Positions 1-64,000 of a stretch of 64,000 bases of DNA are shown here, one piece after another. The notes beneath the pieces are model-generated. The model had not been told where the DNA came from. It ran no database searches and saw only the letters and a program-made list of their open reading frames with translations. Made by a program: the position numbers and the translations under genes. This stretch comes from Natrialba chahannaoensis JCM 10990 (GTDB taxonomy: Archaea > Halobacteriota > Halobacteria > Halobacteriales > Natrialbaceae), in NCBI RefSeq assembly GCF_000337135.1, contig NZ_AOIN01000035.1, positions 64,775 to 128,774 of the forward strand, given 5' to 3'. The number at the start of each line of letters is the position of its first letter. The first letter of the stretch is position 1.

Positions 1-87
1 GTTCGCGGTTCTCGCTCAGTTCACTCGCTCCGAACCGCGCTGCCGCCGTGCGATCAGGTGTGCAGTGACTTGCAGTGGCTACTATAG
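1..87 (-). repeat. Partial copy of a palindromic MITE-like repeat at the left window edge
   Basis: Read on the minus strand from 87, the sequence begins CTATAGTAGCCACTG and then matches the full copy at 54875-54960 almost base for base through the ATCGCACGG segment (down to about 45). From 44 to 1 it differs from that copy and contains a perfect 8-bp inverted repeat, CGCGGTTC (4-11) with GAACCGCG (32-39). The far end is outside the window or has been replaced. No coding capacity is seen. Confidence 0.7.
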
Positions 88-164
88 TTGCTGTTGTGTC
101 CTGTGAGATGGGGACCCGAACCGGACCGAAGGAGTGTTTTGCATCGAGGACTTCCTAGACGCCA

Positions 165-1409
165 ATGAGTCACCAGCAGGCCGACGCGATCGACGTCGAG
201 GCAATTCGCGAGGAGTTCCCGATTCTCCAGCGCGAGTTCGACGGCCAGCAGGTCGTCTACCTCGACAACGCAGCGACGACCCAGACGCCGGACCCGGTCG
301 TCGATGCCATGAGCGACTACTACCGTGAGTCGAACGCCAACGTCCACCGTGGAATCCACCACCTGAGCCAGGAAGCCTCGGAAGCCTACGAGGTCGCTCA
401 CGACCGCGTGGCAGAGTTCATCAACGCCGACGGCCGCGAGGAGATCATCTTCACCAAGAACACCACCGAGGGCGAGAACCTGCTCGCCTACTCCTGGGGG
501 CTGGCCGAACTCGGCCCCGAGGATACGGTCGTCCTCACGGAGATGGAACACCACGCCTCGCTGGTCACCTGGCAGCAGATCGCCAAACGGACCGGTGCCA
601 GCGTTGAGTACATCCGCGTCGACGAGACCGGCCGACTCGACATGGACCACGCTGCCGAACTCATCGACGACGACACCGCCATCGTCTCGGCGGTTCACGT
701 CTCGAACACGCTCGGCACCGTCAACCCCGTCTCCGAACTGACCGACCTCGCCCACGAACACGGCGCGCTCTCCTTTATCGACGGCGCACAGGCCGTCCCA
801 AATCGCCCCGTCGACGTGACGGAGATCGACGCCGACTTCTACGCCTTCTCGGGCCACAAGATGGCCGGCCCCACCGGTATCGGCGTGCTCTACGGGAAAC
901 AGAACCTCCTCGAGGACCTGAACCCCTACCTCTACGGCGGCGGCATGATCCGAAAGGTCACATTCGAGGACTCCACCTGGGGTGAGCTCCCCTGGAAGTT
1001 CGAACCGGGTACGCCACCGATCGCCGAAGCTGTCGGCCTCCACGCGGCAGTCGACTGGCTCGAAGCAATCGGCATGGACCGAATCGAAACTCACGAGGAG
1101 GAACTCGCGGCCTACGCCTACGATCGACTCGAAGCCGAGGAGGACGTCGAAATCTACGGCCCCGAAGGCGGTCCTGACCGCGGTGGTCTGGTCAGCTTCA
1201 ACCTCGAGGGCGTCCACGCCCACGACCTGACCTCGATCATGAACGACCACACGATCGCGGTCCGCGCCGGTGACCACTGTACGCAGCCGCTGCACGACAA
1301 ACTCGGTGTGCCGGCCTCGACGCGCGCCTCGTTCTACGTCTACAACACGCGTGATGAGGTCGACAAGTTGGTCGCCGCGCTCGATGACGCACGGCAGCTG
1401 TTCGCGTAA
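165..1409 (+). CDS. sufS: Cysteine desulfurase, SufS family
   Basis: This PLP enzyme removes sulfur from L-cysteine as an enzyme-bound persulfide for Fe-S cluster assembly in the cytoplasm. The protein is 414 residues, the usual length for group II desulfurases. The N-terminal YLDNAATTQTP motif is at about 32-43, the PLP lysine lies in the FSGHKMAGPTG loop (K232), and the catalytic cysteine is in RAGDHCTQPL (C372). The RAGxHC context is the SufS/CsdA type rather than the IscS type. The ATG at 165 gives the normal N-terminus. A IscU/SufU-type scaffold lies 3.6 kb downstream on the same strand (4988-5419). No sufBCD genes are in the window. The family call is secure; exchange of sulfur with that scaffold is inferred. 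Confidence 0.95.
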   Translation: MSHQQADAIDVEAIREEFPILQREFDGQQVVYLDNAATTQTPDPVVDAMSDYYRESNANVHRGIHHLSQEASEAYEVAHDRVAEFINADGREEIIFTKNTTEGENLLAYSWGLAELGPEDTVVLTEMEHHASLVTWQQIAKRTGASVEYIRVDETGRLDMDHAAELIDDDTAIVSAVHVSNTLGTVNPVSELTDLAHEHGALSFIDGAQAVPNRPVDVTEIDADFYAFSGHKMAGPTGIGVLYGKQNLLEDLNPYLYGGGMIRKVTFEDSTWGELPWKFEPGTPPIAEAVGLHAAVDWLEAIGMDRIETHEEELAAYAYDRLEAEEDVEIYGPEGGPDRGGLVSFNLEGVHAHDLTSIMNDHTIAVRAGDHCTQPLHDKLGVPASTRASFYVYNTRDEVDKLVAALDDARQLFA

Positions 1410-1592
1410 CGCGTTACGTCTCGTCCTCTGCTACCTGTTTGCGTACCGATTCTCCGGCCGGCACACGTGGCTTTTTCCACGGACTTCTACTCGAGTACCG
1501 AGTCTCCCCAGCGTGGTAGCTGTCGACCGCCGCCTGCAGTCCTCGCCGATCGCAGGCGTGTCAACACGGAATACAACGCTGATTGCAATAGC

Positions 1593-1603
1593 CACATATA
1601 TCT
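1593..1603 (+). promoter_or_regulatory. TATA box for the PGF-CTERM binding protein
   Basis: An AT-rich TATA-like element (CACATATATCT) lies about 25-35 bases before the ATG at 1628. It suggests a leaderless transcript and supports 1628 over the in-frame start 24 bases further upstream. Confidence 0.55.
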
Positions 1604-1627
1604 TTGACTGGTGGCGACGGTACTGGT

Positions 1628-2791
1628 ATGCACATTCGACGAATTGGCGTTGTGGGCATCGCAGTGCTCGTTATGATCGGGTTTGTGAGTCCGCTGGCGG
1701 CGGCCGGAACGACCGGTGTGGCTGGAGTGGGATCAGCACCGACAGCTGACAAATCGAATCTGACATGCTCGTTCCCGCTGACTGTGACGGACGACACTGG
1801 CACCGAGATCGAACTTGAGGAGCGACCCGAGTCGGTCGTCACGATCAACCCGAGCGCGGCCCAGACGATGTGGGAGATTGGTGCCGAAGACCAGGTCGTC
1901 GGGACGACACAGCACGCCGAGAATCTGGAGGGTGCGGAGGACCGTACGAGCATCTCGACGGAGTCCGAGACGATCGAACACGAGATTATCATCGACCTCG
2001 ACCCCGACCTTGTGCTCGCGCCGAGCTCCAACTACGTCACCGAGGAGGACGTCGAAACACTCCGTGGGGCCGGTGTGACCGTCTACTACTTCGATTCCGC
2101 GACGTCGATCGATGACGTTCGCGACCGCACACACACCATCGGCTCGCTCGTCGGCGAGTGTGATGGCGCTGCCGAGACCGTCGACTGGATGGACGAGGAA
2201 CTCGCTATCGTCGAGGACGCACTCGAGGGCGAGGAGCGTCCGGACGTGCTCTACACCTTCTTCGGCTTCACGGCTGGCGAGGAGACGTTTATCCACGAAC
2301 TGATCGAAGCGGCAGGTGGAACGAACGTCGCCGCAGAGGCGGGCATCGCGGAGTACCAGCAGCCGACCGACGAGATGATCGTCGAACAGGACCCCGAGTG
2401 GTTGGTCCTGAACACGAACTCGCCCGAGGTGCCGGACGCGCCGGCCTACGAGTCTACGACCGCCGTCGAGACCAACCAGACGGTGACGATCAAAACCAAC
2501 CACCTGAACCGGCCTGGGCCGCGCGTCGTCCACGCGGTGACGGCGATGGCCGAGGCGTTCCACCCGGAGGCGTACGCTGAAGCGGTTGCTGACGCCGAAA
2601 CAGAATCCGAGACGGACGCTGACGACGAGTCCCAAGCTGACTCTGATTCCGGTTCTGATTCCGACTCCGACTCCGACTCCACCGACGACTCGGACGGTCT
2701 CCCCGGATTCGGCATTGTTTCCGCCAGCGCTGCACTCCTCGCCCTGCTTGGCTCACTCGCTGTGATCCGTCACGGTGATAGGAACCCGTGA
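1628..2791 (+). CDS. Surface-anchored corrinoid/siderophore-type ABC substrate-binding protein with PGF-CTERM tail
   Basis: The protein is 387 residues. An N-terminal hydrophobic signal (residues about 5-30, ending near AAAGTTG) is followed by a periplasmic-binding-protein domain of the BtuF/FepB family (VTDDTGTEIELEERPESVVTINPSAAQ begins the fold in two stretches). A Ser/Asp-rich linker then leads to a C-terminal LPGFGIV motif, a hydrophobic helix and a basic tail, which is the PGF-CTERM signal processed by archaeosortase and used to anchor proteins at the S-layer side. It probably captures cobalamin, heme or an iron chelate for an ABC importer, but no permease or ATPase is adjacent. The start at 1628 is chosen because a TATA box lies 25-35 bases upstream and translation from there begins with MHIRRIGV, a typical signal n-region. 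Ligand identity is not visible from sequence. Confidence 0.85.
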   Translation: MHIRRIGVVGIAVLVMIGFVSPLAAAGTTGVAGVGSAPTADKSNLTCSFPLTVTDDTGTEIELEERPESVVTINPSAAQTMWEIGAEDQVVGTTQHAENLEGAEDRTSISTESETIEHEIIIDLDPDLVLAPSSNYVTEEDVETLRGAGVTVYYFDSATSIDDVRDRTHTIGSLVGECDGAAETVDWMDEELAIVEDALEGEERPDVLYTFFGFTAGEETFIHELIEAAGGTNVAAEAGIAEYQQPTDEMIVEQDPEWLVLNTNSPEVPDAPAYESTTAVETNQTVTIKTNHLNRPGPRVVHAVTAMAEAFHPEAYAEAVADAETESETDADDESQADSDSGSDSDSDSDSTDDSDGLPGFGIVSASAALLALLGSLAVIRHGDRNP

Positions 2792-2804
2792 GAAGACTTC
2801 TCGT

Positions 2805-3698
2805 ATGAGTCAGAACGTCATCTCAACGTCGCCGTCCTCGACGGAGATTCTGTACGCCCTCGGCGTCGAACCCGTCGCAGTCTCCCACGCCTGCGATCAT
2901 CCACCCGAGGCCGCCGACCTGCCGACGATCGATGTCTCGAAAGTCGACGCCGAGGCCAGCGCCGACCGCCACGACCAGGTCCGCGCTGCAACCGCGAACG
3001 GCCACCTCTACCAAATGGATGCCGAGGCCATTGACGACGCCGACCCCGACCTGATCGTCACCCAGGGCGTCTGCGGTGTCTGCGCGGTCGACGACGTACT
3101 CGTCGACGAAACACTCGCCGACCTCGACGCCGACCCCGAGGTCCTCGCACTCGACGCCAGCCGACTCAAGGACGTACTCGAGTGCGTCCACGATGTCGGC
3201 GCGGCCACCGGAACCGAGGCCCGTGCGGACGAGCTCGTTGCCGACCTGCGAGAGCGAATCGTAGCACTCGAGGAGCGGGTGCCAGCAGCACCCCGCCCGC
3301 GAACGGCGGTACTCGAGTGGATGGATCCCGTGCGGCCTGCCAGCACCTGGGTGCCGGATATAGTCGAGCTCGCAGGCGGCGAGTATGAACTGAGTGAGCC
3401 GGGCGAGCGCTCGGCACCGGTCGAATGGGAGACGGTACTCGAGTACGATCCGGAGGTGCTGGTGGTGGCTCCCTGCGGATTCGACGCGGAGCGTACGCGC
3501 GAGCAGTTCGGTGAGCTGTCGGATCGACCGGGCTGGGAGGAGCTGACGGCGGTTCGCGAGGATCGGGTGTTTATCCTCGACGGTGGCGCGTATCTGACGC
3601 GGTGGACGCCGCGGCTGGTCGACGCTGCGGAGCGATTGGCGACGCTCTGTCACCCCGATGAGTTCGGGGAGCCACCGGCGGACGTGGTTCGGCTCTGA
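2805..3698 (+). CDS. Cytosolic cobalamin-binding-like protein (BtuF domain without signal peptide)
   Basis: The protein is 297 residues with the BtuF/periplasmic-binding fold. It opens directly with MSQNVISTSPSSTEILYALG, the P-S-x-TE-x-L-Y-ALG motif of cobalamin-binding proteins, and has no signal peptide, lipobox or transmembrane segment, so it should stay in the cytoplasm. Other family features are DLIVTQGVCGVCAVD near 85-100 and the closing GAYLTRWTPRLVDAAERLA. It follows the surface-anchored binding protein by 13 bases, so the two are probably co-transcribed. Similar signal-less proteins are common in haloarchaea and usually annotated cobalamin-binding protein. The role is unproven; a cytosolic corrinoid chaperone or sensor is one possibility. 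Confidence 0.85.
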   Translation: MSQNVISTSPSSTEILYALGVEPVAVSHACDHPPEAADLPTIDVSKVDAEASADRHDQVRAATANGHLYQMDAEAIDDADPDLIVTQGVCGVCAVDDVLVDETLADLDADPEVLALDASRLKDVLECVHDVGAATGTEARADELVADLRERIVALEERVPAAPRPRTAVLEWMDPVRPASTWVPDIVELAGGEYELSEPGERSAPVEWETVLEYDPEVLVVAPCGFDAERTREQFGELSDRPGWEELTAVREDRVFILDGGAYLTRWTPRLVDAAERLATLCHPDEFGEPPADVVRL

Positions 3699-3772
3699 GT
3701 CCGATTGGGTTGTATTCGTGAACCCACCGCGGAGCGGAGCACTTATCGCCCGCTTCTGAAAACGGATGGGCT

Positions 3773-4411
3773 ATGCTCGAGGAAGTTCGGAGTCGCGCCA
3801 GACCGTACTTCGAGGACGCGCCACCGGCCCACGACTGGCATCACGTCGAGCGCGTCGACGCGCTCGCGGAGACGCTCGTCGACCGCCACCCCAACTCGGC
3901 TGAGATCGACGAACAAATTGTCCACCTTGCGGTCGCCCTCCACGATATCGGTCGCCAGCGCGAGGACCGCGGCGAGATCGACTGTCACGCGATGTGGGGC
4001 GCACGAGAGGGCAGCGAGATCCTCCGCGAACTCGGTGTGGCTGATGAAACGATCTCGGCGGTCTCTCACTGTCTCTGTGCCCATCAGTACTCGAACGACA
4101 TCGAACCGGAGACCGTCGAGGCCAGAATCGTCTCTGACGCGGACAACCTCGATGCGCTCGGTGCGGTCGGCATCGGTCGTGTTTTCGCCCACGGTACCAC
4201 CATTGACTCGCCGATGTACGATCCGGCGGTACCGGTCGCGGACGACGACACGCCGGCCGGCGTGAGTCAGTATAACCATCTCCACAAGAAAATCCTTGAC
4301 CTCCCCGACCGGATGTATACCGACGTTGCGAGCGCCCTCGCCGCCGAACGCGCACAGTTCGTTCGCGAGTTCGCCAGCCGGTTCGAGGCCGAGGCTGTCG
4401 GCGAGCGCTGA
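3773..4411 (+). CDS. HD-domain phosphohydrolase
   Basis: The protein has 212 residues. Metal-binding residues typical of the HD superfamily are visible: HDWHHVERV near 20-28, the HD doublet in ALHDIGRQRED at 57-58, and a later DADNLDALGAVGI motif that supplies the final aspartate. Proteins of this type hydrolyse phosphate esters of nucleotides or related metabolites; the substrate cannot be assigned from sequence. A TATA-like CACTTATCG lies about 27-33 bases upstream of the ATG, suggesting its own leaderless transcript. Confidence 0.85.
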   Translation: MLEEVRSRARPYFEDAPPAHDWHHVERVDALAETLVDRHPNSAEIDEQIVHLAVALHDIGRQREDRGEIDCHAMWGAREGSEILRELGVADETISAVSHCLCAHQYSNDIEPETVEARIVSDADNLDALGAVGIGRVFAHGTTIDSPMYDPAVPVADDDTPAGVSQYNHLHKKILDLPDRMYTDVASALAAERAQFVREFASRFEAEAVGER

Positions 4412-4514
4412 CGAGTCGTGTTCCGTTTCTCTCGGTGACTGTTCAGCACGTCAGTCAACTGGCACAGCGTTTTTGATTTGGGCGATGTTACATCCTCTGT
4501 CGAGGTGAGAACAC

Positions 4515-4775
4515 ATGTACGAGAAACTCATCGGCAGTCCACAACAGGACCCGTTCGATGCCCTGGTCGACATTCTCGCCGCGGCCGACCGGTACGATTT
4601 CACGCTCGGCGTTATCCCGGTCGCGTTCGTGGTTGCACTGATCGTGGCGACCGTCACGAGCGTTTCGACGCCCCCGATGCTGGCTGTCGCCGCGCTTGTC
4701 GGCGGCCTCGCCATCGTCGATGCCTGCTATCTCAACCCGCCGGTCCGCGACGGCGGCGACCAGGGGCCGACGTAG
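4515..4775 (+). CDS. Small two-helix membrane protein
   Basis: The protein has 86 residues with two predicted membrane helices (about 34-52 and 56-74) after a polar N-terminus (MYEKLIGSPQQDP). A strong Shine-Dalgarno sequence, GAGGTGA (4502-4508), precedes the ATG by 6 bases. This is unusual in a window where many starts look leaderless, and it fixes the start. Function is unknown; I only recognise it as a typical haloarchaeal small membrane protein. Confidence 0.75.
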   Translation: MYEKLIGSPQQDPFDALVDILAAADRYDFTLGVIPVAFVVALIVATVTSVSTPPMLAVAALVGGLAIVDACYLNPPVRDGGDQGPT

Positions 4776-4845
4776 CGGTATCGCTTCCGATCAGCAACCG
4801 TTTTTAACGCAGTCAGCGCTGTTCTTCGCAGCTTCATTCCCGTAA

Positions 4846-4868
4846 TGGTTCCCGAGTATACGGAACCA
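4846..4868. promoter_or_regulatory. Inverted repeat TGGTTCC-N9-GGAACCA upstream of sufU
   Basis: A perfect 7-bp inverted repeat lies about 120 bases before the scaffold gene and about 40 bases after a TATA-like GTTTTTAACGC (4799-4809). It could be an operator or a hairpin of a short transcript. The scaffold gene has its own closer TATA-like element, TTTTACA near 4953-4960. Confidence 0.35.
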
Positions 4869-4987
4869 CGAACGTACAGAAACACAGACCAATGGAACTA
4901 CGAGAACAGGAGCACGCAAGAAAATCAGAGCTCCACTCTCACACCCCGGAACCCTTTTACAGATAACTGGCATACCCATATCCACCA

Positions 4988-5419
4988 ATGGGACTGGGCT
5001 CGGATATGTACCGACAGCAGATCCTCGACCACTACAAGAACCCGCGCAACTACGGGCAACTCGAGGATCCAACGTTCACTCACATCGGCGAGAACCCGAT
5101 GTGTGGCGACGAGATTCGGATGGATGTCAAACTCGACGAGGACGGCGACGAGGAGACGATCGAACGCGTCGCCTTCTCCGGCGATGGCTGTGCGATCAGC
5201 CAGGCCTCCGCCAGCATGCTCTCGAGTGAGCTCCGCGGAAAGACCGTCGACGAACTCCTGGAGATGGACCGCGACGACGTGATCGACATGCTCGGTGTCG
5301 ACATTTCCCCGATGCGGGTCAAGTGTGCGGTGCTTGCGGAGAAGGTCGCCCAGGATGGAGCGGAGATTTACCAGGGCGAACTCGACGTGGAGAAGACGAC
5401 AACCGAGGACGACGAGTAA
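4988..5419 (+). CDS. sufU: Fe-S cluster assembly scaffold, IscU/SufU type
   Basis: The protein is 143 residues and matches the NifU-N/SufU family. It opens with MYRQQILDHYKNPRNYG and carries the three conserved cysteines and one aspartate that bind zinc or the nascent cluster: C39 and D41 in NPMCGDEI, C68 in SGDGCAISQASASM, and C113 in MRVKCAVL. It would accept sulfur from the desulfurase at 165-1409. A TATA-like TTTTACA element lies 28-35 bases upstream of the ATG. SufU proteins act as sulfur acceptors for SufS in Gram-positive bacteria; the same pairing here is inferred. Confidence 0.93.
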   Translation: MGLGSDMYRQQILDHYKNPRNYGQLEDPTFTHIGENPMCGDEIRMDVKLDEDGDEETIERVAFSGDGCAISQASASMLSSELRGKTVDELLEMDRDDVIDMLGVDISPMRVKCAVLAEKVAQDGAEIYQGELDVEKTTTEDDE

Positions 5420-5439
5420 GTAGCTGGGAGTGACCTCGG

Positions 5440-5496
5440 GCGGTGGTTGTGGTTGCGGTTATGGTTGTGACTGTGGCTGTGGTTGTGACCGTGTCT
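5440..5496. repeat. GT-rich imperfect hexanucleotide repeat after sufU
   Basis: Runs of GGTTGT/GGTTGC/GGCTGT units follow the scaffold gene. The stretch is low complexity, has no convincing gene on either strand, and may simply be slippage-prone intergenic DNA. Confidence 0.5.
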
Positions 5497-5619
5497 GAGC
5501 CTGCGAATTCGACGTTGGTTCCGCCTTCGATTCCTATTTGACTCGCTTCCCGTACTCCGGCCGCCACGGAGTGAAGCTGCATTCGGAATTAATTCTTCTC
5601 CTGACGTGAACCTCGTTGT

Positions 5620-5808
5620 ATGGCTACTCCCCGTACCAGACAGCAGGATATACTCCTCTTGCTCGCCTCCATTCAGGTCTCGATATTTGTACTCGTCATC
5701 CCGATGCTTTGGCCGCTGTTCATCGGTTCGGTGCTGATTCTCCTCAGCGTTGCGAGAGGTGAATATCACCGGCAACTTGCAGACGACGAAGACGCTACCG
5801 AGCAGTAG
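5620..5808 (+). CDS. Small membrane protein
   Basis: The protein has 62 residues: a basic start (MATPRTRQQ), one long hydrophobic region with two closely spaced helices (about 10-45) and a charged tail ending EDATEQ. Such hairpin proteins are frequent in haloarchaea and mostly uncharacterised. It converges with radA on the opposite strand. I do not recognise a function. Confidence 0.65.
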   Translation: MATPRTRQQDILLLLASIQVSIFVLVIPMLWPLFIGSVLILLSVARGEYHRQLADDEDATEQ

Positions 5809-5884
5809 TGCTGTCGCTCCACAGAACGAGAAAGACAAAACAAAACGGGCTACAACGAGTGTGTCGGTATGTCTGCGATGCCGA

Positions 5885-6916
5885 CTACTCTGGCTTCAGA
5901 CCCTCGTCCTGAACGCGCATGACTGCCTCGCCGTCGGCGAGGTTCGGCGCGTCGACCAGACGAACGATCCGCTTGTCACCCTTGGACTTGCGGAGGTACA
6001 TTCGGAACGTCGACTTGTGGCCCAGAATGTTGCCACCGATTGGCTGTGTCGGGTCGCCGAAGAACGAGTCCGGGTTCGAGGCAACCTGGTTCGTCACGAT
6101 AACGGACGTGTTGTAGAGGTTCCCGACCTTGTCGAGGTCGTGCAGGTGCTTGTTGAGCTTCTGCTGGCGCTCTGCGAGTTCACCACGACCGACGTACTCC
6201 GCACGGAAGTGTGCGGTCAGCGAGTCGACACAGAGGAGGCGAATCGGGTAGTCGGCCTCCTCGTGTTCGCCTGCAAGTTCCTTTGCCTTCTCGGCCAGCA
6301 GCATCTGGTGGTTGGAGTTGAACGCCTTCGCGACGTGGATCTTGTCGAGCACGTCGTCGACGAGTTCGTCGACTGCGCCCTCGTCACCAGCCGAGCCCTC
6401 GATTTCGCGGTCCTCGAGTGCAGCGTTGATCGCTTCCTCGGGGAGGCCCCGTACCATGTCGTCGATTCGCTCCGGTCGGAAGGTGTCCTCGGAGTCGATG
6501 AACATCGCGCTGCCGTGGAGACCGCCGACCTCCTTCGGAAGCTGGACGTTGACGGCCATCTGGTGGGTGACCTGGGACTTTCCGGAGCCGAACTCACCGT
6601 AGACTTCGGTGATCGACTGGGTCTCGATACCGCCGCCGAGGAGTTCGTCGACTTCGTCGATCTGCCAACTCAGCTTGCCGATCTCGTTCCGTCGCTCGAG
6701 CACCGTCGAGCCGGTTTCGAAGCCACCGACGTCGGCGGCGTCACGTGCGGCGTTGACGATATCGGCGGCCGTCGATTCGCCGACGTCAGCGGTGTTCGAG
6801 AGCTCGGAGGGAGAAGCGACGGCCAGGCTCTGAAAGGAGTCAAAGCCTGCGTCGTGAAGTTTGTCTGCGGTTGCCGGTCCGACGCCGGGGAGTGTCTCGA
6901 GGTCTGCGTCTGCCAT
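5885..6916 (-). CDS. radA: DNA repair and recombination protein RadA
   Basis: This is the archaeal RecA/Rad51 recombinase, which forms ATP-dependent filaments on single-stranded DNA for strand exchange. The 343-residue length is normal. An N-terminal helix-hairpin-helix region ([15 protein letters not shown], residues 6-20) is followed by the polymerisation linker and the ATPase core with Walker A GEFGSGKS at 107-114 and the L1/L2 region near [17 protein letters not shown]. No intein interrupts it. A TATA-like GTTTATGG (about 6943-6951) lies about 30 bases upstream of the ATG, consistent with a leaderless mRNA. Confidence 0.98.
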
Positions 6917-7131
6917 ACGTCTCCGTTATCGTGGACACCCCATAAACCCTCGTTAACAGGGAAGTGAAAGTGAAAGTGGTAGCAGGCGTCGGGGTGACAA
7001 TTCTGGTTACTGAACAGTTATGTATGATGGGGTGGACAGTCGCGGGTTCAGGTTGGGCTACGACAGCAGCAACTCACCACAGCAATTGTGGCGGCAGTAC
7101 TGACAACAGAATCAGCGCAGCAATTACAAAC

Positions 7132-8436
7132 TCAGGGCAGCGACAACTCGTCGCTCCACTCGAGTTGAACCAGTCGATCACCGGTCCCAACGAACAGTTC
7201 TCCATCACCGACTGCCGGTGTAGCCGTGATGGCTTCCTCGAAGCCGTGGTGCCAGAGATGGTCACAGTCGTCAGTGAGGTCGAGGCCGTAGAGCGAGCCG
7301 GTTGTGTCGCCGACGCAGAGCACGTCGCCGGCGACGACGGGCTCTGCCTGGACCTCGCCGTCGAGAGCGACGCCCTTCTTCGAGAAGAGCCAGCCTCGCA
7401 GTTTGCGCCGGCCGAAGGTGGTGTCGGTGACGTGGGCGTAGCCGTCGTTCGCGCCGATGATCGTGGTCCCCTCCGCAGTGAGTACGGTTGCGCCGGTGGT
7501 GAAACCGGCGGTAATCGAGTACGTAAACCAGGTTTGGCCAGTGCCGGCGTTTAATGCAAGCAGTGTGCCACCGGCGTCGGCGACATAGACGCGGCCGTCG
7601 GCGACCGTGAGCGCGTTCGTCGCGACGCCGTTGGTGGGCGCAGCCCAGACACCCTCGCCGTCGTCGCTTGCGAGACAGAGTACGCGCTCGTCCGCTGTCG
7701 CAACATAGATGCGGGACGAGTCCCAAGACTCGTCGCTTTCGGTGTCGATATCGATGCTGTCGTTCAGCTCCATACTGCCGTCGAGTTCCTGTCCGAGGTC
7801 CGGGTCGGCCTCGTGATTGAGTTCGGACTCAAACTCAGGTGCCGTTGATTCCTGCAGCGGCGCTGTCTCCTGCTCTCTTTCTGGCGGTCTCGCGATAACC
7901 GGTGCTCCCGTCACCGGGGCGTCGGTCTCGACCGTCCAGCGGACGGCTCCGGGCTCTTCGGCCGGCTCGCCGTCGTCGTCCAACTCGAACGCGTCCACTT
8001 CGTCACCAGCCGCCGTCGCAATTGCGGTGAGGCCGTCCTCGTGGCCGGCGTACAGATCGCCGTCTACATAGAGCAGGGCCGTCGTGAGCGGGGCCGGTAA
8101 CTCGAGTTGCCAGTACTGGTTGCCGGTTGCTGGATCGACGGCGTGAATCGTTCCGTCGGCGGTTCCGAAAAACAGGCGTTCGCGCGTGACGACGGGCGCG
8201 GTCTCGGTTGCAGCCATCGTCTCGACAACCCAGCGCCGTCGACCTGTTTCCTGATCGAACGCGTAGCAGTTCCCTCGGTCTGTTCCGACGAAGACGGTAT
8301 CGCGGTCGAGAACCGGCGGGCCGGCGGTGCCGATAAGGTCGGTTGTCCACCCCTCTTCGACACGCACGGGATCGGTAACGGTTCGCCGGACGCCCGAGCG
8401 TTGCTCGTCGCCCTCACACTGAATCCAGTCTGTCAC
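7132..8436 (-). CDS. PQQ-binding-like beta-propeller repeat protein
   Basis: The protein has 434 residues made of repeated blades with the pattern G-x-(V/L)-Y-A-x-D-x-x-T-G-x-x-x-W, for example GNCYAFDQETGRRRWV, GTIHAVDPATGNQYWQL and GTLLALNAGTGQTWF. No signal peptide is evident, so it is probably cytoplasmic or exported by an unrecognised route. A low-complexity acidic insert (about 185-225) splits the propeller. The Trp-like blades resemble PQQ dehydrogenases and BamB but quinone ligands cannot be assigned, so enzymatic function should not be assumed. Confidence 0.85.
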   Translation of the reverse strand: MTDWIQCEGDEQRSGVRRTVTDPVRVEEGWTTDLIGTAGPPVLDRDTVFVGTDRGNCYAFDQETGRRRWVVETMAATETAPVVTRERLFFGTADGTIHAVDPATGNQYWQLELPAPLTTALLYVDGDLYAGHEDGLTAIATAAGDEVDAFELDDDGEPAEEPGAVRWTVETDAPVTGAPVIARPPEREQETAPLQESTAPEFESELNHEADPDLGQELDGSMELNDSIDIDTESDESWDSSRIYVATADERVLCLASDDGEGVWAAPTNGVATNALTVADGRVYVADAGGTLLALNAGTGQTWFTYSITAGFTTGATVLTAEGTTIIGANDGYAHVTDTTFGRRKLRGWLFSKKGVALDGEVQAEPVVAGDVLCVGDTTGSLYGLDLTDDCDHLWHHGFEEAITATPAVGDGELFVGTGDRLVQLEWSDELSLP

Positions 8437-8702
8437 TGTGGGTGGGTACCGACCGAATCGGTATAATGGATGCGACCTCCCAGCGCTGTGGCCGCCGCAG
8501 GCGCTCGTCGGTTGAAGCAGACACAGAACAAACGACGGGGAGCATGCCCCAGTACGTCATTGCTCCCAGCCGCGTCCGTACCGGCAGGCACAAAGCTGCT
8601 GTATGGCGCAGTCGATGAGGTGATGTGGTTGCCTGCCGTGGTTCTACCTTGCACGCTTGACGAAATGAGCGCACTGCCCAACTAGTACGGCCCCGTCTCC
8701 GT

Positions 8703-9665
8703 CTACTGTCGAACTTCGAGCACTCGCGATTCACAGTCGTTGCACGTGATCGCGTACACCTGATAGGACCGACAGCAGGATTCGACGGTCTCCTCATCCA
8801 GCGAAATCTCGCCCGTACAGCTCGGACACGTCTCGACGAAGGCTCGCAGCCCGTTCGCGAGTTGACTCTGCTGTTCGAGCGGGAGTTCTGGCCACTCCGG
8901 TACCTGCTCGGCGAGTGCGCACATACTCCCCAGATCGGCCAACAGCGCCGCGTCGGACTCCCACTGTGCAGCGAGACGTCCCTCGATGCGCGCTCGAACC
9001 GGCTGCTCCGCGTTGTCGGCCTGATCTACCGTTACTTCCGACTGGTCGACATCGAAAAACGCCGCAACCTGTTCGACTCGATCACCGTCCCGTCGCTCGT
9101 CGATGGCAGCTTGCCAGGTCTCCTCGAGTTCCGCAGTCAGACAGAGGTCCTCCTCCATTTCTGCGCCGGCTTCCGCTTCGTCTGCCCCGTCGTCCACCTC
9201 TGCCCGCGAACACGGCACGACGAGGTCGTACTCGAGTAACCACTGTTCGGGATCGATGGGCTCGACGGTGGTCTGGTCGGTGGTGGTGTCTGTGTCTGTG
9301 CCTGTTCCTGTGTCGGTGCCGGCTTCCGCCCCAGGAGCACGAGCACGAGCACCGGCCGCCCCATCGTCTGCAACGAGGGTGCCCGCACCTGGCTCGGGCT
9401 CCTTGTCGAACTTCGCCAGAAGCCAATCGGGGAAGTACCGCTTGGTCAGCGTCGGTGTACCCGGAACGAGGTAACCACGCAAGGCGATGGCGGCGACTGA
9501 GAAGGCGAAGACGGCAACCGCGAGGAGCGGTGAAACCACTGCGGCGGCGACAGCGAGTATCCCTGCAATGACGAGGTTGACGATCGTACAGGGAAGACAC
9601 CGATTCTCACCGGTGTACCCCGGATTGTGGACGTGTGCGAGGATCGGGACCTGCTGGATCTTCAT
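8703..9665 (-). CDS. Membrane protein with C-terminal cysteine-rich domain, unknown function
   Basis: The protein has 320 residues. It begins with a conserved-looking HVHNPGYTGENRCLPCT segment containing a CxxC pair, followed by two adjacent membrane helices (about 28-62). A Thr/Asp-rich linker leads to a soluble domain that ends with a likely zinc ribbon: CPSC near 280, a CC pair, and CNDC near 312. The layout suggests a membrane-attached metal-binding protein. I recognise it as a haloarchaeal hypothetical protein only. Confidence 0.75.
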   Translation of the reverse strand: MKIQQVPILAHVHNPGYTGENRCLPCTIVNLVIAGILAVAAAVVSPLLAVAVFAFSVAAIALRGYLVPGTPTLTKRYFPDWLLAKFDKEPEPGAGTLVADDGAAGARARAPGAEAGTDTGTGTDTDTTTDQTTVEPIDPEQWLLEYDLVVPCSRAEVDDGADEAEAGAEMEEDLCLTAELEETWQAAIDERRDGDRVEQVAAFFDVDQSEVTVDQADNAEQPVRARIEGRLAAQWESDAALLADLGSMCALAEQVPEWPELPLEQQSQLANGLRAFVETCPSCTGEISLDEETVESCCRSYQVYAITCNDCESRVLEVRQ

Positions 9666-9764
9666 ATTTCGATCTCTGTGTGATACGATAAAAACATTTT
9701 CCCGCCACTTGGACGACGTGAATAGATCGGCCGCTGCCCAATTTTCTGCGACGGGTCGGCTCGT

Positions 9765-10058
9765 TCAGTACATCCGCAACAACTGCGCGTGGTGGGTCTC
9801 GCCGACCTCGAGCACGTTCCCCTCGTCGATGAATCCCGCCTCGATCGCGAGCTCTACCGACCGGGTGCCGACGATGTTGGCCACGTCCGCTCGTGCAAGA
9901 CTGTCGATAACAGCATCCTCGTCCACCTCGTCGCCGCCGTAGAACTCCTCCGTGACGGTCAGCGAGAGGTCGTCGCCTTCGAACGTCTCACCGAGGGCAT
10001 CGTTGTCACAGACCGCGACGAGTAGTCCCTCCTGTGTCTGGCGTTCGTTGATGATCAT
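9765..10058 (-). CDS. DUF424 family protein
   Basis: The protein has 97 residues and matches the small archaeal DUF424 family, with the pattern MIINERQTQEGLLVAVCD at the start, EFYGG near 40 and ANIVGTRSVELAIEAGFI in the second half. These proteins are widespread in archaea and sometimes encoded near translation genes, but their function is not known to me. The gene sits directly downstream of the TPR gene (10080) with a 21-base gap, so they may share a transcript. Confidence 0.85.
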   Translation of the reverse strand: MIINERQTQEGLLVAVCDNDALGETFEGDDLSLTVTEEFYGGDEVDEDAVIDSLARADVANIVGTRSVELAIEAGFIDEGNVLEVGETHHAQLLRMY

Positions 10059-10079
10059 GCGTCGTCTCGTCTCCGTCTG

Positions 10080-10949
10080 TTACTCGAGTTCCCACTCGCG
10101 GTCGCGGTCGGCTTCGCGGCCGGGGTCGGCGATGTCGCTCGTGGAGTCACCGGCACCGCCGCCCGCACCGGTCGGCTGGCCCTCCATCTCCCGTCGATCC
10201 TCCATCATCTGTTGTTCGGCGCGCTCGCGCAGTTCGTTTGCCTCCTCGGCGATCTCCTCGGCCTCGTCGTACTCGCCGAGATCTTCGAGAATTTCGGCCT
10301 TCTCCTCGAGGATCTTGGTGTTTCGCAGGCCGAGCCGGATCGCGTTGTCGATACACTGCAGGGCCTCCTCGGAGAGACCGCGCTCTGAGAGGAAGAAGGC
10401 GCGATTGAACCAGCCCTCGGCGAAGCGCTCGTCGATCTCGACGGCGCGCTCGGCGTGTTCGAGCGCCTGTGCGGTCTCGCCGAACTCCCAGAGGGCGTAG
10501 GCGAGGTTCGTTTCGGCCGTCGCGGCGTGTTCGCTCTCGGCGTCGATATTCAGTGCCTCTCGATGGGCACCGATCGCTTCGTCCCACTCCTCGAGTTCGG
10601 CGTGAGCGACACCCTTGTTGACCCAGGCTTCCTGTTCGAGTCGCTCGTCCTCGGCGTACTGGGCGGTTCGCTCGAAGGCGTCGGTCGCCTGCTCGTAGCG
10701 GTTGATCTGCATGTAGCTCAGGCCGACGTCGAGCAGTTCCGTTGCGTCGACGTCGTCGCTTGCGATCTGCTGGCTGTCGAGCGTGTCGGCGACGACGCGG
10801 GAGTCGACCGGGTCGACCTTCGAGGGGTCGACGTCCAGTTCCGGCGGATCGAGGTCGAACTCGTCGTAGGGGTCACTGAACCCCTCTCCTTCGGAGAACC
10901 GATGGTCGCGAGAGCCGTCTCCGTTTCCGTCTCCCTCTCGGTCAGTCAT
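10080..10949 (-). CDS. Tetratricopeptide repeat protein
   Basis: The protein has 289 residues. After a charged N-terminus come about five TPR-like units (residues about 70-235) with the usual W-x-N-x-G/A-x-A-Y and AL-x-x-x-D-x-A-x-x-L spacing, such as EAWVNKGVAHAELEEWDEAI and EGWFNRAFFLSERGLSEEAL. A glutamine/methionine-rich tail follows. It is a cytoplasmic protein-protein interaction scaffold; partners are not visible. Its position just before the DUF424 gene suggests co-transcription. Confidence 0.85.
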   Translation of the reverse strand: MTDREGDGNGDGSRDHRFSEGEGFSDPYDEFDLDPPELDVDPSKVDPVDSRVVADTLDSQQIASDDVDATELLDVGLSYMQINRYEQATDAFERTAQYAEDERLEQEAWVNKGVAHAELEEWDEAIGAHREALNIDAESEHAATAETNLAYALWEFGETAQALEHAERAVEIDERFAEGWFNRAFFLSERGLSEEALQCIDNAIRLGLRNTKILEEKAEILEDLGEYDEAEEIAEEANELRERAEQQMMEDRREMEGQPTGAGGGAGDSTSDIADPGREADRDREWELE

Positions 10950-11082
10950 TGGTTGAATGTGGCGACGACGACTGTTAAGGGCTGCGACCCGGGAACAGAC
11001 GGCTCGTTACATATTGCCCACCTCACCATCGCCGTCGTCAGCCGTCGTCACCGTTGAGTAGTTTGTCGTCGAACCTCCCACT

Positions 11083-11643
11083 ATGCGACTCTTCGTCAGC
11101 GTCGACCTTCCGGACGACCTCGCGAACGCGGTCGCCGACCTCCAGGACGAGTTCAGCGACGCCAGTGGCCTCACCTTCACTGACCCCGAGCAGGCTCACA
11201 TCACGCTGAAGTTCCTCGGCGATGTGGACGAGAGCAGACTGCCCGCACTCGAGTCCGAACTCGAGATGGCGGTCGACGAGGCAGCCGTTTCGCCCTTCAC
11301 CGTCCGCTATGGCGGACTCGGTGTCTTCCCCGACCTGGAGTACATCAGCGTGCTCTGGCTCGGGACCGAAACGGGTGGCGACGAGCTGACGGCCCTGCAC
11401 GAGACCATCGAGGAACGGACGACGGCGATGGGGTTCGAGGCGGAGTCACACGAGTTCACGCCGCACGTCACGCTCGCGCGCATGGAACATGCGGGCGGGA
11501 AGGAGTTGGTTCAGGACCTCGTCCGAGAGCGAGAGCCAACAGTCGGCGAGACGCGCGTCGAGGAGGCTCGACTGACCGAAAGCACGCTTACGGACGAGGG
11601 ACCGGAGTACTCGACGGTGGCGCGATATCCGCTCGCGGCGTGA
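11083..11643 (+). CDS. thpR: RNA 2',3'-cyclic phosphodiesterase ThpR (2'-5' RNA ligase family)
   Basis: The protein has 186 residues and both 2H-phosphoesterase motifs: HITLKFLGD (HxT at about 43-45) and HVTLARM (about 128-130). The start MRLFVSVDLPDDLA is typical. ThpR opens 2',3'-cyclic phosphates on RNA ends and was originally described as a 2'-5' RNA ligase. A second, degenerate member of the superfamily is at 58313-58813. Confidence 0.93.
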   Translation: MRLFVSVDLPDDLANAVADLQDEFSDASGLTFTDPEQAHITLKFLGDVDESRLPALESELEMAVDEAAVSPFTVRYGGLGVFPDLEYISVLWLGTETGGDELTALHETIEERTTAMGFEAESHEFTPHVTLARMEHAGGKELVQDLVREREPTVGETRVEEARLTESTLTDEGPEYSTVARYPLAA

Positions 11644-11716
11644 GCGGCGGCATCCGACGCACTCTCATCGCTTGCAAGCAGCAAGGCTTCGCCAGTTCCT
11701 GGCGTCGCTTCCGTGC

Positions 11717-12055
11717 ATGCAAACCGTCGTACACCTCCTGTCGGGAGACGAAGGCGAACAGGATACGTCACTCGCGATCGCTAGAAACCTCGTCGCGGAC
11801 GAGAGCGGGCGAATCGACGACGTTGCGGTGGTCATCCAGGCGTCCGGAATCGAGGTGGCCAGAGCCGGTGGCAGAGCAGACGACGACATCCAGGAGCTAC
11901 TCGACGAGGGTGTCGCGTTCAAGGCGTGCAGCAATACGCTCGAGACGGTCGACTTCGACGAGTCGGATCTCATCGACGGAATCGAAACTGTTCCCGAAGG
12001 TGCCGTCGAGGTGACGCAGTTGCAGACGGACGGCTATGCATACCTTCGGCCGTAG
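11717..12055 (+). CDS. DsrE-like small protein
   Basis: The protein has 112 residues from the ATG at 11717, starting MQTVVHLLSGDE. The pattern of a short beta strand, then a loop, VAVVIQASGIEVARAGG, and FKACSNTL with a single cysteine near 80 resembles the DsrE/DsrF sulfur-relay fold (UPF0271-like DsrE proteins). The upstream in-frame ATG at 11672 would add 15 residues that look non-coding, so 11717 is preferred. A sulfur-transfer role is only a family-based guess. Confidence 0.75.
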   Translation: MQTVVHLLSGDEGEQDTSLAIARNLVADESGRIDDVAVVIQASGIEVARAGGRADDDIQELLDEGVAFKACSNTLETVDFDESDLIDGIETVPEGAVEVTQLQTDGYAYLRP

Positions 12056-12211
12056 GTGTGCCGCCCGTCGAGACTCCATCCTGGGTCCACGGTAGTCCGG
12101 TATCGGTGTCCTACAGCCCACACCCTGCTCGTGTACCGTCGTCGTACGCTGGGGCAACCTGCACATACAGCACTGTGTATGATGAGGGATGACGGGATAC
12201 TGACGTAGCTG

Positions 12212-13231
12212 ATGGGGTCACCGCCGCGGTCTCTGTCTCGGTTCGGACGATCCGCACCGGTCAGCCGCAGGGAATTCGTTGCCGCCGTCGGTGGCGCAGG
12301 TGGCGCATCCCTGTTCGGCCCGAGCGCGGACGCCAGCGAAAGCGAGCCTGATCACCTTCGCGTGCGCGTCTACCCTGGCCCCGTCCCGCCGACTGCCTGG
12401 CTCTGGTACGGTGTTGAGGGTATGAGCGACGACTGGCCAACCCCGTTTCAGGACGCGTTTGCGGCCGTCGAGGACGCGATGGACCAGATTCAGGCCTACG
12501 CAGCCGACCGATCGCTGATCTCGGATTCAACCTCCGTCTCAGAGCCGGAGCTCACCGTACGCGTCGAGCGTGGTCCACCCGTCCGTTTTCCACTCCTGTC
12601 CGTCTCGCAGCCGACTGATCTCGCGTTCCCGTCGCTTTCGGCCGTTCTCGACGCCTTTCGAGACCAACTTCACGATCGCGGTGCACTCGGCGGGCCGACT
12701 TGCCACCTGTTGCTTTGCTGGTCGCCGTTCAACTACCAGGTCGGGTACGGCGGGACGATTTCACCGAACGATCTGATCGACTCTGCAGGGAGTGATGCGG
12801 ATGACCCAGACGCAGTCGCCGGCGCACAGACCGTCGCTAACATCGGTGCGACGGAGGTCTGGGACTCGCGTGCGGTCAGCCGAAACATCGCAATCCATGA
12901 AGTGCTTCATACGTTTCTCTCGCCCGATATCGTTGCCGATGTCGGGGACACACGCTGTGATCACAACCTGGGGACTGCAACCAGAACCGGACTGGAGGGA
13001 CGAACGCTACAGGTGAGTCCTATGGCGACCGCCTACGCCGGCCCCGACGAGTTCGGCGGCGGAACGCGATTTCACGGCACTGGCTGCTACGATCACGATG
13101 AGTTCGCCCGCCACGACGGCTACGAGGTCAACGACACTGAACCGGCAGTCGATCGCTTCGAGTACACGACGGAACTGAGCGAGGCGACACTGGAGGCGGC
13201 TACCCGATATCTAATCCGTCTTACAACCTGA
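12212..13231 (+). CDS. Tat-exported protein with HExxH metalloprotease-like motif
   Basis: The protein has 339 residues. The N-terminus contains SRREFVAAVGGAGGASLF, a twin-arginine signal that suggests folded export. An HEVLH motif lies within RNIAIHEVLHTFLSPDI at about 225-240, the zincin signature, followed by a CDHNLGT segment that might supply another metal ligand. The clear third ligand glycine spacing of metzincins is absent, so family placement is uncertain. It is probably an extracellular hydrolase. Two further cysteines (C168, C173 region) may form a disulfide. Confidence 0.65.
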   Translation: MGSPPRSLSRFGRSAPVSRREFVAAVGGAGGASLFGPSADASESEPDHLRVRVYPGPVPPTAWLWYGVEGMSDDWPTPFQDAFAAVEDAMDQIQAYAADRSLISDSTSVSEPELTVRVERGPPVRFPLLSVSQPTDLAFPSLSAVLDAFRDQLHDRGALGGPTCHLLLCWSPFNYQVGYGGTISPNDLIDSAGSDADDPDAVAGAQTVANIGATEVWDSRAVSRNIAIHEVLHTFLSPDIVADVGDTRCDHNLGTATRTGLEGRTLQVSPMATAYAGPDEFGGGTRFHGTGCYDHDEFARHDGYEVNDTEPAVDRFEYTTELSEATLEAATRYLIRLTT

Positions 13232-13298
13232 GGCAGCCGATATCGGTGCAAAGGGCCGCGACCCTCCCACACACCAGCGTCCCGAGAGATGGACAAGA

Positions 13299-13306
13299 TT
13301 TTAAGC
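13299..13306 (+). promoter_or_regulatory. TATA box for the rpl39e-rpl31e-aIF6 operon
   Basis: GATTTTAAGCC lies about 25-32 bases before the L39e ATG at 13331, which suits a leaderless transcript covering the ribosomal genes. Confidence 0.55.
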
Positions 13307-13330
13307 CAGCACGGGCTACGTCCGGCTACT

Positions 13331-13483
13331 ATGGGTAAGAAGTCGAAGGGCAAGAAAAAGCGACTTGCCAAACTCGAGAACCAGAACAGCCGCGTTCCGG
13401 CCTGGGTTATGATGAAGACGGACATGGAAGTCCAGCGGAACCCAAAGCGACGCAACTGGCGGCGTAACGACACCGACGAGTAA
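13331..13483 (+). CDS. rpl39e: 50S ribosomal protein L39e
   Basis: The protein has 50 basic residues, [19 protein letters not shown], then RVPAWVM and [10 protein letters not shown], diagnostic of L39e, which lines part of the ribosomal exit tunnel. The ATG at 13331 gives the standard length; the upstream in-frame ATG at 13289 would lie before the TATA box. It is followed after 5 bases by L31e. Confidence 0.97.
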
Positions 13484-13488
13484 GATCA

Positions 13489-13767
13489 ATGAGTGCAAGT
13501 GATTTCGAAGAACGCGTTGTAACCGTCCCGCTTCGGGACGTCAAGAAGGGCGCAAACCACGAGGCCGCGGACCTCGCCATGCGACTCATCCGTGAACACC
13601 TCGCCAAGCACTTCGCCGTCGACGAGGACGCCATCCGACTTGACCCCTCGATCAACGAGGAAGTTTGGTCCCAGGGTCGAGCGAACCCGCCACGCAAGCT
13701 CCGCGTCCGCGCGGCTCGCTTCGACGAAGAGGGCGAGGCCGTCGTTGAGGCCGAGGTCGCCGACTAA
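13489..13767 (+). CDS. rpl31e: 50S ribosomal protein L31e
   Basis: The protein has 92 residues with the L31e pattern: [21 protein letters not shown], then [13 protein letters not shown] and the RNA-contacting region [13 protein letters not shown]. It sits between L39e and aIF-6, the standard euryarchaeal order, with 5-base and 2-base gaps, so co-translation is likely. Confidence 0.97.
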
Positions 13768-13769
13768 AC

Positions 13770-14435
13770 TTGCAGCGACTCGCCTTCGCCGGGTCGGCCT
13801 ACGTCGGCGTCTTCGCCCGTGCGACCGACTCGTGCGTACTCGTTCGCCCGGACGTCGACGACGACATTGTCGCCGACCTGACCGACGAACTCGCGGTCCC
13901 CGCGATTCAGACAACTGTCGGCGGTTCTTCGACCGTCGGCGCGCTAGCGACGGGTAACGAAAACGGCCTCCTCGTCAGCTCCCGCGTACTCGAGTACGAG
14001 CGCGAACGACTCGAGGAGGCAGTCGACGTGCCTGTCGCGGAGTTGCCCGGTAGTATCAACGCCGCCGGGAACGTCGTCCTCGCGAACGACTACGGGGCCT
14101 ACGTCCACCCGGACCTGCCTCGTGAGGCAATCCAGATCATCAAGGATACGCTTTCCGTCCCCGTCGAACGTGGCGACCTCGCTGGTGTCCGTACCGTCGG
14201 CACCGCCGCAGTCGCGACGAACTCCGGCGTGCTCTGTCACCCGAAGGCGACCGACGAGGAACTCGACGTACTCGAAGCGTCCCTCGACGTTCGTGCAGAT
14301 GTCGGGACGATTAACTACGGTGCGCCGCTGGTTGGGTCGGGGCTGCTGGCCAACGAGTCGGGCTACGTCGTCGGCGAGGATACGACGGGTCCGGAACTCG
14401 GCCGGATCGAGGATGCACTCGGCTATCTCGACTAA
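13770..14435 (+). CDS. eif6: Translation initiation factor aIF-6
   Basis: The protein has 221 residues and shows the pentein repeats of IF6, which binds the large subunit and prevents premature joining. Repeated G(S/T)[16 protein letters not shown] and [10 protein letters not shown] segments mark the fold. The start is TTG at 13770, only 2 bases after the L31e stop; no ATG gives the normal N-terminus, which begins [15 protein letters not shown]. Confidence 0.95.
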
Positions 14436-14521
14436 CTGCTGCGAACTGAGTCGGTCGGTTTTGCAGTCCGTTTTTGTGGTCGGCACTGCTCTGGCGTAGC
14501 CCTGAGTTTGCGTTTGTTCCT

Positions 14522-14545
14522 ACTGATACTGATACTGATACTGAT
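14522..14545. repeat. Four tandem copies of ACTGAT
   Basis: A perfect hexamer array lies in the intergenic space after aIF-6. No gene was found here; the position is where many haloarchaea carry the short ribosomal protein LX gene, which I do not see in this window. Confidence 0.8.
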
Positions 14546-14710
14546 CCCCGCAGCTCTGGAGTTGCGTCTGTGCCTACTGGTTCACTTCGCCTGACCGTGA
14601 ATCACCCCTTCCTCAAACAGCGTTTTCCTCTGCTAGAGGCCTCATACTGTACGAATCACTGTTCCGAACGGTCCTCAAGACTTATAATATGGTAGCAATA
14701 TATTTCTCGT

Positions 14711-15661
14711 ATGTTCGGGTCCCTGTTCGCCAGGTTCAAAACTGGCCTCGCAATCGCGAAAGCCTCGTTCGGCGTCCTCCGACGTGAGAAGTGGCTGCTC
14801 GCGTTTCCTGTCATGTATGGCCTCGCTTGGATTGTCGGACTGATCGGGCTGCTCGGTGGTATCGTCGCTGCGCTGTTCGGCGTCGGCTACGGGATGGCGC
14901 TGGTCGACCAGTTTGTGACCGTCTCGGAAGGGTCGGCCGACACGGTAGTCACGGCCCTCCTCGTGGCTGCCTCCGTCGGATTCATGTTCGTCGCCACATC
15001 GGTTGCGACGTTCTTTAGCGCGGCGCTCGTCCACGCCGTCGGCAGTCTGTTCGCCGACGAACCGACCAGTCTCCGGGCCGGCCTCACCGGTGCCTGGGAG
15101 GCCCGACGAACGATTCTCGCGTGGGGTGCCGTCGGTACCGCCGTTGGCCTCATCTTCCAGGCACTCGAGAGCCAGGACGGCTGGGGCGCTCGCCTTGCCC
15201 GCTCGCTGGCTGGTTTCGCCTGGTTCGCGATGACGTTCTTCATCGTCCCAGTCATCGTCTTCCAGGAAGGTGGCGTTCGGAACTCGCTGCGCGAGAGCGC
15301 TAGCCTGTTCCGCGAGACGTGGGGGCAGGTCGGAGGGATCAGCCTCGGCGTTGGCATCGTGATGGTGCCGCTCATCGCGCTTACGGGTCTTCTCGGCATC
15401 GGGGTCCCGATGGCGACGCTCGCTGATCCGTGGACGGTGCTCACGTTCACGCTCGTTCCGACCCTGCTCGTGATCGGTCTGTTGCTGGTCATCTACCAGG
15501 CTGCGACGGGCATTGCGAAGACTGCACTCTACAAGTACGCCCGCGATGGCTCGTTGCCGCCGGAGTTCGACGGTATCGACCCCGATGCACTCACGCGACC
15601 TCGCCGTGGGGGAAGCGGTATGACGGGCCAGCCCTCGAACCGCGAGCCGGGACAGATCTAG
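14711..15661 (+). CDS. Polytopic membrane protein, DUF6159-like
   Basis: The protein has 316 residues with about six membrane helices grouped in pairs (about 26-60, 75-110, 140-160, 170-190, 205-240, 245-270) and a polar tail. The N-terminal FKTGLAIAKASFGVLRREKWLL and the FFIVPVIVFQEGGVRNSLRESA segment are characteristic of the DUF6159 family. Function is unknown. It is placed between aIF-6 and prefoldin alpha inside an otherwise translation/targeting block, with its own AT-rich upstream region (about 14680-14700), so it looks like a later insertion. Confidence 0.8.
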   Translation: MFGSLFARFKTGLAIAKASFGVLRREKWLLAFPVMYGLAWIVGLIGLLGGIVAALFGVGYGMALVDQFVTVSEGSADTVVTALLVAASVGFMFVATSVATFFSAALVHAVGSLFADEPTSLRAGLTGAWEARRTILAWGAVGTAVGLIFQALESQDGWGARLARSLAGFAWFAMTFFIVPVIVFQEGGVRNSLRESASLFRETWGQVGGISLGVGIVMVPLIALTGLLGIGVPMATLADPWTVLTFTLVPTLLVIGLLLVIYQAATGIAKTALYKYARDGSLPPEFDGIDPDALTRPRRGGSGMTGQPSNREPGQI

Positions 15662-15764
15662 TCCGGAGCGGTCCGCTACGCCCGGTTTCGCCGAAACGCC
15701 CGCGAAACCGCGGAAATAGCTGTGGAAGGGAAGATTCTTCCGACTGCCTGCCGGAGTGAAAGCC

Positions 15765-16217
15765 ATGAGTCAACAACAGCTCCAGCAGCTTTCCCAGGAA
15801 CTTCAGGAGATCCAAGAACAGATCACCGCGCTCGAAGGCGAAGTCGAGGATATTCGAACCGAACAGGGCGAGGTCGACGAGGCTATCGATGCCCTCGAGA
15901 CGCTTGAAACCGGCTCGACAGTGCAGGTCCCACTCGGTGGCGGCGCATATCTGCGCGCAACGATCGAAGACATCGACGAAGCGATCGTCGAACTCGGCTC
16001 CGATTACGCCGCGGAGTTCGACCAGGACGACGCTGTCGAGGCGCTCGGACGCAAGAAGGAGACGCTCGACGACCGAATCGACGACCTCGAAGACGAGATC
16101 GACGAGTTCGAATCCGAGAGCGAGGAACTCGAGTCCCAGGCCCAGCAGCTTCAGCAGCAGGCGATGCAACAGCAGATGCAGCAGATGGGCGGCCAGCCGG
16201 GCCAGGACGACGAGTAA
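15765..16217 (+). CDS. pfdA: Prefoldin subunit alpha
   Basis: The protein has 150 residues with two coiled-coil arms (about 5-50 and 95-140) flanking a short beta-hairpin region (VQVPLGGGAYLRA), the alpha-prefoldin layout. It captures unfolded proteins for the thermosome together with the beta subunit. The ATG at 15765 gives MSQQQLQQLSQELQ; a GTG nine bases earlier is possible but less usual. It precedes ftsY, the common haloarchaeal order. Confidence 0.95.
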   Translation: MSQQQLQQLSQELQEIQEQITALEGEVEDIRTEQGEVDEAIDALETLETGSTVQVPLGGGAYLRATIEDIDEAIVELGSDYAAEFDQDDAVEALGRKKETLDDRIDDLEDEIDEFESESEELESQAQQLQQQAMQQQMQQMGGQPGQDDE

Positions 16218-16324
16218 GTGCGCAACTGAACGAGATGGGCGTTTGTTGTGCCAAGTATCGGACAGCAGTCAGCAGTCCAGTAGCAGTCAGCAGTCACTAA
16301 CAACTCCCTACAGCCACCGTTACA

Positions 16325-17797
16325 ATGTTCGATAATCTGAAGAAGAAACTCGGAAGCTTCCGGAAGGATGCCGAGGAAGCTGCCGAAGAGAACGTCGAGG
16401 AGGTCGACGACCCCGCCGCAGACGAGGACGTTGCCGAGAGCGATGTCGAGGCCGACACCGCTGGGTCCGAGGCAGTCGACGCGACCGAGAGTGCGGCAGC
16501 CGCCGGTGTCGATGTGGACACGGACACAGACACGGATGCCGACGCCAACACTGACCCAACCGACCAGCAACCCACTGAAACGTCTTCTCCCGCCGAGTCG
16601 GAATCGACCACAACCACGGGCGACGCCGCACTCGAGTCCTCGGCTGCGACGAGCGCCAAGGTCGACGCTGAGGCAGAGCCCAGTCCTGATGCCGAGACGG
16701 CGGGTGGGGTAGAGACAGGTGTCGGTGCTGATTCCGATTCCGGCGCGGCCGATGTCAGCGAGATTGACGAGTCTGCAGCGGAAGCAGAAACGGATGCGGT
16801 CGGCGAGGCCCAGAATCAGGACCAGGATCGGGATCAGATCGAGGCCGACGCCGAGACTGACGATGCCGACGCCGAGACTGACGATGTCGACACAGACAAC
16901 AACGGCAGCACCGGCTTCGGTCGCAAGGCAAAATCCTTCGTCAAGGGCAAATTTGTCATCGAAGAGGAAGACCTCGAAGGGCCGCTCCACGAACTCGAGA
17001 TGGCGCTGCTCTCGAGTGACGTCGAGATGGGCGTTGCCGAGGAGATCCTCGATAACATCCGCGACGAACTGATCGGCGAGACGCGGACGTTCACGACCTC
17101 GACGGGTGCGGTCGTCGAGGAGGCGCTCCGGGATGCGATCTACGACGTGATCAGCGTCGGTCAGTTCGATTTCGACGAGCGCATCGCAGTCGAGGACAAG
17201 CCGGTGACGATTATCTTCACTGGCGTCAACGGCGTCGGGAAGACCACCTCGATCGCGAAGCTCAGCCGCTACTTCGAGGAGCGAGGCTACTCCACCGTGA
17301 TGGCCAACGGCGACACCTACCGTGCCGGAGCCAACGAGCAGATCCAGGAGCACGCCAATGCACTCGACACGAAACTCATCACCCACGAGCAGGGCGGTGA
17401 CCCCGCTGCGGTGCTGTACGACGCCGTCGAGTACGCCGAGGCAAACGATGTCGACATCGTCCTCGGTGACACGGCGGGTCGGCTCCACACCGACGAGGGA
17501 CTGATGGATCAACTCGAGAAGATCGACCGCGTCGTCGATCCGGACATGACCCTGTTCGTCGATGAGGCGGTGGCCGGCCAGGACGCGGTCAACCGCGCCC
17601 GTGAGTTCAACAACGCGGCCGAGATCGACGGTGCGATCCTGACGAAAGCCGATGCCGACTCGAACGGTGGGGCGGCGATTTCGGTTGCACACGTCACCGG
17701 CCGTCCGATTCTCTTCCTCGGTGTTGGCCAGGGTTACGACCACATCGAGCGCTTCGATCCGGAGGAGATGGTCGATCGACTGCTTGAGGACGAGTAG
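16325..17797 (+). CDS. ftsY: Signal recognition particle receptor FtsY
   Basis: The protein has 490 residues. A very acidic, Ala/Asp/Glu-rich A domain of about 200 residues precedes the NG GTPase domain. G motifs are visible: GVNGVGKT at 300-307, DTAGRLH near 382 and TKADAD near 440. It docks SRP-ribosome complexes at the membrane together with SRP54 at 28706-30094. The A domain contains degenerate DADAETDD-type repeats and is longer than in most bacteria. The N-terminus MFDNLKKKLGSFRKDAEE forms an amphipathic helix. Confidence 0.96.
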   Translation: MFDNLKKKLGSFRKDAEEAAEENVEEVDDPAADEDVAESDVEADTAGSEAVDATESAAAAGVDVDTDTDTDADANTDPTDQQPTETSSPAESESTTTTGDAALESSAATSAKVDAEAEPSPDAETAGGVETGVGADSDSGAADVSEIDESAAEAETDAVGEAQNQDQDRDQIEADAETDDADAETDDVDTDNNGSTGFGRKAKSFVKGKFVIEEEDLEGPLHELEMALLSSDVEMGVAEEILDNIRDELIGETRTFTTSTGAVVEEALRDAIYDVISVGQFDFDERIAVEDKPVTIIFTGVNGVGKTTSIAKLSRYFEERGYSTVMANGDTYRAGANEQIQEHANALDTKLITHEQGGDPAAVLYDAVEYAEANDVDIVLGDTAGRLHTDEGLMDQLEKIDRVVDPDMTLFVDEAVAGQDAVNRAREFNNAAEIDGAILTKADADSNGGAAISVAHVTGRPILFLGVGQGYDHIERFDPEEMVDRLLEDE

Positions 17798-17913
17798 TCG
17801 CTCACTCGCCCACTTTGAGCCCGACGCACTCGTCTACTCTCATCCGATTGTTCTCTCCACCTCGGAGCAGTCGGATACGAAACATCTATTGGCGGCCTGA
17901 CTGACGTGCGTGT

Positions 17914-18588
17914 ATGCGCCCTCCCCGCTCTCGTCGGTCGCTTCTCGCGTCCGTCGTTTCCCTCGCTGCGCTGACAGCCGGCTGTTCGTCGGACTGGTTC
18001 CGCAACCCAGAGACGGCTTCGTCGAACGATAAACCCATCCCCACGAGAACTGATATCGACTGTACTGGCGTCTCTCGACCGACTGCATTTCCACCCGCGT
18101 CGGCCGACGAAGACGCACCCGAGGTTACGTTCGACGTACTCGAGTACCCACCAGAACCAGCCGAGCGTTCACGGAGTGCACTGGCGTACGTGCGTGCATT
18201 CGAGCAGGCGTATCGTCAGCAGCAGTTTCTCGTGACACAGGGTGACCAGGCACGTGACTTCGAGTTGACGGTCGGACAGCACCGGCTGTCGGCGGTAGCT
18301 GACGAGGATCGGGACCACAATCACGGCTCCGACTCCGATTCCGTTTCCGATTCCGATTCCGTTTCCGAGGACAATCGCAACCAAGATGGTGTGTTGGTCT
18401 CGCTGGTGTACGATCTGGTGACGGAGACGGAGCACACGGAACACGCCGAGTGGGACGTTCGGGTGACCTACTTTCTCAGCGACCGGGTCGCGTTGCGCGC
18501 GCAGTACGACGGGATTGGAACGGAGCCGTCGTTCGACCCTGACCCGCGAACGGACGGGGAGCTGGTCGCCTGTTCGGAGGGGTCGTAA
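17914..18588 (+). CDS. Lipoprotein, unknown function
   Basis: The protein has 224 residues. An RRSLLASVVSLAALTAGC sequence gives a twin-arginine-like signal with lipobox LTAGC. The exported part contains AYVRAFEQAYRQQQFL, a motif-like helix shared by many haloarchaeal lipoproteins, and a Ser-Asp repeat (about 130-150). Function unknown. Confidence 0.75.
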   Translation: MRPPRSRRSLLASVVSLAALTAGCSSDWFRNPETASSNDKPIPTRTDIDCTGVSRPTAFPPASADEDAPEVTFDVLEYPPEPAERSRSALAYVRAFEQAYRQQQFLVTQGDQARDFELTVGQHRLSAVADEDRDHNHGSDSDSVSDSDSVSEDNRNQDGVLVSLVYDLVTETEHTEHAEWDVRVTYFLSDRVALRAQYDGIGTEPSFDPDPRTDGELVACSEGS

Positions 18589-18641
18589 CCGGGGCGGCGA
18601 ACTTATACCGACCCGCCAGAAAGCAGTGGGTGAGACGACGT

Positions 18642-19238
18642 ATGGTCCCACACATTCGAGTTGCCACTACGGCCGATGCGGCCGCCGTTCGCGATATCTA
18701 CGCACCCTTCTGTTCGTCCTCCGCGGTCACGTTCGAGGAGACGCCGCCGACCGAAGCCGAGATGGCAGACCGTATCGAGTCGACACTCGAGCAGTACCCC
18801 TGGCTCGTCGCCGAGCGCGAGGACGGAACGGTGCTCGGCTACGCCTATGCGGGTCCGCTGCGAAAGCGCTAGGCCGACGAGTGGGTCGTCGAACGCTCCG
18901 TCTACGTCGCAGAGGACGCCCGCCAGTCGGGTGTCGGGCGAACGCTCTACACGTCGCTGCTCGCAGTTCTCGAGGCCCAGGGCTTCTACGAGGCCTACGC
19001 GGTGACGACGCTGCCGAACCCGGCGACGGTGGCGTTTCACGGACGGCTCGGCTTCGAGCGCTTTGCAGACTTCCCGCGGGTCGGCTACACGCAGGGAGAG
19101 TGGCACGACGTGCGGTGGTGGCGACGGGAAATCGCAGACAAACCCGAGAATCCGGAACCGATCACGCCGTTCTCGACGGTTCGGGAGGACGAGTTCGGGT
19201 CGCTGCTCCGGGCTGGCGAGCCGTTTCTCGAGGTGTAA
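18642..19238 (+). pseudogene. GNAT N-acetyltransferase interrupted by an in-frame TAG
   Basis: Residues 1-76 (MVPHIRVATTADAAAVRDIY to AGPLRKR) are the N-terminal half of a phosphinothricin-acetyltransferase-like GNAT protein. A TAG at 18870-18872 follows, and the same frame continues at once with ADEWVVERSVYVAEDARQSG, then GRTLYTSLL and the C-terminal FHGRLGFERFADFPRVGY. There is no frameshift and reading beyond the stop gives a normal length of about 198 codons, including the acetyl-CoA loop (RQSGVGR). One base change, for example from AAG or CAG, would explain it. A separate product from 19002 is unlikely. A sequencing error is the main alternative. Confidence 0.85.
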
Positions 19239-20039
19239 CCTTGTCGTCGGCTCGCAGGCTCTCGAGGTCTCTCCTCGAGCGTCTCCGCGAGACCGTGAAT
19301 CCTCTCGACGATCAGGTCTTCGCTGCGGACGAAATGGCCGATTGGCTGCTCAAGGACGAAGCGTAATTCGACCACCTACCGCGTCGGTCCCACTTCGCTT
19401 CGTTCGGAGATGCCCCGTACACTATTCGGTTAGCACAGCGATGACTGGAACTCACCCATTAGACTCTCTCACAATGGAGACGATCAGACCGACGAGTGTG
19501 ATCGCTAGACCCCCCCAGAGTAACAAGTGGTGGAGTTCTGTGACAATAGGCGTCCCCTCGGTGAGCGTGTTTCTCATCATCCAGAACCCTGCTACTATCG
19601 AGAGGTTTATTCCAACGAGGCTGATATGCGTTCCATCCATCCCAATAGTCTTCAATGACCCTTATGATAAATATATTCTACTACCTCTGATTTAATAGGG
19701 TCTACACCGTTCCATTCACACCTCTATAGATCCCTAATTTATCAAATAGGTCAGAATTAATTCCTTGTGAAGTCATTATCAGTACACTCTATTCATTCAT
19801 ATGGGAAATTGATTCTTAGACTAATTCCGTCTCTACGAGTGAACGTGGTTCATCTGGTTGATCTCTTTTGGACTCCCACCGTCCATCGTCTTGCTGGATG
19901 TCTTGGCCGGTGAGGTTGTCTGGGTGGGTTACGGATTCTCTGTCAGCGAACGCTGCTTGAAGCTACCTTTTGCATTGTTTCCGCAGCACCTCCGAACCGA
20001 ACCCCGCCCTCTTTTGCCCCAATACACGGAGTGAGCCAT
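19239..20039. other. Long intergenic stretch, AT-rich from about 19440
   Basis: The stretch holds a small minus-strand membrane protein gene (19452-19640) and, on the minus strand at 19816-19962, an open segment without a start that reads THPDNLTGQDIQQDDGRW before stopping, possibly the tail of a lost gene. The rest is clearly richer in A and T than the neighbours and shows no recognisable gene. Placed beside a broken acetyltransferase, it looks like the remains of an acquired or deleted segment. Confidence 0.5.
19452..19640 (-). CDS. Small two-helix membrane protein
   Basis: The protein has 62 residues from the ATG at 19640 (MDGTHISLVGINLSIVAGFW). Two clear hydrophobic helices (about 6-22 and 36-56) are separated by a short polar loop. 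A strong TATA-like AATATATTTAT (about 19669-19679) lies roughly 30-40 bases upstream, supporting expression and this start. It is set in AT-rich DNA unlike its neighbours. Function unknown. Confidence 0.6.
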   Translation of the reverse strand: MDGTHISLVGINLSIVAGFWMMRNTLTEGTPIVTELHHLLLWGGLAITLVGLIVSIVRESNG

Positions 20040-20705
20040 ATGGATCCCTCGAACTGGCAAACGTATCTCGTCACCCAGGAGTCCGTCTCGACGGGGCGCT
20101 CGACGCTCGAGATCGTCGAGGCGACGATTGCGGGTGGGGTTGACGCCGTCCAGCTCCGCGAGAAGGACACCGACACCCGGTTTCGGTACGAACTCGGTCG
20201 GGAACTGCGCGAGCTGACGGCCGAGACGGGCGTGGACCTGATCGTCAACGACCGGGTCGACATCGCGCAGGCCATCGACGCCGACGGCGTACACGTCGGC
20301 CAGTCGGACCTTCCCGTCTCGGTCGTCAGGGATCTGCTCGGGCCGGACGCGATCGTCGGCTGTTCGACGGCGACAGTTGCAGAGGCTGAGCAGGCCGAAG
20401 CCGACGGCGCGGACTACGTCGGTATCGGGACGATCTACGGCACGACTTCGAAGAATGTCGAGGAATACAAAGACGGCGTCGGCCCGGAGCGTGTCGCCGA
20501 CATCACCGACGCGATTTCGATTCCGGCGGTCGGTATCGGCGGAATCACGACCGACAACGCCGGACCGGTCGTCGAGGCGGGTGCAGTCGGCGTCGCGGTT
20601 ATTTCGGCGATCACCGCCGCCGACGACCCAGCGGCTGCGACCGCCGCGCTCGCCTCAACCGTCGAAACGGCAAAGCACGTCGAGCACGGAGGAGCCACCG
20701 AATGA
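20040..20705 (+). CDS. thiE: Thiamine-phosphate synthase
   Basis: The protein has 221 residues with the TIM-barrel thiamine synthase pattern: DAVQLREKD near 37-45 for pyrophosphate binding, LIVNDRVDIA, and DGVHVGQSDLP. It joins HMP-PP and thiazole phosphate to form TMP. Its stop overlaps the thiM start by four bases, so the two are translationally coupled. The ATG at 20040 gives MDPSNWQTYLVT; a GTG at 20031 is a minor alternative. I see no THI-box riboswitch upstream. Confidence 0.96.
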   Translation: MDPSNWQTYLVTQESVSTGRSTLEIVEATIAGGVDAVQLREKDTDTRFRYELGRELRELTAETGVDLIVNDRVDIAQAIDADGVHVGQSDLPVSVVRDLLGPDAIVGCSTATVAEAEQAEADGADYVGIGTIYGTTSKNVEEYKDGVGPERVADITDAISIPAVGIGGITTDNAGPVVEAGAVGVAVISAITAADDPAAATAALASTVETAKHVEHGGATE

Positions 20706-21541
20706 GTGACACTGACTCACCGGACGTTACCGGCGACGAACTGGCGGACTCGCTACGGGCCATCGCGGACGCCCCGCCGCTCGTCCAGGCACTGACAAAC
20801 GAGGTGACGATGAACGACGTGGCGAACCTTATCCTCCACTGGGACGCGCTTCCAGTGATGGCCGACTCGCCCGGCGATGCCGGCGAGATGGCCCAGGGTG
20901 CAGACGCCGTGCTGTTCAATACGGGACAGGTTCCGGAACCGAAAGTCGAAGCGATGCACGAGGCCGCGCAGGCGGCAGCCGACTTCAATATTCCGGTCGT
21001 GCTCGATCCCGTCGGCGTCGGTTCCACGCCGACACGTAAGTCGGTCGCACAGACGCTGCTCGACGAAGTCTCGTTCACTGTCATCAAGGGCAACTACGGC
21101 GAGATCAGCGCCCTCGCGGGCGTCGAAGCCGACGTGAAAGGCGTTGAATCCGTTGGCGACTACGACGAAATCGAGGAGACTGCCCGCTCGCTCGCCGACT
21201 CGACCGGTTCGATCGTCGTCGCAAGTGGTGTCGAGGACATCGTCGCGGACGCCGACAGCGTCTACCGACTTACCGCAGGTCACGAGATGCTGGGTGAGGT
21301 CGTCGGTACCGGCTGTATGCTCGGTGCGACCCTCGCCGCGTTCAACGGTGCACTCGAGGACGCCCACGCCGCGGCGCTTCACGGAACACTCGCGTTCGGC
21401 ATCGCGGGCGAGCGCGCCGCAGACCTGAATTACGAGGGGCCAGCGAGCTACCGAACGAACTTCCACGACACAGTTGCTGGACTCGCAGGCGGCGCGGTCA
21501 CCGACTTCGACCTCGACGGGCGCGTCGACCGGATCGCCTGA
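20702..21541 (+). CDS. thiM: Hydroxyethylthiazole kinase
   Basis: The protein has 279 residues of the ribokinase-like ThiM family. Visible motifs are PPLVQALTNEVTMNDVAN near 20-40 for substrate binding, the PVVLDPVGVGSTPTRK region near 100, the GNYGEISALAG motif, and the C-terminal anion hole GTGCMLGA near 200. It phosphorylates the thiazole alcohol for ThiE. The start overlaps thiE by ATGA. Confidence 0.96.
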   Translation: MSDTDSPDVTGDELADSLRAIADAPPLVQALTNEVTMNDVANLILHWDALPVMADSPGDAGEMAQGADAVLFNTGQVPEPKVEAMHEAAQAAADFNIPVVLDPVGVGSTPTRKSVAQTLLDEVSFTVIKGNYGEISALAGVEADVKGVESVGDYDEIEETARSLADSTGSIVVASGVEDIVADADSVYRLTAGHEMLGEVVGTGCMLGATLAAFNGALEDAHAAALHGTLAFGIAGERAADLNYEGPASYRTNFHDTVAGLAGGAVTDFDLDGRVDRIA

Positions 21542-21638
21542 GGTGGTTGTCGTCTCACCCTCTCATCTGTGACTGTCGTTTCTTTGCGCCGGTCGATCTC
21601 TGTTATCTGCCGAGTGCATTGTCACCTCGGTTTCGCCG

Positions 21639-23102
21639 TTACCGAAGGTTCAAGTGTGCGTCAAAACCGTCGACGAGATCGGTGTTATCCTGATGCTTCC
21701 CGAAGTGTCCGACGATCGCATCCGGCCCTTTCGCGTAGACCGGTACGTCCGTCGCGCTGTGCGTGTCAGTTCTCCAGCCGAGGCCCGCCCGGCGATTCAC
21801 GACGCTGTCACGACCAGTGATCGCCGAGGGATCGTCGAGTAACTCGTTCGCCTCGTCGGTCGAGAGATCGTCGATTCCGGTCCGTGCTTCGATGTGCGTT
21901 TTGACCTCCTCGACCGAGGACAGCGGCTCGAGTTCGGCGGCGAGCACGCCCTGGGAAACCTCCTGGTCGACGATCGGCTCCCAATCCATGTGGTAGGAGT
22001 CGCGAGCCAGCACCAGCCCGCCGGTTTCGTGGTCGGCGACGGTGACGACCAGTGTATCGGCGGGCCCGCGGCCGCGACCGAAACCCGGTCCATCCGCGTA
22101 CTCCATCGCAACGTTGACCGCCGCGTCGTGTTCGACCTGCTCCGGAACGACCGCGGGGTCGTTCGCATGGCCGGCGTGGTCAACCCGTCCGCCCTCCACC
22201 ATCAGGAAGAAGCCGTTTCGTGAGCGGGACTCGAGTACCTCGATCGCCTTCACGGTCATTTCAGGGAGCGTCGGCTGCGTGGTGTCGGGGTCGTCGGTTC
22301 GGTCGAGGGAGTAGTCGAAGTGTCCTGTCTCGGTGAACAGGCCGAGGATCTTCTCGTTCTCGGCGGCTGCCAACTCGTCCGCGGTCTCGACGTATTGGTA
22401 GCCGTTGGCCTCGGCTTCACCGATGAGGTCGGCGTGGTCCTTGCGGCTGTCCGCCCGAAAGTGTGATCGGTCACCGCCGAGCAGAACGTCCACGTCGACA
22501 TCCTGCTCCCGGACGTACTGGCGTGCAATCTCCTCCTGTTGACCACGAGATCTGACGTGCGTCGCGAACGCTGCTGGCGTCGCGTGAGTTAACTGTGTCG
22601 TCGTCACCAGTCCGGTCGCGTAGCCGGCCGCGGCTGCCCGTTCGAGCACGGTTTCTATTGGATTTCCGGCGTGATCGACGCTGATCGCGGTCGGGTAGGT
22701 CTTCTGTCCCGTTGCGATCGCCGTGCCGGCAGCACCGGAGTCTGTGATTAGCTGTCCGTCGGGATCGTCGGGGTAGGTCGACACCGAGCCGACGGCGTCG
22801 GCGCGGTCGATCCCGAGTTCGACGTCATCGATATTTGCGGGAAACGCTGCCGGGTCGTCTTGGTACGCGCTGTAGTATCGGGCCGCGGTGTCGTGCACCC
22901 GGCTGCCACCGTCGGGTACGAGGAGAATGACGTTGCGGGTCCGCCCGCCGCCAACCCCGTGGCCGTCACGGGCGCTTGCGGTGGTGCCCAACGCGCCCGA
23001 TCCCGCCAGCGCTCCAAGGCCCGCCATGAAGGTTCGCCGCGCGGTCGAGGCCCGTTCGGTCGTCGGCTCGTCGTTTCGCCCGGTGTCCGTGGTGGAAGGC
23101 AT
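21639..23102 (-). CDS. phoA: Alkaline phosphatase, Tat-exported
   Basis: The protein has 487 residues. A twin-arginine signal (ARRTFMAGLGALAGSG) is followed by the alkaline phosphatase core: metal-binding VPDGGSRVHDTAARYY, the catalytic serine in DSGAAGTAIATGQ, EGGRVDHAGHAND and VADHETGG. It releases phosphate from organic esters outside the cell. A TATA-like TATTATAAAGG (about 23133-23143) lies 31-41 bases upstream of the ATG. Phosphate control is likely but no Pho-type operator is recognised. Bases 23103-23344 carry only this promoter region. Confidence 0.93.
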   Translation of the reverse strand: MPSTTDTGRNDEPTTERASTARRTFMAGLGALAGSGALGTTASARDGHGVGGGRTRNVILLVPDGGSRVHDTAARYYSAYQDDPAAFPANIDDVELGIDRADAVGSVSTYPDDPDGQLITDSGAAGTAIATGQKTYPTAISVDHAGNPIETVLERAAAAGYATGLVTTTQLTHATPAAFATHVRSRGQQEEIARQYVREQDVDVDVLLGGDRSHFRADSRKDHADLIGEAEANGYQYVETADELAAAENEKILGLFTETGHFDYSLDRTDDPDTTQPTLPEMTVKAIEVLESRSRNGFFLMVEGGRVDHAGHANDPAVVPEQVEHDAAVNVAMEYADGPGFGRGRGPADTLVVTVADHETGGLVLARDSYHMDWEPIVDQEVSQGVLAAELEPLSSVEEVKTHIEARTGIDDLSTDEANELLDDPSAITGRDSVVNRRAGLGWRTDTHSATDVPVYAKGPDAIVGHFGKHQDNTDLVDGFDAHLNLR

Positions 23103-23344
23103 CACCAATGGAACCCTCGAATCGAGGCAAATGCCTTTATAATAGCGCTATTTCTGAATACGGGTCGCTTCTGATGACTGTATAGGAAACGTACCAGTTG
23201 CGGGTGGTGGTCGGCTATCGGGAGCGGATCATAGTCATCCCGAGAGGAACGGTCGCCTACTTGTCGCGGCGTCTGTCGATCACGTTTCGCAGTTAGACTG
23301 GCAGAAACAGCCGCGATTTGACGAACTGCGACCGATTGGCTCGT

Positions 23345-24031
23345 TCAACAGACGGGCTTCGGATTCGCTCCCAGTTCTTCCAGATTCTCGACGTACTCGT
23401 CGTACGCAGCGCTGATCGCGTCGACCGCGGCCGCAGCCGCTCTCGCGCGAGCGGCGTCGTCAATACAGCAGTCCGCGAAGCGTTCTCCGGCGCGCTCGAG
23501 TTGGGCGTCGAGATCGTCACCGAACTCGCGGAAGACGGCCGCCGTTTGCGGGTCCGCGTCACCGATGAAGTAGCCGACGACCTGATCTTTCGAGCGCTTG
23601 CTCGCGAGGATGCGCCCAACGAGTGCGCCGATGCGTTCGTCGGTGGACTCGAGTGTCCGCAGGTAGTCGTGGAGCGCTGGGACTGCATCGGGTTCGTACG
23701 CGTCGGCGGCGGTCTCTCGACCGAGGGTATCGAGCACCGTTTCGAGGTGGTTGCGCTCCTCGGCAGCGGTCGCTTTGAAGGCCTCGCGTGTCCCCTCGTC
23801 GGATTCGTCGTCGGCCCAGGCGCTGAACGTGTGCCAGGCAGCGTACTCGGCGTCGGCCGTGGCCGCGAGGACGGGTTCCGTGTCGATGTCGCCGTCCGTC
23901 TCGGCGTAGAGGGACTTCGAGGAGCCAAGACGCGAGAGCTGTGTCTGGGCATCCTCGCGGACGGTCTCAAGGAACGTCTCGAAATCGGCTGGGCTGTCGG
24001 CGTCGGCTGGGTCACGCGCGTTGTCGCTCAT
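23345..24031 (-). CDS. Ferritin-like (rubrerythrin family) protein
   Basis: The protein has 228 residues, mostly helical. EYAAWHTF and EERNHLETV supply E and ExxH-type iron ligands of a ferritin-like diiron site, with helices of about 30 residues around them. No C-terminal rubredoxin domain is present; a CC pair lies in the last third and a terminal cysteine closes the protein. It may handle peroxide or iron, but the activity is uncertain. It is encoded directly after the rhodanese (43-base gap). Confidence 0.7.
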   Translation of the reverse strand: MSDNARDPADADSPADFETFLETVREDAQTQLSRLGSSKSLYAETDGDIDTEPVLAATADAEYAAWHTFSAWADDESDEGTREAFKATAAEERNHLETVLDTLGRETAADAYEPDAVPALHDYLRTLESTDERIGALVGRILASKRSKDQVVGYFIGDADPQTAAVFREFGDDLDAQLERAGERFADCCIDDAARARAAAAAVDAISAAYDEYVENLEELGANPKPVC

Positions 24032-24074
24032 ACGTGTCGTGTGTGGGTGGCTGCTAATTCGTCTCTCGTCTCGC

Positions 24075-24941
24075 TTAGCTGCCGTCGCCGGTCTCGACGG
24101 GCGCGTTCACCAGGTTACCCCACTCGGTCCAGGAGCCGTCGTAGTTGACCGCATCCTCGTAGCCAAGCAGTTCGTGCAGCGCGAACCACGCGACGGACGA
24201 CCGCTCGCCGATGCGGCAGTAGGCGACCGTCGTCTCGCCGCCCGTGATACCTTCCTCGGCGTAGAGGGACTCGAGTTCCTCGCGGCTCTTGAACGTCCCG
24301 TCATCGGTTGTGACGGCCGCCCAGGAGATGTTCTTCGCGCCCGGGATATGGCCGCCGCGCTGGGCCGTCTCCTGCAGGCCTGGTGGGGCGAGGATCTCGC
24401 CGCTGAACTCTTCGGGCGAGCGAACGTCGACGAGGGGCACGCCGCGTTCGATCGCCTTCTCGACGTCCCCACGGTAGGCGCGGATGTTCTCGCGTGGGCC
24501 GGCGGCGTCGTACTCGGTGGCCGAGAAGTCGGGCACCTCGTCGGTCGTCGGATACTCGTTCTCGAGCCAGTACTCGCGGCCGCCGTCGAGCAGATAGACC
24601 TCCTCGTGGCCGTAGTACTTCAGCTGCCAGTAGGTGTAGGCGGCGAACCAGTTCGCGTTGTCGCCGTAGAGGACGATGGTCGAGTCCTCGCTGATCCCGT
24701 GGGAGCCGAGGAGGTCCTCGAGATCGTCCTGCTCGAGCACGTCGCGGCGGGTCTGGTCCTGGAGTTGCGTCTCCCAGTTAAATCCAATCGCGCCGGGGGC
24801 GTGCTCGTCGTCGTAGGCTTCCGTGTCCACGTCGACTTCGACCAGTCGGTGTGTGGGGTCGTCGCTCTGGAACTCATCGAGGTGGTCAGCGACCCAGTCA
24901 GCCGTGACCAGTACGTCGTTGGCGTACTCGTTTGTTGCCAT
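24075..24941 (-). CDS. tssA: Thiosulfate sulfurtransferase (tandem rhodanese)
   Basis: The protein has 288 residues with two rhodanese domains, N-terminal inactive (about 8-125) and C-terminal catalytic (about 150-285). The active-site loop is CRIGERSS with C242, similar to the CRxGxRx loop of thiosulfate-preferring enzymes. The ATG at 24941 gives MATNEYANDVLVTADWVADH. It is divergent from a second tandem rhodanese at 25224, with 282 bases between them. Confidence 0.93.
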   Translation of the reverse strand: MATNEYANDVLVTADWVADHLDEFQSDDPTHRLVEVDVDTEAYDDEHAPGAIGFNWETQLQDQTRRDVLEQDDLEDLLGSHGISEDSTIVLYGDNANWFAAYTYWQLKYYGHEEVYLLDGGREYWLENEYPTTDEVPDFSATEYDAAGPRENIRAYRGDVEKAIERGVPLVDVRSPEEFSGEILAPPGLQETAQRGGHIPGAKNISWAAVTTDDGTFKSREELESLYAEEGITGGETTVAYCRIGERSSVAWFALHELLGYEDAVNYDGSWTEWGNLVNAPVETGDGS

Positions 24942-25223
24942 ACCTATTCCCTGGCTCGCTGGGGTTATAGGGCCTCTCGAACCGGATAATGGAGTCGGCG
25001 GTCTGTCCTGGAGGAGAGTGTTACCGCTATCGCGGACGCCCGGTATTGATTCACATTTCCTCCCCCTGCAGGGTGTCTGCCCCCCGTCACTCGGCGGGTC
25101 GGGTGACTCACGACTGTCACCATGTTCGGCCACGAACCGGAAACGATTGCCACCATATCGGTACCGCGGGGAGACGTGCCGGTACCGGTTCGTTATCGGC
25201 CGCAGAGCGAGTTCACTCACCCG

Positions 25224-26018
25224 ATGGACGAATCCGTCGTCGTTTCCCCCGACTGGTTGGCAGCGAACCGCGACCGCCCCGACGTCCGCCCCGTCGACGT
25301 CAGAGACGCCTGGGAGTTCGACGCCATCGGCCACGTCCCCGGTGCCGCCAGCATTCCCTTCGACAGCTACCGCGACGACTCCGACGTCGACCGCGGTACT
25401 CTCCCCGGTGCTGACGCTTTCGGTTCCCTGCTCTCTACAGCTGGTATCGACCCTGACGACACCCTCGTTGCCTACGACGACACCCATGGCGTCTTCGCTG
25501 CCCGGTTTTATGTGACTGCACTTGAGTACGGCCACGACGACGTGCGCCTGCTGAACGGGGATTACAGCGCCTGGAGCCGAGCGTACGAGACGACGACGGC
25601 CGCTACCGAGTTCGAGGCGACGAGCTACGAGCCCCACCCGCTCGGTCGGGAGGAGAGCCCACTGGTCGGCTGCGAGGCGGTCGAGACCGCCCGTGAGCGA
25701 GACGCGCTGCTGGTCGACACGCGCGAGCGCGATGAATTCGCGGAGGCACATCTTCCCGGTGCCGTCCGATTCGACTGGCGCGAGGCTGTGGACGACGAAA
25801 CGCGACGGTTGCTTTCCGAGGCGGAATTCGAGGCGCTGCTTGAGTCCCACGGCATTACGCGGGATCGCGAGATTGTGCTCTACTGTAACACGGCGCGGCG
25901 GATCAGCCACACGTACGTCGTCCTGCGGGCGCTTGGCTACGAGGACGTGGCGGTCTACGAGGGCAGTCTCACGGAGTGGCTCGCGATGGATGGGGAAATC
26001 GAGACGGGAGCGCCGTAG
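25224..26018 (+). CDS. Second tandem-domain sulfurtransferase
   Basis: The protein has 264 residues and two rhodanese domains. The catalytic cysteine is C221 in YCNTARRISH, a loop different from that of TssA, so a different acceptor is possible. The start MDESVVVSPDWLAANRDRPD aligns with the family; the longer in-frame start at 25122 would add 34 residues that do not resemble the family. It is divergent from tssA, forming a sulfur-transfer pair. Confidence 0.88.
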   Translation: MDESVVVSPDWLAANRDRPDVRPVDVRDAWEFDAIGHVPGAASIPFDSYRDDSDVDRGTLPGADAFGSLLSTAGIDPDDTLVAYDDTHGVFAARFYVTALEYGHDDVRLLNGDYSAWSRAYETTTAATEFEATSYEPHPLGREESPLVGCEAVETARERDALLVDTRERDEFAEAHLPGAVRFDWREAVDDETRRLLSEAEFEALLESHGITRDREIVLYCNTARRISHTYVVLRALGYEDVAVYEGSLTEWLAMDGEIETGAP

Positions 26019-26108
26019 GTAGGATGCAGTGTGTGCGTCTCGCCGATAGCTTTCAAAGTCACTCTCGGAATTATTTTAGCGTGACAGTTCGTTCGTGCAG
26101 CTATCGCA

Positions 26109-26552
26109 ATGGTCTCCCGCCGCCACCTTCTGAGCAGTCTCGGCTGTGTCGCCTTCGCGGGCTGCACCGCGGTTCTCCCGGACGACGGCACACAACTAGG
26201 CTCGGTCGTTGCGTCGAACTACACTGACGACGAGCGGACGATCGAGGTCCGAATCGCCGCGGACGACGAAACGGTGTCGACGACGACGCACCGGTTGGAC
26301 GCGATTTCCGAGCAGGTCCCATCTGACGAGCAACTCCCCTGTGAATGGGGTGACGGCCCGGACGAGTTCGTCATCGAAGCCAGACGAGAGGACTCCGAGT
26401 GGCGAACGCTCGACGTCTCTGAGCGAGCGACGAGCGACTGCGCTGCGGTGGGCGTCCGCGCACACGACCGGGACTACCTCCCACCGATCGAGTTCACCGT
26501 CCACGAGTGTTCCGAACTCGCGGACGACTACGGCTGTGGGTTTCTCGAGTGA
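26109..26552 (+). CDS. Small Tat lipoprotein
   Basis: The protein has 147 residues. MVSRRHLLSSLGCVAFAGC is a twin-arginine signal with lipobox. The exported domain is a small beta-rich unit with four further cysteines (near 78, 103, 136 and 143), likely disulfides. A TATA-like ATTATTTTAG (about 26070-26079) is about 30-39 bases upstream. Function unknown. Confidence 0.75.
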   Translation: MVSRRHLLSSLGCVAFAGCTAVLPDDGTQLGSVVASNYTDDERTIEVRIAADDETVSTTTHRLDAISEQVPSDEQLPCEWGDGPDEFVIEARREDSEWRTLDVSERATSDCAAVGVRAHDRDYLPPIEFTVHECSELADDYGCGFLE

Positions 26553-26589
26553 CCACGCTCATGCTCATTGAATCGATTCGATTTCGTCG

Positions 26590-28131
26590 TCAAGCGCCGC
26601 TGACATCCCGCCAGTTCGGTGCCGTCGAATACTCTCGCGAGGATAGCTCGTCGAACGCCGCGTAGACCACCTCCGATAGCGCCGGGTGCACGTGCACCGG
26701 CTCCGCAACGTCGTCGACCATCCCTGATCCACTGTCCATCGCGGTGACTACCTCCTGAATCAGCGTCGACGCATGTGGGCCGACGATGTGACAGCCCAGT
26801 ATCTCTCCCTCGGGTGCGGCCAGCACCTTGACGAAGCCGTCGGCGTCGAGAATCATCCCCAGCGGCGCGGTCCCGAACGGGACGTTTGCTGACTGGTACT
26901 CGAGTCCTTCCGCTTCAAGCGCGCCTTCAGTCCGGCCCACGCTTGCGACCTGCGGCGACGTGAAAACCGCGTGTGGCATCGCGTGGTAGTCAACCTCCTC
27001 ACCGGTCTCGTCGAGCACGTTCGCGGTGACGATCCGGGCTTCGTAGTCCGCGGCGTGCTTGTAGGGTTCGTTGGCGAGAACGTCGCCCAGCGCCCAGATG
27101 TCGTCTGCGGTCGTCTCCAGATACTCGTCCACCTCGACATGGCCCGAGTCGTCCGTCTCGACGCCGGTTTCCTCGAGATCGAGGCTATCGGTGTTCGGCT
27201 GTCGGCCAGTGGCGAACAGGAGTTGCTCGGCTTCGAGTTCGACCGATTCGCCACCGTTCCCTCTGCCGTCGCTCGGCTCGGCCGCCACGACAACTCCCTC
27301 AGTCGTTTCCTCGACCGCTGCCGCCTCGTATCCCGTGTAAATCTCACAGTGGGACTCGAGTGCGTCCGTCACAACCTCGCTCACGTCGTCGTCCTCGCGG
27401 GGGACCAACTGCTGGCTGCGGCCGACGAGCGAGACCTCGGTCCCAAGCGCGCCGAAGAAGTAGCCAAGTTCCGCGCCGATGTAGCCGCCGCCGACGATGA
27501 CGAGGGAGTCCGGCTGTTCGTCCAGAAAGAGTGCGTCCTCGCTCGTGAGGTAGTCGACGTCCTCGACGCCGTCGATCGGCGGCACGACGGGACGGCCGCC
27601 GACTGCGATGACGATCGTTTCGCCGCGGATGCGCGCCGATGTACTCGAGTCCGATTGTGACGCGTTCTCGTCCGTCGGCTCGACGACGATGGTGTTGTCG
27701 TCGACGAACCGTCCCGTTCCGTGGTAGCGGGTGAGACCGTCGGTGGTGTCGAGTGATGACTCCTGGTTGTCGGCCTTCTCGTAGACGGTGTCGTGGATGG
27801 CTGCGGTGAACTCGTCGAATTCGATCTCCTGGAGGTCGGCGTGGACGCCGAACTCGGTTGCGCGGCGCAGTTCGTCGACGATGTCGGCGCGGTGGATGAG
27901 CGCCTTCGAGGGGACGCAGCCGCGGGTGACGCAGGCACCGCCGAGCGGGCCGGGTTCGACGACTGCGGCGGTGTGTCCCTCGTCGATGGCGGCGGTTGCG
28001 ACCTGGCTGCCGGAGCCGCCGCCGAGGACGATAATATCGTATTCGTCGGTGCCGCCGTCTGCGGCGGCGGTAGTACAAGTGGTGCGTTCGCTGGAACCGT
28101 CAGTGCGCTCGCCAGCGTCGAATCCGGTCAT
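26590..28131 (-). CDS. FAD-dependent disulfide oxidoreductase (dihydrolipoamide dehydrogenase / mercuric reductase family)
   Basis: The protein has 513 residues. A FAD-binding GGGSGS motif is at about 37-42, the redox-active pair is in GGACVTRGCVPSK (C67, C72), an NAD-binding LVIVGGGYIGAE is near 213, and the C-terminal HVHPALSE supplies the catalytic His-Glu pair. The loop GACVTRGCVPSK departs from the GTCLNRGCIPSK of lipoamide dehydrogenases, and no 2-oxoacid dehydrogenase genes are near, so the substrate is uncertain. It lacks the extra C-terminal cysteines of MerA. Confidence 0.85.
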   Translation of the reverse strand: MTGFDAGERTDGSSERTTCTTAAADGGTDEYDIIVLGGGSGSQVATAAIDEGHTAAVVEPGPLGGACVTRGCVPSKALIHRADIVDELRRATEFGVHADLQEIEFDEFTAAIHDTVYEKADNQESSLDTTDGLTRYHGTGRFVDDNTIVVEPTDENASQSDSSTSARIRGETIVIAVGGRPVVPPIDGVEDVDYLTSEDALFLDEQPDSLVIVGGGYIGAELGYFFGALGTEVSLVGRSQQLVPREDDDVSEVVTDALESHCEIYTGYEAAAVEETTEGVVVAAEPSDGRGNGGESVELEAEQLLFATGRQPNTDSLDLEETGVETDDSGHVEVDEYLETTADDIWALGDVLANEPYKHAADYEARIVTANVLDETGEEVDYHAMPHAVFTSPQVASVGRTEGALEAEGLEYQSANVPFGTAPLGMILDADGFVKVLAAPEGEILGCHIVGPHASTLIQEVVTAMDSGSGMVDDVAEPVHVHPALSEVVYAAFDELSSREYSTAPNWRDVSGA

Positions 28132-28215
28132 CGGAGAACCGACAACGACTGTCGGCGTAAAACGAGGGGATGCGCTGGCTGGTCTGGTTCGAACACGTAC
28201 CTGTGGCGGCGCAAC

Positions 28216-28485
28216 TCACAGCCAGTCGTCGCCAGTATCGTCCGACTGGCCGTCTCTGTACGTACTGACCGCTTCCTGGAGGTTTTCGATCGCGATCTCT
28301 TCGGACTGGCCCTGACTCGAGACGCCGCTCTCCTCGTGGTCGGCGATGTAGAGTCCGTTCTCGTTGACGCGGAGGGAGACCGTCTCGTCGCGGAGTTCGT
28401 CGTACGCCGAGAGGTCGACGGTGAGTTCACGTTCGGTGTGGGTGTCGGCGTCGGCATCAGCGTCGGAATCTGCATCCGAAGGCAT
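28216..28485 (-). CDS. Small acidic protein, unknown
   Basis: The protein has 89 residues from the ATG at 28485 ([14 protein letters not shown]). A short Asp-rich N-terminus precedes a conserved-looking domain [19 protein letters not shown] that may be a small beta sheet. No family recognised. It is downstream of nothing obvious on its strand and divergent from ffh. Confidence 0.6.
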
Positions 28486-28672
28486 ACCTCCGACTTGTCG
28501 CCGCACGGGTGAAATACTCACCGACGCGCTGCGACGCGCTCCTGTGGATCTACCGGTACGGTTCTCCGATAGCGTCTCTGATTTGAGACGTACACTCATA
28601 CTAGACAACCGATGCCCACGAGCCGGAATCGACTATCCATCCGATTTCTGGCCGCCGAGTCCACGAGAAAAA

Positions 28673-28681
28673 GGCTTTAAC
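28673..28681 (+). promoter_or_regulatory. TATA box for ffh
   Basis: GGCTTTAACG lies about 26-33 bases before the ffh ATG at 28706, consistent with a leaderless transcript and supporting that start. Confidence 0.55.
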
Positions 28682-28705
28682 GACCACGCCCCGTACATCC
28701 GGCAA

Positions 28706-30094
28706 ATGGTACTCGACGATCTCGGGAGTTCTCTTCGGGGCAGTCTCGATAAGCTCCGCGGGAAGTCACGAATTAGTGAGGAGGACGTCGAGGAGATCGT
28801 CAAGGAGATCCAGCGCTCCTTGCTCTCCGCCGACGTCGATGTCTCGCTCGTGATGGAGCTGTCGGACAACATCAAAGAGCGTGCACTCGAGGAGGAACCC
28901 CCAGCCGGGACGCCGGCGCGGGACTTCGTCCTCCGTATTGTCTACGAGGAACTCGTCGGCCTCATCGGCGACTCGACGGAACTACCACTCGAGGAGCAGA
29001 CGATTCTGCTGGCGGGACTGCAGGGGTCGGGGAAGACGACCTCCTCGGCCAAGATGGCCTGGTGGTTCTCGACGAAGGGGCTTCGGCCGGCGATCATCCA
29101 GACGGACACGTTCCGACCCGGTGCGTACGATCAGGCCAAGGAGATGGCCGGCCGCGCCGAGGTCGACTTCTACGGGAACCCGGACAACGATGACCCAGTC
29201 GAAATCGCACGGAAGGGTCTCGAGGCGACGAGCGAGGCCGACGTCCACATCGTGGACACGGCGGGTCGCCACGCACTCGAGGACGACCTTATCGATGAGA
29301 TCGAGGAGATCGAAGGTGTCGCCCAGCCCGATACGTCGCTGCTCGTTCTCGACGCAGCGATCGGGCAGGGAGCCAAGGAGCAGGCCCAGCAGTTCGACGA
29401 GTCGATCGGCATCGACGGCGTCGTCATCACGAAGCTCGACGGTACCGCGAAGGGTGGTGGTGCCCTTACTGCCGTCGATCAGACCGACAGTTCCATCGCG
29501 TTCCTCGGGACGGGTGAGGAGGTCCAGGACGTCGAGCGCTTTGAGCCGGACAGCTTCATCTCCCGCCTGCTCGGCATGGGCGATCTCGGACAGCTCGCAG
29601 AGCGCGTCGAGCGCGCGATGGAGCAGACCCAGATCGAGGACGACGACTGGGACCCCGAGGACATGCTCCAGGGGCAGTTCACCCTGAACGACATGCAAAA
29701 GCAGATGGAGGCGATGAACAACATGGGGCCGCTCGACCAGGTGATGGACATGATCCCCGGTTTCGGCGGCGGGATCAAGGACCAGCTTCCCGACGACGCG
29801 ATGGACGTCACCCAGGAGCGGATGCACACCTTCAGTGTCATCATGGACTCGATGACTGACGCCGAGAAGGAGTATCCGAAGGCCATCGGTGCAAGCCAGA
29901 TCGAGCGTATCGCCCGCGGCTCCGGGACGAGTGAGGAGAAGGTCCGCGAACTCCTCCAGCAGTACAAGATGATGGAGAAGACCATCAAGCAGTTCCAGGG
30001 GATGGGCTCCGAGCAGGAGATGCAGCGCATGATGAAGCAGATGCAACAGGGCGGCGGCGGTGGCGGCGGAATGGGCGGCCTCGGTCCGTTCTGA
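28706..30094 (+). CDS. ffh: Signal recognition particle protein SRP54
   Basis: The protein has 462 residues. The N domain ([19 protein letters not shown]) is followed by the GTPase with GLQGSGKT at 104-111, DTAGRHA near 188 and [10 protein letters not shown]. The methionine-rich M domain (about 310-450) ends in a [11 protein letters not shown] tail. It binds signal sequences and 7S RNA and works with FtsY (16325-17797). The start is the ATG that immediately precedes the conserved N domain. Confidence 0.97.
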
Positions 30095-30149
30095 TTGCCA
30101 CTGCGTTGTCTGGCACTCTGTCCTGTTGCCACTCTCGTTTCGCTCTCTC

Positions 30150-30185
30150 TTTCGACTCTTTTAACTCTTTTAACTCTTTTGACAG
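30150..30185 (+). terminator. Repeated T-tract downstream of ffh
   Basis: Three near-identical AACTCTTTT units create several runs of four T within 35 bases, about 55 bases after the ffh stop. Archaeal RNA polymerase often stops at such T-tracts; no hairpin is needed. Confidence 0.45.
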
Positions 30186-30327
30186 ACTCTTCTCACAATT
30201 TGCTCTGATTGTCGAATCTCGGACACTCACCCAGACGTCCGTGTCCGAGAGGGAGGGTCGCATACACTCGACCCAGCTGACAAATCTACCAGCACGTTAA
30301 TACAGCCACACTCACATTCTCGTCGTA

Positions 30328-31383
30328 ATGAATCGACGCCAGCACCTCGCCCAACTCGGTGGTGTCGGCCTCATCGCACTCTCGGGCTGTCTCGATACCA
30401 TCTCCGGCGACGAGACCGATGTCGCTGTCACGGACCGAACCGGACAACGCGCGCTCGATCGCGCGATTGGCCGACTGAACGAAATTGCGATCGAACTCAG
30501 TGCATACACAGGAACTGATTCTGGTACTGCTACCGGTACTGACTCTGACGCAGACACCACCACTACCGGCACCACTGACACCACTGCAACCAGTTCAGAC
30601 ACCGCATTTGATCCCGACCCACACCACGAGCGACTCGAGTCCACGCGCTCGTTTCTCGACACTGCGGCGACCGAACTCGAGTCCGATCGCCAGGCAGATG
30701 TCGATCTCGTCCGTGACTATGCTGACGTACTCGAGGGGCTCGTCTCAGTCACTGCAACCGTGACCGACGACGAACTCGAGAACGAGATTGAGGACGTGAG
30801 CGCCGCGTTCGATACGGACGCAGACGACGAGGAGGCGGCCGATGACAGAGACAACGCTCGCGACACCCTCGAGAGTCGATCTGGTCTCATCGGTGATGCA
30901 CAGGATCTCCTCGAGAGCGCCACCCAGACAGTCGAGGACTTCGACGACTCACGCTACGAATCCCTACCGACCGTCGACCGAGCACAACTGGTCGACGGAA
31001 TCGAGGCACTCGAGTCCGTCCTTGATTCTCAGGCAGTGCTGGTCGCCGGCTACGACGAGTTGCTTGCAGGCTACGACGAACTCGAGACGGGTCGGGAGTA
31101 CTCCGCGGACGACGAGTACGGTGCGGCCGAAACGGCGTTCCTCGACGCGAAATTGTCGTTCGAGGCGGGGACGGAGACGATCGAGGACGGACGTGACGGT
31201 ACGCCGAACGAACTCGCGGATGCCTTCAAGACGGCCCACTGTCAGGGAACACACTTGCAGACGGCTGCAGCGGAGTTTGCAGCGAGCGCAGCGGCAGCTG
31301 ACGACCGAGATATTGCTGGGGCCCAGAAACATCAGGAGGGGGCAGAAGACGCGCTCGCGGCGGCTGGCGAGTGTGGTGAGTGA
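30328..31383 (+). CDS. Tat lipoprotein with helical domain
   Basis: The protein has 351 residues. MNRRQHLAQLGGVGLIALSGC is a twin-arginine signal with a lipobox. A Thr/Asp-rich linker (about 60-95) precedes a mainly helical, acidic region (about 95-350) with heptad-like Leu/Ala spacing. No known domain recognised. It may be a cell-surface scaffold or binding protein. Confidence 0.7.
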   Translation: MNRRQHLAQLGGVGLIALSGCLDTISGDETDVAVTDRTGQRALDRAIGRLNEIAIELSAYTGTDSGTATGTDSDADTTTTGTTDTTATSSDTAFDPDPHHERLESTRSFLDTAATELESDRQADVDLVRDYADVLEGLVSVTATVTDDELENEIEDVSAAFDTDADDEEAADDRDNARDTLESRSGLIGDAQDLLESATQTVEDFDDSRYESLPTVDRAQLVDGIEALESVLDSQAVLVAGYDELLAGYDELETGREYSADDEYGAAETAFLDAKLSFEAGTETIEDGRDGTPNELADAFKTAHCQGTHLQTAAAEFAASAAAADDRDIAGAQKHQEGAEDALAAAGECGE

Positions 31384-31413
31384 GAAGTCGGACCTGGTAG
31401 GGGCAGAAAGCGG

Positions 31414-31827
31414 TTAGCTATCGACTGGCTTTCCGTCTTCTGTCGGCGGCGCAATCTGGTCGATATACTCCTCAACCGTTGGCTCGTCGACGCGCACGCG
31501 GACGCTGATTTCGCCGAGCTCGTCCGGTTCGCCGACCGAGAAGTTGATTCGATCCTCGAAGGCCGCTTGCTTCTTAAGGGCGAACGAGAACGAGTCCCCC
31601 TCGCGCGTCGAGAAGAACTCGCCGCGGGCGGTGTCGAGAATCTCTTGTCTGTGCAGGAGCTCGGAGAAGTGATCCATCGAGTGTGTCTCGGCGTGGATCT
31701 CACCAACGGACTCCTCGAGGTCAGCGTTCGGGAAGATGGTGGCGACGGCGTCGGCGACCCGACTGGTCACCTCAGTGTCGTAGACCGGTGCCGTTGCTTC
31801 GACGTCGACGCGGTAGATATCGGTCAT
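31414..31827 (-). CDS. UPF0201 family protein (RNA-binding domain-like)
   Basis: The protein has 137 residues and matches the archaeal UPF0201 family, with VDVEATAPVYDTEVTSRV at the start, FPNADLEE and GEFFSTREGDSFSFALKKQAA. Structures of the family show a ribosomal L5-like fold. Conserved neighbour is the UPF0200 kinase-like gene 77 bases upstream on the same strand; the pair is common in archaea. Function unproven. Confidence 0.88.
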   Translation of the reverse strand: MTDIYRVDVEATAPVYDTEVTSRVADAVATIFPNADLEESVGEIHAETHSMDHFSELLHRQEILDTARGEFFSTREGDSFSFALKKQAAFEDRINFSVGEPDELGEISVRVRVDEPTVEEYIDQIAPPTEDGKPVDS

Positions 31828-31904
31828 AGCTCTTGTCTCTGGATTCGGTGGGTACGATTTAGGGTCTAACGGTGCTGGTCCGTATCGCGACTGAGCACAG
31901 TCGG

Positions 31905-32549
31905 CTACGGTTGTGGCTCTTCGGGTTCTGTCTCACTCTTGCCCTCGCTACCGGTCGCGGTGGTCGCTTGTTCGGACTCGTCCGTGTCTGCGGACCCGAC
32001 AGCCGATCCGTCGCGGATAATCGATCGAATCCGCTCGTGGAACGACTCGAGCGACTCGGTGTTCTCGACGACGACGTCGGCACGGTCCATCGCGTCGTCC
32101 ATCCCGAAGCCGCGCTCGCGTTCGTCACGGGCCGCGAGCCCTTCGCCGCCATCCGCTTCGCTCGCATCACGTCCGCGAGCGTCAATCCGCTCGGCGCGAA
32201 CGTCGAAGGGAGCCTCGATACTGACCAGCGTGAACGCCTCGTCAAATCGTTCTTCGAAGGCGTTGACCTCGACATCCGAACGAATTCCGTCCACGAGCAC
32301 CGTCTCGTGATCCGCAAGGCGATCCTCGATCATCGGGAGCGAGCGCTCGGCGATGGCCGCCGGCCCGTTCTCCTCGCGTAGCGCCTGTGCGACCGTTCCG
32401 TGGTCTTTCGCCGGGTCGAGCCCGCGGTCTGCGGTTTCCTGACGGACGACGTCGCCCATCGTCACGACTGGAATCCCATCCTCGCGTGCGACGGTGGCAG
32501 CCTCTCCCTTGCCGCTTCCGGGGAGCCCCACCGTTCCGATGACGTGCAT
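31905..32549 (-). CDS. UPF0200 nucleotide kinase-like protein
   Basis: The protein has 214 residues with a Walker A GLPGSGKGEAA at 8-17, an LID-like arginine-rich stretch and a final acidic tail. It resembles dephospho-CoA kinase and adenylate kinase folds; members are annotated AAA family or dephospho-CoA kinase. It is likely a cytosolic kinase but the substrate is unknown. It is followed by the UPF0201 gene, a conserved pair. Confidence 0.85.
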   Translation of the reverse strand: MHVIGTVGLPGSGKGEAATVAREDGIPVVTMGDVVRQETADRGLDPAKDHGTVAQALREENGPAAIAERSLPMIEDRLADHETVLVDGIRSDVEVNAFEERFDEAFTLVSIEAPFDVRAERIDARGRDASEADGGEGLAARDERERGFGMDDAMDRADVVVENTESLESFHERIRSIIRDGSAVGSADTDESEQATTATGSEGKSETEPEEPQP

Positions 32550-33015
32550 CGAGAACTCCTACCGCCGAGACGTGCATAAGGGCTGTGTTCGCTGTCGCGG
32601 GTCATCGGTCGCCGGTCGTGCTTACGGTTTGTGGCTCACAGTCCACGTTTCGCGGGCCAGAGATGATACTTGTCGCGAGCGGACTCGAGTACCGGCGGTT
32701 TCACGTGTCGAAACGGTGTTAGGTCGGGTGTAGGCAATTGGCACGGTTCTTTCAGCTATGACGCGATTTCGACGGTGGTTGTGCCGGTGTTGCAGTGACC
32801 GTCTGATTGGATCGGTTATGCCGTTTTGGCGGGGATACCTGTATGCGGTGTGTATTGATAGTCGCCTACAGCTGTTGCAGCGTTGAAACTGTGGGTGTGT
32901 TTGCAACAGTTCGTATTTAAAACCTGAAACTTTCGCAATTCGTCTAAATTCTGCACGACAATTCGAACGAACGCGGTCCATTATCTGGCACCCTCACATC
33001 GGGCCAGATGCCGAT
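32550..33015. other. Intergenic region with inverted repeat and TATA-like element
   Basis: No supported gene. The most notable feature is an 8-bp perfect inverted repeat CTGTTGCA (32872-32879) with TGCAACAG (32902-32909), followed at once by a TATA-like TATTTAAAA (about 32912-32920). A transcript would begin near 32945 and give either a 70-base leader for the acidic lipoprotein or an independent RNA. The left part is GC-rich without coding signal. Confidence 0.45.
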
Positions 33016-33402
33016 ATGACAGCACCGAACCTCAACCGACGCCGCTTTACGAAGCTCGCTGGTGTCGGTATGATCGCGGCCGTCGCGGGTTGTATGGACG
33101 ATGAAGAGGACGATGAGCTCGGCGACGACGATGGCGACATCGGGGCCGATGATGACGGTACGGGTGATGACAGTGACCCAGGTGACGATGATATGGGCAA
33201 TGACGATGATGATGAGGATGCAAACGGTGACGAAGACGACGAGCTAGAAAACGGTGATGCTGACGATGAGAACGGAGTTGGTAACGAAGATGAAGATGGT
33301 GATGACGTGGACGGAGATGAGGATGCGGATGCCGATGCCGGTGACGATGATATCGGTGACGACGAAGACGATGCAGACCCCGACGCGGACAACGGTGCGT
33401 AA
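33016..33402 (+). CDS. Hyperacidic Tat lipoprotein
   Basis: The protein has 128 residues. MTAPNLNRRRFTKLAGVGM then AAVAGC form a twin-arginine signal with lipobox at C26. The rest is almost entirely Asp, Glu, Gly and Asn in DDD/GDD-type repeats, with no hydrophobic core, so it should be disordered and highly charged at the cell surface. It may bind cations or act as a spacer. Repeat expansion by slippage is likely. Confidence 0.75.
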   Translation: MTAPNLNRRRFTKLAGVGMIAAVAGCMDDEEDDELGDDDGDIGADDDGTGDDSDPGDDDMGNDDDDEDANGDEDDELENGDADDENGVGNEDEDGDDVDGDEDADADAGDDDIGDDEDDADPDADNGA

Positions 33403-33476
33403 TCACGTCTGACGAACACGCGAGATATCGATTTTTTCTGCGGACGGACTCGGTCACGGGACCAGTCAGTCAAAGG

Positions 33477-33487
33477 GTATAAATTGG
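33477..33487 (+). promoter_or_regulatory. TATA-like element before tRNA-Arg
   Basis: GGTATAAATTG lies about 31-41 bases before the first base of the tRNA, suitable for an archaeal tRNA promoter. Confidence 0.5.
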
Positions 33488-33517
33488 CCTGACGAATACT
33501 CTCCAGATGACGACCAT

Positions 33518-33621
33518 GGGCACGTAGCTCAGTCTGGACAGAGCGTCGGACTTCTATCCTCGTTGCGGTTGCGACGAGGGAAGACATCCGATGGTCGTGG
33601 GTTCGAATCCCATCGTGCCCG
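33518..33621 (+). tRNA. tRNA-Arg (anticodon UCU) with intron at 33557-33585
   Basis: The acceptor strands GGGCACG and CGTGCCC pair perfectly, the D stem is GCTC/GAGC, the anticodon stem TCGGA/TCCGA, and the T arm is GTGGG-TTCGAAT-CCCAT. The anticodon loop reads C-T-TCT-A, then a 29-base intron, then A. At the junctions the bases form a canonical bulge-helix-bulge: CTTC (33551-33554) pairs with GAAG (33580-33583), with bulges TAT and ACA each cut between bases 2 and 3. The intron itself forms a 9-bp hairpin with a GGTT loop. It decodes AGA (and possibly AGG). The discriminator is G33621; CCA is not encoded. Confidence 0.95.
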
Positions 33622-34534
33622 TTACGCCAGCAAACGCTAATGAGCAGCGCACAATGCACCACGAGGGATTCGAACCAGAGAAGTGCCTTGCTCCAACAGT
33701 GGTTCGAGTCCATTCTCCCTGTCCGAAAAACATTATTTCTGACCCCTTCATCCGGAGGGTAGCGCAATGGTTGCTACCGTCCGTTATCAAAGATATCACC
33801 CTCGTCAATAGTCCGGAGTTGTTGCTCTCCACAAGCGCACGAATTACCCGGGGAAACCGGTCGGATGGACCCATCGTTAAGCAACCAGATGGTGAATGTT
33901 TGCCCACAGTTGTACACATTCCAGGGACTTTTTGTTTATCGTCGTCTGTATCTGAAGGGGTCACCTAACCAAGACTATTGTTATCGTGCAACAATTGGGT
34001 AGTCGTCTTAAGTACCTGCTCATCAGTAGCACCCTCTCTGTCACTTCAATCGGGCATTGAGCAGTCCCCTCCATAATTTGAGAACTCGACATGAAATGAG
34101 GGGGTTCGAAGTGACCCGTCTCGTTGAATCTGACGAGCGCAAACGATGCAGTTGTCGAATTACCGGTCTTTGTCGGCTCTGTTCGCACTGTATACACGCC
34201 GGCCGCTCCACTGGCAGTCGAGTACGGACAGATCTGCAGGGAGAATGCAGGGACAGTGTCCCTGCAACGCGACGAAATCTGGGTGAGCAGATTCTGGTGG
34301 AGTTGGTCTCTCAGTGGTCTGCAGGGTGCATTGGAGACCAGTTCAACCAACAGTATAAACGACCATAAACCATCCAGCTGTTCCCAACATTTGCCAACTA
34401 TTGACATAGGAATGAAACTGTCCCAATTTCCACTCGAGGTTGGGTAGCACCGTCGTGGCTGGTAACACGGGTGTTACGTGGTTGGTCCAGTGTCTCTGTA
34501 GGCTTCATATGTGCAGGTAACATAGGGAAACTAC
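33622..34534. other. Decayed intergenic stretch next to tRNA-Arg
   Basis: No intact gene is supported. At 33656-33680 the minus strand contains GGTTCGAATCCCTCGTG, like the T arm and acceptor of the neighbouring tRNA in inverted orientation. At 33696-33714 the plus strand has a T-arm-like hairpin (AGTGG-TTCGAGT-CCATT). At 33760-33781 there is a hairpin GGTAGC/GCTACC. Near 34246-34266 is a perfect 8-bp hairpin TGCAGGGA/TCCCTGCA. The open frames here look like tRNA-arm artefacts or random. A former integration site of a mobile element is plausible. Confidence 0.45.
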
Positions 34535-35149
34535 ATGAGCGACGAGTCAATTCCAGTGACGCCGGAACTGCCGGATAGTCCCGTCCACATGCAGGGCACC
34601 GATCACATCACTATCTGGGGGAGCAACGCCGAGGACACGATCGAGTTCTATCGCGATCTGCTCGGGATGCCGCTGGTGCTTCGCCAGCCGAACCTCGATG
34701 ATCCGTCCCAGACACATCTCTTCTTCGATACAGGCGACGGGCGCATCTTGACGTTCTTCGTGAGCGACGACCGTCCCTCTGCCCGCGGCCAGCGCGGCGG
34801 CGTCGGCGCGGTCCACCACCTCTGTTTCAGCGTTGATCCGGACGAGTACGAGGAGACAATGCAGGCACTCGAGGACGCCGGCTACCAGTACAACATCTTC
34901 GACCGGGGTATCTTCCACTCGATCTACACGCGAGACAACAACGGCCTCGTCATCGAACTCTCAGCCGACAAGTACGAAATTCCGAACGACCGCCGGGGCG
35001 AGATCCTGGCGAAAGCACAGGAGTTACGCGAGGCTGACGGGGCGGAGTACGCCAAGGACGAGCACCTCCGCGGTGCAATCGAGGAACTTGGACTCGAGGT
35101 CGTCGAGCACGAGTTGCCCGACGCGAGCGCTGGCACCGGTGGGTTGTAA
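34535..35149 (+). CDS. VOC-family (glyoxalase fold) protein, MhqO-like ring-cleaving dioxygenase family
   Basis: The protein has 204 residues. The glyoxalase/VOC pattern includes HITIWGSNAEDTIEFYRDLLG near 22-42, HLFFDTGDGRILTFFV, VHHLCFSV near 94 and the late GLVIELSADKYEI with a possible metal glutamate. H22, H95 and E145-type ligands suggest a metal site. The next gene, starting on its last base, encodes a MhqD-like esterase, the same combination as bacterial mhqO-mhqD that detoxify quinones. Substrate here is inferred from that analogy. Confidence 0.82.
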   Translation: MSDESIPVTPELPDSPVHMQGTDHITIWGSNAEDTIEFYRDLLGMPLVLRQPNLDDPSQTHLFFDTGDGRILTFFVSDDRPSARGQRGGVGAVHHLCFSVDPDEYEETMQALEDAGYQYNIFDRGIFHSIYTRDNNGLVIELSADKYEIPNDRRGEILAKAQELREADGAEYAKDEHLRGAIEELGLEVVEHELPDASAGTGGL

Positions 35150-35904
35150 TGACGCCACCGACAGAGCGCGGGAACGGCGGCGACGGTGGCGATGGCGGCG
35201 GTGGTAGCGACGGCGGCACCAGTGGCAGCGACGACAGCGACGACAGAATCGACGGTCCACATCAGGGCCAATCGCTCGTAACAGCCGGAACGGAACTCGA
35301 ATCTGCCGACGCAGCGATGGTCCTCGTCCACGGCCGCGGAGCGACTGCGCGGAGTATCATCCAGATGGGGAACGAGGTCCATCAGGACGGTCTCGCGCTT
35401 CTCGCACCGCAGGCCCAGCGCAACGAGTGGTATCCGAATTCGTTCCTCGCGCCAGTGGAGTCGAACGAGCCAGGTCGAACGTCGGGGCTGCAGGCGATTT
35501 CGGATGCGATTGAGGCGGCAAACGAGGCTGGCGTGCCGACCGACCGACTCCTGGTGCTCGGCTTCTCGCAGGGGGCCTGCCTCGCGAGCGAGTACGTCGC
35601 GCGGGACCCGCAGCGCTACGGCGGGCTGGCCGCGCTGAGCGGCGGTCTGATCGGTGATGAGATCGAGGTGACGGACTATCTCGGTGGAGAGACGGCCGCT
35701 GACCTCGATGGAACCCCAGCCTTCCTCGGCTGCAGCGATGTCGACCCCCACGTTCCCGAAGAGCGCGTCCACGAAACCGCGAGCGTTCTCGAGGAACTCG
35801 ACGCCGATGTGGACACCCGCATCTACGAGGGGATGGGCCACGGCGTCAACGAGGATGAACTCGAGACGGTTGCCTCGATGGTCATCACGCTGGTCGGCGA
35901 GTAA
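35149..35904 (+). CDS. Phospholipase/carboxylesterase family alpha-beta hydrolase, MhqD-like
   Basis: The protein has 251 residues. After a Gly/Asp-rich N-terminal stretch (about 1-40) comes the hydrolase core with VLVHGRGATARS, the nucleophile serine in GFSQGACLASEYVA, an aspartate in CSDVDPHVP and a histidine in GMGHGVN. Its ATG overlaps the stop of the VOC gene by one base (TAATG), so the two are coupled. It likely hydrolyses esters or participates in quinone or ring-cleavage product removal. Confidence 0.85.
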   Translation: MTPPTERGNGGDGGDGGGGSDGGTSGSDDSDDRIDGPHQGQSLVTAGTELESADAAMVLVHGRGATARSIIQMGNEVHQDGLALLAPQAQRNEWYPNSFLAPVESNEPGRTSGLQAISDAIEAANEAGVPTDRLLVLGFSQGACLASEYVARDPQRYGGLAALSGGLIGDEIEVTDYLGGETAADLDGTPAFLGCSDVDPHVPEERVHETASVLEELDADVDTRIYEGMGHGVNEDELETVASMVITLVGE

Positions 35905-35984
35905 GTCGAGAAACGTATCAGGTGTGGTGACTCTCCGGCTCGTTACAGCCACTTCTTATGGCGCTCTCGGTCCTACGGTTGTGT

Positions 35985-36542
35985 ATGAAAACGGATCGCT
36001 GGCGTGCGAATCGACGGCGGGTACTCGCCGGTATCGGTGGCGCGGCAGCGATTACTACAAGCGCGGGCTGTCTGGGGCTGAGAACGGATCCTGAGGGAGG
36101 CGTGAACGGCTCAGACACGGGTGCTGGCGGGGACGAATCCATAGATGACGACTCGGACCCAGTCACCGAGGCGGCCGAAACGACCGTCACCGACACCGAC
36201 CCAGACACCTGGGTCGACGTTTCGACGATTCGACTCGACGCCTACGTTGGCGGCTGGGTCGGCGTCGAACCAGATCATATCGACCGTGTCGAGAATCCCA
36301 CGCTCGTCCTCGTCGAAGGTCAGGAGTACGAGCTCACCTGCGAAAACCAGGATAACGTCAAGCACAACCTCGCGATCCACGACGAATCAGGGGCAGTCGT
36401 CGACGGACTCTCGTCTCCGATCGTCGCGGCACTTGGCGACACCGAGACCCTCCGATTCGAGGTGCATCCCGAGATGGTGACCTATATTTGCGAGCACCAG
36501 CCGGTGATCCAACTCGGCGATATCCTGGTTGTCGACGGTTGA
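35985..36542 (+). CDS. Tat-exported cupredoxin-like lipoprotein
   Basis: The protein has 185 residues. NRRRVLAGIGGAAAITTSAGC is a Tat signal with lipobox. The C-terminal domain (about 85-185) looks like a cupredoxin: NLAIHDESG, and YICEHQPVIQLGDILV, where H, C and H could bind copper. The methionine that usually follows the second histidine is not obvious, so the site may be type-1-like without the axial Met. It may carry electrons at the membrane surface. Confidence 0.75.
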   Translation: MKTDRWRANRRRVLAGIGGAAAITTSAGCLGLRTDPEGGVNGSDTGAGGDESIDDDSDPVTEAAETTVTDTDPDTWVDVSTIRLDAYVGGWVGVEPDHIDRVENPTLVLVEGQEYELTCENQDNVKHNLAIHDESGAVVDGLSSPIVAALGDTETLRFEVHPEMVTYICEHQPVIQLGDILVVDG

Positions 36543-36644
36543 ACGGGCGTCTCTTTCTCCATCGAAGTATCTCTCCAGCATAACTAGTCTACGTTCTGAG
36601 AACTGGCTAGCACTTCCTTCCTTGGCGGTGTAGGAACCCGGGCA

Positions 36645-37418
36645 ATGACGAACGTACTCGAGAACGAGGTTGCAGTGGTCACCGGCGGCGCGAGCGGAAT
36701 CGGTCGTTCGATCGCCCGACGATTTGCAGCGGAAGGGGCAGATATCGTTATCGCAGACATCCAGGATGCGCCCCGCGAGGGTGGTGAGCCGACACACGAA
36801 CTGATCGACGAGGAGACGGACGCCGAGACGGCCTACGTTGAGTGCGATGTGTCGTCCGTCGACAACCTTGAGAGTGGCGTCGCGGCGGCCGACGAGTTCG
36901 GTGGTGTGACGGTGATGGTGAACAACGCCGGCATCTTCCACGGAGAGGAGTTCCTCGAGACTGAAGAGGAGGCGTTCGACAGGATGATGAATATCAACGT
37001 CAAGGGCGTCTACTTCGGTGCGCAGGCGGCCGCACGACGCATGGTCGAGGCCGACGGTGGGAGTATTATCAACCTCTCGTCGGTCGCCGGACTCGAGGGC
37101 GCGGGTGAGTTCGTCACCTACTGCGGGACGAAGGGGGCGGTTCGGTTACTCACGTATTCGATGGCGGCGGTACTCGGCTCCGAGGACGTTCGCGTGAACG
37201 CGATCCATCCGGGTTTGATCGAGACGACGATGACGACCGACGACGTGTCGATCATCGGTTCGGACGACGAGGACGCCTTCCTTGAGGCGATTCCGTCCAG
37301 ACGCGCCGGCCAGCCCGACGAAATTGCGGACGCGGCGGTGTACCTCGCGAGTGAGCAGTCGTCGTACGTCACTGGTGAGTCGCTGGTCGTCGATGGTGGG
37401 ATGACCAACACACAATAA
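36645..37418 (+). CDS. Short-chain dehydrogenase/reductase
   Basis: The protein has 257 residues. The NAD(P)-binding TGGASGIG is at about 14-21, NNAG near 88, and the catalytic Ser-Tyr-Lys set is visible as INLSSVAG and YCGTKGAV. An acidic residue after the second strand (ADIQDAP) favours NAD over NADP. Substrate unknown. Length is standard for classical SDRs. Confidence 0.9.
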   Translation: MTNVLENEVAVVTGGASGIGRSIARRFAAEGADIVIADIQDAPREGGEPTHELIDEETDAETAYVECDVSSVDNLESGVAAADEFGGVTVMVNNAGIFHGEEFLETEEEAFDRMMNINVKGVYFGAQAAARRMVEADGGSIINLSSVAGLEGAGEFVTYCGTKGAVRLLTYSMAAVLGSEDVRVNAIHPGLIETTMTTDDVSIIGSDDEDAFLEAIPSRRAGQPDEIADAAVYLASEQSSYVTGESLVVDGGMTNTQ

Positions 37419-37451
37419 TGCTCGATTCGGTCTCCCTCCGCGCTCATCACG

Positions 37452-37874
37452 CTACCGGACGACCGTCACCGGAACCGGCGCTCGCCGAACGATCTTTTCT
37501 GCGATGCTGCCGAGGAGCACCCGTGAGACGCCCGAGCGGCCGTGGCTGCCGACGACGATGTGGTCGATGCCGTTCGACTCGTCTTCGGCGAACGCGACGA
37601 CTTCGTTGTCCGGCCGACCGATTGCTGTTTCCGTTCTGAACTCGACATCCTCGTTGCCCGCGAGTTCGGCAATTTCCTCCCGAAGCGTGTCTGAGACCTC
37701 GTCTTGCTTGTTCTTGAGTGCGTCCTGTATGTAGTTGACGCTCGCACCGGTGTAGCCTTCGGCGGCTTCGATGACGCGAAGGAGGACGATTTCGTCGTCA
37801 GCGTGGGTGTTGAACGCGTATTCGACCGCCTGTTGTGCGGACTCCGAGCCGTCGTATGCGACGAGAACTGCCAT
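37452..37874 (-). CDS. Universal stress protein (UspA family)
   Basis: The protein has 140 residues and the UspA nucleotide-binding motif HIVVGSHGRSGVSRVLLGSI, that is G-2x-G-9x-G(S/T). The start MAVLVAYDGSESAQQA is typical. These proteins bind ATP or AMP and are induced by stress. Convergent with the SDR gene. Confidence 0.93.
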   Translation of the reverse strand: MAVLVAYDGSESAQQAVEYAFNTHADDEIVLLRVIEAAEGYTGASVNYIQDALKNKQDEVSDTLREEIAELAGNEDVEFRTETAIGRPDNEVVAFAEDESNGIDHIVVGSHGRSGVSRVLLGSIAEKIVRRAPVPVTVVR

Positions 37875-37967
37875 AGTCGCTGTTCTCTTCGCAGCGGGAT
37901 AAGCGCGGCTGCTGGTTCTGCCTCAGTAAAAATGGGTCAGTACCGATCCGGACCGATCCGGTCCCGA

Positions 37968-39062
37968 CTACTCCTCGAAACCGTCCTCAAACCGGAACGT
38001 ACCGTCTCGCTGCACAACCTCGCCGTCGACTTCGATGTACGAATCCTCGCTCATGTCGACGATCATGTCGACGTGGGTCGCACTCTCGTTTTGCTCGTTG
38101 CCCTCACCGACGGTGTTGTCGTAGGCGCGCCCGACCGCCATGTGGACGGTGTCGCCCATCTTCTCGTCGAAGAGCATGTTGTACGTGAACTGGTCGATAT
38201 CGCGATTCATTCCGATACCGAGTTCACCAAGTCGGCGCGCGCCATCGTCGGTGTTGAGGACTTCCGTCAGAATCTCCTCGTTCTTCGCCGCGGAGTGGGA
38301 GACGACCTCGCCGCCTTCGAACTCGAGATAGACGTCCGTGATCTCACGGCCCTGGTGGTACAGCGGCATGTCGAACAGGACTTCGCCTTCGACGCTGTCT
38401 GGCTGTGGTGCGGTGAAGACCTCGCCGCCGGGGAGGTTGTGCTTACCGTGGTCGTTGATTGTCGGGTTGCCAGCGACAGACATGGTTACGTCGGTGGTGT
38501 CGCCGCTGACGATGCGGACCTCCTCGGCGGGGTCGAGAATCTCGACCATGTTCGCCTGGTGGTCGCGCTGGTCGTCCCAGTCCTTGTTGACGGCGTCCCA
38601 GACGAAGTTCTCGTAGCCCTCGGTGCTCATTTCGGCGAGCTGGGCGTTCGCGGGCGCGGGGAACTGCGTCAGACACCAGCGCGTCGAGAGGCGCTCGTTC
38701 AGGATCGGTCGGCGAGCCTTCCCGTAGGCGGCGCTGATTTCGGGATCGACATCACTAGTCTGCGTGACGTTGTCGCTGGCGCGGATGGCGATGTAAACGT
38801 CCGTGTTCTCGATAAGTGCGAGTTCGTGTTCCGGCGTTTCGAACTCGCCGTCGCTCGCGCGGAGGAACGCGCGCTGCTCGCGCTTGCCGGTGCGCTGACT
38901 CGTCATGACTGGGTTCGCCCCCTTCTCCCCAATGAGTTCATGGAGTGCAACAACGAGGTCCTCAGCGACGGGATGGGCGTCGATGACGACGTTGTCGCCT
39001 TCCTGCAAATCAACCGAGTGATTCGCGATAATTTCGGCGTGGTTACGGATTCGCGGATCCAT
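37968..39062 (-). CDS. Aminopeptidase of the M29 (thermophilic aminopeptidase T) family
   Basis: The protein has 364 residues from the ATG at 39062. The M29 pattern includes MDPRIRNHAEIIANHSVDLQ, EGDNVVIDAHPVAEDLV and the C-terminal metal-binding ATHVDMIVDM region with upstream conserved Glu and His residues (for example GMNRDIDQFTYNML). It is a cytoplasmic metallo-aminopeptidase releasing N-terminal residues. A longer in-frame start is rejected because the extra N-terminus lacks family features. Confidence 0.9.
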   Translation of the reverse strand: MDPRIRNHAEIIANHSVDLQEGDNVVIDAHPVAEDLVVALHELIGEKGANPVMTSQRTGKREQRAFLRASDGEFETPEHELALIENTDVYIAIRASDNVTQTSDVDPEISAAYGKARRPILNERLSTRWCLTQFPAPANAQLAEMSTEGYENFVWDAVNKDWDDQRDHQANMVEILDPAEEVRIVSGDTTDVTMSVAGNPTINDHGKHNLPGGEVFTAPQPDSVEGEVLFDMPLYHQGREITDVYLEFEGGEVVSHSAAKNEEILTEVLNTDDGARRLGELGIGMNRDIDQFTYNMLFDEKMGDTVHMAVGRAYDNTVGEGNEQNESATHVDMIVDMSEDSYIEVDGEVVQRDGTFRFEDGFEE

Positions 39063-39201
39063 ACTGGACAAGTATTCGCAGTATTGGGATACAGTTTTCG
39101 AATCGAAACCACAACTCAGCTGCCCGTCAGAATTTCCCCAGCGCACCGGATCGCCCCGGCACAGTCCACCTCGTGCCCGGAGCAGTTCACCATTTACCAG
39201 C

Positions 39202-39486
39202 TCACCGCCCCGCGCCACCATCCGCCAGGAAAATCCCCAGATAGATCGACGCAAACGCACAGCCAACCCCCGCGGCGAACGCGATGACGAACGGGGACTC
39301 GAGTACAACCTCGCCACCGTCCTCGAGGACCCAGCCGCTGAAGCCGACGGTGAGCAGGGTGATTGCGAGCAGTCGGAGGATGGAGACGAGTTGGCGGCCG
39401 CGTTTGCTCTTGTTCGTGTCTGTGGGTTCGTCCGTGTCCGCGTTCGCGTCCGTATTCGTGTTCGTATTTTTGGTGTCAGTTGGCAC
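39202..39486 (-). CDS. Small membrane protein
   Basis: The protein has 94 residues. A Thr/Asn/Asp-rich N-terminus (about 1-28) precedes two hydrophobic helices (about 35-52 and 65-87). The start ATG at 39486 overlaps the last codons of the membrane protein upstream (stop at 39476), so they are translationally coupled. Function unknown. Confidence 0.7.
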   Translation of the reverse strand: MPTDTKNTNTNTDANADTDEPTDTNKSKRGRQLVSILRLLAITLLTVGFSGWVLEDGGEVVLESPFVIAFAAGVGCAFASIYLGIFLADGGAGR

Positions 39487-40528
39487 GGTCGGTCACCCCA
39501 TTCGTGTCACTGGTCCTAGTAACGTTTGGCTGAGAGCGAGGTGGAACGCCGCCCGCGCCGCTCGTTCCAGCGTTCTGTTCGTCCATCTCGTCCAGTTCCT
39601 GGCAGAACGAGACGGTCGCAGCCGTCAGCACGAACGAGAGCGGAACCCCCACAATGAGGGCAAGTCCAAAGCCGATCACGGGAACTGTGCTCACGAACAG
39701 CGAGAGCGGGATGGAGACGATGAGACCAACCACGACATGCCAGAGTGCAAATTTGAAGTAGGGACCGCCGGCAAGAGCGTGCCGGGCGGACTGGCGAAAT
39801 GCTTCGATAACTGGTGTGTCGGCGACGACCAACAGGAACGGCGTGGCGTAAAAGAGGTACGCCAGCACGAATATGACGGGAATCGCGAGAAGGACGAGCG
39901 CAGGACTGACCAGCATCAGTGGGATCGCGAGCAGAAACGCACCGAAGACGAGCAGATGATAGACAAAGAACGGCGGCGTGTACTGTTTCACGAGCGCTGC
40001 TATCGCGACTGGTTCGCCGCGAAGACGTCGGTCCAGTCCGCCGATGTAGCCCGCGGCGATCACCGACGCGATGAGGGCGTAGACGACGAGGAGCCCGCCA
40101 ATGATTCCGAGCAGTGAGAGCTCGCCGATTTCGGGTGGAACGACGACCGTTTCGAACGGCGTCTCGATCGTTACGTCGGCACCAGCGGGGCCGTGGCCAG
40201 TAGCTGTGCCTGTTCCAGCACCGGGATGCACCGCACTCGACGCCCCGGTCGTCTCGGCGTCGGGAGCGTCGATGAACGCCCAGAGGTCGAGCAGCGGGTT
40301 CGGTAACGGGAATTTCGCAGAGATAGTAAACCCGTTCTGTGGTGCCATCGTCCGGGCGACTTTCCCGAGTTCGACGAGCGAGAGGGCGAGCGGAACGAGC
40401 ATGAACGCCGACAGGGTGTTGAATCGGTCGATAATCCGTGAGACGTGTTCTGTGAAGGTGTGTGGTGTTGTGGTCTTCGACCAGAAAGCGGAGGGAGGGG
40501 AGTCGGACGGGGACGAATCGGGAGCCAT
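39476..40528 (-). CDS. Polytopic membrane protein, unknown
   Basis: The protein has 350 residues from the ATG at 40528 (MAPDSSPSDSPPS). It carries about six helices: one near 35-60, a Gly/Ala-rich extracellular stretch (about 85-125), and hydrophobic stretches in 140-320. A REDUCED repeat-like pattern resembles the DUF7847/DUF4013-type haloarchaeal membrane proteins. The gene is followed by the overlapping small membrane protein, and likely forms a two-gene operon. No transported substrate can be proposed. Confidence 0.7.
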   Translation of the reverse strand: MAPDSSPSDSPPSAFWSKTTTPHTFTEHVSRIIDRFNTLSAFMLVPLALSLVELGKVARTMAPQNGFTISAKFPLPNPLLDLWAFIDAPDAETTGASSAVHPGAGTGTATGHGPAGADVTIETPFETVVVPPEIGELSLLGIIGGLLVVYALIASVIAAGYIGGLDRRLRGEPVAIAALVKQYTPPFFVYHLLVFGAFLLAIPLMLVSPALVLLAIPVIFVLAYLFYATPFLLVVADTPVIEAFRQSARHALAGGPYFKFALWHVVVGLIVSIPLSLFVSTVPVIGFGLALIVGVPLSFVLTAATVSFCQELDEMDEQNAGTSGAGGVPPRSQPNVTRTSDTNGVTDRAN

Positions 40529-40694
40529 ATAACCACAACAGATGACTGACACTTCAACGTGTTGTTTGGTGGCCTCCGAGAGCGAGACACAGCACTGCAA
40601 TCACCAATACGGCGTACGGGTGCCCGTATGAGACTGTCTCGCTGACCACCCGCACATGCCAGCGTTCTTTGCCGGCCGCCGGCAACTGCATCAC

Positions 40695-41708
40695 ATGATC
40701 GACTTTCGCTCGGATACCGTTACGAGACCCGACGATCGAATGCGCGAGGCTGCACGGGACGCCGAGGTCGGCGATGATGTCTACCGCGAGGACCCAACCG
40801 TCGCCGAACTCGAGTCCCGCGTCGCTGCACGGCTCGGCACCGAGGCAGCGATGTACTGCCCGACAGGAACGATGGCAAATCAGATCGCTGGCCGTGTCCA
40901 CACCGAGCGTGGGCAGGAACTGCTCGCAGACCGCAAGAGCCACGTCGTGAAGTACGAACTCGGCGGCTTCGCGGACCTCGCTGGATTGCAGGTGCGGATG
41001 CTCGACACCGACCGGGGCGTCCCGACGCCAGAACAGGTCGGGGCTGGCCTCGTCGAGGAGGAACTCCACCGACCCGGAACCGGCCTGCTCTGTCTCGAGA
41101 ATACCCACAACGCCCGCGGCGGCCTCGCAATCGATCCCGAGAAGATCGCCGCGGCAGCCGACGTGGCCCACGAGAACGACGTGCCGGTCCACCTCGACGG
41201 CGCGCGTGTGTTCAACGCCGCGACGGCACTTGACGTTCCCGTGACGGAGATCGTCGACCCGGTGGATACCGTCATGGTCTCGCTCTCGAAGGGACTCGGC
41301 GCACCGGTCGGCTCGATGCTCGCCGGCCCCGAGGCGTTCATCGAGGCAGCCCGCCGCACCCGCAAGCTCCTCGGTGGCGGCATGCGCCAGGCAGGCATCA
41401 TCGCCGGGCCGGCACTCTGTGCACTCGAGAACGTTGAGGCACTCGCAACGGATCACGAGAACGCCCGCGCGCTCGCGAACGGATTAGATAAGATCGACGG
41501 CTTCGACGTGCAAACGCCGGAGACGAACATCGTCCTCGTGGACGTTGCTGGCACTGGACTCGACACTGAAGCCGTACTCGAGTCCTTAGAAGAACAGGAC
41601 GTGCTGGCGACGGTGTTCGGGCCGACAACGGTTCGGTTCTGTACGCACCGCGACGTGTCGGCGGCCGATGTCGAGACGGCACTCGGACGGATCGAGGCGG
41701 CGTTCTGA
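40695..41708 (+). CDS. ltaE: Low-specificity L-threonine aldolase
   Basis: The protein has 337 residues. MIDFRSDTVTRPDDRMREA matches the aldolase N-terminus, and the PLP lysine is in VMVSLSKGLGAPVGSML. HEN and the RGxA-like LCLENTHNARGG motif complete the fold-type I signature. It splits L-threonine or L-allo-threonine to glycine and acetaldehyde. The ATG at 40695 is preferred over an upstream in-frame start 13 codons earlier. Confidence 0.93.
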   Translation: MIDFRSDTVTRPDDRMREAARDAEVGDDVYREDPTVAELESRVAARLGTEAAMYCPTGTMANQIAGRVHTERGQELLADRKSHVVKYELGGFADLAGLQVRMLDTDRGVPTPEQVGAGLVEEELHRPGTGLLCLENTHNARGGLAIDPEKIAAAADVAHENDVPVHLDGARVFNAATALDVPVTEIVDPVDTVMVSLSKGLGAPVGSMLAGPEAFIEAARRTRKLLGGGMRQAGIIAGPALCALENVEALATDHENARALANGLDKIDGFDVQTPETNIVLVDVAGTGLDTEAVLESLEEQDVLATVFGPTTVRFCTHRDVSAADVETALGRIEAAF

Positions 41709-41814
41709 GCTGGCTCGATCTGATTTTGGGCCGTCACTGACGACGAACGCACCGCTCTCTGTGTCTCTTGCGTTGTAATTCGTGGCTGTTGTGGGATGGA
41801 CGCTGTCGCGCTGG

Positions 41815-41943
41815 CTACCGGCCCATGCCATCGCGGAACTCGAGTACCGTCCGCCGAAGCAGCAGGTAGGTGAAGAAGATGAGCGAGAGCAGGATTACGA
41901 CGATAGCGATGATGACGGGGTCGTCAGGGATGAAGCCAAGCAT
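41815..41943 (-). CDS. 42-residue single-helix membrane protein
   Basis: On the minus strand, ATG at 41943 opens a 42-residue frame: MLGFIPDDPVIIAIVVILLS, then LIFFTYLLLRR and a polar tail ending GMGR, with a stop at 41815-41817. One clear membrane helix (about 8-30) is followed by positive charges. It uses GC-rich third positions like the neighbours, which supports coding. It is too short for most gene finders. Function unknown. Confidence 0.65.
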   Translation of the reverse strand: MLGFIPDDPVIIAIVVILLSLIFFTYLLLRRTVLEFRDGMGR

Positions 41944-42042
41944 AGGCGCGGGGTACTGCCCGTGTGTCCAAAGTCGTTTCGACGTTCGCCGAGTTCGAGC
42001 GGTCGACGGTCGGTGACAGTGTGGCGACTCAATCGCCGGTAA

Positions 42043-43215
42043 CTACCACCAGCGGTTCTCGACGAGTCGGTCGACCGCCTCGTGAATCGTCTCCTCGTTT
42101 CGCGAGAAAGTGAACCGGACCCAGTCCGAGTCGGCGTCAGGGTCCGTGTAGAAGCTACTGCCCGGGACGGCGGCGACGCCGGCCTCGCGGATCAGTCGGT
42201 AGCAGAACTCGATGTCGTCCTCGTCGGTCGGGTACCGGGTCAGAATATAGTACGCGCCGTCGGGTTTGACCGGGTCGAGGCCCGCTTCCTGGAGTCCGTC
42301 GTAGAGGATGTCTCGTCGCTCTTCGTAGGAATCCGAGAGCTCTTGGTAGTACGATTCGGGTAGCTCGAGCGCTTCCACACCGGCCTTCTGGAACGGCGTC
42401 GGCGCACAGATGCTCGTGTAGTCGTGGATCTTCCGGAGTTCTTTCGAGAGGTACTCGGGCGCGAGACAGTAGCCGACGCGCCAGCCGGTGACGCTGAACG
42501 TCTTTGACATGCCCGTACAAACGATCGTTCGGTCGGCAAGGTCGCCGACCTCGACCGGGCTGATGTAGTCGTCGGTGTAGACGATGTGCTCGTAGATCTC
42601 GTCGGTGAGAACAATCAGGTCGTGTTCGAAGACGATCTCCTCGATGCGCTCGAGTTCTTCGCGCGTGAACACCTTCCCCGTCGGATTCATCGGGGTGTTG
42701 AGGACGATGATTCGCGCGTTTTCGGCCGCTGCTTCGAGTGCCTCGAAGTCGATGCCGAGGCCGTCGGTAATGTCGATGGGGACGGCGCTCGCGCCCGCGA
42801 ACTGGCTCGCCGGAATGTAGCTCTCGTAGACGGGTTCGAAGTAGATGACCTCGTCGCCGGGGCCGGCAAGCGAGAGCATCGTCGACATGATGGCCTCGCT
42901 GGTGCCGCTGGTGATCGTGACCTCGGTTTCAGGGTCGTACTCGACGCCCTTCCACTCGGCGTAGCGCTCGGCGACGGCGTCACGCAGTTCCGGAAGCCCC
43001 CAGGTGATCGTATACTGACTATCGGTCTCGATAGCCTCCTGAGCGGCGGCCTTGATCTCGGGTGGCGTCTCGTCCTCGTCGGGAATTCCCTGAGAGAGGT
43101 TGATTGCGCCGCGGTCGATTGCTTCGCGAGTCATCTCGCGGATGACGGACTCGGCGACGCCCGAGGTTCGGGAACTACCGATCGCATCGCCATCGAAATC
43201 GGGTGTTCGTGTCAT
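42043..43215 (-). CDS. Class I/II PLP aminotransferase
   Basis: The protein has 390 residues of the aspartate/aromatic aminotransferase fold type I. The PLP lysine lies in CTGMSKTFSVTGWRVGY, with NTPMNPTGKV near 185 and the C-terminal arginine in DWVRFTFSR. ATG at 43215 begins 4 bases after the speB stop, so the two are co-transcribed. This placement suggests a role in polyamine or arginine-derived amine metabolism, but the exact amino donor is not determinable. Confidence 0.9.
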   Translation of the reverse strand: MTRTPDFDGDAIGSSRTSGVAESVIREMTREAIDRGAINLSQGIPDEDETPPEIKAAAQEAIETDSQYTITWGLPELRDAVAERYAEWKGVEYDPETEVTITSGTSEAIMSTMLSLAGPGDEVIYFEPVYESYIPASQFAGASAVPIDITDGLGIDFEALEAAAENARIIVLNTPMNPTGKVFTREELERIEEIVFEHDLIVLTDEIYEHIVYTDDYISPVEVGDLADRTIVCTGMSKTFSVTGWRVGYCLAPEYLSKELRKIHDYTSICAPTPFQKAGVEALELPESYYQELSDSYEERRDILYDGLQEAGLDPVKPDGAYYILTRYPTDEDDIEFCYRLIREAGVAAVPGSSFYTDPDADSDWVRFTFSRNEETIHEAVDRLVENRWW

Positions 43216-43219
43216 CGTC

Positions 43220-44224
43220 TCACTCCGCAAATTTGCGCTCGAGTAGCGTCACGAGCAGATAGGAGGCGAGGCGCTGGGTGCCCTCGTCGGAGTCGTACCG
43301 TGGTGCGACCTCCATCATGTCGACCGCGCCGACATCGTTAGTCTCGCCGAGAACCTCCATCGTCTTGAGCGCCTGGTGCGGGGTCAGCCCACCTGGCACA
43401 GGAGTGCCGGTTCCCGGCGCAACGCTCGGATCGACGGCGTCGATATCGAAGGAGACGTAGACCGCATCGGTTCCTTCGGCCGCGGCGGCGACCGCGTCGG
43501 AGACGACCGAGGTGATGCCCTGATCTTCGACATCGCGCATCGTGTAGAGGTTGAGTCCGGTTTCCTCGGCGAACTCGAAGAACTTGGGTGACTCGTAGCC
43601 ACGAATGCCGACCTGGCTGACGTTCTCGTAGTCGGTGTACTCGGAGTTCGCGATCAGCGACGTACTTGAGCCGTGGAAATCCGTGCCGAAGACGGGACTT
43701 TCCGAGACGGTGTCCGTGTGGGCATCGATCTGGACGAAGCCGACGTTGTCGTACTCGCCACCCTCCGCGAACCCGCGGACAGCGGGGAACGTACAGTAGT
43801 GGTCGCCGCCAAGCATGACGGGGAACGTCTGCGATGCGACCGTTGCCATGTGCGCGGTGATACTCTCAGCGGTCGTCTCGCTGTCCATCGGGAAAACGGG
43901 GGCGTCGCCGCAGTCGGCGACGGTGAGGTCGTCGAAGTTGACCTGCTTTCCCGTCTGCATGTTCGTCAGCCCGCCCTTGTAGTCCGAGAGATATGCCCAC
44001 CAGCCGCTCGCGCGCCGGATGGCCTGTGGGCCATAACGCGCGCCGGGGCGGTTCGAAACCGCACCGTCGTATGGAACGCCGAACGCTGCCGCGTCAACGT
44101 CGGAGATGTCACCGACATCTCGCATCTCTCCCTTCAAGAACGTCTTCGCGCCAGCGTACGCGAGTTCCACGTTCGCACCCTCGACTGACTCCCGGAACGC
44201 CGCTGCGGGATGTTGCTCGCTCAT
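43220..44224 (-). CDS. speB: Agmatinase family ureohydrolase
   Basis: The protein has 334 residues. The manganese ligands are visible: GGDHYCTFP, QIDAHTDT and SFDIDAVDPSVAPGTGTP. It would hydrolyse agmatine to putrescine and urea, or a related guanidino compound such as guanidinobutyrate. A 14-bp palindrome, GGCAACTAGTTGCC (44342-44355), lies upstream beside a TATA box (44381-44387), and 200 bases before the divergent NrpR-like gene, which suggests nitrogen control. Confidence 0.92.
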   Translation of the reverse strand: MSEQHPAAAFRESVEGANVELAYAGAKTFLKGEMRDVGDISDVDAAAFGVPYDGAVSNRPGARYGPQAIRRASGWWAYLSDYKGGLTNMQTGKQVNFDDLTVADCGDAPVFPMDSETTAESITAHMATVASQTFPVMLGGDHYCTFPAVRGFAEGGEYDNVGFVQIDAHTDTVSESPVFGTDFHGSSTSLIANSEYTDYENVSQVGIRGYESPKFFEFAEETGLNLYTMRDVEDQGITSVVSDAVAAAAEGTDAVYVSFDIDAVDPSVAPGTGTPVPGGLTPHQALKTMEVLGETNDVGAVDMMEVAPRYDSDEGTQRLASYLLVTLLERKFAE

Positions 44225-44555
44225 TGGTTGTCCACCGCAGCTTGCTGGCTGCCAGCCAATCCGTTCGATTGCAACGTGTCCCCTGTCACTGTTCCGACTG
44301 CTCGCGTCTGCGAGAGATCGTGTGTCATTCTAATACATCCCGGCAACTAGTTGCCACCTCATTCGTTTCGCGACAGCACTAATAAGGTTACGCACCGCGT
44401 GCGGACGTCACCCAAACACAATCCTTGTTCCCGAACACGTATGGGTTTGTCCTGGCTTTAACTGATTCCTGTTCGATGCCAGTGTTCCACGAAACCAACA
44501 CAAATCCAACCCAAACCCAAAGCTTGGTGGTCTCCCTCATCCACTATCTCTCTGA
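44225..44555. other. Divergent regulatory region between speB and the NrpR-like gene
   Basis: No gene. On the speB side it holds the TATA-like element TTATTAG (about 44380-44387), the 14-bp palindrome at 44342-44355 and a second inverted repeat GCTGGC-T-GCCAGC (44244-44256). On the other side GGCTTTAACTG (about 44453-44463) may be the TATA box of the regulator gene. Confidence 0.6.
44342..44355. promoter_or_regulatory. Putative NrpR-type operator of speB: GGCAACTAGTTGCC
   Basis: The sequence is a perfect palindrome that fits GGNA-N6-TNCC, the architecture of NrpR operators in methanogens. It lies about 26-40 bases downstream of a TATA-like element on the speB strand, that is at the predicted transcript start. 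Related dyads occur at 50654-50667 and 53267-53280. Confidence 0.55.
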
Positions 44556-45698
44556 ATGGCACCGGAGCTCGATAGACGAACGTACGACCTCCTTCGACTC
44601 GTCGACCGCCACAGCCCCATCGGCAGCATCCAGCTCGTTGAACTCATGCAGCTCCACGGCTACGACATCAAAGACCGGACAATACGGCTCACACTCTCCG
44701 AACTCGACGAGATCGGGCTCACGGAAAAAGTCCCTGGCCAGGGTCGGCGTCTGACACAGCGCGGCCGCGACGAACTCGAGCAAGGCGACGTCAGCAGCCG
44801 CCTCGAACAGATCCGCGCCCGCATCGCCGCCCTCACCAGTCGCGTCAGCTATGACCCACTCGAGGACACCGGTGCACTTGTCGCTTCGGCCGCCTACCTC
44901 GACGAGGACGCCGTCGACGACGCACTCGACCTCGTCGCTTCACTCGAGTCCCTCCCGCTCGGTCCAATCCCGATCGCACTTGAGGACAGTGCCGAGAGCG
45001 AGCCCGGCGACCTGCGTCTACTCATCCCCTCGAGTATCACCCTTGATGGCGTCCTGCTCGCCCACGGGGTCAACGCGGATCTTGCGACGGCAGGGTTACT
45101 CGAGTACGAGCCGGTGCCGGCGTCGGGGTCGCAGGAACTTGATGATGCGGGTGGGAGCGCTGATGGTGTTGATGCTAGCGGTAGCAATGCTGACGGTGCT
45201 GGTGGGGGCGAAGCCAGTGCCAGTGACGTCGACGATGACACCCACGCCCTCGACATCCAGAGCGGCGGCCAGATCGTCCGCTACGTCGACGTCATCAACG
45301 GAGAGGGCTCGTCGATCGACGTCATTTCGCTATTGATCGAATCGGGCCGTACCGACGTTCGGAGCGTTCTCGAAGGTGAGGGATCCGGCTTGCTGGTCGG
45401 CGACGGTCGGCAGTTCCCAATCAACCGGTACGAGGAGGCGCGTGACCTCGCGGTCGCGAGCCGCGATGCGATCGGTGGCGTGCTCGACTTTCGCCGCCCG
45501 CGAGAACAGGATAAGCTTCCGAACGGTAGTTCTGCCTGGGCGTTCGGCTCGTTGACCTACGTCGGCACTGGCGAACTCCTGCTCTCGGCGCTCAGTGAGT
45601 ACGACGTGACGGACGAGTGGGATACGCTGTACGGCACGGCTGAACGGAGCACGTTCGAGTCCGTTGAAACGGTAGTTCCGGCTCCGCTCGACGATTAG
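44556..45698 (+). CDS. nrpR: NrpR-like transcriptional regulator (HTH plus DUF128 domain)
   Basis: The protein has 380 residues. The N-terminal winged helix (residues 6-68, with RRTYDLLRL, GYDIKDRTIRLTLSELDEIG and GRRLT) is followed by the NRD/DUF128 domain (about 85-380). In methanogens NrpR represses nitrogen genes and releases DNA when 2-oxoglutarate binds. A Gly/Ala/Asp-rich loop (about 185-225) is inserted in the NRD. It is divergent from speB. A second copy (50843-51847) is in the transporter operon. Effector sensing is inferred from family. Confidence 0.87.
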   Translation: MAPELDRRTYDLLRLVDRHSPIGSIQLVELMQLHGYDIKDRTIRLTLSELDEIGLTEKVPGQGRRLTQRGRDELEQGDVSSRLEQIRARIAALTSRVSYDPLEDTGALVASAAYLDEDAVDDALDLVASLESLPLGPIPIALEDSAESEPGDLRLLIPSSITLDGVLLAHGVNADLATAGLLEYEPVPASGSQELDDAGGSADGVDASGSNADGAGGGEASASDVDDDTHALDIQSGGQIVRYVDVINGEGSSIDVISLLIESGRTDVRSVLEGEGSGLLVGDGRQFPINRYEEARDLAVASRDAIGGVLDFRRPREQDKLPNGSSAWAFGSLTYVGTGELLLSALSEYDVTDEWDTLYGTAERSTFESVETVVPAPLDD

Positions 45699-45896
45699 TA
45701 CACTCCTCTCCTTTTGCGGCCAGCCAGTTTACGGCTGCTCGAATCGGTCCACAGTACTGGCTGTGGCCCCAGGCTGGTCGACTATTAAATACTGAAGAAC
45801 CGAGACTCGATCCTTGTAACTCGCGTATCAACGAGAGCTCAGTACGGCGACACGGGGTGCCTCTGAGTGGACGGGAGTGTCACCGCGAGCAGGCGT

Positions 45897-45947
45897 TATA
45901 GTAACAACTGAACTGGTTTACACACTGACTTTCAGTGTCTACTATAG
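45897..45947 (-). repeat. Short copy of the CTATAG palindromic repeat
   Basis: On the minus strand this begins CTATAGTAG-A-CACTGAAAGTC and continues with GTGTGTAAAC, CAGTT and CAGTTGTTACTATA, matching both ends of the 86-bp copy at 54875-54960 but missing its central hairpin. It includes the stop codon of the nitrilase pseudogene, so it truncates the end of that gene. Confidence 0.75.
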
Positions 45948-46436
45948 CCGTCGTAGTGCTCGGGCCGGCGAGACGCGAGTGCGTCGTCGTACGGGGTCAG
46001 CTCCTTCTTGCGCGCTCGAGTGAGATCACACGCCGTGGTGAGCGCGTGCTCGCCGTTGACCGGTGCCGGCCCGGTGAGCGGAAGTCCGTTCGGATCGAGA
46101 ATAACGCTCTGGCCGTCGAACGCGATGCCACGTTCGGTACCCGCGCGGTCTGTACAGGCCATGAAGACGCGGTTCGGCCATCGCAGCGAGTTCGGATTCC
46201 GATTCGAAGACGTAGCCCGAGGTTGCGAGTTCGGGGAGGACGATTAGATCGGCGTCTGCGTGTTCTCGGACGAGAGCGACCGTGTGCTCGCGGTTGCGCT
46301 CGATCTCGCCGAACGCGGGTGTCGTCTGTGCAACGACGATCTGCGCGTCGGTAGCGGTCGACTGGAACGCTGTGTCTGCGTTCGCTCCCGCGTCCGCTTC
46401 CGTTCTTGTCCCTGTGTCCGAACTCGCATCGGTCAT
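45932..46436 (-). pseudogene. Carbon-nitrogen hydrolase (nitrilase) pseudogene with internal deletion
   Basis: From the ATG at 46436 the frame reads a low-complexity leader, then QIVVAQTTPAFGEIERN and LIVLPELATSGYVFE, the N-terminal strand and catalytic Glu of the nitrilase superfamily. After ELAAMAEP the frame is lost and the sequence jumps into the C-terminal part, read in another frame as MACTDRAGTERGIAFDGQSV and GPAPVNGEH. Roughly 130-150 residues, with the catalytic Lys and Cys, are missing. Its ATG overlaps the end of the permease gene, so it was the last gene of the transporter operon. A repeat (45897-45947) caps its 3' end. Confidence 0.88.
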
Positions 46437-48415
46437 TACTCCCAGATCCCTCCGGAGAAGCGATCAATCGCCGTCATCACGACGACAGTGAGGGCGATGA
46501 AGACCACACTGGCTGCCGCGATGGTCGGCGAGTAGCCGTACCGAAGCGACTGGAAGATCTCGATCGGAATGGTGTCGACGAGGAACAACGATAGCAGCCA
46601 CGCGATGATGTACTCGTTCAACGAGAGGATGAACGCGAACAGTGCACCCGAGATCACGTTCGCTCGGATGAGCGGGTACGTGATGGTCCGCAGCGTTCGC
46701 AGCGACGACGCGCCGAGGTTCATCGCGGCCTCCTCGTAGGTCCGGTCGATCTCGTCTAACCCCTGTGAGATCAGGATGAACGGGAACGGCGCGTAGAAGA
46801 TCCCGTGTGCGACGATGATACTCGTCCGCGAGCCGGCGATGCCGAGCTCGAGGAAGAACACCAGGAACGCGACCCCGATGATCACCGGCGGCACGAGGAT
46901 CGGCAGCACACCAAAGGTGCCGTAGATGGAGCTCCACCTGTAGTCGAATCGGTCGAGAGCGAACGCGAGTCCGCCACCGATCGTCGTACTCAGGAGTGCT
47001 GCGGCCCCTGCGATGGCGAAGCTGTTGATTAACGCCAGCATCCAGTCCTCATTTGTGAAGAACTCGACGTACCACTGCATGGAGAACCCACCTGGTGGGA
47101 ACGTCAGGAACTCTTCGGGAGTGAACGAGACGGCGATGATGATCAGCAGCGGTACGGCGATGAACGCCATCGCAGCCGCGACGTACGCACGGAACGTCAC
47201 CCAGATCACCGATTCGCGCGTGTTGGCGTCGACGCGGGTGACGACAGAGTCGATCGCGTTCCCGATCTGACTGGCGACGGCAGTGAGTCCGATCACCGAC
47301 GCGGCGCTACCGAACCCGCCGCGGACTTTCGCGAGCGGGCTGGTTCCCGTCGAGCCGGGTTGCTGGGAGCCGCCGTCGGTCGCAATCTCTTCGCTCCCGC
47401 CGAGACTTCCCGCAGTGACGTTCGTCACGCGGATGAGCGCCCAGAGGAACACCAACACGACGAAGATGAGTCCGATACTCATCGCAGCGGCGAACGGATA
47501 GTTACTCTCGCTCATGATCTGCTGTTCGATCAGCACCGGGAGCGTCCGTTCGGCGGAACTCCCGAGCAGTCGTGGCAGCACGTACGACCCGAGCGCGAGG
47601 ATGAAGACGAGCGCCATCCCGCTCGTGATTCCGTTTTTCGAGAGGGGGAGCGTCACGCGACGGAACGTCTTCGCCGAACCCGCACCGAGATTCTTCGAGG
47701 CCTCGAGTAGCTCGCCGTCGATGTTCCGGATGCTGCTGTAGAGCGTGAGGACCATGAACGGCAGGAAGACGTACACCATGCCGACGACCAGTCCCCAGTA
47801 GCCCGGATAGAACGACTGTGGCTCGGAGAGAATTCCGGTCGCGACGCCGATCGAACTCAGGACGCCGCCGGAGGCCAGAATAACCTGCCAGGCGTACGCG
47901 CGGATGACGTACGTCACCCACAGCGACGAGATAATGGTGATAAGCAGCAGGCTACGCAGCCACGGTCGGTCCATCCGTGCGAGATAGTACGCGATCGGAT
48001 AGCCAAGCAGCAGCGAGAAGACGGCTGTCACGAGCGCCAGTTCGATCGTCAGCCACATCTGGCTGAGATAGAGTCCGGGCTCGATGAACGGCCAGGACGA
48101 CGTAAAGTCGACACTGACGAAGCGGAGGTAGTTCTCGAACGTGAACCCGAATTCGTACTGTCCGCCGGGGATGTTCACCCAGAAGCTGAAGACGAACAGC
48201 AGACACAGCGGGACGAAGAAGATGGCGACGAGCCAGAACAGCGGATACGACAGCGCGTACCACTTCGCTCTGGCCTTCAGTCCCGCGCGCCCGGAATCGT
48301 CCCCGCTTGCGGTGTCGCTACCGGTCGCTGTTCCACCATCGGCTGCGAGTTCGGGGGCAGCCTCGGTTGCGGGGGTGGTGTCAGTGTCAGCGCTGGTGTC
48401 GGTATCGGAACCCAT
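46436..48415 (-). CDS. Fused double permease of a spermidine/putrescine-type ABC transporter (PotB-PotC fusion)
   Basis: The protein has 659 residues, about twice a normal permease. The first BPD_transp_1 domain spans about 100-330 and the second about 440-645; each carries an EAA-like loop (ELLEASKNLGAGSAKTFRRV and EEAAMNLGASSLRTLRTITY). A Gly/Ser-rich linker (about 340-375) joins the halves, and about 12 membrane helices are predicted. In most organisms PotB and PotC are separate. Its start abuts the ATPase stop without any gap. It imports a polyamine or similar cation together with the binding protein and ATPase. Confidence 0.93.
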   Translation of the reverse strand: MGSDTDTSADTDTTPATEAAPELAADGGTATGSDTASGDDSGRAGLKARAKWYALSYPLFWLVAIFFVPLCLLFVFSFWVNIPGGQYEFGFTFENYLRFVSVDFTSSWPFIEPGLYLSQMWLTIELALVTAVFSLLLGYPIAYYLARMDRPWLRSLLLITIISSLWVTYVIRAYAWQVILASGGVLSSIGVATGILSEPQSFYPGYWGLVVGMVYVFLPFMVLTLYSSIRNIDGELLEASKNLGAGSAKTFRRVTLPLSKNGITSGMALVFILALGSYVLPRLLGSSAERTLPVLIEQQIMSESNYPFAAAMSIGLIFVVLVFLWALIRVTNVTAGSLGGSEEIATDGGSQQPGSTGTSPLAKVRGGFGSAASVIGLTAVASQIGNAIDSVVTRVDANTRESVIWVTFRAYVAAAMAFIAVPLLIIIAVSFTPEEFLTFPPGGFSMQWYVEFFTNEDWMLALINSFAIAGAAALLSTTIGGGLAFALDRFDYRWSSIYGTFGVLPILVPPVIIGVAFLVFFLELGIAGSRTSIIVAHGIFYAPFPFILISQGLDEIDRTYEEAAMNLGASSLRTLRTITYPLIRANVISGALFAFILSLNEYIIAWLLSLFLVDTIPIEIFQSLRYGYSPTIAAASVVFIALTVVVMTAIDRFSGGIWE

Positions 48416-49528
48416 CTATGCCTCCACGAGTCGGCAGTCGTCGGCCGCGACGGAGACCGCCACTCGGTCTCCGGGGCCTCGTTTATCCATCCCGCTTCGC
48501 CGAACGACGACGATCTTGCGGCCGCTGTCGGTTTCGAGATGGAATTCGACGCTACTGCCGAGGTGTCGTTTGAAGGTGATCTCTCCCTCGAAGACGGTCG
48601 TGGCACCAGTGTTTGTGCCACCGTCGGCACTGGCGACACCGGCGTTGCTGGCGGCTCCGTCGTCAAACCGGAACCGCTCCGGGCGGATGACGACCGAGGT
48701 GTTGTCGCCAGTCGACACACCGTTCTGTACCGCCGCCTGCACGGAGACATCGTCGCAGTCGACCATCGCGTAGCCGTTCTTGACCGCTGAGACGGTTCCG
48801 TCGAAGATGTTCGCCGTCCCGAGGAAGTCCGCAACGAAGCGGGAGTCGGGGTCGTTGTACACCTCTTCTGGCGGGCCGACCTGTTCGAACTGGCCGTCGT
48901 TCATGACGGCCAGACGGTCTGACATCGTCAGCGCCTCCTCCTGATTGTGCGTGACGAAGACGGTCGTGATGCCGATCTCCTGTTGAATGCGGCGCAGTTC
49001 GACCTGCATCTGCTCGCGCAGCTGTTTGTCGAGGCTCGCAAGCGGTTCGTCGAGCAATAGTGCTTTCGGCCGCGGTGCGAGTGCACGTGCGAGCGCGATA
49101 CGCTGCTGTTGGCCGCCGGAGAGCTGGTCTGGCGTGCGGTCGCCTACCCCGGGTAGTTCGACGAGTTCGAGCATCTCCGCAACGCGGGCGTCGATCTCCT
49201 CGGTGGTGTAGTCGCCGTCGGCTTCCATCCCGTAGGCGATGTTCTCGTGAATGGTCATGTGCGGGAACAGCGCGAAGTCCTGGAAGACCATCCCGGTGTC
49301 CCGCTCGTACGGTGGCGCGTCGGTTACCTCGTTCCCGTCGATGTGAACACTCCCGTCAGTTGGCGTCTCGAAACCAGCGATCGTTCGGAGGGTTGTCGTC
49401 TTGCCACAGCCAGACGGTCCGACGAGCGTCACGAACTCGCCGCTCTCGATGTCGATGTCGACACCTTTGACTGCGAGAACGCCACCCGGATATCGTTTCT
49501 TTACTCCTGCAAGTGAAATTCCACTCAT
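48416..49528 (-). CDS. potA: ABC transporter ATPase, PotA/spermidine-putrescine type
   Basis: The protein has 370 residues. Walker A GPSGCGKT is at 37-44, the signature LSGGQQQRIALARAL in the middle, Walker B LLLDEP, and a TOBE-like regulatory domain fills the last third (about 240-370). The ATG at 49528 gives MSGISLAGVKKRYPGG; a TTG six bases earlier is less likely. It follows the binding protein by 26 bases. Confidence 0.93.
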   Translation of the reverse strand: MSGISLAGVKKRYPGGVLAVKGVDIDIESGEFVTLVGPSGCGKTTTLRTIAGFETPTDGSVHIDGNEVTDAPPYERDTGMVFQDFALFPHMTIHENIAYGMEADGDYTTEEIDARVAEMLELVELPGVGDRTPDQLSGGQQQRIALARALAPRPKALLLDEPLASLDKQLREQMQVELRRIQQEIGITTVFVTHNQEEALTMSDRLAVMNDGQFEQVGPPEEVYNDPDSRFVADFLGTANIFDGTVSAVKNGYAMVDCDDVSVQAAVQNGVSTGDNTSVVIRPERFRFDDGAASNAGVASADGGTNTGATTVFEGEITFKRHLGSSVEFHLETDSGRKIVVVRRSGMDKRGPGDRVAVSVAADDCRLVEA

Positions 49529-49554
49529 AAACAATTAGATTTACGTCGATTGGC

Positions 49555-50658
49555 TTAGCCGATGATGAACTGTTCCCAGCGCTCACTAACCCAGTCCTCT
49601 TCCTCCACGTAGAGTTCGTACTTGGGCGTGATTGCTTCGTCCGGTCCTGGTCCAGCGATCTCCTCGTAGAAGTCGCCGTCAATCTCGGAGTACTCGCGTT
49701 CGACCGTCGGACTCGTGTACAGTCCCTGTGCGAGTTCGTCCTGCACTGCCGGCTGGCTCGCGTAGTCGATGAACTCGCGCGCCTCCTCCTTGAGGTCGGA
49801 CGTCTCGAGTGTGACCCAGAGCCCGGAGTCGAGGATCGATCCTTCCTGGACGAAGTTCGACTGGACTGGCGCGCCGTCGTCCTGCATGACTCGCGTAATG
49901 TCACTGTAGAGCATCCCTGCTGGCACTTCTCCGTCGCGCAGTCGCTGCTGGAACTCCGCTTCGTTCTCGTACCAGAAGTTCACCTGATCAGTGACGCCCT
50001 CTAGCTCTTCAAAGACTTCCTCGACGCCGTCGCGGTCGTCGAGAATGTCCTGTCCTCCGAAGTGCACTTCTGCGGTGACCTCGAGCAGGAACGAGTTCGA
50101 TGCGTAACCGAGCAGACCCAGCGTGTCCTCGTACTCCTCATCCCAGAGCACCTCCCAGGAGTCAACTGGCTCCTCGATGACATCCGTGTTCTGGACGAGG
50201 TTGATGTACCACGACAACGCGCCGATACTCGAGATGCCGCCGTCGGCCTCACCGACGAGGTCGTCGCTGATGTACTCGAGGTTCTCGAACTCGTCGTCGT
50301 CCCAGATGTGCCACAGATCGGAGTTCAGTCCCTGGAGGACACCGGTTTGTGCCATGATCGCGACGTCGACTGGCGCGTCGCCGGCACCGACGGCGTTCTC
50401 GTACTGCGTGAGCGCTTCCTCGGATGTTGGTTGTGCCTCTGACTCGACGCTGATGTCGGTTTCCTCTTCGAACGGAGCAAAGAGGTCCTCGTCCATGACA
50501 TCTTGGAACACACCGCCGTAGACCGCAACGGTCAGCGTGTCATCCCCGCCGTCGAGCATTCCTGTACAGCCTGCGAGTCCCCCGAGGGCGGCGACACTCC
50601 CCGCTGCCGCCGTCGATCGAAGGAACGTCCGTCTCCCATGCGTGTTTTCTGCTGGCAT
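49555..50658 (-). CDS. potD: Extracellular solute-binding lipoprotein of the spermidine/putrescine type
   Basis: The protein has 367 residues. HGRRTFLRSTAAAGSVAALGG then LAGC is a Tat signal with lipobox. The mature domain (TLTVAVYGGVFQDVMDEDL to LAQGLYTSP) is a family-1/PotD-like binding protein (SBP_bac_6/8). It would hand polyamines or related organic cations to the permease. ATG at 50658 is preceded by TATA-like TTTATGTAG (about 50695-50703) and a dyad GGCA-TACAAT-TGCC (50654-50667) that covers the start codon. Confidence 0.88.
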   Translation of the reverse strand: MPAENTHGRRTFLRSTAAAGSVAALGGLAGCTGMLDGGDDTLTVAVYGGVFQDVMDEDLFAPFEEETDISVESEAQPTSEEALTQYENAVGAGDAPVDVAIMAQTGVLQGLNSDLWHIWDDDEFENLEYISDDLVGEADGGISSIGALSWYINLVQNTDVIEEPVDSWEVLWDEEYEDTLGLLGYASNSFLLEVTAEVHFGGQDILDDRDGVEEVFEELEGVTDQVNFWYENEAEFQQRLRDGEVPAGMLYSDITRVMQDDGAPVQSNFVQEGSILDSGLWVTLETSDLKEEAREFIDYASQPAVQDELAQGLYTSPTVEREYSEIDGDFYEEIAGPGPDEAITPKYELYVEEEDWVSERWEQFIIG

Positions 50659-50667
50659 ACAATTGCC
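50654..50667. promoter_or_regulatory. Putative NrpR-type operator at the transporter operon: GGCA-N6-TGCC
   Basis: The dyad overlaps the binding-protein start codon and lies 28-45 bases after its TATA-like element. Only the outer GGCA/TGCC arms are symmetric. The GGTGGCAA on the coding strand could alternatively serve as a Shine-Dalgarno-like site 7 bases before the ATG; the regulator gene start (51847) has the same GGTGGCAA 4-6 bases before its ATG. Confidence 0.45.
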
Positions 50668-50842
50668 ACCTACACCACGTATCCTTGCTATCCCTACATA
50701 AAGCTTCCCACAGTGCGTGGTGACGTGTCTCTTAGCGACACTGTTACTCACCTCTCTTGTGTTATTTTAATCAGTTCACCAACTGACGAGGCCGTTCGCT
50801 ACCGTCTGCGTACGACTCACCTCACGACTGCTATATGGAATA

Positions 50843-51847
50843 TCAATTAAAATTCAGGTCGTCGCGATCGTGAACCTGTGCCAGTGTTTCCCATTCCGTC
50901 GCGATTCCCTCCTCAACACAGCGGGCAATGAGACACTCGGACAGACCGACGCACGTCAGCGAGGCGAACGCCCAGCCCGGCTCATCCCATGGGAACGGAC
51001 CGGGCTCCCGCGGCCGCCGCACGTCGACCACACCGCCGAGTTGGCGGCGAGTAGCGACTGCGAGCTCGTGTGCGCGGTCGTACTTCGCAAGCGGGAACTC
51101 ACGATTGTCGGCCACGAGAAGGCCTGGCTCACCCGCAAGCGCCGAGCCGACTGTTGTGCGACGCGCCTCGATCAGCAGCGATACCATGTCGACCGTCGCT
51201 CGCTCGTCTCCGATCACGTCGGTGAACCGCCTGATCGCACCGCCGTGGGCGGCTGGTTCCGGATCGTCGTAGGGGACGCTCTCCGGCTCCGCGTGGTACT
51301 CGACGACACCAGTCGTCTCGAGATCGGTATCGATCCCCTCGTTGAGCAACACGCCGTCGATCGTTACACTCGAGGGCGCGGCGATCTCGAGGAACTCCTC
51401 ACCGTTGCGCTCGACCGACTCGACTGCTGTCGCGGCTGGTCCCAGCGGCGAGTCATCGATCGCTGCGATGATCGCCTCGACATCCGATCGGTTCTCTGCT
51501 GGCACGGTGACGGTACCCACGACAACGTCCCCTTCGTCGATGTCTGGATTGTATGTCACGTGACTTGTCAGGTCTGCGAGCCGCTCTCGGACCTGTTCGA
51601 CACGGCCGCTCACACCGCCGCGCTCGAGCTCTGCGCGGCCGGCAACTGTCAGCCGCCTTCCCTTCCCGCCCGCTTTTTCGGTCAAGCCGGCGTCATCGAG
51701 GTCTGCGAGTGTGAGCCGGACCGTTCGCTCGGTGATGGAGTATCCCCGCTCGCGGAGATGGTTGGTCAGGTGGACGCTCCCGATGGGTTCGTGGGCCGCG
51801 AGCAGGCGGAGAATATCGTACGTTCGTCGATCCGGATCGCTCGTCAT
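50843..51847 (-). CDS. Second NrpR-like transcriptional regulator
   Basis: The protein has 334 residues. The winged helix (about 6-68, RRTYDILRLLAAHEPIGS, GYSITERTVRLTLADLDDAG) and DUF128 domain closely parallel the copy at 44556-45698 but without its long loop insert. It lies 10 bases downstream of the class III aminotransferase and 184 bases upstream of the binding-protein gene, in the same direction, so it could be autoregulated. It is a plausible local repressor of the amine-uptake operon, sensing 2-oxoglutarate if it resembles methanogen NrpR. Confidence 0.87.
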   Translation of the reverse strand: MTSDPDRRTYDILRLLAAHEPIGSVHLTNHLRERGYSITERTVRLTLADLDDAGLTEKAGGKGRRLTVAGRAELERGGVSGRVEQVRERLADLTSHVTYNPDIDEGDVVVGTVTVPAENRSDVEAIIAAIDDSPLGPAATAVESVERNGEEFLEIAAPSSVTIDGVLLNEGIDTDLETTGVVEYHAEPESVPYDDPEPAAHGGAIRRFTDVIGDERATVDMVSLLIEARRTTVGSALAGEPGLLVADNREFPLAKYDRAHELAVATRRQLGGVVDVRRPREPGPFPWDEPGWAFASLTCVGLSECLIARCVEEGIATEWETLAQVHDRDDLNFN

Positions 51848-51857
51848 CGTTTGCCAC

Positions 51858-53258
51858 CTACTGTGCAGCGGATAAATGCGTGGCGAGATCCGCGAAGGCG
51901 TCGATGTGTGCAGCAATGTCGTCTGCCGTATGCTGGACGCTGATCGTCCACTGCTGGGAGGCGTCGTGCGGGTGGGGGATGACGCCGCGGTTGAGCATTC
52001 CAAACCAGTAGGCTTCGTGGAGTTCCTCGTCGACGTGTTCCCAGTCGCGGAACGTTCGCACGCGCTCGTCCGTGAAGTACACCATTCCCTGTGACCCTGC
52101 GGTGACGACGTAGCCCTCGATACCAGCGTCGGCCATCACGTCGCGGTAGCCGTCCGCCAGGCGTTCTGAGAGCTCGGTGACGTGATCGTATGCGTCGTCC
52201 GTGAGGATCTCCCGCAGGGTGACACCGACCGCGCGCAGCGAGAGCGGGTTCCCGTTGTAGGTGCCGTAGTGTGCCGCACCGGTCGCGACGCCCTTCTCGA
52301 GATCAGCCGCGACCAGTTCCATGAGTTCTCGCTTGCCACCGAACGCGCCGACGGGGTAGCCGCCGCCGATCGCCTTCGCGAGTGCGACCAGATCCGGCTG
52401 GACGCCGTAGTACTCGGCCCCGCCGCCGGGTGCGATCTTCGCGCCGGTCTTGACTTCGTCGAAGATCAGGACGGCACCGAACTCGTCGGCCAGTTCGCGC
52501 AGCCGATGGAGGAAACCATCTTCCGGTTCGACGACGCCGAGATTGAAGCAGGCCGGTTCGACGAGAATCCCCGCAACCTCGTCCTCGTGGGCGTGGAGCA
52601 GTCGCTCGACGCTTGCTGCGTCGTTGTACTGCGCCAGGAGGATGTTCTCTGGGACAGATTCCGGGATTCCACGGGACTCCCTGATCGGCGTTGGATCGTC
52701 GGCCGGTCCGGCCTCGTCGAGCGGCGGCATCTTGCTCACGAGCGCCGGATCGTGCGCACCGTGGTACGCGCCTTCCATCCGGATGATCTTCTCGCGGCCG
52801 GTCGCCGCCCGTGCGAGGCGCATCGAGTGCATCACCGATTCGGTGCCGCTGTTCGTAAACCGGACCTGTTCGATCGCCTCCCAGCGGTCGATTAGCGGCT
52901 GCGCTGCGAACTCGATAAGGTCACTCGGTCGCGTGTACAGCGTCCCGTCGTCGATCTGCTCTTTCGTCGCTTCGGACAGTGCTGGATGCGTGTGTCCGAC
53001 GAGCTGAGTTCCGTTGTTCAGCGCGAAGTCCAGGTACTCGTTCCCGTCGATGTCGTGAATCGTCGTCCCCGTCGCCCGCTCGGCGTGAACGGGATACGGG
53101 TCATACGCACGATACGTGCTGCAAACGCCTGCGGGGACCAGCTCTCCCAGGTCCTCGGCAAGCGCCGCTGAGCCCGGTGTTTGTTCCTGGTACTGTTCGT
53201 GCTCGCTCGCGAGTAACTCCGCGGCCGACGTGTCGGATGGTCGTTCTGGCTCGGTCAT
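51858..53258 (-). CDS. Class III aminotransferase, glutamate-1-semialdehyde aminomutase-like
   Basis: The protein has 466 residues. The PLP lysine is in DLVALAKAIGGGYPVGAFGG, with ALNNGTQLVGHTHPAL, RFTNSGTESVMHSMRLAR and the FDEVKTGAKIAPGG region. This is close to HemL but the operon context (regulator, polyamine-type transporter) suggests an amine or omega-amino acid aminotransferase rather than heme synthesis. The ATG at 53258 is chosen because the TATA-like TATATTTGA (53307-53315) puts transcript start near 53283, after an upstream in-frame ATG at 53291. Confidence 0.85.
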   Translation of the reverse strand: MTEPERPSDTSAAELLASEHEQYQEQTPGSAALAEDLGELVPAGVCSTYRAYDPYPVHAERATGTTIHDIDGNEYLDFALNNGTQLVGHTHPALSEATKEQIDDGTLYTRPSDLIEFAAQPLIDRWEAIEQVRFTNSGTESVMHSMRLARAATGREKIIRMEGAYHGAHDPALVSKMPPLDEAGPADDPTPIRESRGIPESVPENILLAQYNDAASVERLLHAHEDEVAGILVEPACFNLGVVEPEDGFLHRLRELADEFGAVLIFDEVKTGAKIAPGGGAEYYGVQPDLVALAKAIGGGYPVGAFGGKRELMELVAADLEKGVATGAAHYGTYNGNPLSLRAVGVTLREILTDDAYDHVTELSERLADGYRDVMADAGIEGYVVTAGSQGMVYFTDERVRTFRDWEHVDEELHEAYWFGMLNRGVIPHPHDASQQWTISVQHTADDIAAHIDAFADLATHLSAAQ

Positions 53259-53765
53259 CAAATCCCGGAAATACACTTCCGGTTCTAGCATCAAGGACTT
53301 GCATCTCAAATATACCTTTCGGCGATGAGGGTCTCGTTCACTGGACTCGACACGGTGTACTCGACACTATACTCCTTATTCGAAGCTCAGCGGCCGGTCA
53401 GCACCACTGTGAGGCGATCCTGTTTGTCACTAAAACCGCTTTTTCACCTTACGCTGCCTATAACTAATCGCCGGCCATTGGTGTAGATGCGCCTCGATCA
53501 CGCCGCCGACGGCTCGGCGTCGTGTACTCGAGGACGATCCGATCATCCCCCCCACAATCGCCACCTCACATCGCCTGACCATCGGTTGCCCCCACTTCCC
53601 GCTTGGTCCCTCGCTGCCCCCCACCGCCCTTCCCCATCCACGCAACACCACCGTTCGCCACCCCGCTGGCGCACTCGTTGTCCTCCCCCGTGCCTATTTG
53701 CCTCCGCACTCACACGTACGTCCCCGCGTTGAGCGTTTTCCGACCACTATCGTCGTCGCTGCGCA
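53259..53765. other. Intergenic region between aminotransferase and phosphoesterase genes
   Basis: Apart from the promoter and dyad near 53267-53315, no gene is supported. From about 53520 to 53700 the plus strand is unusually pyrimidine-rich (many CCC and CAC runs) with short open frames that lack plausible protein features. No RNA gene was recognised. Confidence 0.5.
53267..53280. promoter_or_regulatory. Putative NrpR-type operator: GGAA-N6-TTCC
   Basis: GGAA-ATACAC-TTCC, extended to CCGGAA-N6-TTCCGG, lies between the TATA-like element (53307-53315) and the start codon (53258) of the aminotransferase-regulator operon, that is at the predicted transcript start. GGAA-N6-TTCC is the exact NrpR operator consensus described for Methanococcus maripaludis. 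Confidence 0.6.
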
Positions 53766-54299
53766 CTACGGCGACACGACGATCGACTCGAGTACCGTTC
53801 CGTCTGGTTGGCGCAGTTCGCCGGTGAGTTTGGTGTCGTCGCTGTCGCCGTTACCGTCGTCCGTTGCCTCGAGGACGATGAATCCGGGTCGATTCCCACG
53901 GGGCTGGGCATGACTGCCGGGATTGAGGAGGAGACAGTCCTCGGTTTCGATCACCGTCGGCCGGTGGGTGTGGCCCGAGACGACGATGTCGGCGTCTCGC
54001 GAGCGGCCGAACATCGCGAGTCCCATCTCGCCGCCGTCGCGGCGATGGGTGACGGCGAACCGGACGCCGCCTGCCTCGACGACGCGTGCCGTTGGGAGTC
54101 GATCGCGAACCGTGGCGCTGTCTGCGTTGCCGTGTACTGCAAAGAGGGTGTCACACTCGCGCTGGAACGACTCGAGTGCGACCGTGCTCGTGAAGTCGCC
54201 AGCGTGGATGACGGTGTCTGCCTCGCGCGCAGCGCGCAGCGCCTCACCGGTCAGTTCGTGGCCGCTGTTGCTGTGTGTGTCCGAAAAAATCGCGATCAT
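53766..54299 (-). CDS. Metallophosphoesterase, YfcE/MJ0936 family
   Basis: The protein has 177 residues with the complete calcineurin-like metal set: FSDTHSN (D6, H8), HAGDFTS, VHGNAD, VTHRRDGGE and VSGHTHRP. Small archaeal members act as phosphodiesterases on nucleotide substrates. The length and motif order match the family. Confidence 0.9.
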   Translation of the reverse strand: MIAIFSDTHSNSGHELTGEALRAAREADTVIHAGDFTSTVALESFQRECDTLFAVHGNADSATVRDRLPTARVVEAGGVRFAVTHRRDGGEMGLAMFGRSRDADIVVSGHTHRPTVIETEDCLLLNPGSHAQPRGNRPGFIVLEATDDGNGDSDDTKLTGELRQPDGTVLESIVVSP

Positions 54300-54396
54300 A
54301 TCTGCACCTTCGCCGGCGTGCGGGACGTTCCTTTCGACTCTGTTGAGCCTGCCGGCCCCGTCGGTCTGCTCGCTCGCTGCTGCGTTCTCTCACGAC

Positions 54397-54813
54397 TTAG
54401 CGCTCACCGTCGTCGTACACCGCCACGATCCTCGACCCTGGCGGTCGATCGTTCAGCACCGCTGTCACCGTCGTCTCTGCCAGATCCACGGTGGAGTCGA
54501 GCGTCTCCCAGCCCGTCTCCGTCTTCACGGCAACAGCCACGTCTGTCGGACTTGCACCCGGTGGCAACCCCGCCGGGTCGTAGCCAACCTCGATCCGCAT
54601 CGCGCTGACCCCGTCAAGGCCGTCCAGTCCGACGAGGTCGACCGGCTCCGAGAGCGCGTGTGCGTGTGCATGTGCGTCCGCTGGCGACGAGTGCACGCTG
54701 TCGTCAACACCGAACTCGTCCGGCACGTCACTCGCGACGACGGCCGCACGAGCGCTGCCGAACTCGAGTGCAAACTCTGCGGTGTCACTGGGTTGGTATC
54801 CGGGAATGGACAT
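54397..54813 (-). CDS. Conserved small protein, unknown
   Basis: The protein has 138 residues starting MSIPGYQPSDTAEFALEFGS. It contains an AHAHAHA run (about 46-52) in a Ser/Asp-rich loop and a beta-rich C-terminal half (AVAVKTETGWETLDSTVD, VAVYDDGER). No signal peptide or membrane segment. No family recognised. Confidence 0.6.
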   Translation of the reverse strand: MSIPGYQPSDTAEFALEFGSARAAVVASDVPDEFGVDDSVHSSPADAHAHAHALSEPVDLVGLDGLDGVSAMRIEVGYDPAGLPPGASPTDVAVAVKTETGWETLDSTVDLAETTVTAVLNDRPPGSRIVAVYDDGER

Positions 54814-54874
54814 GGTCGACTTGAGGGGGGCAGCACGTTTGTCGCTATAGCGCGCGATAGCCGGCTGGTGATGA

Positions 54875-54960
54875 CTATAGTAGCCACTGAAAGTCGGTGC
54901 ACACCTAATCGCACGGAAGGTGTGCGATTAGTGTGTAAACAGCTTCAGTTGTGACTATAG
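54875..54960 (+). repeat. Full copy of the CTATAG palindromic MITE-like repeat
   Basis: The 86-bp element starts CTATAGTAGCCACTG and ends TTGTGACTATAG. Its ends are imperfect inverted repeats (CTATAGT with ACTATAG, ACTGAA with TTCAGT, CACAC with GTGTG), and the centre holds a perfect 10-bp hairpin, CTAATCGCAC with GTGCGATTAG. The whole element can fold as one long hairpin. No coding sequence; no target duplication is obvious. It lies between the unknown gene (54397) and the methyltransferase. Confidence 0.8.
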
Positions 54961-55005
54961 GGACGCACCAACGTTACGGGGCCAGTGTCTGCAGTTGCCA
55001 CCGAA

Positions 55006-55605
55006 TCACTCTCGGTCGAGCGTTTCGACCGATTCGTGGCGTGCGAGAACCGAGATCCAGTTCGCTTCGGTCTCGACGCGCACCAGTTCGAACCCGACAT
55101 CATCGACCATCGAGCGAATCGTGTCTGGGCGATAGTACTCGAAGTGTCTGTCCTGAGACTCACCGGGCGTCGTCGGGACGCGCTTTACCGAACAGAAGAC
55201 GACGCCGTCGGGGCGGAGCACGCGACGGAACTCCCGCAGCGTTGCGGTCGCGTCTGACCGTGGGACGTGAAGGAACGACGCAGAGCTCCAGACGCCATCG
55301 AACGCATCATCGTCGAACGGCAGGTCGCGCATGTCGCCCCGAACGAACGCCGCGGCGGGCTCGCGTTCGCGAGCCCTCTGCAGGAACGCGGGCGTCAGGT
55401 CGAGTCCAACCGCATCGTAGCCGGCTGCATCGAACGTCGAGACGTCCGGACCGGGACCGCAGCCGACGTCCAGTAGCCGGTCGCCGGTGAGCGCGTCCAA
55501 GAAAGGGTCACCGTACCTGGCGGCAACTGACTCAGCACAGTACTTCTGGGCGTAGGCATCGGCAGCAGACTCGTACTCTGCAAGCGTGCGAGTGATATCG
55601 TCCAT
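55006..55605 (-). CDS. Class I SAM-dependent methyltransferase
   Basis: The protein has 199 residues. The SAM-binding DVGCGPGPDVSTFDAAGYDA is near 47-66, followed by VGLDLTPAFLQ, then VRGDMRDLPFDDDAFDGVWS, the motif I-II-III order of UbiE/Methyltransf_11 proteins. Substrate unknown. It is divergent from the helicase gene. Confidence 0.88.
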   Translation of the reverse strand: MDDITRTLAEYESAADAYAQKYCAESVAARYGDPFLDALTGDRLLDVGCGPGPDVSTFDAAGYDAVGLDLTPAFLQRAREREPAAAFVRGDMRDLPFDDDAFDGVWSSASFLHVPRSDATATLREFRRVLRPDGVVFCSVKRVPTTPGESQDRHFEYYRPDTIRSMVDDVGFELVRVETEANWISVLARHESVETLDRE

Positions 55606-55678
55606 GCTGGCTCGTCAGCGCAATTCCGATGATGCCGATATACCAGTTCCGGTGACGAGATTGCTGAATCGAGACGAA

Positions 55679-55686
55679 TCCTTTTA
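55679..55686 (+). promoter_or_regulatory. TATA box for the XPD-type helicase
   Basis: CCTTTTATC lies 26-33 bases before GTG 55712, supporting a leaderless transcript and the GTG start. Confidence 0.55.
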
Positions 55687-55711
55687 TCGGAGCGCGAACC
55701 AATCACGTATC

Positions 55712-57883
55712 GTGTCCGAGACAGCCGGGTACATGCGCTTTTTCCCGTACGATCAGCCGTACGAGAACCAGCGCGAGGCCATGGACCGCATCCACAACGC
55801 GCTCGTGCGCGGGCAAAACGTTCTGTTCGAGGGAGCCTGCGGGACCGGCAAGACCCTCTCGTCGCTCGTTCCCGCGCTGGAAGTTGCCCACGAGGAGGAC
55901 AAGACGGTCGTCATCACGACGAACGTCCACCAGCAGATGCGCCAATTCATCGCCGAGGCCCGCGCGATCACCCGCGAGGAACCCATTCGCGCCGTCGTCT
56001 TCAAGGGAAAGGGCTCGATGTGCCACATCGACGTCGGCTACGAGGAGTGTCAGACCCTGCGGGACAACACCCGTGCCGTCGTCGACGCCGAACAGGACAA
56101 ACAGCAACTCGAGCGCCGTCAGCGTGAACTCTTGACGGAGAGCCAGCAGGGCGACGGCGGCGCGGCCGACGCCCGCTCTGCAGTGATGGACGAACTCGAG
56201 TCCATCGAGGAGCGCCTCGACGATCTGGAAGACCAGAACGTCTGTGAGTACTACCGGAACAACCTGACCGAAGACACCGATGAGTTCTTCGGCTGGCTCT
56301 TCGAGGACGTGCGCACGCCCGACGAAATCTACGAGTACGCAGAGCAGCGCCACCTTTGTGGCTACGAACTGTTGAAGGAGGGCATCGAGGGCGTCGATCT
56401 GGTCGTCTGTAACTACCACCACCTGCTCGATTCGACGATTCGCGAGCAGTTCTTCCGCTGGCTGGGCCGTGATCCCGAGGACGTCATCGCCGTCTTCGAC
56501 GAGGCCCACAACGTCGAGGACGCCGCCCGCGAGCACGCCACCCGGACCTGCTCCGAGCGGACGTTCGAGTCCGCGCTGGACGAACTCGCAGACTCCGACG
56601 ATCCACGCGCGGAAGACGCCGTCAACGCCCTCTCCGCGTTCCACCGCGCGCTCGTCGAAACGTACGAAGACTCCTTTGGCTTCGGCGAGCGCGAACGCAT
56701 CGGCGAGAACTGGGACGATGTCCCCATCGCGAACGAGGGCCGTCGGGACGACCTGACACTCGAGTTCCTCCAGCGCTATTCGGGCCGCGGAATCCAGGAG
56801 GATCTCGAGGCCGCGATGAAACTCGGCCAGGAACTGGATGCAGAGTACGAGGAAGCCTACCGCGAGGGCGAGACCGCGACGCGCACGGAGTGTCAGACTC
56901 TGCAGGCCGCCGCGTTCGTCAGCGCGTGGATGAACGAGGGCTCAAAGGAGGGACTGTACCCTGTCGTCTCCGTTACCCGCGACGCGGGGACGGACGAGGT
57001 CTACGGCCGCGCGGAGATCTACTCGTGTCTGCCGCGCCAGGTCACGGGGCAACTGTTCGAGGAGGTCTCGGCAACGGTGCTCATGAGCGCGACCTTGCAG
57101 CCGTTCGACGTGACCGAAGACGTGCTCGGACTCGAGAAGCCGGTGACGATGGCCTACGGGTTGCAGTTCCCTGCGGCCAATCGCCGGACCTACGCCGTTG
57201 AGACGCCGCCGCTGTTCTCCTCGGATCGGGACAACCCTGCGGTCCAGGAGGATGTCACCGAGACTATTCACGACGCCGTTCGCATGACGCCCGGCAACAC
57301 GCTCGCCTTCTTCCCGAACTACGGCGAGGCGAGCCGGTACGCGGAGCGACTCGAGTCCCGGTCGGACGTGACGGTCTATCTCGATGAACCGGGACAGTCG
57401 GTCGAGGAGCTTCGACAGGAATTCATCGCCGACGACGGGGCCGTCCTCTGCACCTCGCTGTGGGGGACGCTCGCGGAGGGGGTGAGCTTCGACGGCGACG
57501 ACGCACAGACAGTGCTCGTCGTCGGCGTGCCATACCCGCATCTGGACGACCGCGCCGAGGCGGTCCAGGAGGCCTACGACGCGGCGTTCGACGGCACCGA
57601 GACGGGCTGGCGCTACGCCGTCGAGATTCCGACCGTTCGCAAAACGAGGCAGGCGCTCGGACGCGTTATCCGTTCGCCCGAGGACGTCGGCGTCCGCGCG
57701 CTACTCGACACACGCTACTCGAAGCAGGCGAAGTCTGATCTCGGTAAGTACAGCGTCAACAGCACGTTCCCGCACGAAGAGCGCGAGGAACTGCTCGATA
57801 TCGGGCCGGAGAAACTCAAGTTCGCGATGCTCAACTTCTACGGCGACCACGACTGCTACGACGGCGACGCACCCGCACCCTGA
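55712..57883 (+). CDS. ATP-dependent DNA helicase, XPD/Rad3-like (superfamily 2)
   Basis: The protein has 723 residues. Walker A GACGTGKT is near 41-48, DEAH at about 262-265, and four cysteines that bind the XPD-type [4Fe-4S] cluster are visible in MCHIDVGYEEC, NVCEYYRNN and HLCGYELL. The C-terminal domain has the helicase motifs V-VI (SLWGTLAEGVSF, RQALGRVIRS). It unwinds DNA 5' to 3' in repair. The GTG at 55712 gives SETAGYMRFFPYDQPYENQR; the ATG at 55733 is an alternative. Confidence 0.95.
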   Translation: MSETAGYMRFFPYDQPYENQREAMDRIHNALVRGQNVLFEGACGTGKTLSSLVPALEVAHEEDKTVVITTNVHQQMRQFIAEARAITREEPIRAVVFKGKGSMCHIDVGYEECQTLRDNTRAVVDAEQDKQQLERRQRELLTESQQGDGGAADARSAVMDELESIEERLDDLEDQNVCEYYRNNLTEDTDEFFGWLFEDVRTPDEIYEYAEQRHLCGYELLKEGIEGVDLVVCNYHHLLDSTIREQFFRWLGRDPEDVIAVFDEAHNVEDAAREHATRTCSERTFESALDELADSDDPRAEDAVNALSAFHRALVETYEDSFGFGERERIGENWDDVPIANEGRRDDLTLEFLQRYSGRGIQEDLEAAMKLGQELDAEYEEAYREGETATRTECQTLQAAAFVSAWMNEGSKEGLYPVVSVTRDAGTDEVYGRAEIYSCLPRQVTGQLFEEVSATVLMSATLQPFDVTEDVLGLEKPVTMAYGLQFPAANRRTYAVETPPLFSSDRDNPAVQEDVTETIHDAVRMTPGNTLAFFPNYGEASRYAERLESRSDVTVYLDEPGQSVEELRQEFIADDGAVLCTSLWGTLAEGVSFDGDDAQTVLVVGVPYPHLDDRAEAVQEAYDAAFDGTETGWRYAVEIPTVRKTRQALGRVIRSPEDVGVRALLDTRYSKQAKSDLGKYSVNSTFPHEEREELLDIGPEKLKFAMLNFYGDHDCYDGDAPAP

Positions 57884-57911
57884 GCAGTACTCTTTCTTTC
57901 TGGCTGGCTGG

Positions 57912-58262
57912 TCACTCGATCGTGACGTGTCCCTCACCGCCAATCAGCATGACAGCGTGGGTGCCGTCGTCCTCGACTGTCACCTCGAACGTCTCCTCGT
58001 CCTCGATCGTGCGCGTCTCGACGATCCCGTTCTCGGTGTGATCGAGCCGGAAGCCAACCCCTTCTCGCTCGTGCTCCACGTCGCTGTCGAGCGGGAAGAC
58101 CTCCTCGACCTCGACGCTCACCGTCAACTCGGCACCGGCGTCCGAGTCGAACTCGATGACTTCGTCCTCGCCCAGCGACGCGTCGACGCCACTGCCAAGG
58201 AGGCTGCTACAGCCCGCAATCGGCACCGTTGCGAACAGCGCCAGGACAGACCGTCGGTTCAT
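57912..58262 (-). CDS. Small lipoprotein, unknown
   Basis: The protein has 116 residues from the ATG at 58262. MNRRSVLALFATVPIAGC is a twin-arginine-like signal with lipobox. The exported domain is beta-rich and acidic (VEVEEVFPLDSDVEHE, ETFEVTVEDDGTHAVML). Function unknown. It converges with the helicase gene, 28 bases apart. Confidence 0.75.
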   Translation of the reverse strand: MNRRSVLALFATVPIAGCSSLLGSGVDASLGEDEVIEFDSDAGAELTVSVEVEEVFPLDSDVEHEREGVGFRLDHTENGIVETRTIEDEETFEVTVEDDGTHAVMLIGGEGHVTIE

Positions 58263-58312
58263 ACTCACGCAACTCGTGACCAATGCTGAATAACTTCTGG
58301 CCGCCTGCCCGT

Positions 58313-58813
58313 TCAGGCCGGCAACGACACCCGACTCACCGGCAGCTTGTACGCGCCGTCCCAGAACTCGAGTTCGGTCACGGTCCAGGTCACCGGCTCG
58401 ATGTCGCGCTCGGCCAGCCGCTGTGCCGTCTCAAGGTTACCACCGCGCGCAAGCGTCACGTGTGGCACGTAATCCTCGCCCTCGAGACCCTCGACGCGGT
58501 CGAACTCCGCGAGCAACTGCTCGTGGATGGACTCGAGTCCAGGGCTCTCGACGGCAAGGTAGACGACGGGCGCAGAACCCAGCGGGGGGTCTTCGAAGTA
58601 GTCGATGCCCGTAATCTGGGCTTCGACAGCGGGCGCGCCCTCGAGTGCACGGTGGGCGCGACGCTGGAGCTGGGAAACGTGTGGGGCGTCACCGAGTCGT
58701 TTGAGCAGACAGGAGTGGTCCTCACGGACGGTTTCGAAGTCGATGAGGCTGGGATAGAGCTGGTCGGCGAGCTGGCGGACGCGGCCGGGAACGGGGACGT
58801 TGACGCTGTACAC
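58313..58813 (-). CDS. Divergent 2H-phosphoesterase (2'-5' RNA ligase-like)
   Basis: The protein has 166 residues. The second 2H motif, HVTLARGG, is intact near 122-125, but the first, normally HxT, reads as REDHSCLLKRL (H-S-C) near 35. The gene MYSVNVPVPGRVRQLADQL is short compared with ThpR (11083). It may have changed substrate or lost activity. Confidence 0.75.
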   Translation of the reverse strand: MYSVNVPVPGRVRQLADQLYPSLIDFETVREDHSCLLKRLGDAPHVSQLQRRAHRALEGAPAVEAQITGIDYFEDPPLGSAPVVYLAVESPGLESIHEQLLAEFDRVEGLEGEDYVPHVTLARGGNLETAQRLAERDIEPVTWTVTELEFWDGAYKLPVSRVSLPA

Positions 58814-58910
58814 GCGACTAGATGGCTGTATTCACGGCAGTTGCTTGAGGGTTGTGTTGGTGGTTGTATTGTGTGATTCGGAGCCAAACGGGCAGGTGGC
58901 GGATGAATCC

Positions 58911-59096
58911 TCAGAGTCGGTCGAGCAGCCAGAGCACGATGATGGCGAGGATTGCGAGCATAACCAGTGGCTGGAGGAGGCCGATAATGCCGCTGATAAG
59001 CGCGCTCAGGACCTCGATAACGAGGAGGACGACGACCAGCGCGAGGACGATTTTCAGGAGCGTCTCGACCGCGAGTGCGCCGCGTGAGTCGTTCAT
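58911..59096 (-). CDS. Small membrane protein
   Basis: The protein has 61 residues from the ATG at 59096 (MNDSRGALAVETLLKI), then two nearly contiguous hydrophobic helices (about 12-32 and 37-58). A run of Leu/Val/Ile is typical of haloarchaeal membrane hairpins. An upstream in-frame ATG at 59129 would add 11 residues. Function unknown. Confidence 0.65.
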   Translation of the reverse strand: MNDSRGALAVETLLKIVLALVVVLLVIEVLSALISGIIGLLQPLVMLAILAIIVLWLLDRL

Positions 59097-59151
59097 ACAT
59101 TCGCCTTGGATTACCAGTTTGAAAAACACTCCGCTACCGCGGTCGGAAAGA

Positions 59152-59160
59152 CCTATTTAG
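59152..59160 (+). promoter_or_regulatory. TATA box for the membrane-anchored winged-helix protein
   Basis: ACCTATTTAGTC lies 25-33 bases before the ATG at 59183, consistent with a leaderless transcript. Confidence 0.5.
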
Positions 59161-59182
59161 TCGGCACCGGCAGTTGTAGGTA

Positions 59183-60487
59183 ATGGACGGAAGGGGGCTG
59201 CGGGCCCTGATTTGCGGACTCATCGTCGTTGGGTGTGCGGTTGCGGTCGTCTGGTCCGTTCCGGTTGCTGTGGTGGCGGATGCTGGATCCGGGACAACAC
59301 AGACGTTCCATGCCGTACACGACGACGACCAGCTCGGAACGCAGGGTGCCGAGCACGGACAGCAGTTGGTACAGGAAAACGACGATGATAGCGTCGGAGA
59401 CGACAATGGCGCAACTGACGAGGACGACGAGGTGCCCGAACCTGCCGAAGCTAGCCAACTCGACAACGCAACCGATGTCCACATCAGCATCTCACTTCAC
59501 GAGAACCGCTCGGCGATGTTCACTGTCGACTACCGGTTCGAAGACGCCGACTCCGAGGAGTGGGAACAACTCCGAGAGGATGTCGAGACAAATCCCGAGA
59601 CGTACGTCGAGTACGAACTTGAGGACTGGGATTCGATCCGTGCCGACGGCGAGAACGAAACCGAACGCGAGATGTCGCTCTCGAGTGGCTCCGTGACGAC
59701 GGATACCAGCTCGACACCGCAGGAGCTTGGTCACGTGACCTTCTCCTTCGAGTGGTCCTCGTTTGCCTACGTCGAACTGAATCAGATGGAGGCCGGTGAC
59801 GCCCTCGTCGACTTTACGCTCGTTGAAGGGCGATCCCTGCAGGTGTTCCCGCCGGAGGGGTACGTCATCAGTGATGTCGAACCTGCCCCTGACGATCCGC
59901 GTGAGGACTCGGTCCGCTGGAACGGTGGCGAGACGGAGTTCATGGAGGACCAGCCCTGGATCGTCATGATCGAGAACGGCGACAACGAGACCGAGCCAAC
60001 TGAAACCGAGAACGGCCCCGCGATGCCGTGGCTCATCGTCGGTATCGCACTCGGCGCGCTGGCTGCTGCTGGCGCGGGCGGGTGGTGGTACAAACGCCGG
60101 AACAAGACGGCTACGCCACCGGCTGGAACAGCTGCCGGGTCCACCGACACGGATACCGGTGGTGACCCACCAGCGTCGTCCGATCCCGAATCGCCAACGA
60201 GAGCCGGCGCAACGGGGACTGTCGAGACCGACGGGCCCAATGGCCCCAACGGACTGCCGCCGAACAGCCCACCGCCCGAACTGCTGAGCAACGAAGAGCG
60301 TGTCCTCCGACTCCTCGAAACACATGGCGGGCGCATCAAACAGCAACAGGTCGTCTCGGAACTCGAATGGACCGAGGCCAAGACGAGCCAGGTCGTCGGT
60401 GGCCTGCGCGAGGACGACGAGATCGACGTGTTCCGGATCGGTCGGGAGAACGTGCTGGCGTTGCCCGAAGAAGAGGACGACGAGTAA
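59183..60487 (+). CDS. Membrane-anchored protein with C-terminal winged helix
   Basis: The protein has 434 residues. A signal peptide or N-terminal helix (about 7-32) is followed by a beta-rich extracellular domain (about 85-270, VHISISLHENRSAMFTVDY, GHVTFSFEWSSFAYVEL), one membrane helix (PWLIVGIALGALAAAGAG, about 279-298), a Thr/Asp/Pro-rich linker and a winged-helix domain at 370-425 (LSNEERVLRLLETHGGRIKQ). The topology puts the DNA-binding domain in the cytoplasm. Haloarchaea have families of such membrane-bound regulators; it may sense an outside signal. Target genes are not known. Confidence 0.82.
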   Translation: MDGRGLRALICGLIVVGCAVAVVWSVPVAVVADAGSGTTQTFHAVHDDDQLGTQGAEHGQQLVQENDDDSVGDDNGATDEDDEVPEPAEASQLDNATDVHISISLHENRSAMFTVDYRFEDADSEEWEQLREDVETNPETYVEYELEDWDSIRADGENETEREMSLSSGSVTTDTSSTPQELGHVTFSFEWSSFAYVELNQMEAGDALVDFTLVEGRSLQVFPPEGYVISDVEPAPDDPREDSVRWNGGETEFMEDQPWIVMIENGDNETEPTETENGPAMPWLIVGIALGALAAAGAGGWWYKRRNKTATPPAGTAAGSTDTDTGGDPPASSDPESPTRAGATGTVETDGPNGPNGLPPNSPPPELLSNEERVLRLLETHGGRIKQQQVVSELEWTEAKTSQVVGGLREDDEIDVFRIGRENVLALPEEEDDE

Positions 60488-60886
60488 CCGAAACATCACT
60501 TACCTGTTGTTATTCGCTGTGTGGTGTCTCCCGCGCGCTTGAACCTCTCGCTTGGGACGTTCTCGTCCTAACCGGTCGTCTTGTGCAACATTTGCCCGAC
60601 ACGAGGATTTAATACGGCTCAAGTACGTACGAGTGTGCAATGGCGCAGCCTGCCGGCCCCGCACCTGCGTTTGCTTCCTTCGGGACCGGCGGGGCTGTCT
60701 CGCCGCGACCGCGACGACCGCGACCGGGCCTTTGAGCCCATTCTATCCCTTATCCCCCCGTCCCCGACTGTTTACAAACTCGATAGGTATTCCCTATTTT
60801 CCTGGTTAGCGTCCGCTCTACCACTAATTTCCAGGACTTTAGATAGTGAAATTTAAGTACCTCCCTCGGGTTGATTCGGATACGAT
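60488..60886. other. Leader region upstream of argG
   Basis: No conventional gene. A TATA-like ATTTAAT (about 60608-60614) is followed about 27 bases later by ATG 60639, opening a 31-codon frame (MAQPAGPAPAF and more, ending RPRPGL) that spans a GC-rich inverted repeat, GCCCCGC with GCGGGGC. This may be a leaderless micro-ORF or a structured RNA. Closer to argG, GAAATTTAAGTA (about 60847-60858) is a second TATA-like element 30-40 bases before the argG ATG. Confidence 0.45.
60847..60858 (+). promoter_or_regulatory. TATA-like element for argG
   Basis: GAAATTTAAGTA lies 29-40 bases before the argG ATG. The lysW start has a similar ATTTAAG (63828-63834) at the corresponding distance. Confidence 0.5.
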
Positions 60887-62116
60887 ATGACACGCGTTGC
60901 ACTTGCGTTCTCGGGCGGACTGGACACGACTATCTGCGTCCCGCTGCTCGAGGAAGAGTACGGATACGACGAAGTCATCGGCGTCACCGTCGACGTCGGT
61001 CAACCAGCCTCAGAGTTCGAGGAGGCAGAAGAGACCGCCGACGCGCTCGATCTCGACCACTACGTCGTCGACGCCAAAGACGAGTTTGCCGACCTCTGTT
61101 TCGATAGCGTCCGCGCAAACGCGACCTATCAGGGCTACCCGCTCGGCACGGCGCTCGCACGCCCAGTCATTGCCGAGGCAATTCTGGAAGTCGCCGAGGA
61201 GAACGACTGTACCGGCATCGCTCACGGCTGTACGGGCAAGGGCAACGACCAGCTCCGTTTCGAGGCTGTCTGGCGTGACTCCGACCTCGAAGTGATCGCG
61301 CCCGTGCGTGAACTCGGCCTCACGCGCGAGTGGGAACAGGAGTACGCCGCAGAGAAGGAGCTCCCTGTCGAGGGCGGCAGTGGCGGCGATTGGTCCGTTG
61401 ATACCAACCTCTGGAGTCGCTCCGTCGAGGGCGACGAACTCGAGGACCCAAGCTACGTTCCCTCGACCGAGATCTACGACTGGACGGACGAGCCATCCGG
61501 CGAGACCGAAGAGATCGAAATCACCTTCGAGCAGGGCTACCCCGTCGCGATCGACGGCGAGGAGTACGACGCCGTCTCGCTCATCGAGTACCTGAACGAG
61601 CTCGCCGGCTCCTACGGCGTCGGCCGTACGGACTCGATGGAAGACCGCATGCTCGGCCTCAAAGTGCGTGAAAATTACGAACACCCCGCCGCGACGACGC
61701 TGCTCAACGCCCACGAGGCGCTCGAAGGGCTCGTCCTCACGCAAGAGGAGCGCGAGTTCAAGCAGCTGATCGACCAGAAGTGGTCGAAGAAGGGCTACGA
61801 GGGCCTCGTCGACGCGCCACTCGTGGGTGCACTCGAGGGGTTCATCGCTGAGACCCAACAGCGTGTCACCGGTACTGTCACGATCCGCTTCGAGGGCGGC
61901 AAGGCCCGTCCGGTCGGTCGCGACAGCGAGTACGCGGCCTACTCGGCTGAACACGCCTCCTTCGATACGGAGGCGGTCGGCAAGATTGCCCAGGAGGACG
62001 CCACTGGCGTCGCGAAGTACCACGGCTTCCAGCGCCGTCTCGCGAACTCGGTCACGACTGACGAGAGCGAGGACGAGCCGGAAGTCGAACTCGCAACGGA
62101 CGGAGGCGAGGAGTAG
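60887..62116 (+). CDS. argG: Argininosuccinate synthase
   Basis: The protein has 409 residues. The PP-loop FSGGLDTTI (residues 8-16) and IAHGCTGKGNDQLRFE (aspartate-binding region) are clear. It condenses citrulline and aspartate using ATP. It is followed by argH with only 2 bases between stop and ATG, so the two make an operon. Confidence 0.97.
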   Translation: MTRVALAFSGGLDTTICVPLLEEEYGYDEVIGVTVDVGQPASEFEEAEETADALDLDHYVVDAKDEFADLCFDSVRANATYQGYPLGTALARPVIAEAILEVAEENDCTGIAHGCTGKGNDQLRFEAVWRDSDLEVIAPVRELGLTREWEQEYAAEKELPVEGGSGGDWSVDTNLWSRSVEGDELEDPSYVPSTEIYDWTDEPSGETEEIEITFEQGYPVAIDGEEYDAVSLIEYLNELAGSYGVGRTDSMEDRMLGLKVRENYEHPAATTLLNAHEALEGLVLTQEEREFKQLIDQKWSKKGYEGLVDAPLVGALEGFIAETQQRVTGTVTIRFEGGKARPVGRDSEYAAYSAEHASFDTEAVGKIAQEDATGVAKYHGFQRRLANSVTTDESEDEPEVELATDGGEE

Positions 62117-62118
62117 TC

Positions 62119-63618
62119 ATGACCGAGGAGAGTGCTCACGGCGGCGTCGGCGGCACTGATGGCGGCCACGGCGACGGCGACGCATCGGGTGTCGTCCGGC
62201 GAGACCGCTTCAGCGGCGGCCCCGCTCGGAGCTTCCTCTCCTCGCTTGCGGCCGACGAACGCATTTTCGAGGCCGACCTTGAGGTTGATCGCGCGCACGT
62301 CCTCATGCTCGCGGCGCAGGATATCGTCGACGACGAGACGGCAGGCGAAATCCTGACTGCACTCGACGCGATCGAAGTCGAAGGTCACGGCTCGCTCCCC
62401 GACGGCGAGGACGTCCACGAGGCCATCGAGACGGCAGTCATCGACCAGGTCGGTGAGGACGGTGGCAAGATGCACACTGCACGCTCGCGCAACGACGAGG
62501 TCGCGACCTGTATTCGCTACCGCCTGCGCGAGGACGTGCTGGACGCCATCGAGACGACGCTCGCACTTCGCGAGTCGTTGATCGATGTCGCGAGCACACA
62601 CGCGGAGACGGTGATGCCAGGCTACACGCACCTTCAGCCCGCCCAGCCGACGACGGTCGCCCACTGGGCGCTCTCCTACGAGGGAGCCGTCCGCCGTGAC
62701 ACCGAACGCCTGCTCGACGCCTACGCACGCATCAACCAGTCGCCACTCGGTGGCGCGGCGTTCGCGGGCACCACGTTCGATATCGACCGCGAGTACACGG
62801 CCGAACTGCTCGGGTTCGACAGCGTCATCGAGAACTCGATGGACGCCTCTTCGAGTCGGGACTTCCTGCTCGAGACGACACAGGCGCTGTCGACGCACGC
62901 GACGACGCTGTCCGGTATCGCGGAGGATCTCATTATCTTCGCGAACCGCGGCTTCGTCGACCTCGCGGACGACTACTCCTCGACGTCGTCGATCATGCCC
63001 CAGAAGAAGAATCCCGACACGCTCGAACTCGTCCGCGCGGTCGCGGGCGACGCGGCCGGGAACGTCCAGGGGCTGACGACGACGCTCAAGGGACTCCCCC
63101 GCGCGTACAATCGCGACCTCCAGCGCGCGACGACGCACGCCTGGGACGCCGTCGACGCGGTGACCGAGGCCAGCGAGGTCGCCGCGGGCGCGGTCGCGAC
63201 AGCCGACTGGAACGAGGAGTCGCTCGTAGCCGAGGCCGGCGAGGGATTCTCGACTGCGACTGGTGTTGCAGACCTGCTCGCAGCGAACGGGATTCCGTTC
63301 CGTACCGCACACGAGCTCGTTGCGAGTGCGGCGGAACAAGGGGCAGACTACGACGCACTCGACGCCGCCGCCGAGGACGTTCTCGGTGACCCGCTCGTAA
63401 CCTACGTCGACCCCGAGGCGGTTGCCGACGCACTCGACCCCGCCCAGAGCGTCGCAAGCCGCGACTCTCAGGGCGGGCCGGCACCTGCTGCAGTGGCAGA
63501 GCAACTCGAGTACGCCCAGGCTGCAATCGAGTCCGACGAAGCGGTGCAGACGGAGCTCGTGGATGAGCTCGAGGCGGCGCACGCGGCGTTGCGCGAGGAG
63601 GTGAACGACTATGTCTGA
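62119..63618 (+). CDS. argH: Argininosuccinate lyase
   Basis: The protein has 499 residues. The fumarase/aspartase signature STSSIMPQKKNPDTLEL is near 290-306, with HTARSRNDEVAT and the TKGLPRAYNRD-like TLKGLPRAYNRDLQR. It splits argininosuccinate to arginine and fumarate. A Gly/His/Asp-rich N-terminal tail (about 1-25) extends the usual start (RRDRFSGGPARSFLSSLAAD). Two bases separate it from argG. Confidence 0.97.
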   Translation: MTEESAHGGVGGTDGGHGDGDASGVVRRDRFSGGPARSFLSSLAADERIFEADLEVDRAHVLMLAAQDIVDDETAGEILTALDAIEVEGHGSLPDGEDVHEAIETAVIDQVGEDGGKMHTARSRNDEVATCIRYRLREDVLDAIETTLALRESLIDVASTHAETVMPGYTHLQPAQPTTVAHWALSYEGAVRRDTERLLDAYARINQSPLGGAAFAGTTFDIDREYTAELLGFDSVIENSMDASSSRDFLLETTQALSTHATTLSGIAEDLIIFANRGFVDLADDYSSTSSIMPQKKNPDTLELVRAVAGDAAGNVQGLTTTLKGLPRAYNRDLQRATTHAWDAVDAVTEASEVAAGAVATADWNEESLVAEAGEGFSTATGVADLLAANGIPFRTAHELVASAAEQGADYDALDAAAEDVLGDPLVTYVDPEAVADALDPAQSVASRDSQGGPAPAAVAEQLEYAQAAIESDEAVQTELVDELEAAHAALREEVNDYV

Positions 63619-63720
63619 GTGGCTGGTGTTCTGGTCGGAGTCGTGGCTGGTGCGATCGCTTGGACTGTCGCAATTGTCGCGACTCCCGCGACTGCCGCGA
63701 CCGCCGTCCCCGTCCGGGGA

Positions 63721-63775
63721 CAAAATACAAAATCTGTGATATACAGAACAAGATTTGCGGGAAAATTGTATTTTG
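63721..63775. promoter_or_regulatory. Inverted repeat CAAAATACAA ... TTGTATTTTG upstream of lysW
   Basis: CAAAATACAA at 63721-63730 and TTGTATTTTG at 63766-63775 are perfect 10-bp inverted arms 35 bases apart. An imperfect inner dyad, CTGTGATATACAG, lies between. The site is about 50 bases upstream of the lysW TATA-like element in an AT-rich patch, a good position for a regulator of arginine or lysine synthesis. Confidence 0.5.
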
Positions 63776-63860
63776 ATGCCGTTAGCGCAGAGTATAGTAT
63801 TATAATTTCTTTGTCACATTCGGTGGATTTAAGGGTGTCTGGCTCTCAGGTCGAGATACA

Positions 63861-64000
63861 ATGACAGAATGCGTCGAGTGTGGGGCCGAAGTCTCCCTGC
63901 ACGACGATCTGGAAGCTGGAGAGATTGTTGACTGTACGACCTGCGGAGCCGAACTGGAAGTCGTCGACACCGAGCCGCCAGTCCTCGAGCGAGCCCCGGA
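63861..64000 (+). CDS. lysW: Alpha-aminoadipate/glutamate carrier protein LysW (partial)
   Basis: The visible 46 codons run MTECVECGAEVSLHDDL, then EIVDCTTCGAELEVVD and TEPPVLERAP at the window end. The CxxC pair in each half forms the zinc-ribbon of LysW, whose C-terminal glutamate (outside the window) would carry the substrate in lysine or arginine synthesis. Following argG-argH, it is likely the ArgW-type carrier of the arginine pathway in haloarchaea. ATG is preceded by a TATA-like ATTTAAG at 63828-63834. Confidence 0.9.
   Translation, partial: MTECVECGAEVSLHDDLEAGEIVDCTTCGAELEVVDTEPPVLERAP

Follow-up and report, generated by a model that had tools for sequence, protein, structure and literature searches.

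A bulge-helix-bulge intron in the tRNA-Arg(UCU) gene of Natrialba chahannaoensis and its scattered occurrence among haloarchaea

The tRNA-Arg(UCU) gene of Natrialba chahannaoensis JCM 10990 is interrupted at its anticodon loop. The locus raises two questions: is the insertion an intron that archaeal proteins would splice, and is such an intron out of the ordinary in haloarchaea? A first reading, made from the letters alone (the sequence-only reading), had proposed an intron with a perfect bulge-helix-bulge (BHB) and had thought it unusual. We followed up the gene within a 64-kb stretch of DNA (the window), in the genome it belongs to and in related genomes. The insertion is read as a canonical archaeal protein-spliced (BHB) tRNA intron; splicing is predicted, and we give the reading as a whole a probability of about 0.96.

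The interrupted gene and its predicted splicing

The Rfam search found one tRNA in the window, with exactly the ends given in Table 1 (61.2 bits, E = 8.2e-11). ARAGORN reported no tRNA in the window when run without the intron option and a tRNA-Arg(TCT) with a 29-nt intron when introns were allowed. A single-copy tRNA can thus look absent from a genome, because a finder run without the intron option misses the gene. In the genome of the window (4.31 Mb, 96.8% complete) tRNA-Arg(UCU) is single: one (tct) gene occurs among 46 ARAGORN genes for 43 Rfam loci, a total that counts each of the two Asp genes a second time and takes in a call at locus L019 that looks spurious.

Table 1. Features of the interrupted tRNA gene in the window and loci of the downstream hairpin units
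Feature	Position	Strand	Basis or remark
tRNA-Arg(UCU) gene, intron included	33518..33621	+	anticodon 33553-33555; Rfam RF00005 and ARAGORN intron mode
5' exon, 39 nt	33518..33556	+	same letters as first 39 nt of the intronless G119 tRNA
Intron, 29 nt, position 37/38	33557..33585	+	missing from the G119 tRNA; ARAGORN i(41,29)
3' exon, 36 nt	33586..33621	+	same letters as last 36 nt of the G119 tRNA
Bulge-helix-bulge (BHB)	33551..33586	+	CTTC 33551-33554 / GAAG 33580-33583
BHB bulges	TAT 33555-33557, ACA 33584-33586	+	read by hand
Intron helix, 9 bp, one G-U pair, GGTT loop	33558-33566 / 33571-33579	+	read by hand
TATA-box-like element TATAAATT upstream of the tRNA	33478..33485	+	read in the sequence; promoter role putative
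Hairpin unit loci	window 33622-33725; tRNA loci of the same genome (G000) L003-L032, L244-L256; Arg(UCU) loci L033-L060, L122-L141, L075-L104		

Read by hand, the gene has an acceptor stem GGGCACG/CGTGCCC, an anticodon stem TCGGA/TCCGA and a loop CTTCTA/A interrupted by the intron; the spliced tRNA would measure 75 nt. The intronless tRNA of a member of another Natrialbaceae genus (G119) equals this spliced form letter for letter. The splice points are fixed by that identity, and together with the ARAGORN call it bears out the placement at position 37/38 in the sequence-only reading. At 20 parsed intronless loci of the family, the exons are the same as or similar to those of the window. The segment 33459-33513, which holds the TATA-like element, aligns at 87% with the genus members G042, G043 and G047, and the stretch with the element also lies inside the aligned flank of G044, G045 and G046. 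An Rfam scan of 33500-34100 at low threshold returned the tRNA and two chance-level matches only, and a repeat search of 33400-34560 gave nothing relevant. The segment 33480-33660 had no match at blastn sensitivity in plasmid and phage collections from which this genome and very near records may be excluded.

The fold of the tRNA gene and of its intron part is more than chance: z-scores of the minimum free energy are -5.03 (whole gene) and -6.31 (46-nt anticodon-stem/intron part), and none of 200 shuffles was as low. The word "perfect" suits the BHB as a motif and fails by energy, since the minimum-energy fold of the 46-nt piece is a shifted pairing at -26.2 kcal/mol, 3.3 kcal/mol below the BHB (-22.9 kcal/mol). 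We therefore compared both folds on an alignment of 49 distinct anticodon-stem/intron sequences, drawn from 59 segments (29 loci of the family and 30 loci returned for the 116 intron-matching genomes of the order described below). Under the BHB, 97.3% of cells are paired, all 49 sequences preserve the central helix and at least 48 preserve the four outer pairs of the intron helix; six pairs show changes on both sides, in 37 cells. None of 500 shuffles was as high on any of five measures of covariation, and no slid version came close. The weakest pairs are 18-45, broken in 11 of the 49 sequences, and 17-46, broken in six. The exon stem is uninformative because it is invariant in the alignment, and the signal comes from the intron helix. 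The canonical BHB and the 9-bp hairpin of the sequence-only reading are upheld both by hand reading and by this covariation. The shifted register does nearly as well (96.3% of cells paired), because most pairs are common to both folds. The decision therefore falls to the pairs in which the folds differ: two pairs found only in the shifted register break in five and three of the 49 sequences, whereas the BHB central helix pairs in all 49. The comparison thus modestly favours the BHB as the likely register.

The genome also encodes the splicing proteins, with one match over the cut-off for the EndA splicing endonuclease (PF01974, E = 2.9e-25, 90.2 bits) and one for the RtcB ligase (PF01139, E = 5.3e-163). 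In the proposed pathway, precursor tRNA-Arg(UCU) would be transcribed with its intron; EndA would recognise the BHB at the anticodon-intron junction and cut within each 3-nt bulge, on the 3' side of A33556 and of C33585; and a ligase, presumably RtcB, would join the exons into a 75-nt tRNA-Arg(UCU) that reads AGA. The 29-nt intron would be released, probably as a circle. We infer cutting, ligation and circle formation from known biology. Knock-down of endA in Haloferax volcanii makes unspliced tRNA build up, as an excerpt of PMC7714728 reports. The euryarchaeal alpha4 and alpha2 endonucleases are described as cutting canonical BHBs only in the accessible part of a review (PMC4033280), and the strict BHB motif of the window intron would fit such cutting. 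Further introns in the genome lie in tRNA-Met (31 nt), tRNA-Gln(UUG) (30 nt) and tRNA-Trp (101 nt), which makes four interrupted tRNA genes and fits the two to four that PMC4307357, in its accessible text, gives for euryarchaea. The tRNA-Trp gene (G000:C46, L257:613-787, - strand) was missed by the genome-wide Rfam scan.

Occurrence and turnover of the intron

Known haloarchaeal tRNA introns offer a first comparison. In their accessible text, PMC12558985 names only Trp and Met introns for Halobacterium salinarum and PMC3119063 only the same two for Haloquadratum walsbyi; part of PMC7714728 gives three intron-bearing tRNAs for H. volcanii. The Trp and Met introns of these three species likewise sit at 37/38 in a BHB served by the same endonuclease family, but the window intron interrupts another isoacceptor. 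It is also far shorter than the haloarchaeal Trp intron, which in H. salinarum is a C/D guide (PMC12558985, same text), and it has no C and D boxes. The same isoacceptor is interrupted in Aeropyrum pernix and Sulfolobus tokodaii, for which both unspliced and spliced cDNAs are described, with the BHB stated for the former and position 37/38 for the latter (PMC4307357, in part); these hosts, however, are Crenarchaeota. A literature search with a scope short of most subscription papers, supplementary tables and GtRNAdb returned no account of a haloarchaeal tRNA-Arg(UCU) intron; one may already be published.

Pattern searches of 392 genomes drawn from the order, made with short motifs and not whole tRNAs, found an intron-bearing tRNA-Arg(UCU) in 116 genomes and 38 of 95 genera. 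The introns matched are 23-45 nt long, within a pattern that admits only 15-45 nt and leaves longer ones outside. The intronless pattern occurred in 229 genomes, a count that includes some doubtful matches (the first, in G197, is unlike this tRNA, and some in families f6 and f12 have another anticodon stem). No genome had both patterns, and 47 had neither, by incompleteness, exon variants or other causes. Reversed-pattern controls were zero wherever shown. A stricter motif found 17 stretches with the intron in named records, among them Haloarcula japonica, Haloarcula sebkhae, Halorussus amylolyticus, Halorussus litoreus, Halostella pelagica, Saliphagus infecundisoli, Natrarchaeobius chitinivorans, two Haloarchaeobius and Natrialba hulunbeirensis. 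The introns of Har. japonica, Hrs. litoreus, Hst. pelagica and N. hulunbeirensis agree with that of the window in tRNA, site, BHB and approximate length, whereas the sequence of the intron helix varies. Within the Natrialbaceae, BLAST matched 124 of 125 genomes searched, at least 29 of them with a full-length intron-bearing gene, a search that a very different intron could have escaped. All introns seen share the site and the BHB, and they differ much between families.

Judged by sequence patterns, the haloarchaeal tRNA-Arg(UCU) intron is ordinary in kind. Its widespread occurrence (116 of 392 genomes) overturns the view that it is unusual, and the list of haloarchaeal introns given with that view (Trp, Met and Gln) was too short, as Arg(UCU) belongs on it too. 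Two genomes returned two intron-bearing matches each, with different introns in G164 and identical matched stretches in G152. At another locus (L045, in G112) a 6-nt tandem duplication (GGTTGC) in the intron loop gives a 35-nt intron with the BHB intact.

We mapped intron presence on a tree of SRP54, a single gene analysed by a quick method, for 99 genomes of the family, 29 of them intron-bearing. The tree leaves out 23 of the 124 SRP54-matched genomes, G118 and G014 (tRNA state unverified) and G121 (no SRP54 match at the limit used). At least 14 changes of intron state are needed, ten of them forced by well-supported branches; such counts cannot tell loss from gain. Shuffled intron labels need 25.2 changes on average, so inheritance is also present. 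Sister genomes of unlike state include G006 with and G001 without the intron (support 100), and G017 with and G015 without (support 99).

Flanks were compared for the 29 intron-bearing family loci and for 20 of the 96 other family genomes, picked by genus. In several pairs of congeners, one with and one without the intron, they are shared up to the gene: those of G002 and G004 are 86.6% identical upstream and 78.6% downstream, with no more than 1 nt between alignment and tRNA, and those of G006 and G001 are 87.5% and 87.3% identical, within 5 nt of it. In other pairs one side only or distant stretches align; among the genera of mixed state, g24 has one aligned pair, over 54 nt, and g28 none. 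Because the flanks are common right up to the tRNA, the intron appears or disappears in place in some genera. In genus g2 the three intron-bearing genomes belong to two clades that also contain intronless genomes, yet all three introns share a 31-nt form; an ancestor with the intron, followed by losses, is the simpler reading there. In genus g15, G071 carries the intron and the four other genomes of its clade lack it; G071 is also the only g15 genome at full length among the family BLAST matches listed. Gain by recombination would explain that case equally well.

The intron is probably ancient and dispensable. It sits at one site of haloarchaeal tRNA-Arg(UCU), occurs in about one third of the genomes and was probably lost in place repeatedly, with regain less likely. 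Tentatively, and with more doubt than conviction, we also suggest that a single family saw many precise removals or re-acquisitions of the same intron at its site, some of them separating sister species.

A different history would have several gains, with intron-bearing alleles spreading between species by recombination, in place of an ancestral intron with many losses; we think it unlikely. It would account for the patchiness (14 changes among 99 genomes), for G071 among its four intronless clade members and for the marked differences between the introns of different families, and mobile elements have been proposed as carriers of archaeal introns (Sugahara et al. 2012, as cited in an excerpt of PMC8371274). 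Against these points, all introns seen share one site and the BHB, the common 31-nt form across two clades of g2 is explained simply by one ancestor and losses, and flanks syntenic up to the tRNA in several genera mean that any transferred tract there was short.

Hairpin units behind tRNA genes

Directly behind many tRNA genes of the genome we observed hairpin-rich units of about 80-150 nt, each followed by a copy of the last ~22-25 nt of that same tRNA. For 18 of the 43 tRNA genes, the next 300 nt contain a stretch that agrees with the gene's last 22 nt in at least 17 positions, giving 24 units; nine of these genes reach 22 of 22, and Arg(CCU) and Val(CAC) only just pass. In the control region farther downstream (500-800 nt), all of the 42 genes tested, out of 43, stay at 15 or below. 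Regions downstream of other tRNA genes also reach 17-21 against some ends, and the cut-off of 17 of 22 alone is no proof that a copy is the gene's own, because tRNA ends resemble each other. A full 22 of 22 is reached by the gene's own downstream region only, the two identical Asp genes apart. In nearly all units the likeness ends ~22-25 nt from the 3' end, the search key being the last 22 nt. Tandem units follow the genes for Asp, iMet, Ser(CGA), Ser(UGA), His, Leu(UAG), Trp and Phe. Inside the units, an inverted copy of the T arm matches the gene's own arm at 10.2 of 13 positions on average, against 9.0 for other tRNAs, and the own arm beats every other tRNA in six of 24 units, which is only suggestive of an inverted copy of the own T arm.

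An array follows tRNA-Phe (G000:C8:142143-143981; L015, L258), with four copies of the 3' end (16, 20, 22 and 16 of 22) in 1.84 kb. Small genes seem to lie in one of the intervals, which spans 1456 nt; the remaining ones span 77-126 nt. No copy at 16 or more was found in the 1493 nt upstream of the gene. Further hairpin units lie behind tRNA-Trp; of the first two, one ends in a copy of this tRNA's 3' end and the other in a near-copy. The hairpin core GCGAACAAATTCGTGAGC, with up to three mismatches, has 14 matches in the genome, and the reversed control has 1 + 1. Seven matches stand no more than about 200 nt downstream of a tRNA from the genome-wide Rfam scan, two behind tRNA-Trp and two in or just beyond the tRNA-Phe array; three are unplaced.

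The tRNA-Arg(UCU) loci of relatives show similar structures. Our first search for 3'-end copies was void: its 23-nt pattern demanded GGGTTC, the second copies have GTGGTTC or GCGGTTC, and only G024 had two. With a looser pattern, near-exact second copies appeared in 22 of 79 tRNA-Arg(UCU) loci of the order, four of them among the 30 intron-bearing loci from other families. In G044, G045, G042 and G047 the tRNA is followed by ~90-100 nt and then by a second 3'-end copy. In G046 and G043 it runs directly into TGCGAAA(A/C)CTATC, which closely resembles the stretch beyond the second copy in G044, G042 and G047; in G045 that stretch differs. Filled and empty sites thus occur within one genus. The unit of the window itself is decayed, its second copy (13 of 22) is not above chance, and it was recognised only via G044 (76% over 93 nt, E = 7e-12).

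The units resemble small non-autonomous elements that have inserted at the 3' ends of tRNAs, in a layout like that of integron cassettes. Prophage-size versions are known (PMC3119063, in part), and partial tRNAs directly adjacent to full copies are described for Haloferax in an excerpt of PMC7921747. A literature search aimed at short units found no description of them. These units may be worth more than the intron.

Possible roles of the intron and its meaning

C/D guide introns such as that of haloarchaeal tRNA-Trp carry a C box (RTGATGA) and a D box (CTGA). A guide of this class was rejected for the intron of the window, which at 29 nt is too short and holds neither box. Group I and group II introns have a ribozyme core of hundreds of nucleotides; a self-splicing intron was rejected on the same length and on the Rfam gathering scan of the window, which returned the tRNA only. 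No function of the intron itself is evident, and we take it to be dispensable. In H. volcanii it is possible to delete the intron of tRNA-Trp (Joardar et al. 2008, as cited in the accessible part of PMC4090602).

The intron could also have been kept as a shield of the tRNA gene against mobile elements that integrate at tRNA genes, an idea reviewed in PMC4090602 (in part). The accessible text of PMC8371274 counts tRNA-Arg(TCT) among the three most used archaeal integration sites. We consider this reading very improbable. Short inserts with a tRNA 3'-end copy lie behind 11 of 29 intron-bearing family loci (for one of the 29, L056, the downstream sequence ends after 25 nt) and behind seven of 20 intronless ones, so the intron does not keep short inserts out; in the genome of the window the duplicated stretch of ~22-25 nt also stops short of position 37/38. 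A pseudogene, or a hairpin that arose by chance in place of a spliced intron, is scarcely credible: ARAGORN without introns does miss the gene, but it is the only tRNA-Arg(UCU) found in a 96.8% complete genome, scores 61.2 bits as a tRNA, has exons identical to an intronless gene and shows covariation in the alignment.

A canonical, protein-spliced intron thus remains our reading of the insertion. Its patchy presence supplies ready-made pairs of genomes (such as G006/G001 and G017/G015) for questions of intron loss and gain. If the same intron has indeed been removed or re-acquired in place many times, an active route would be needed, for instance recombination in which a spliced tRNA copy or a short imported allele serves as partner, and haloarchaeal tRNA-Arg(UCU) would be a natural laboratory for the turnover of tRNA introns.
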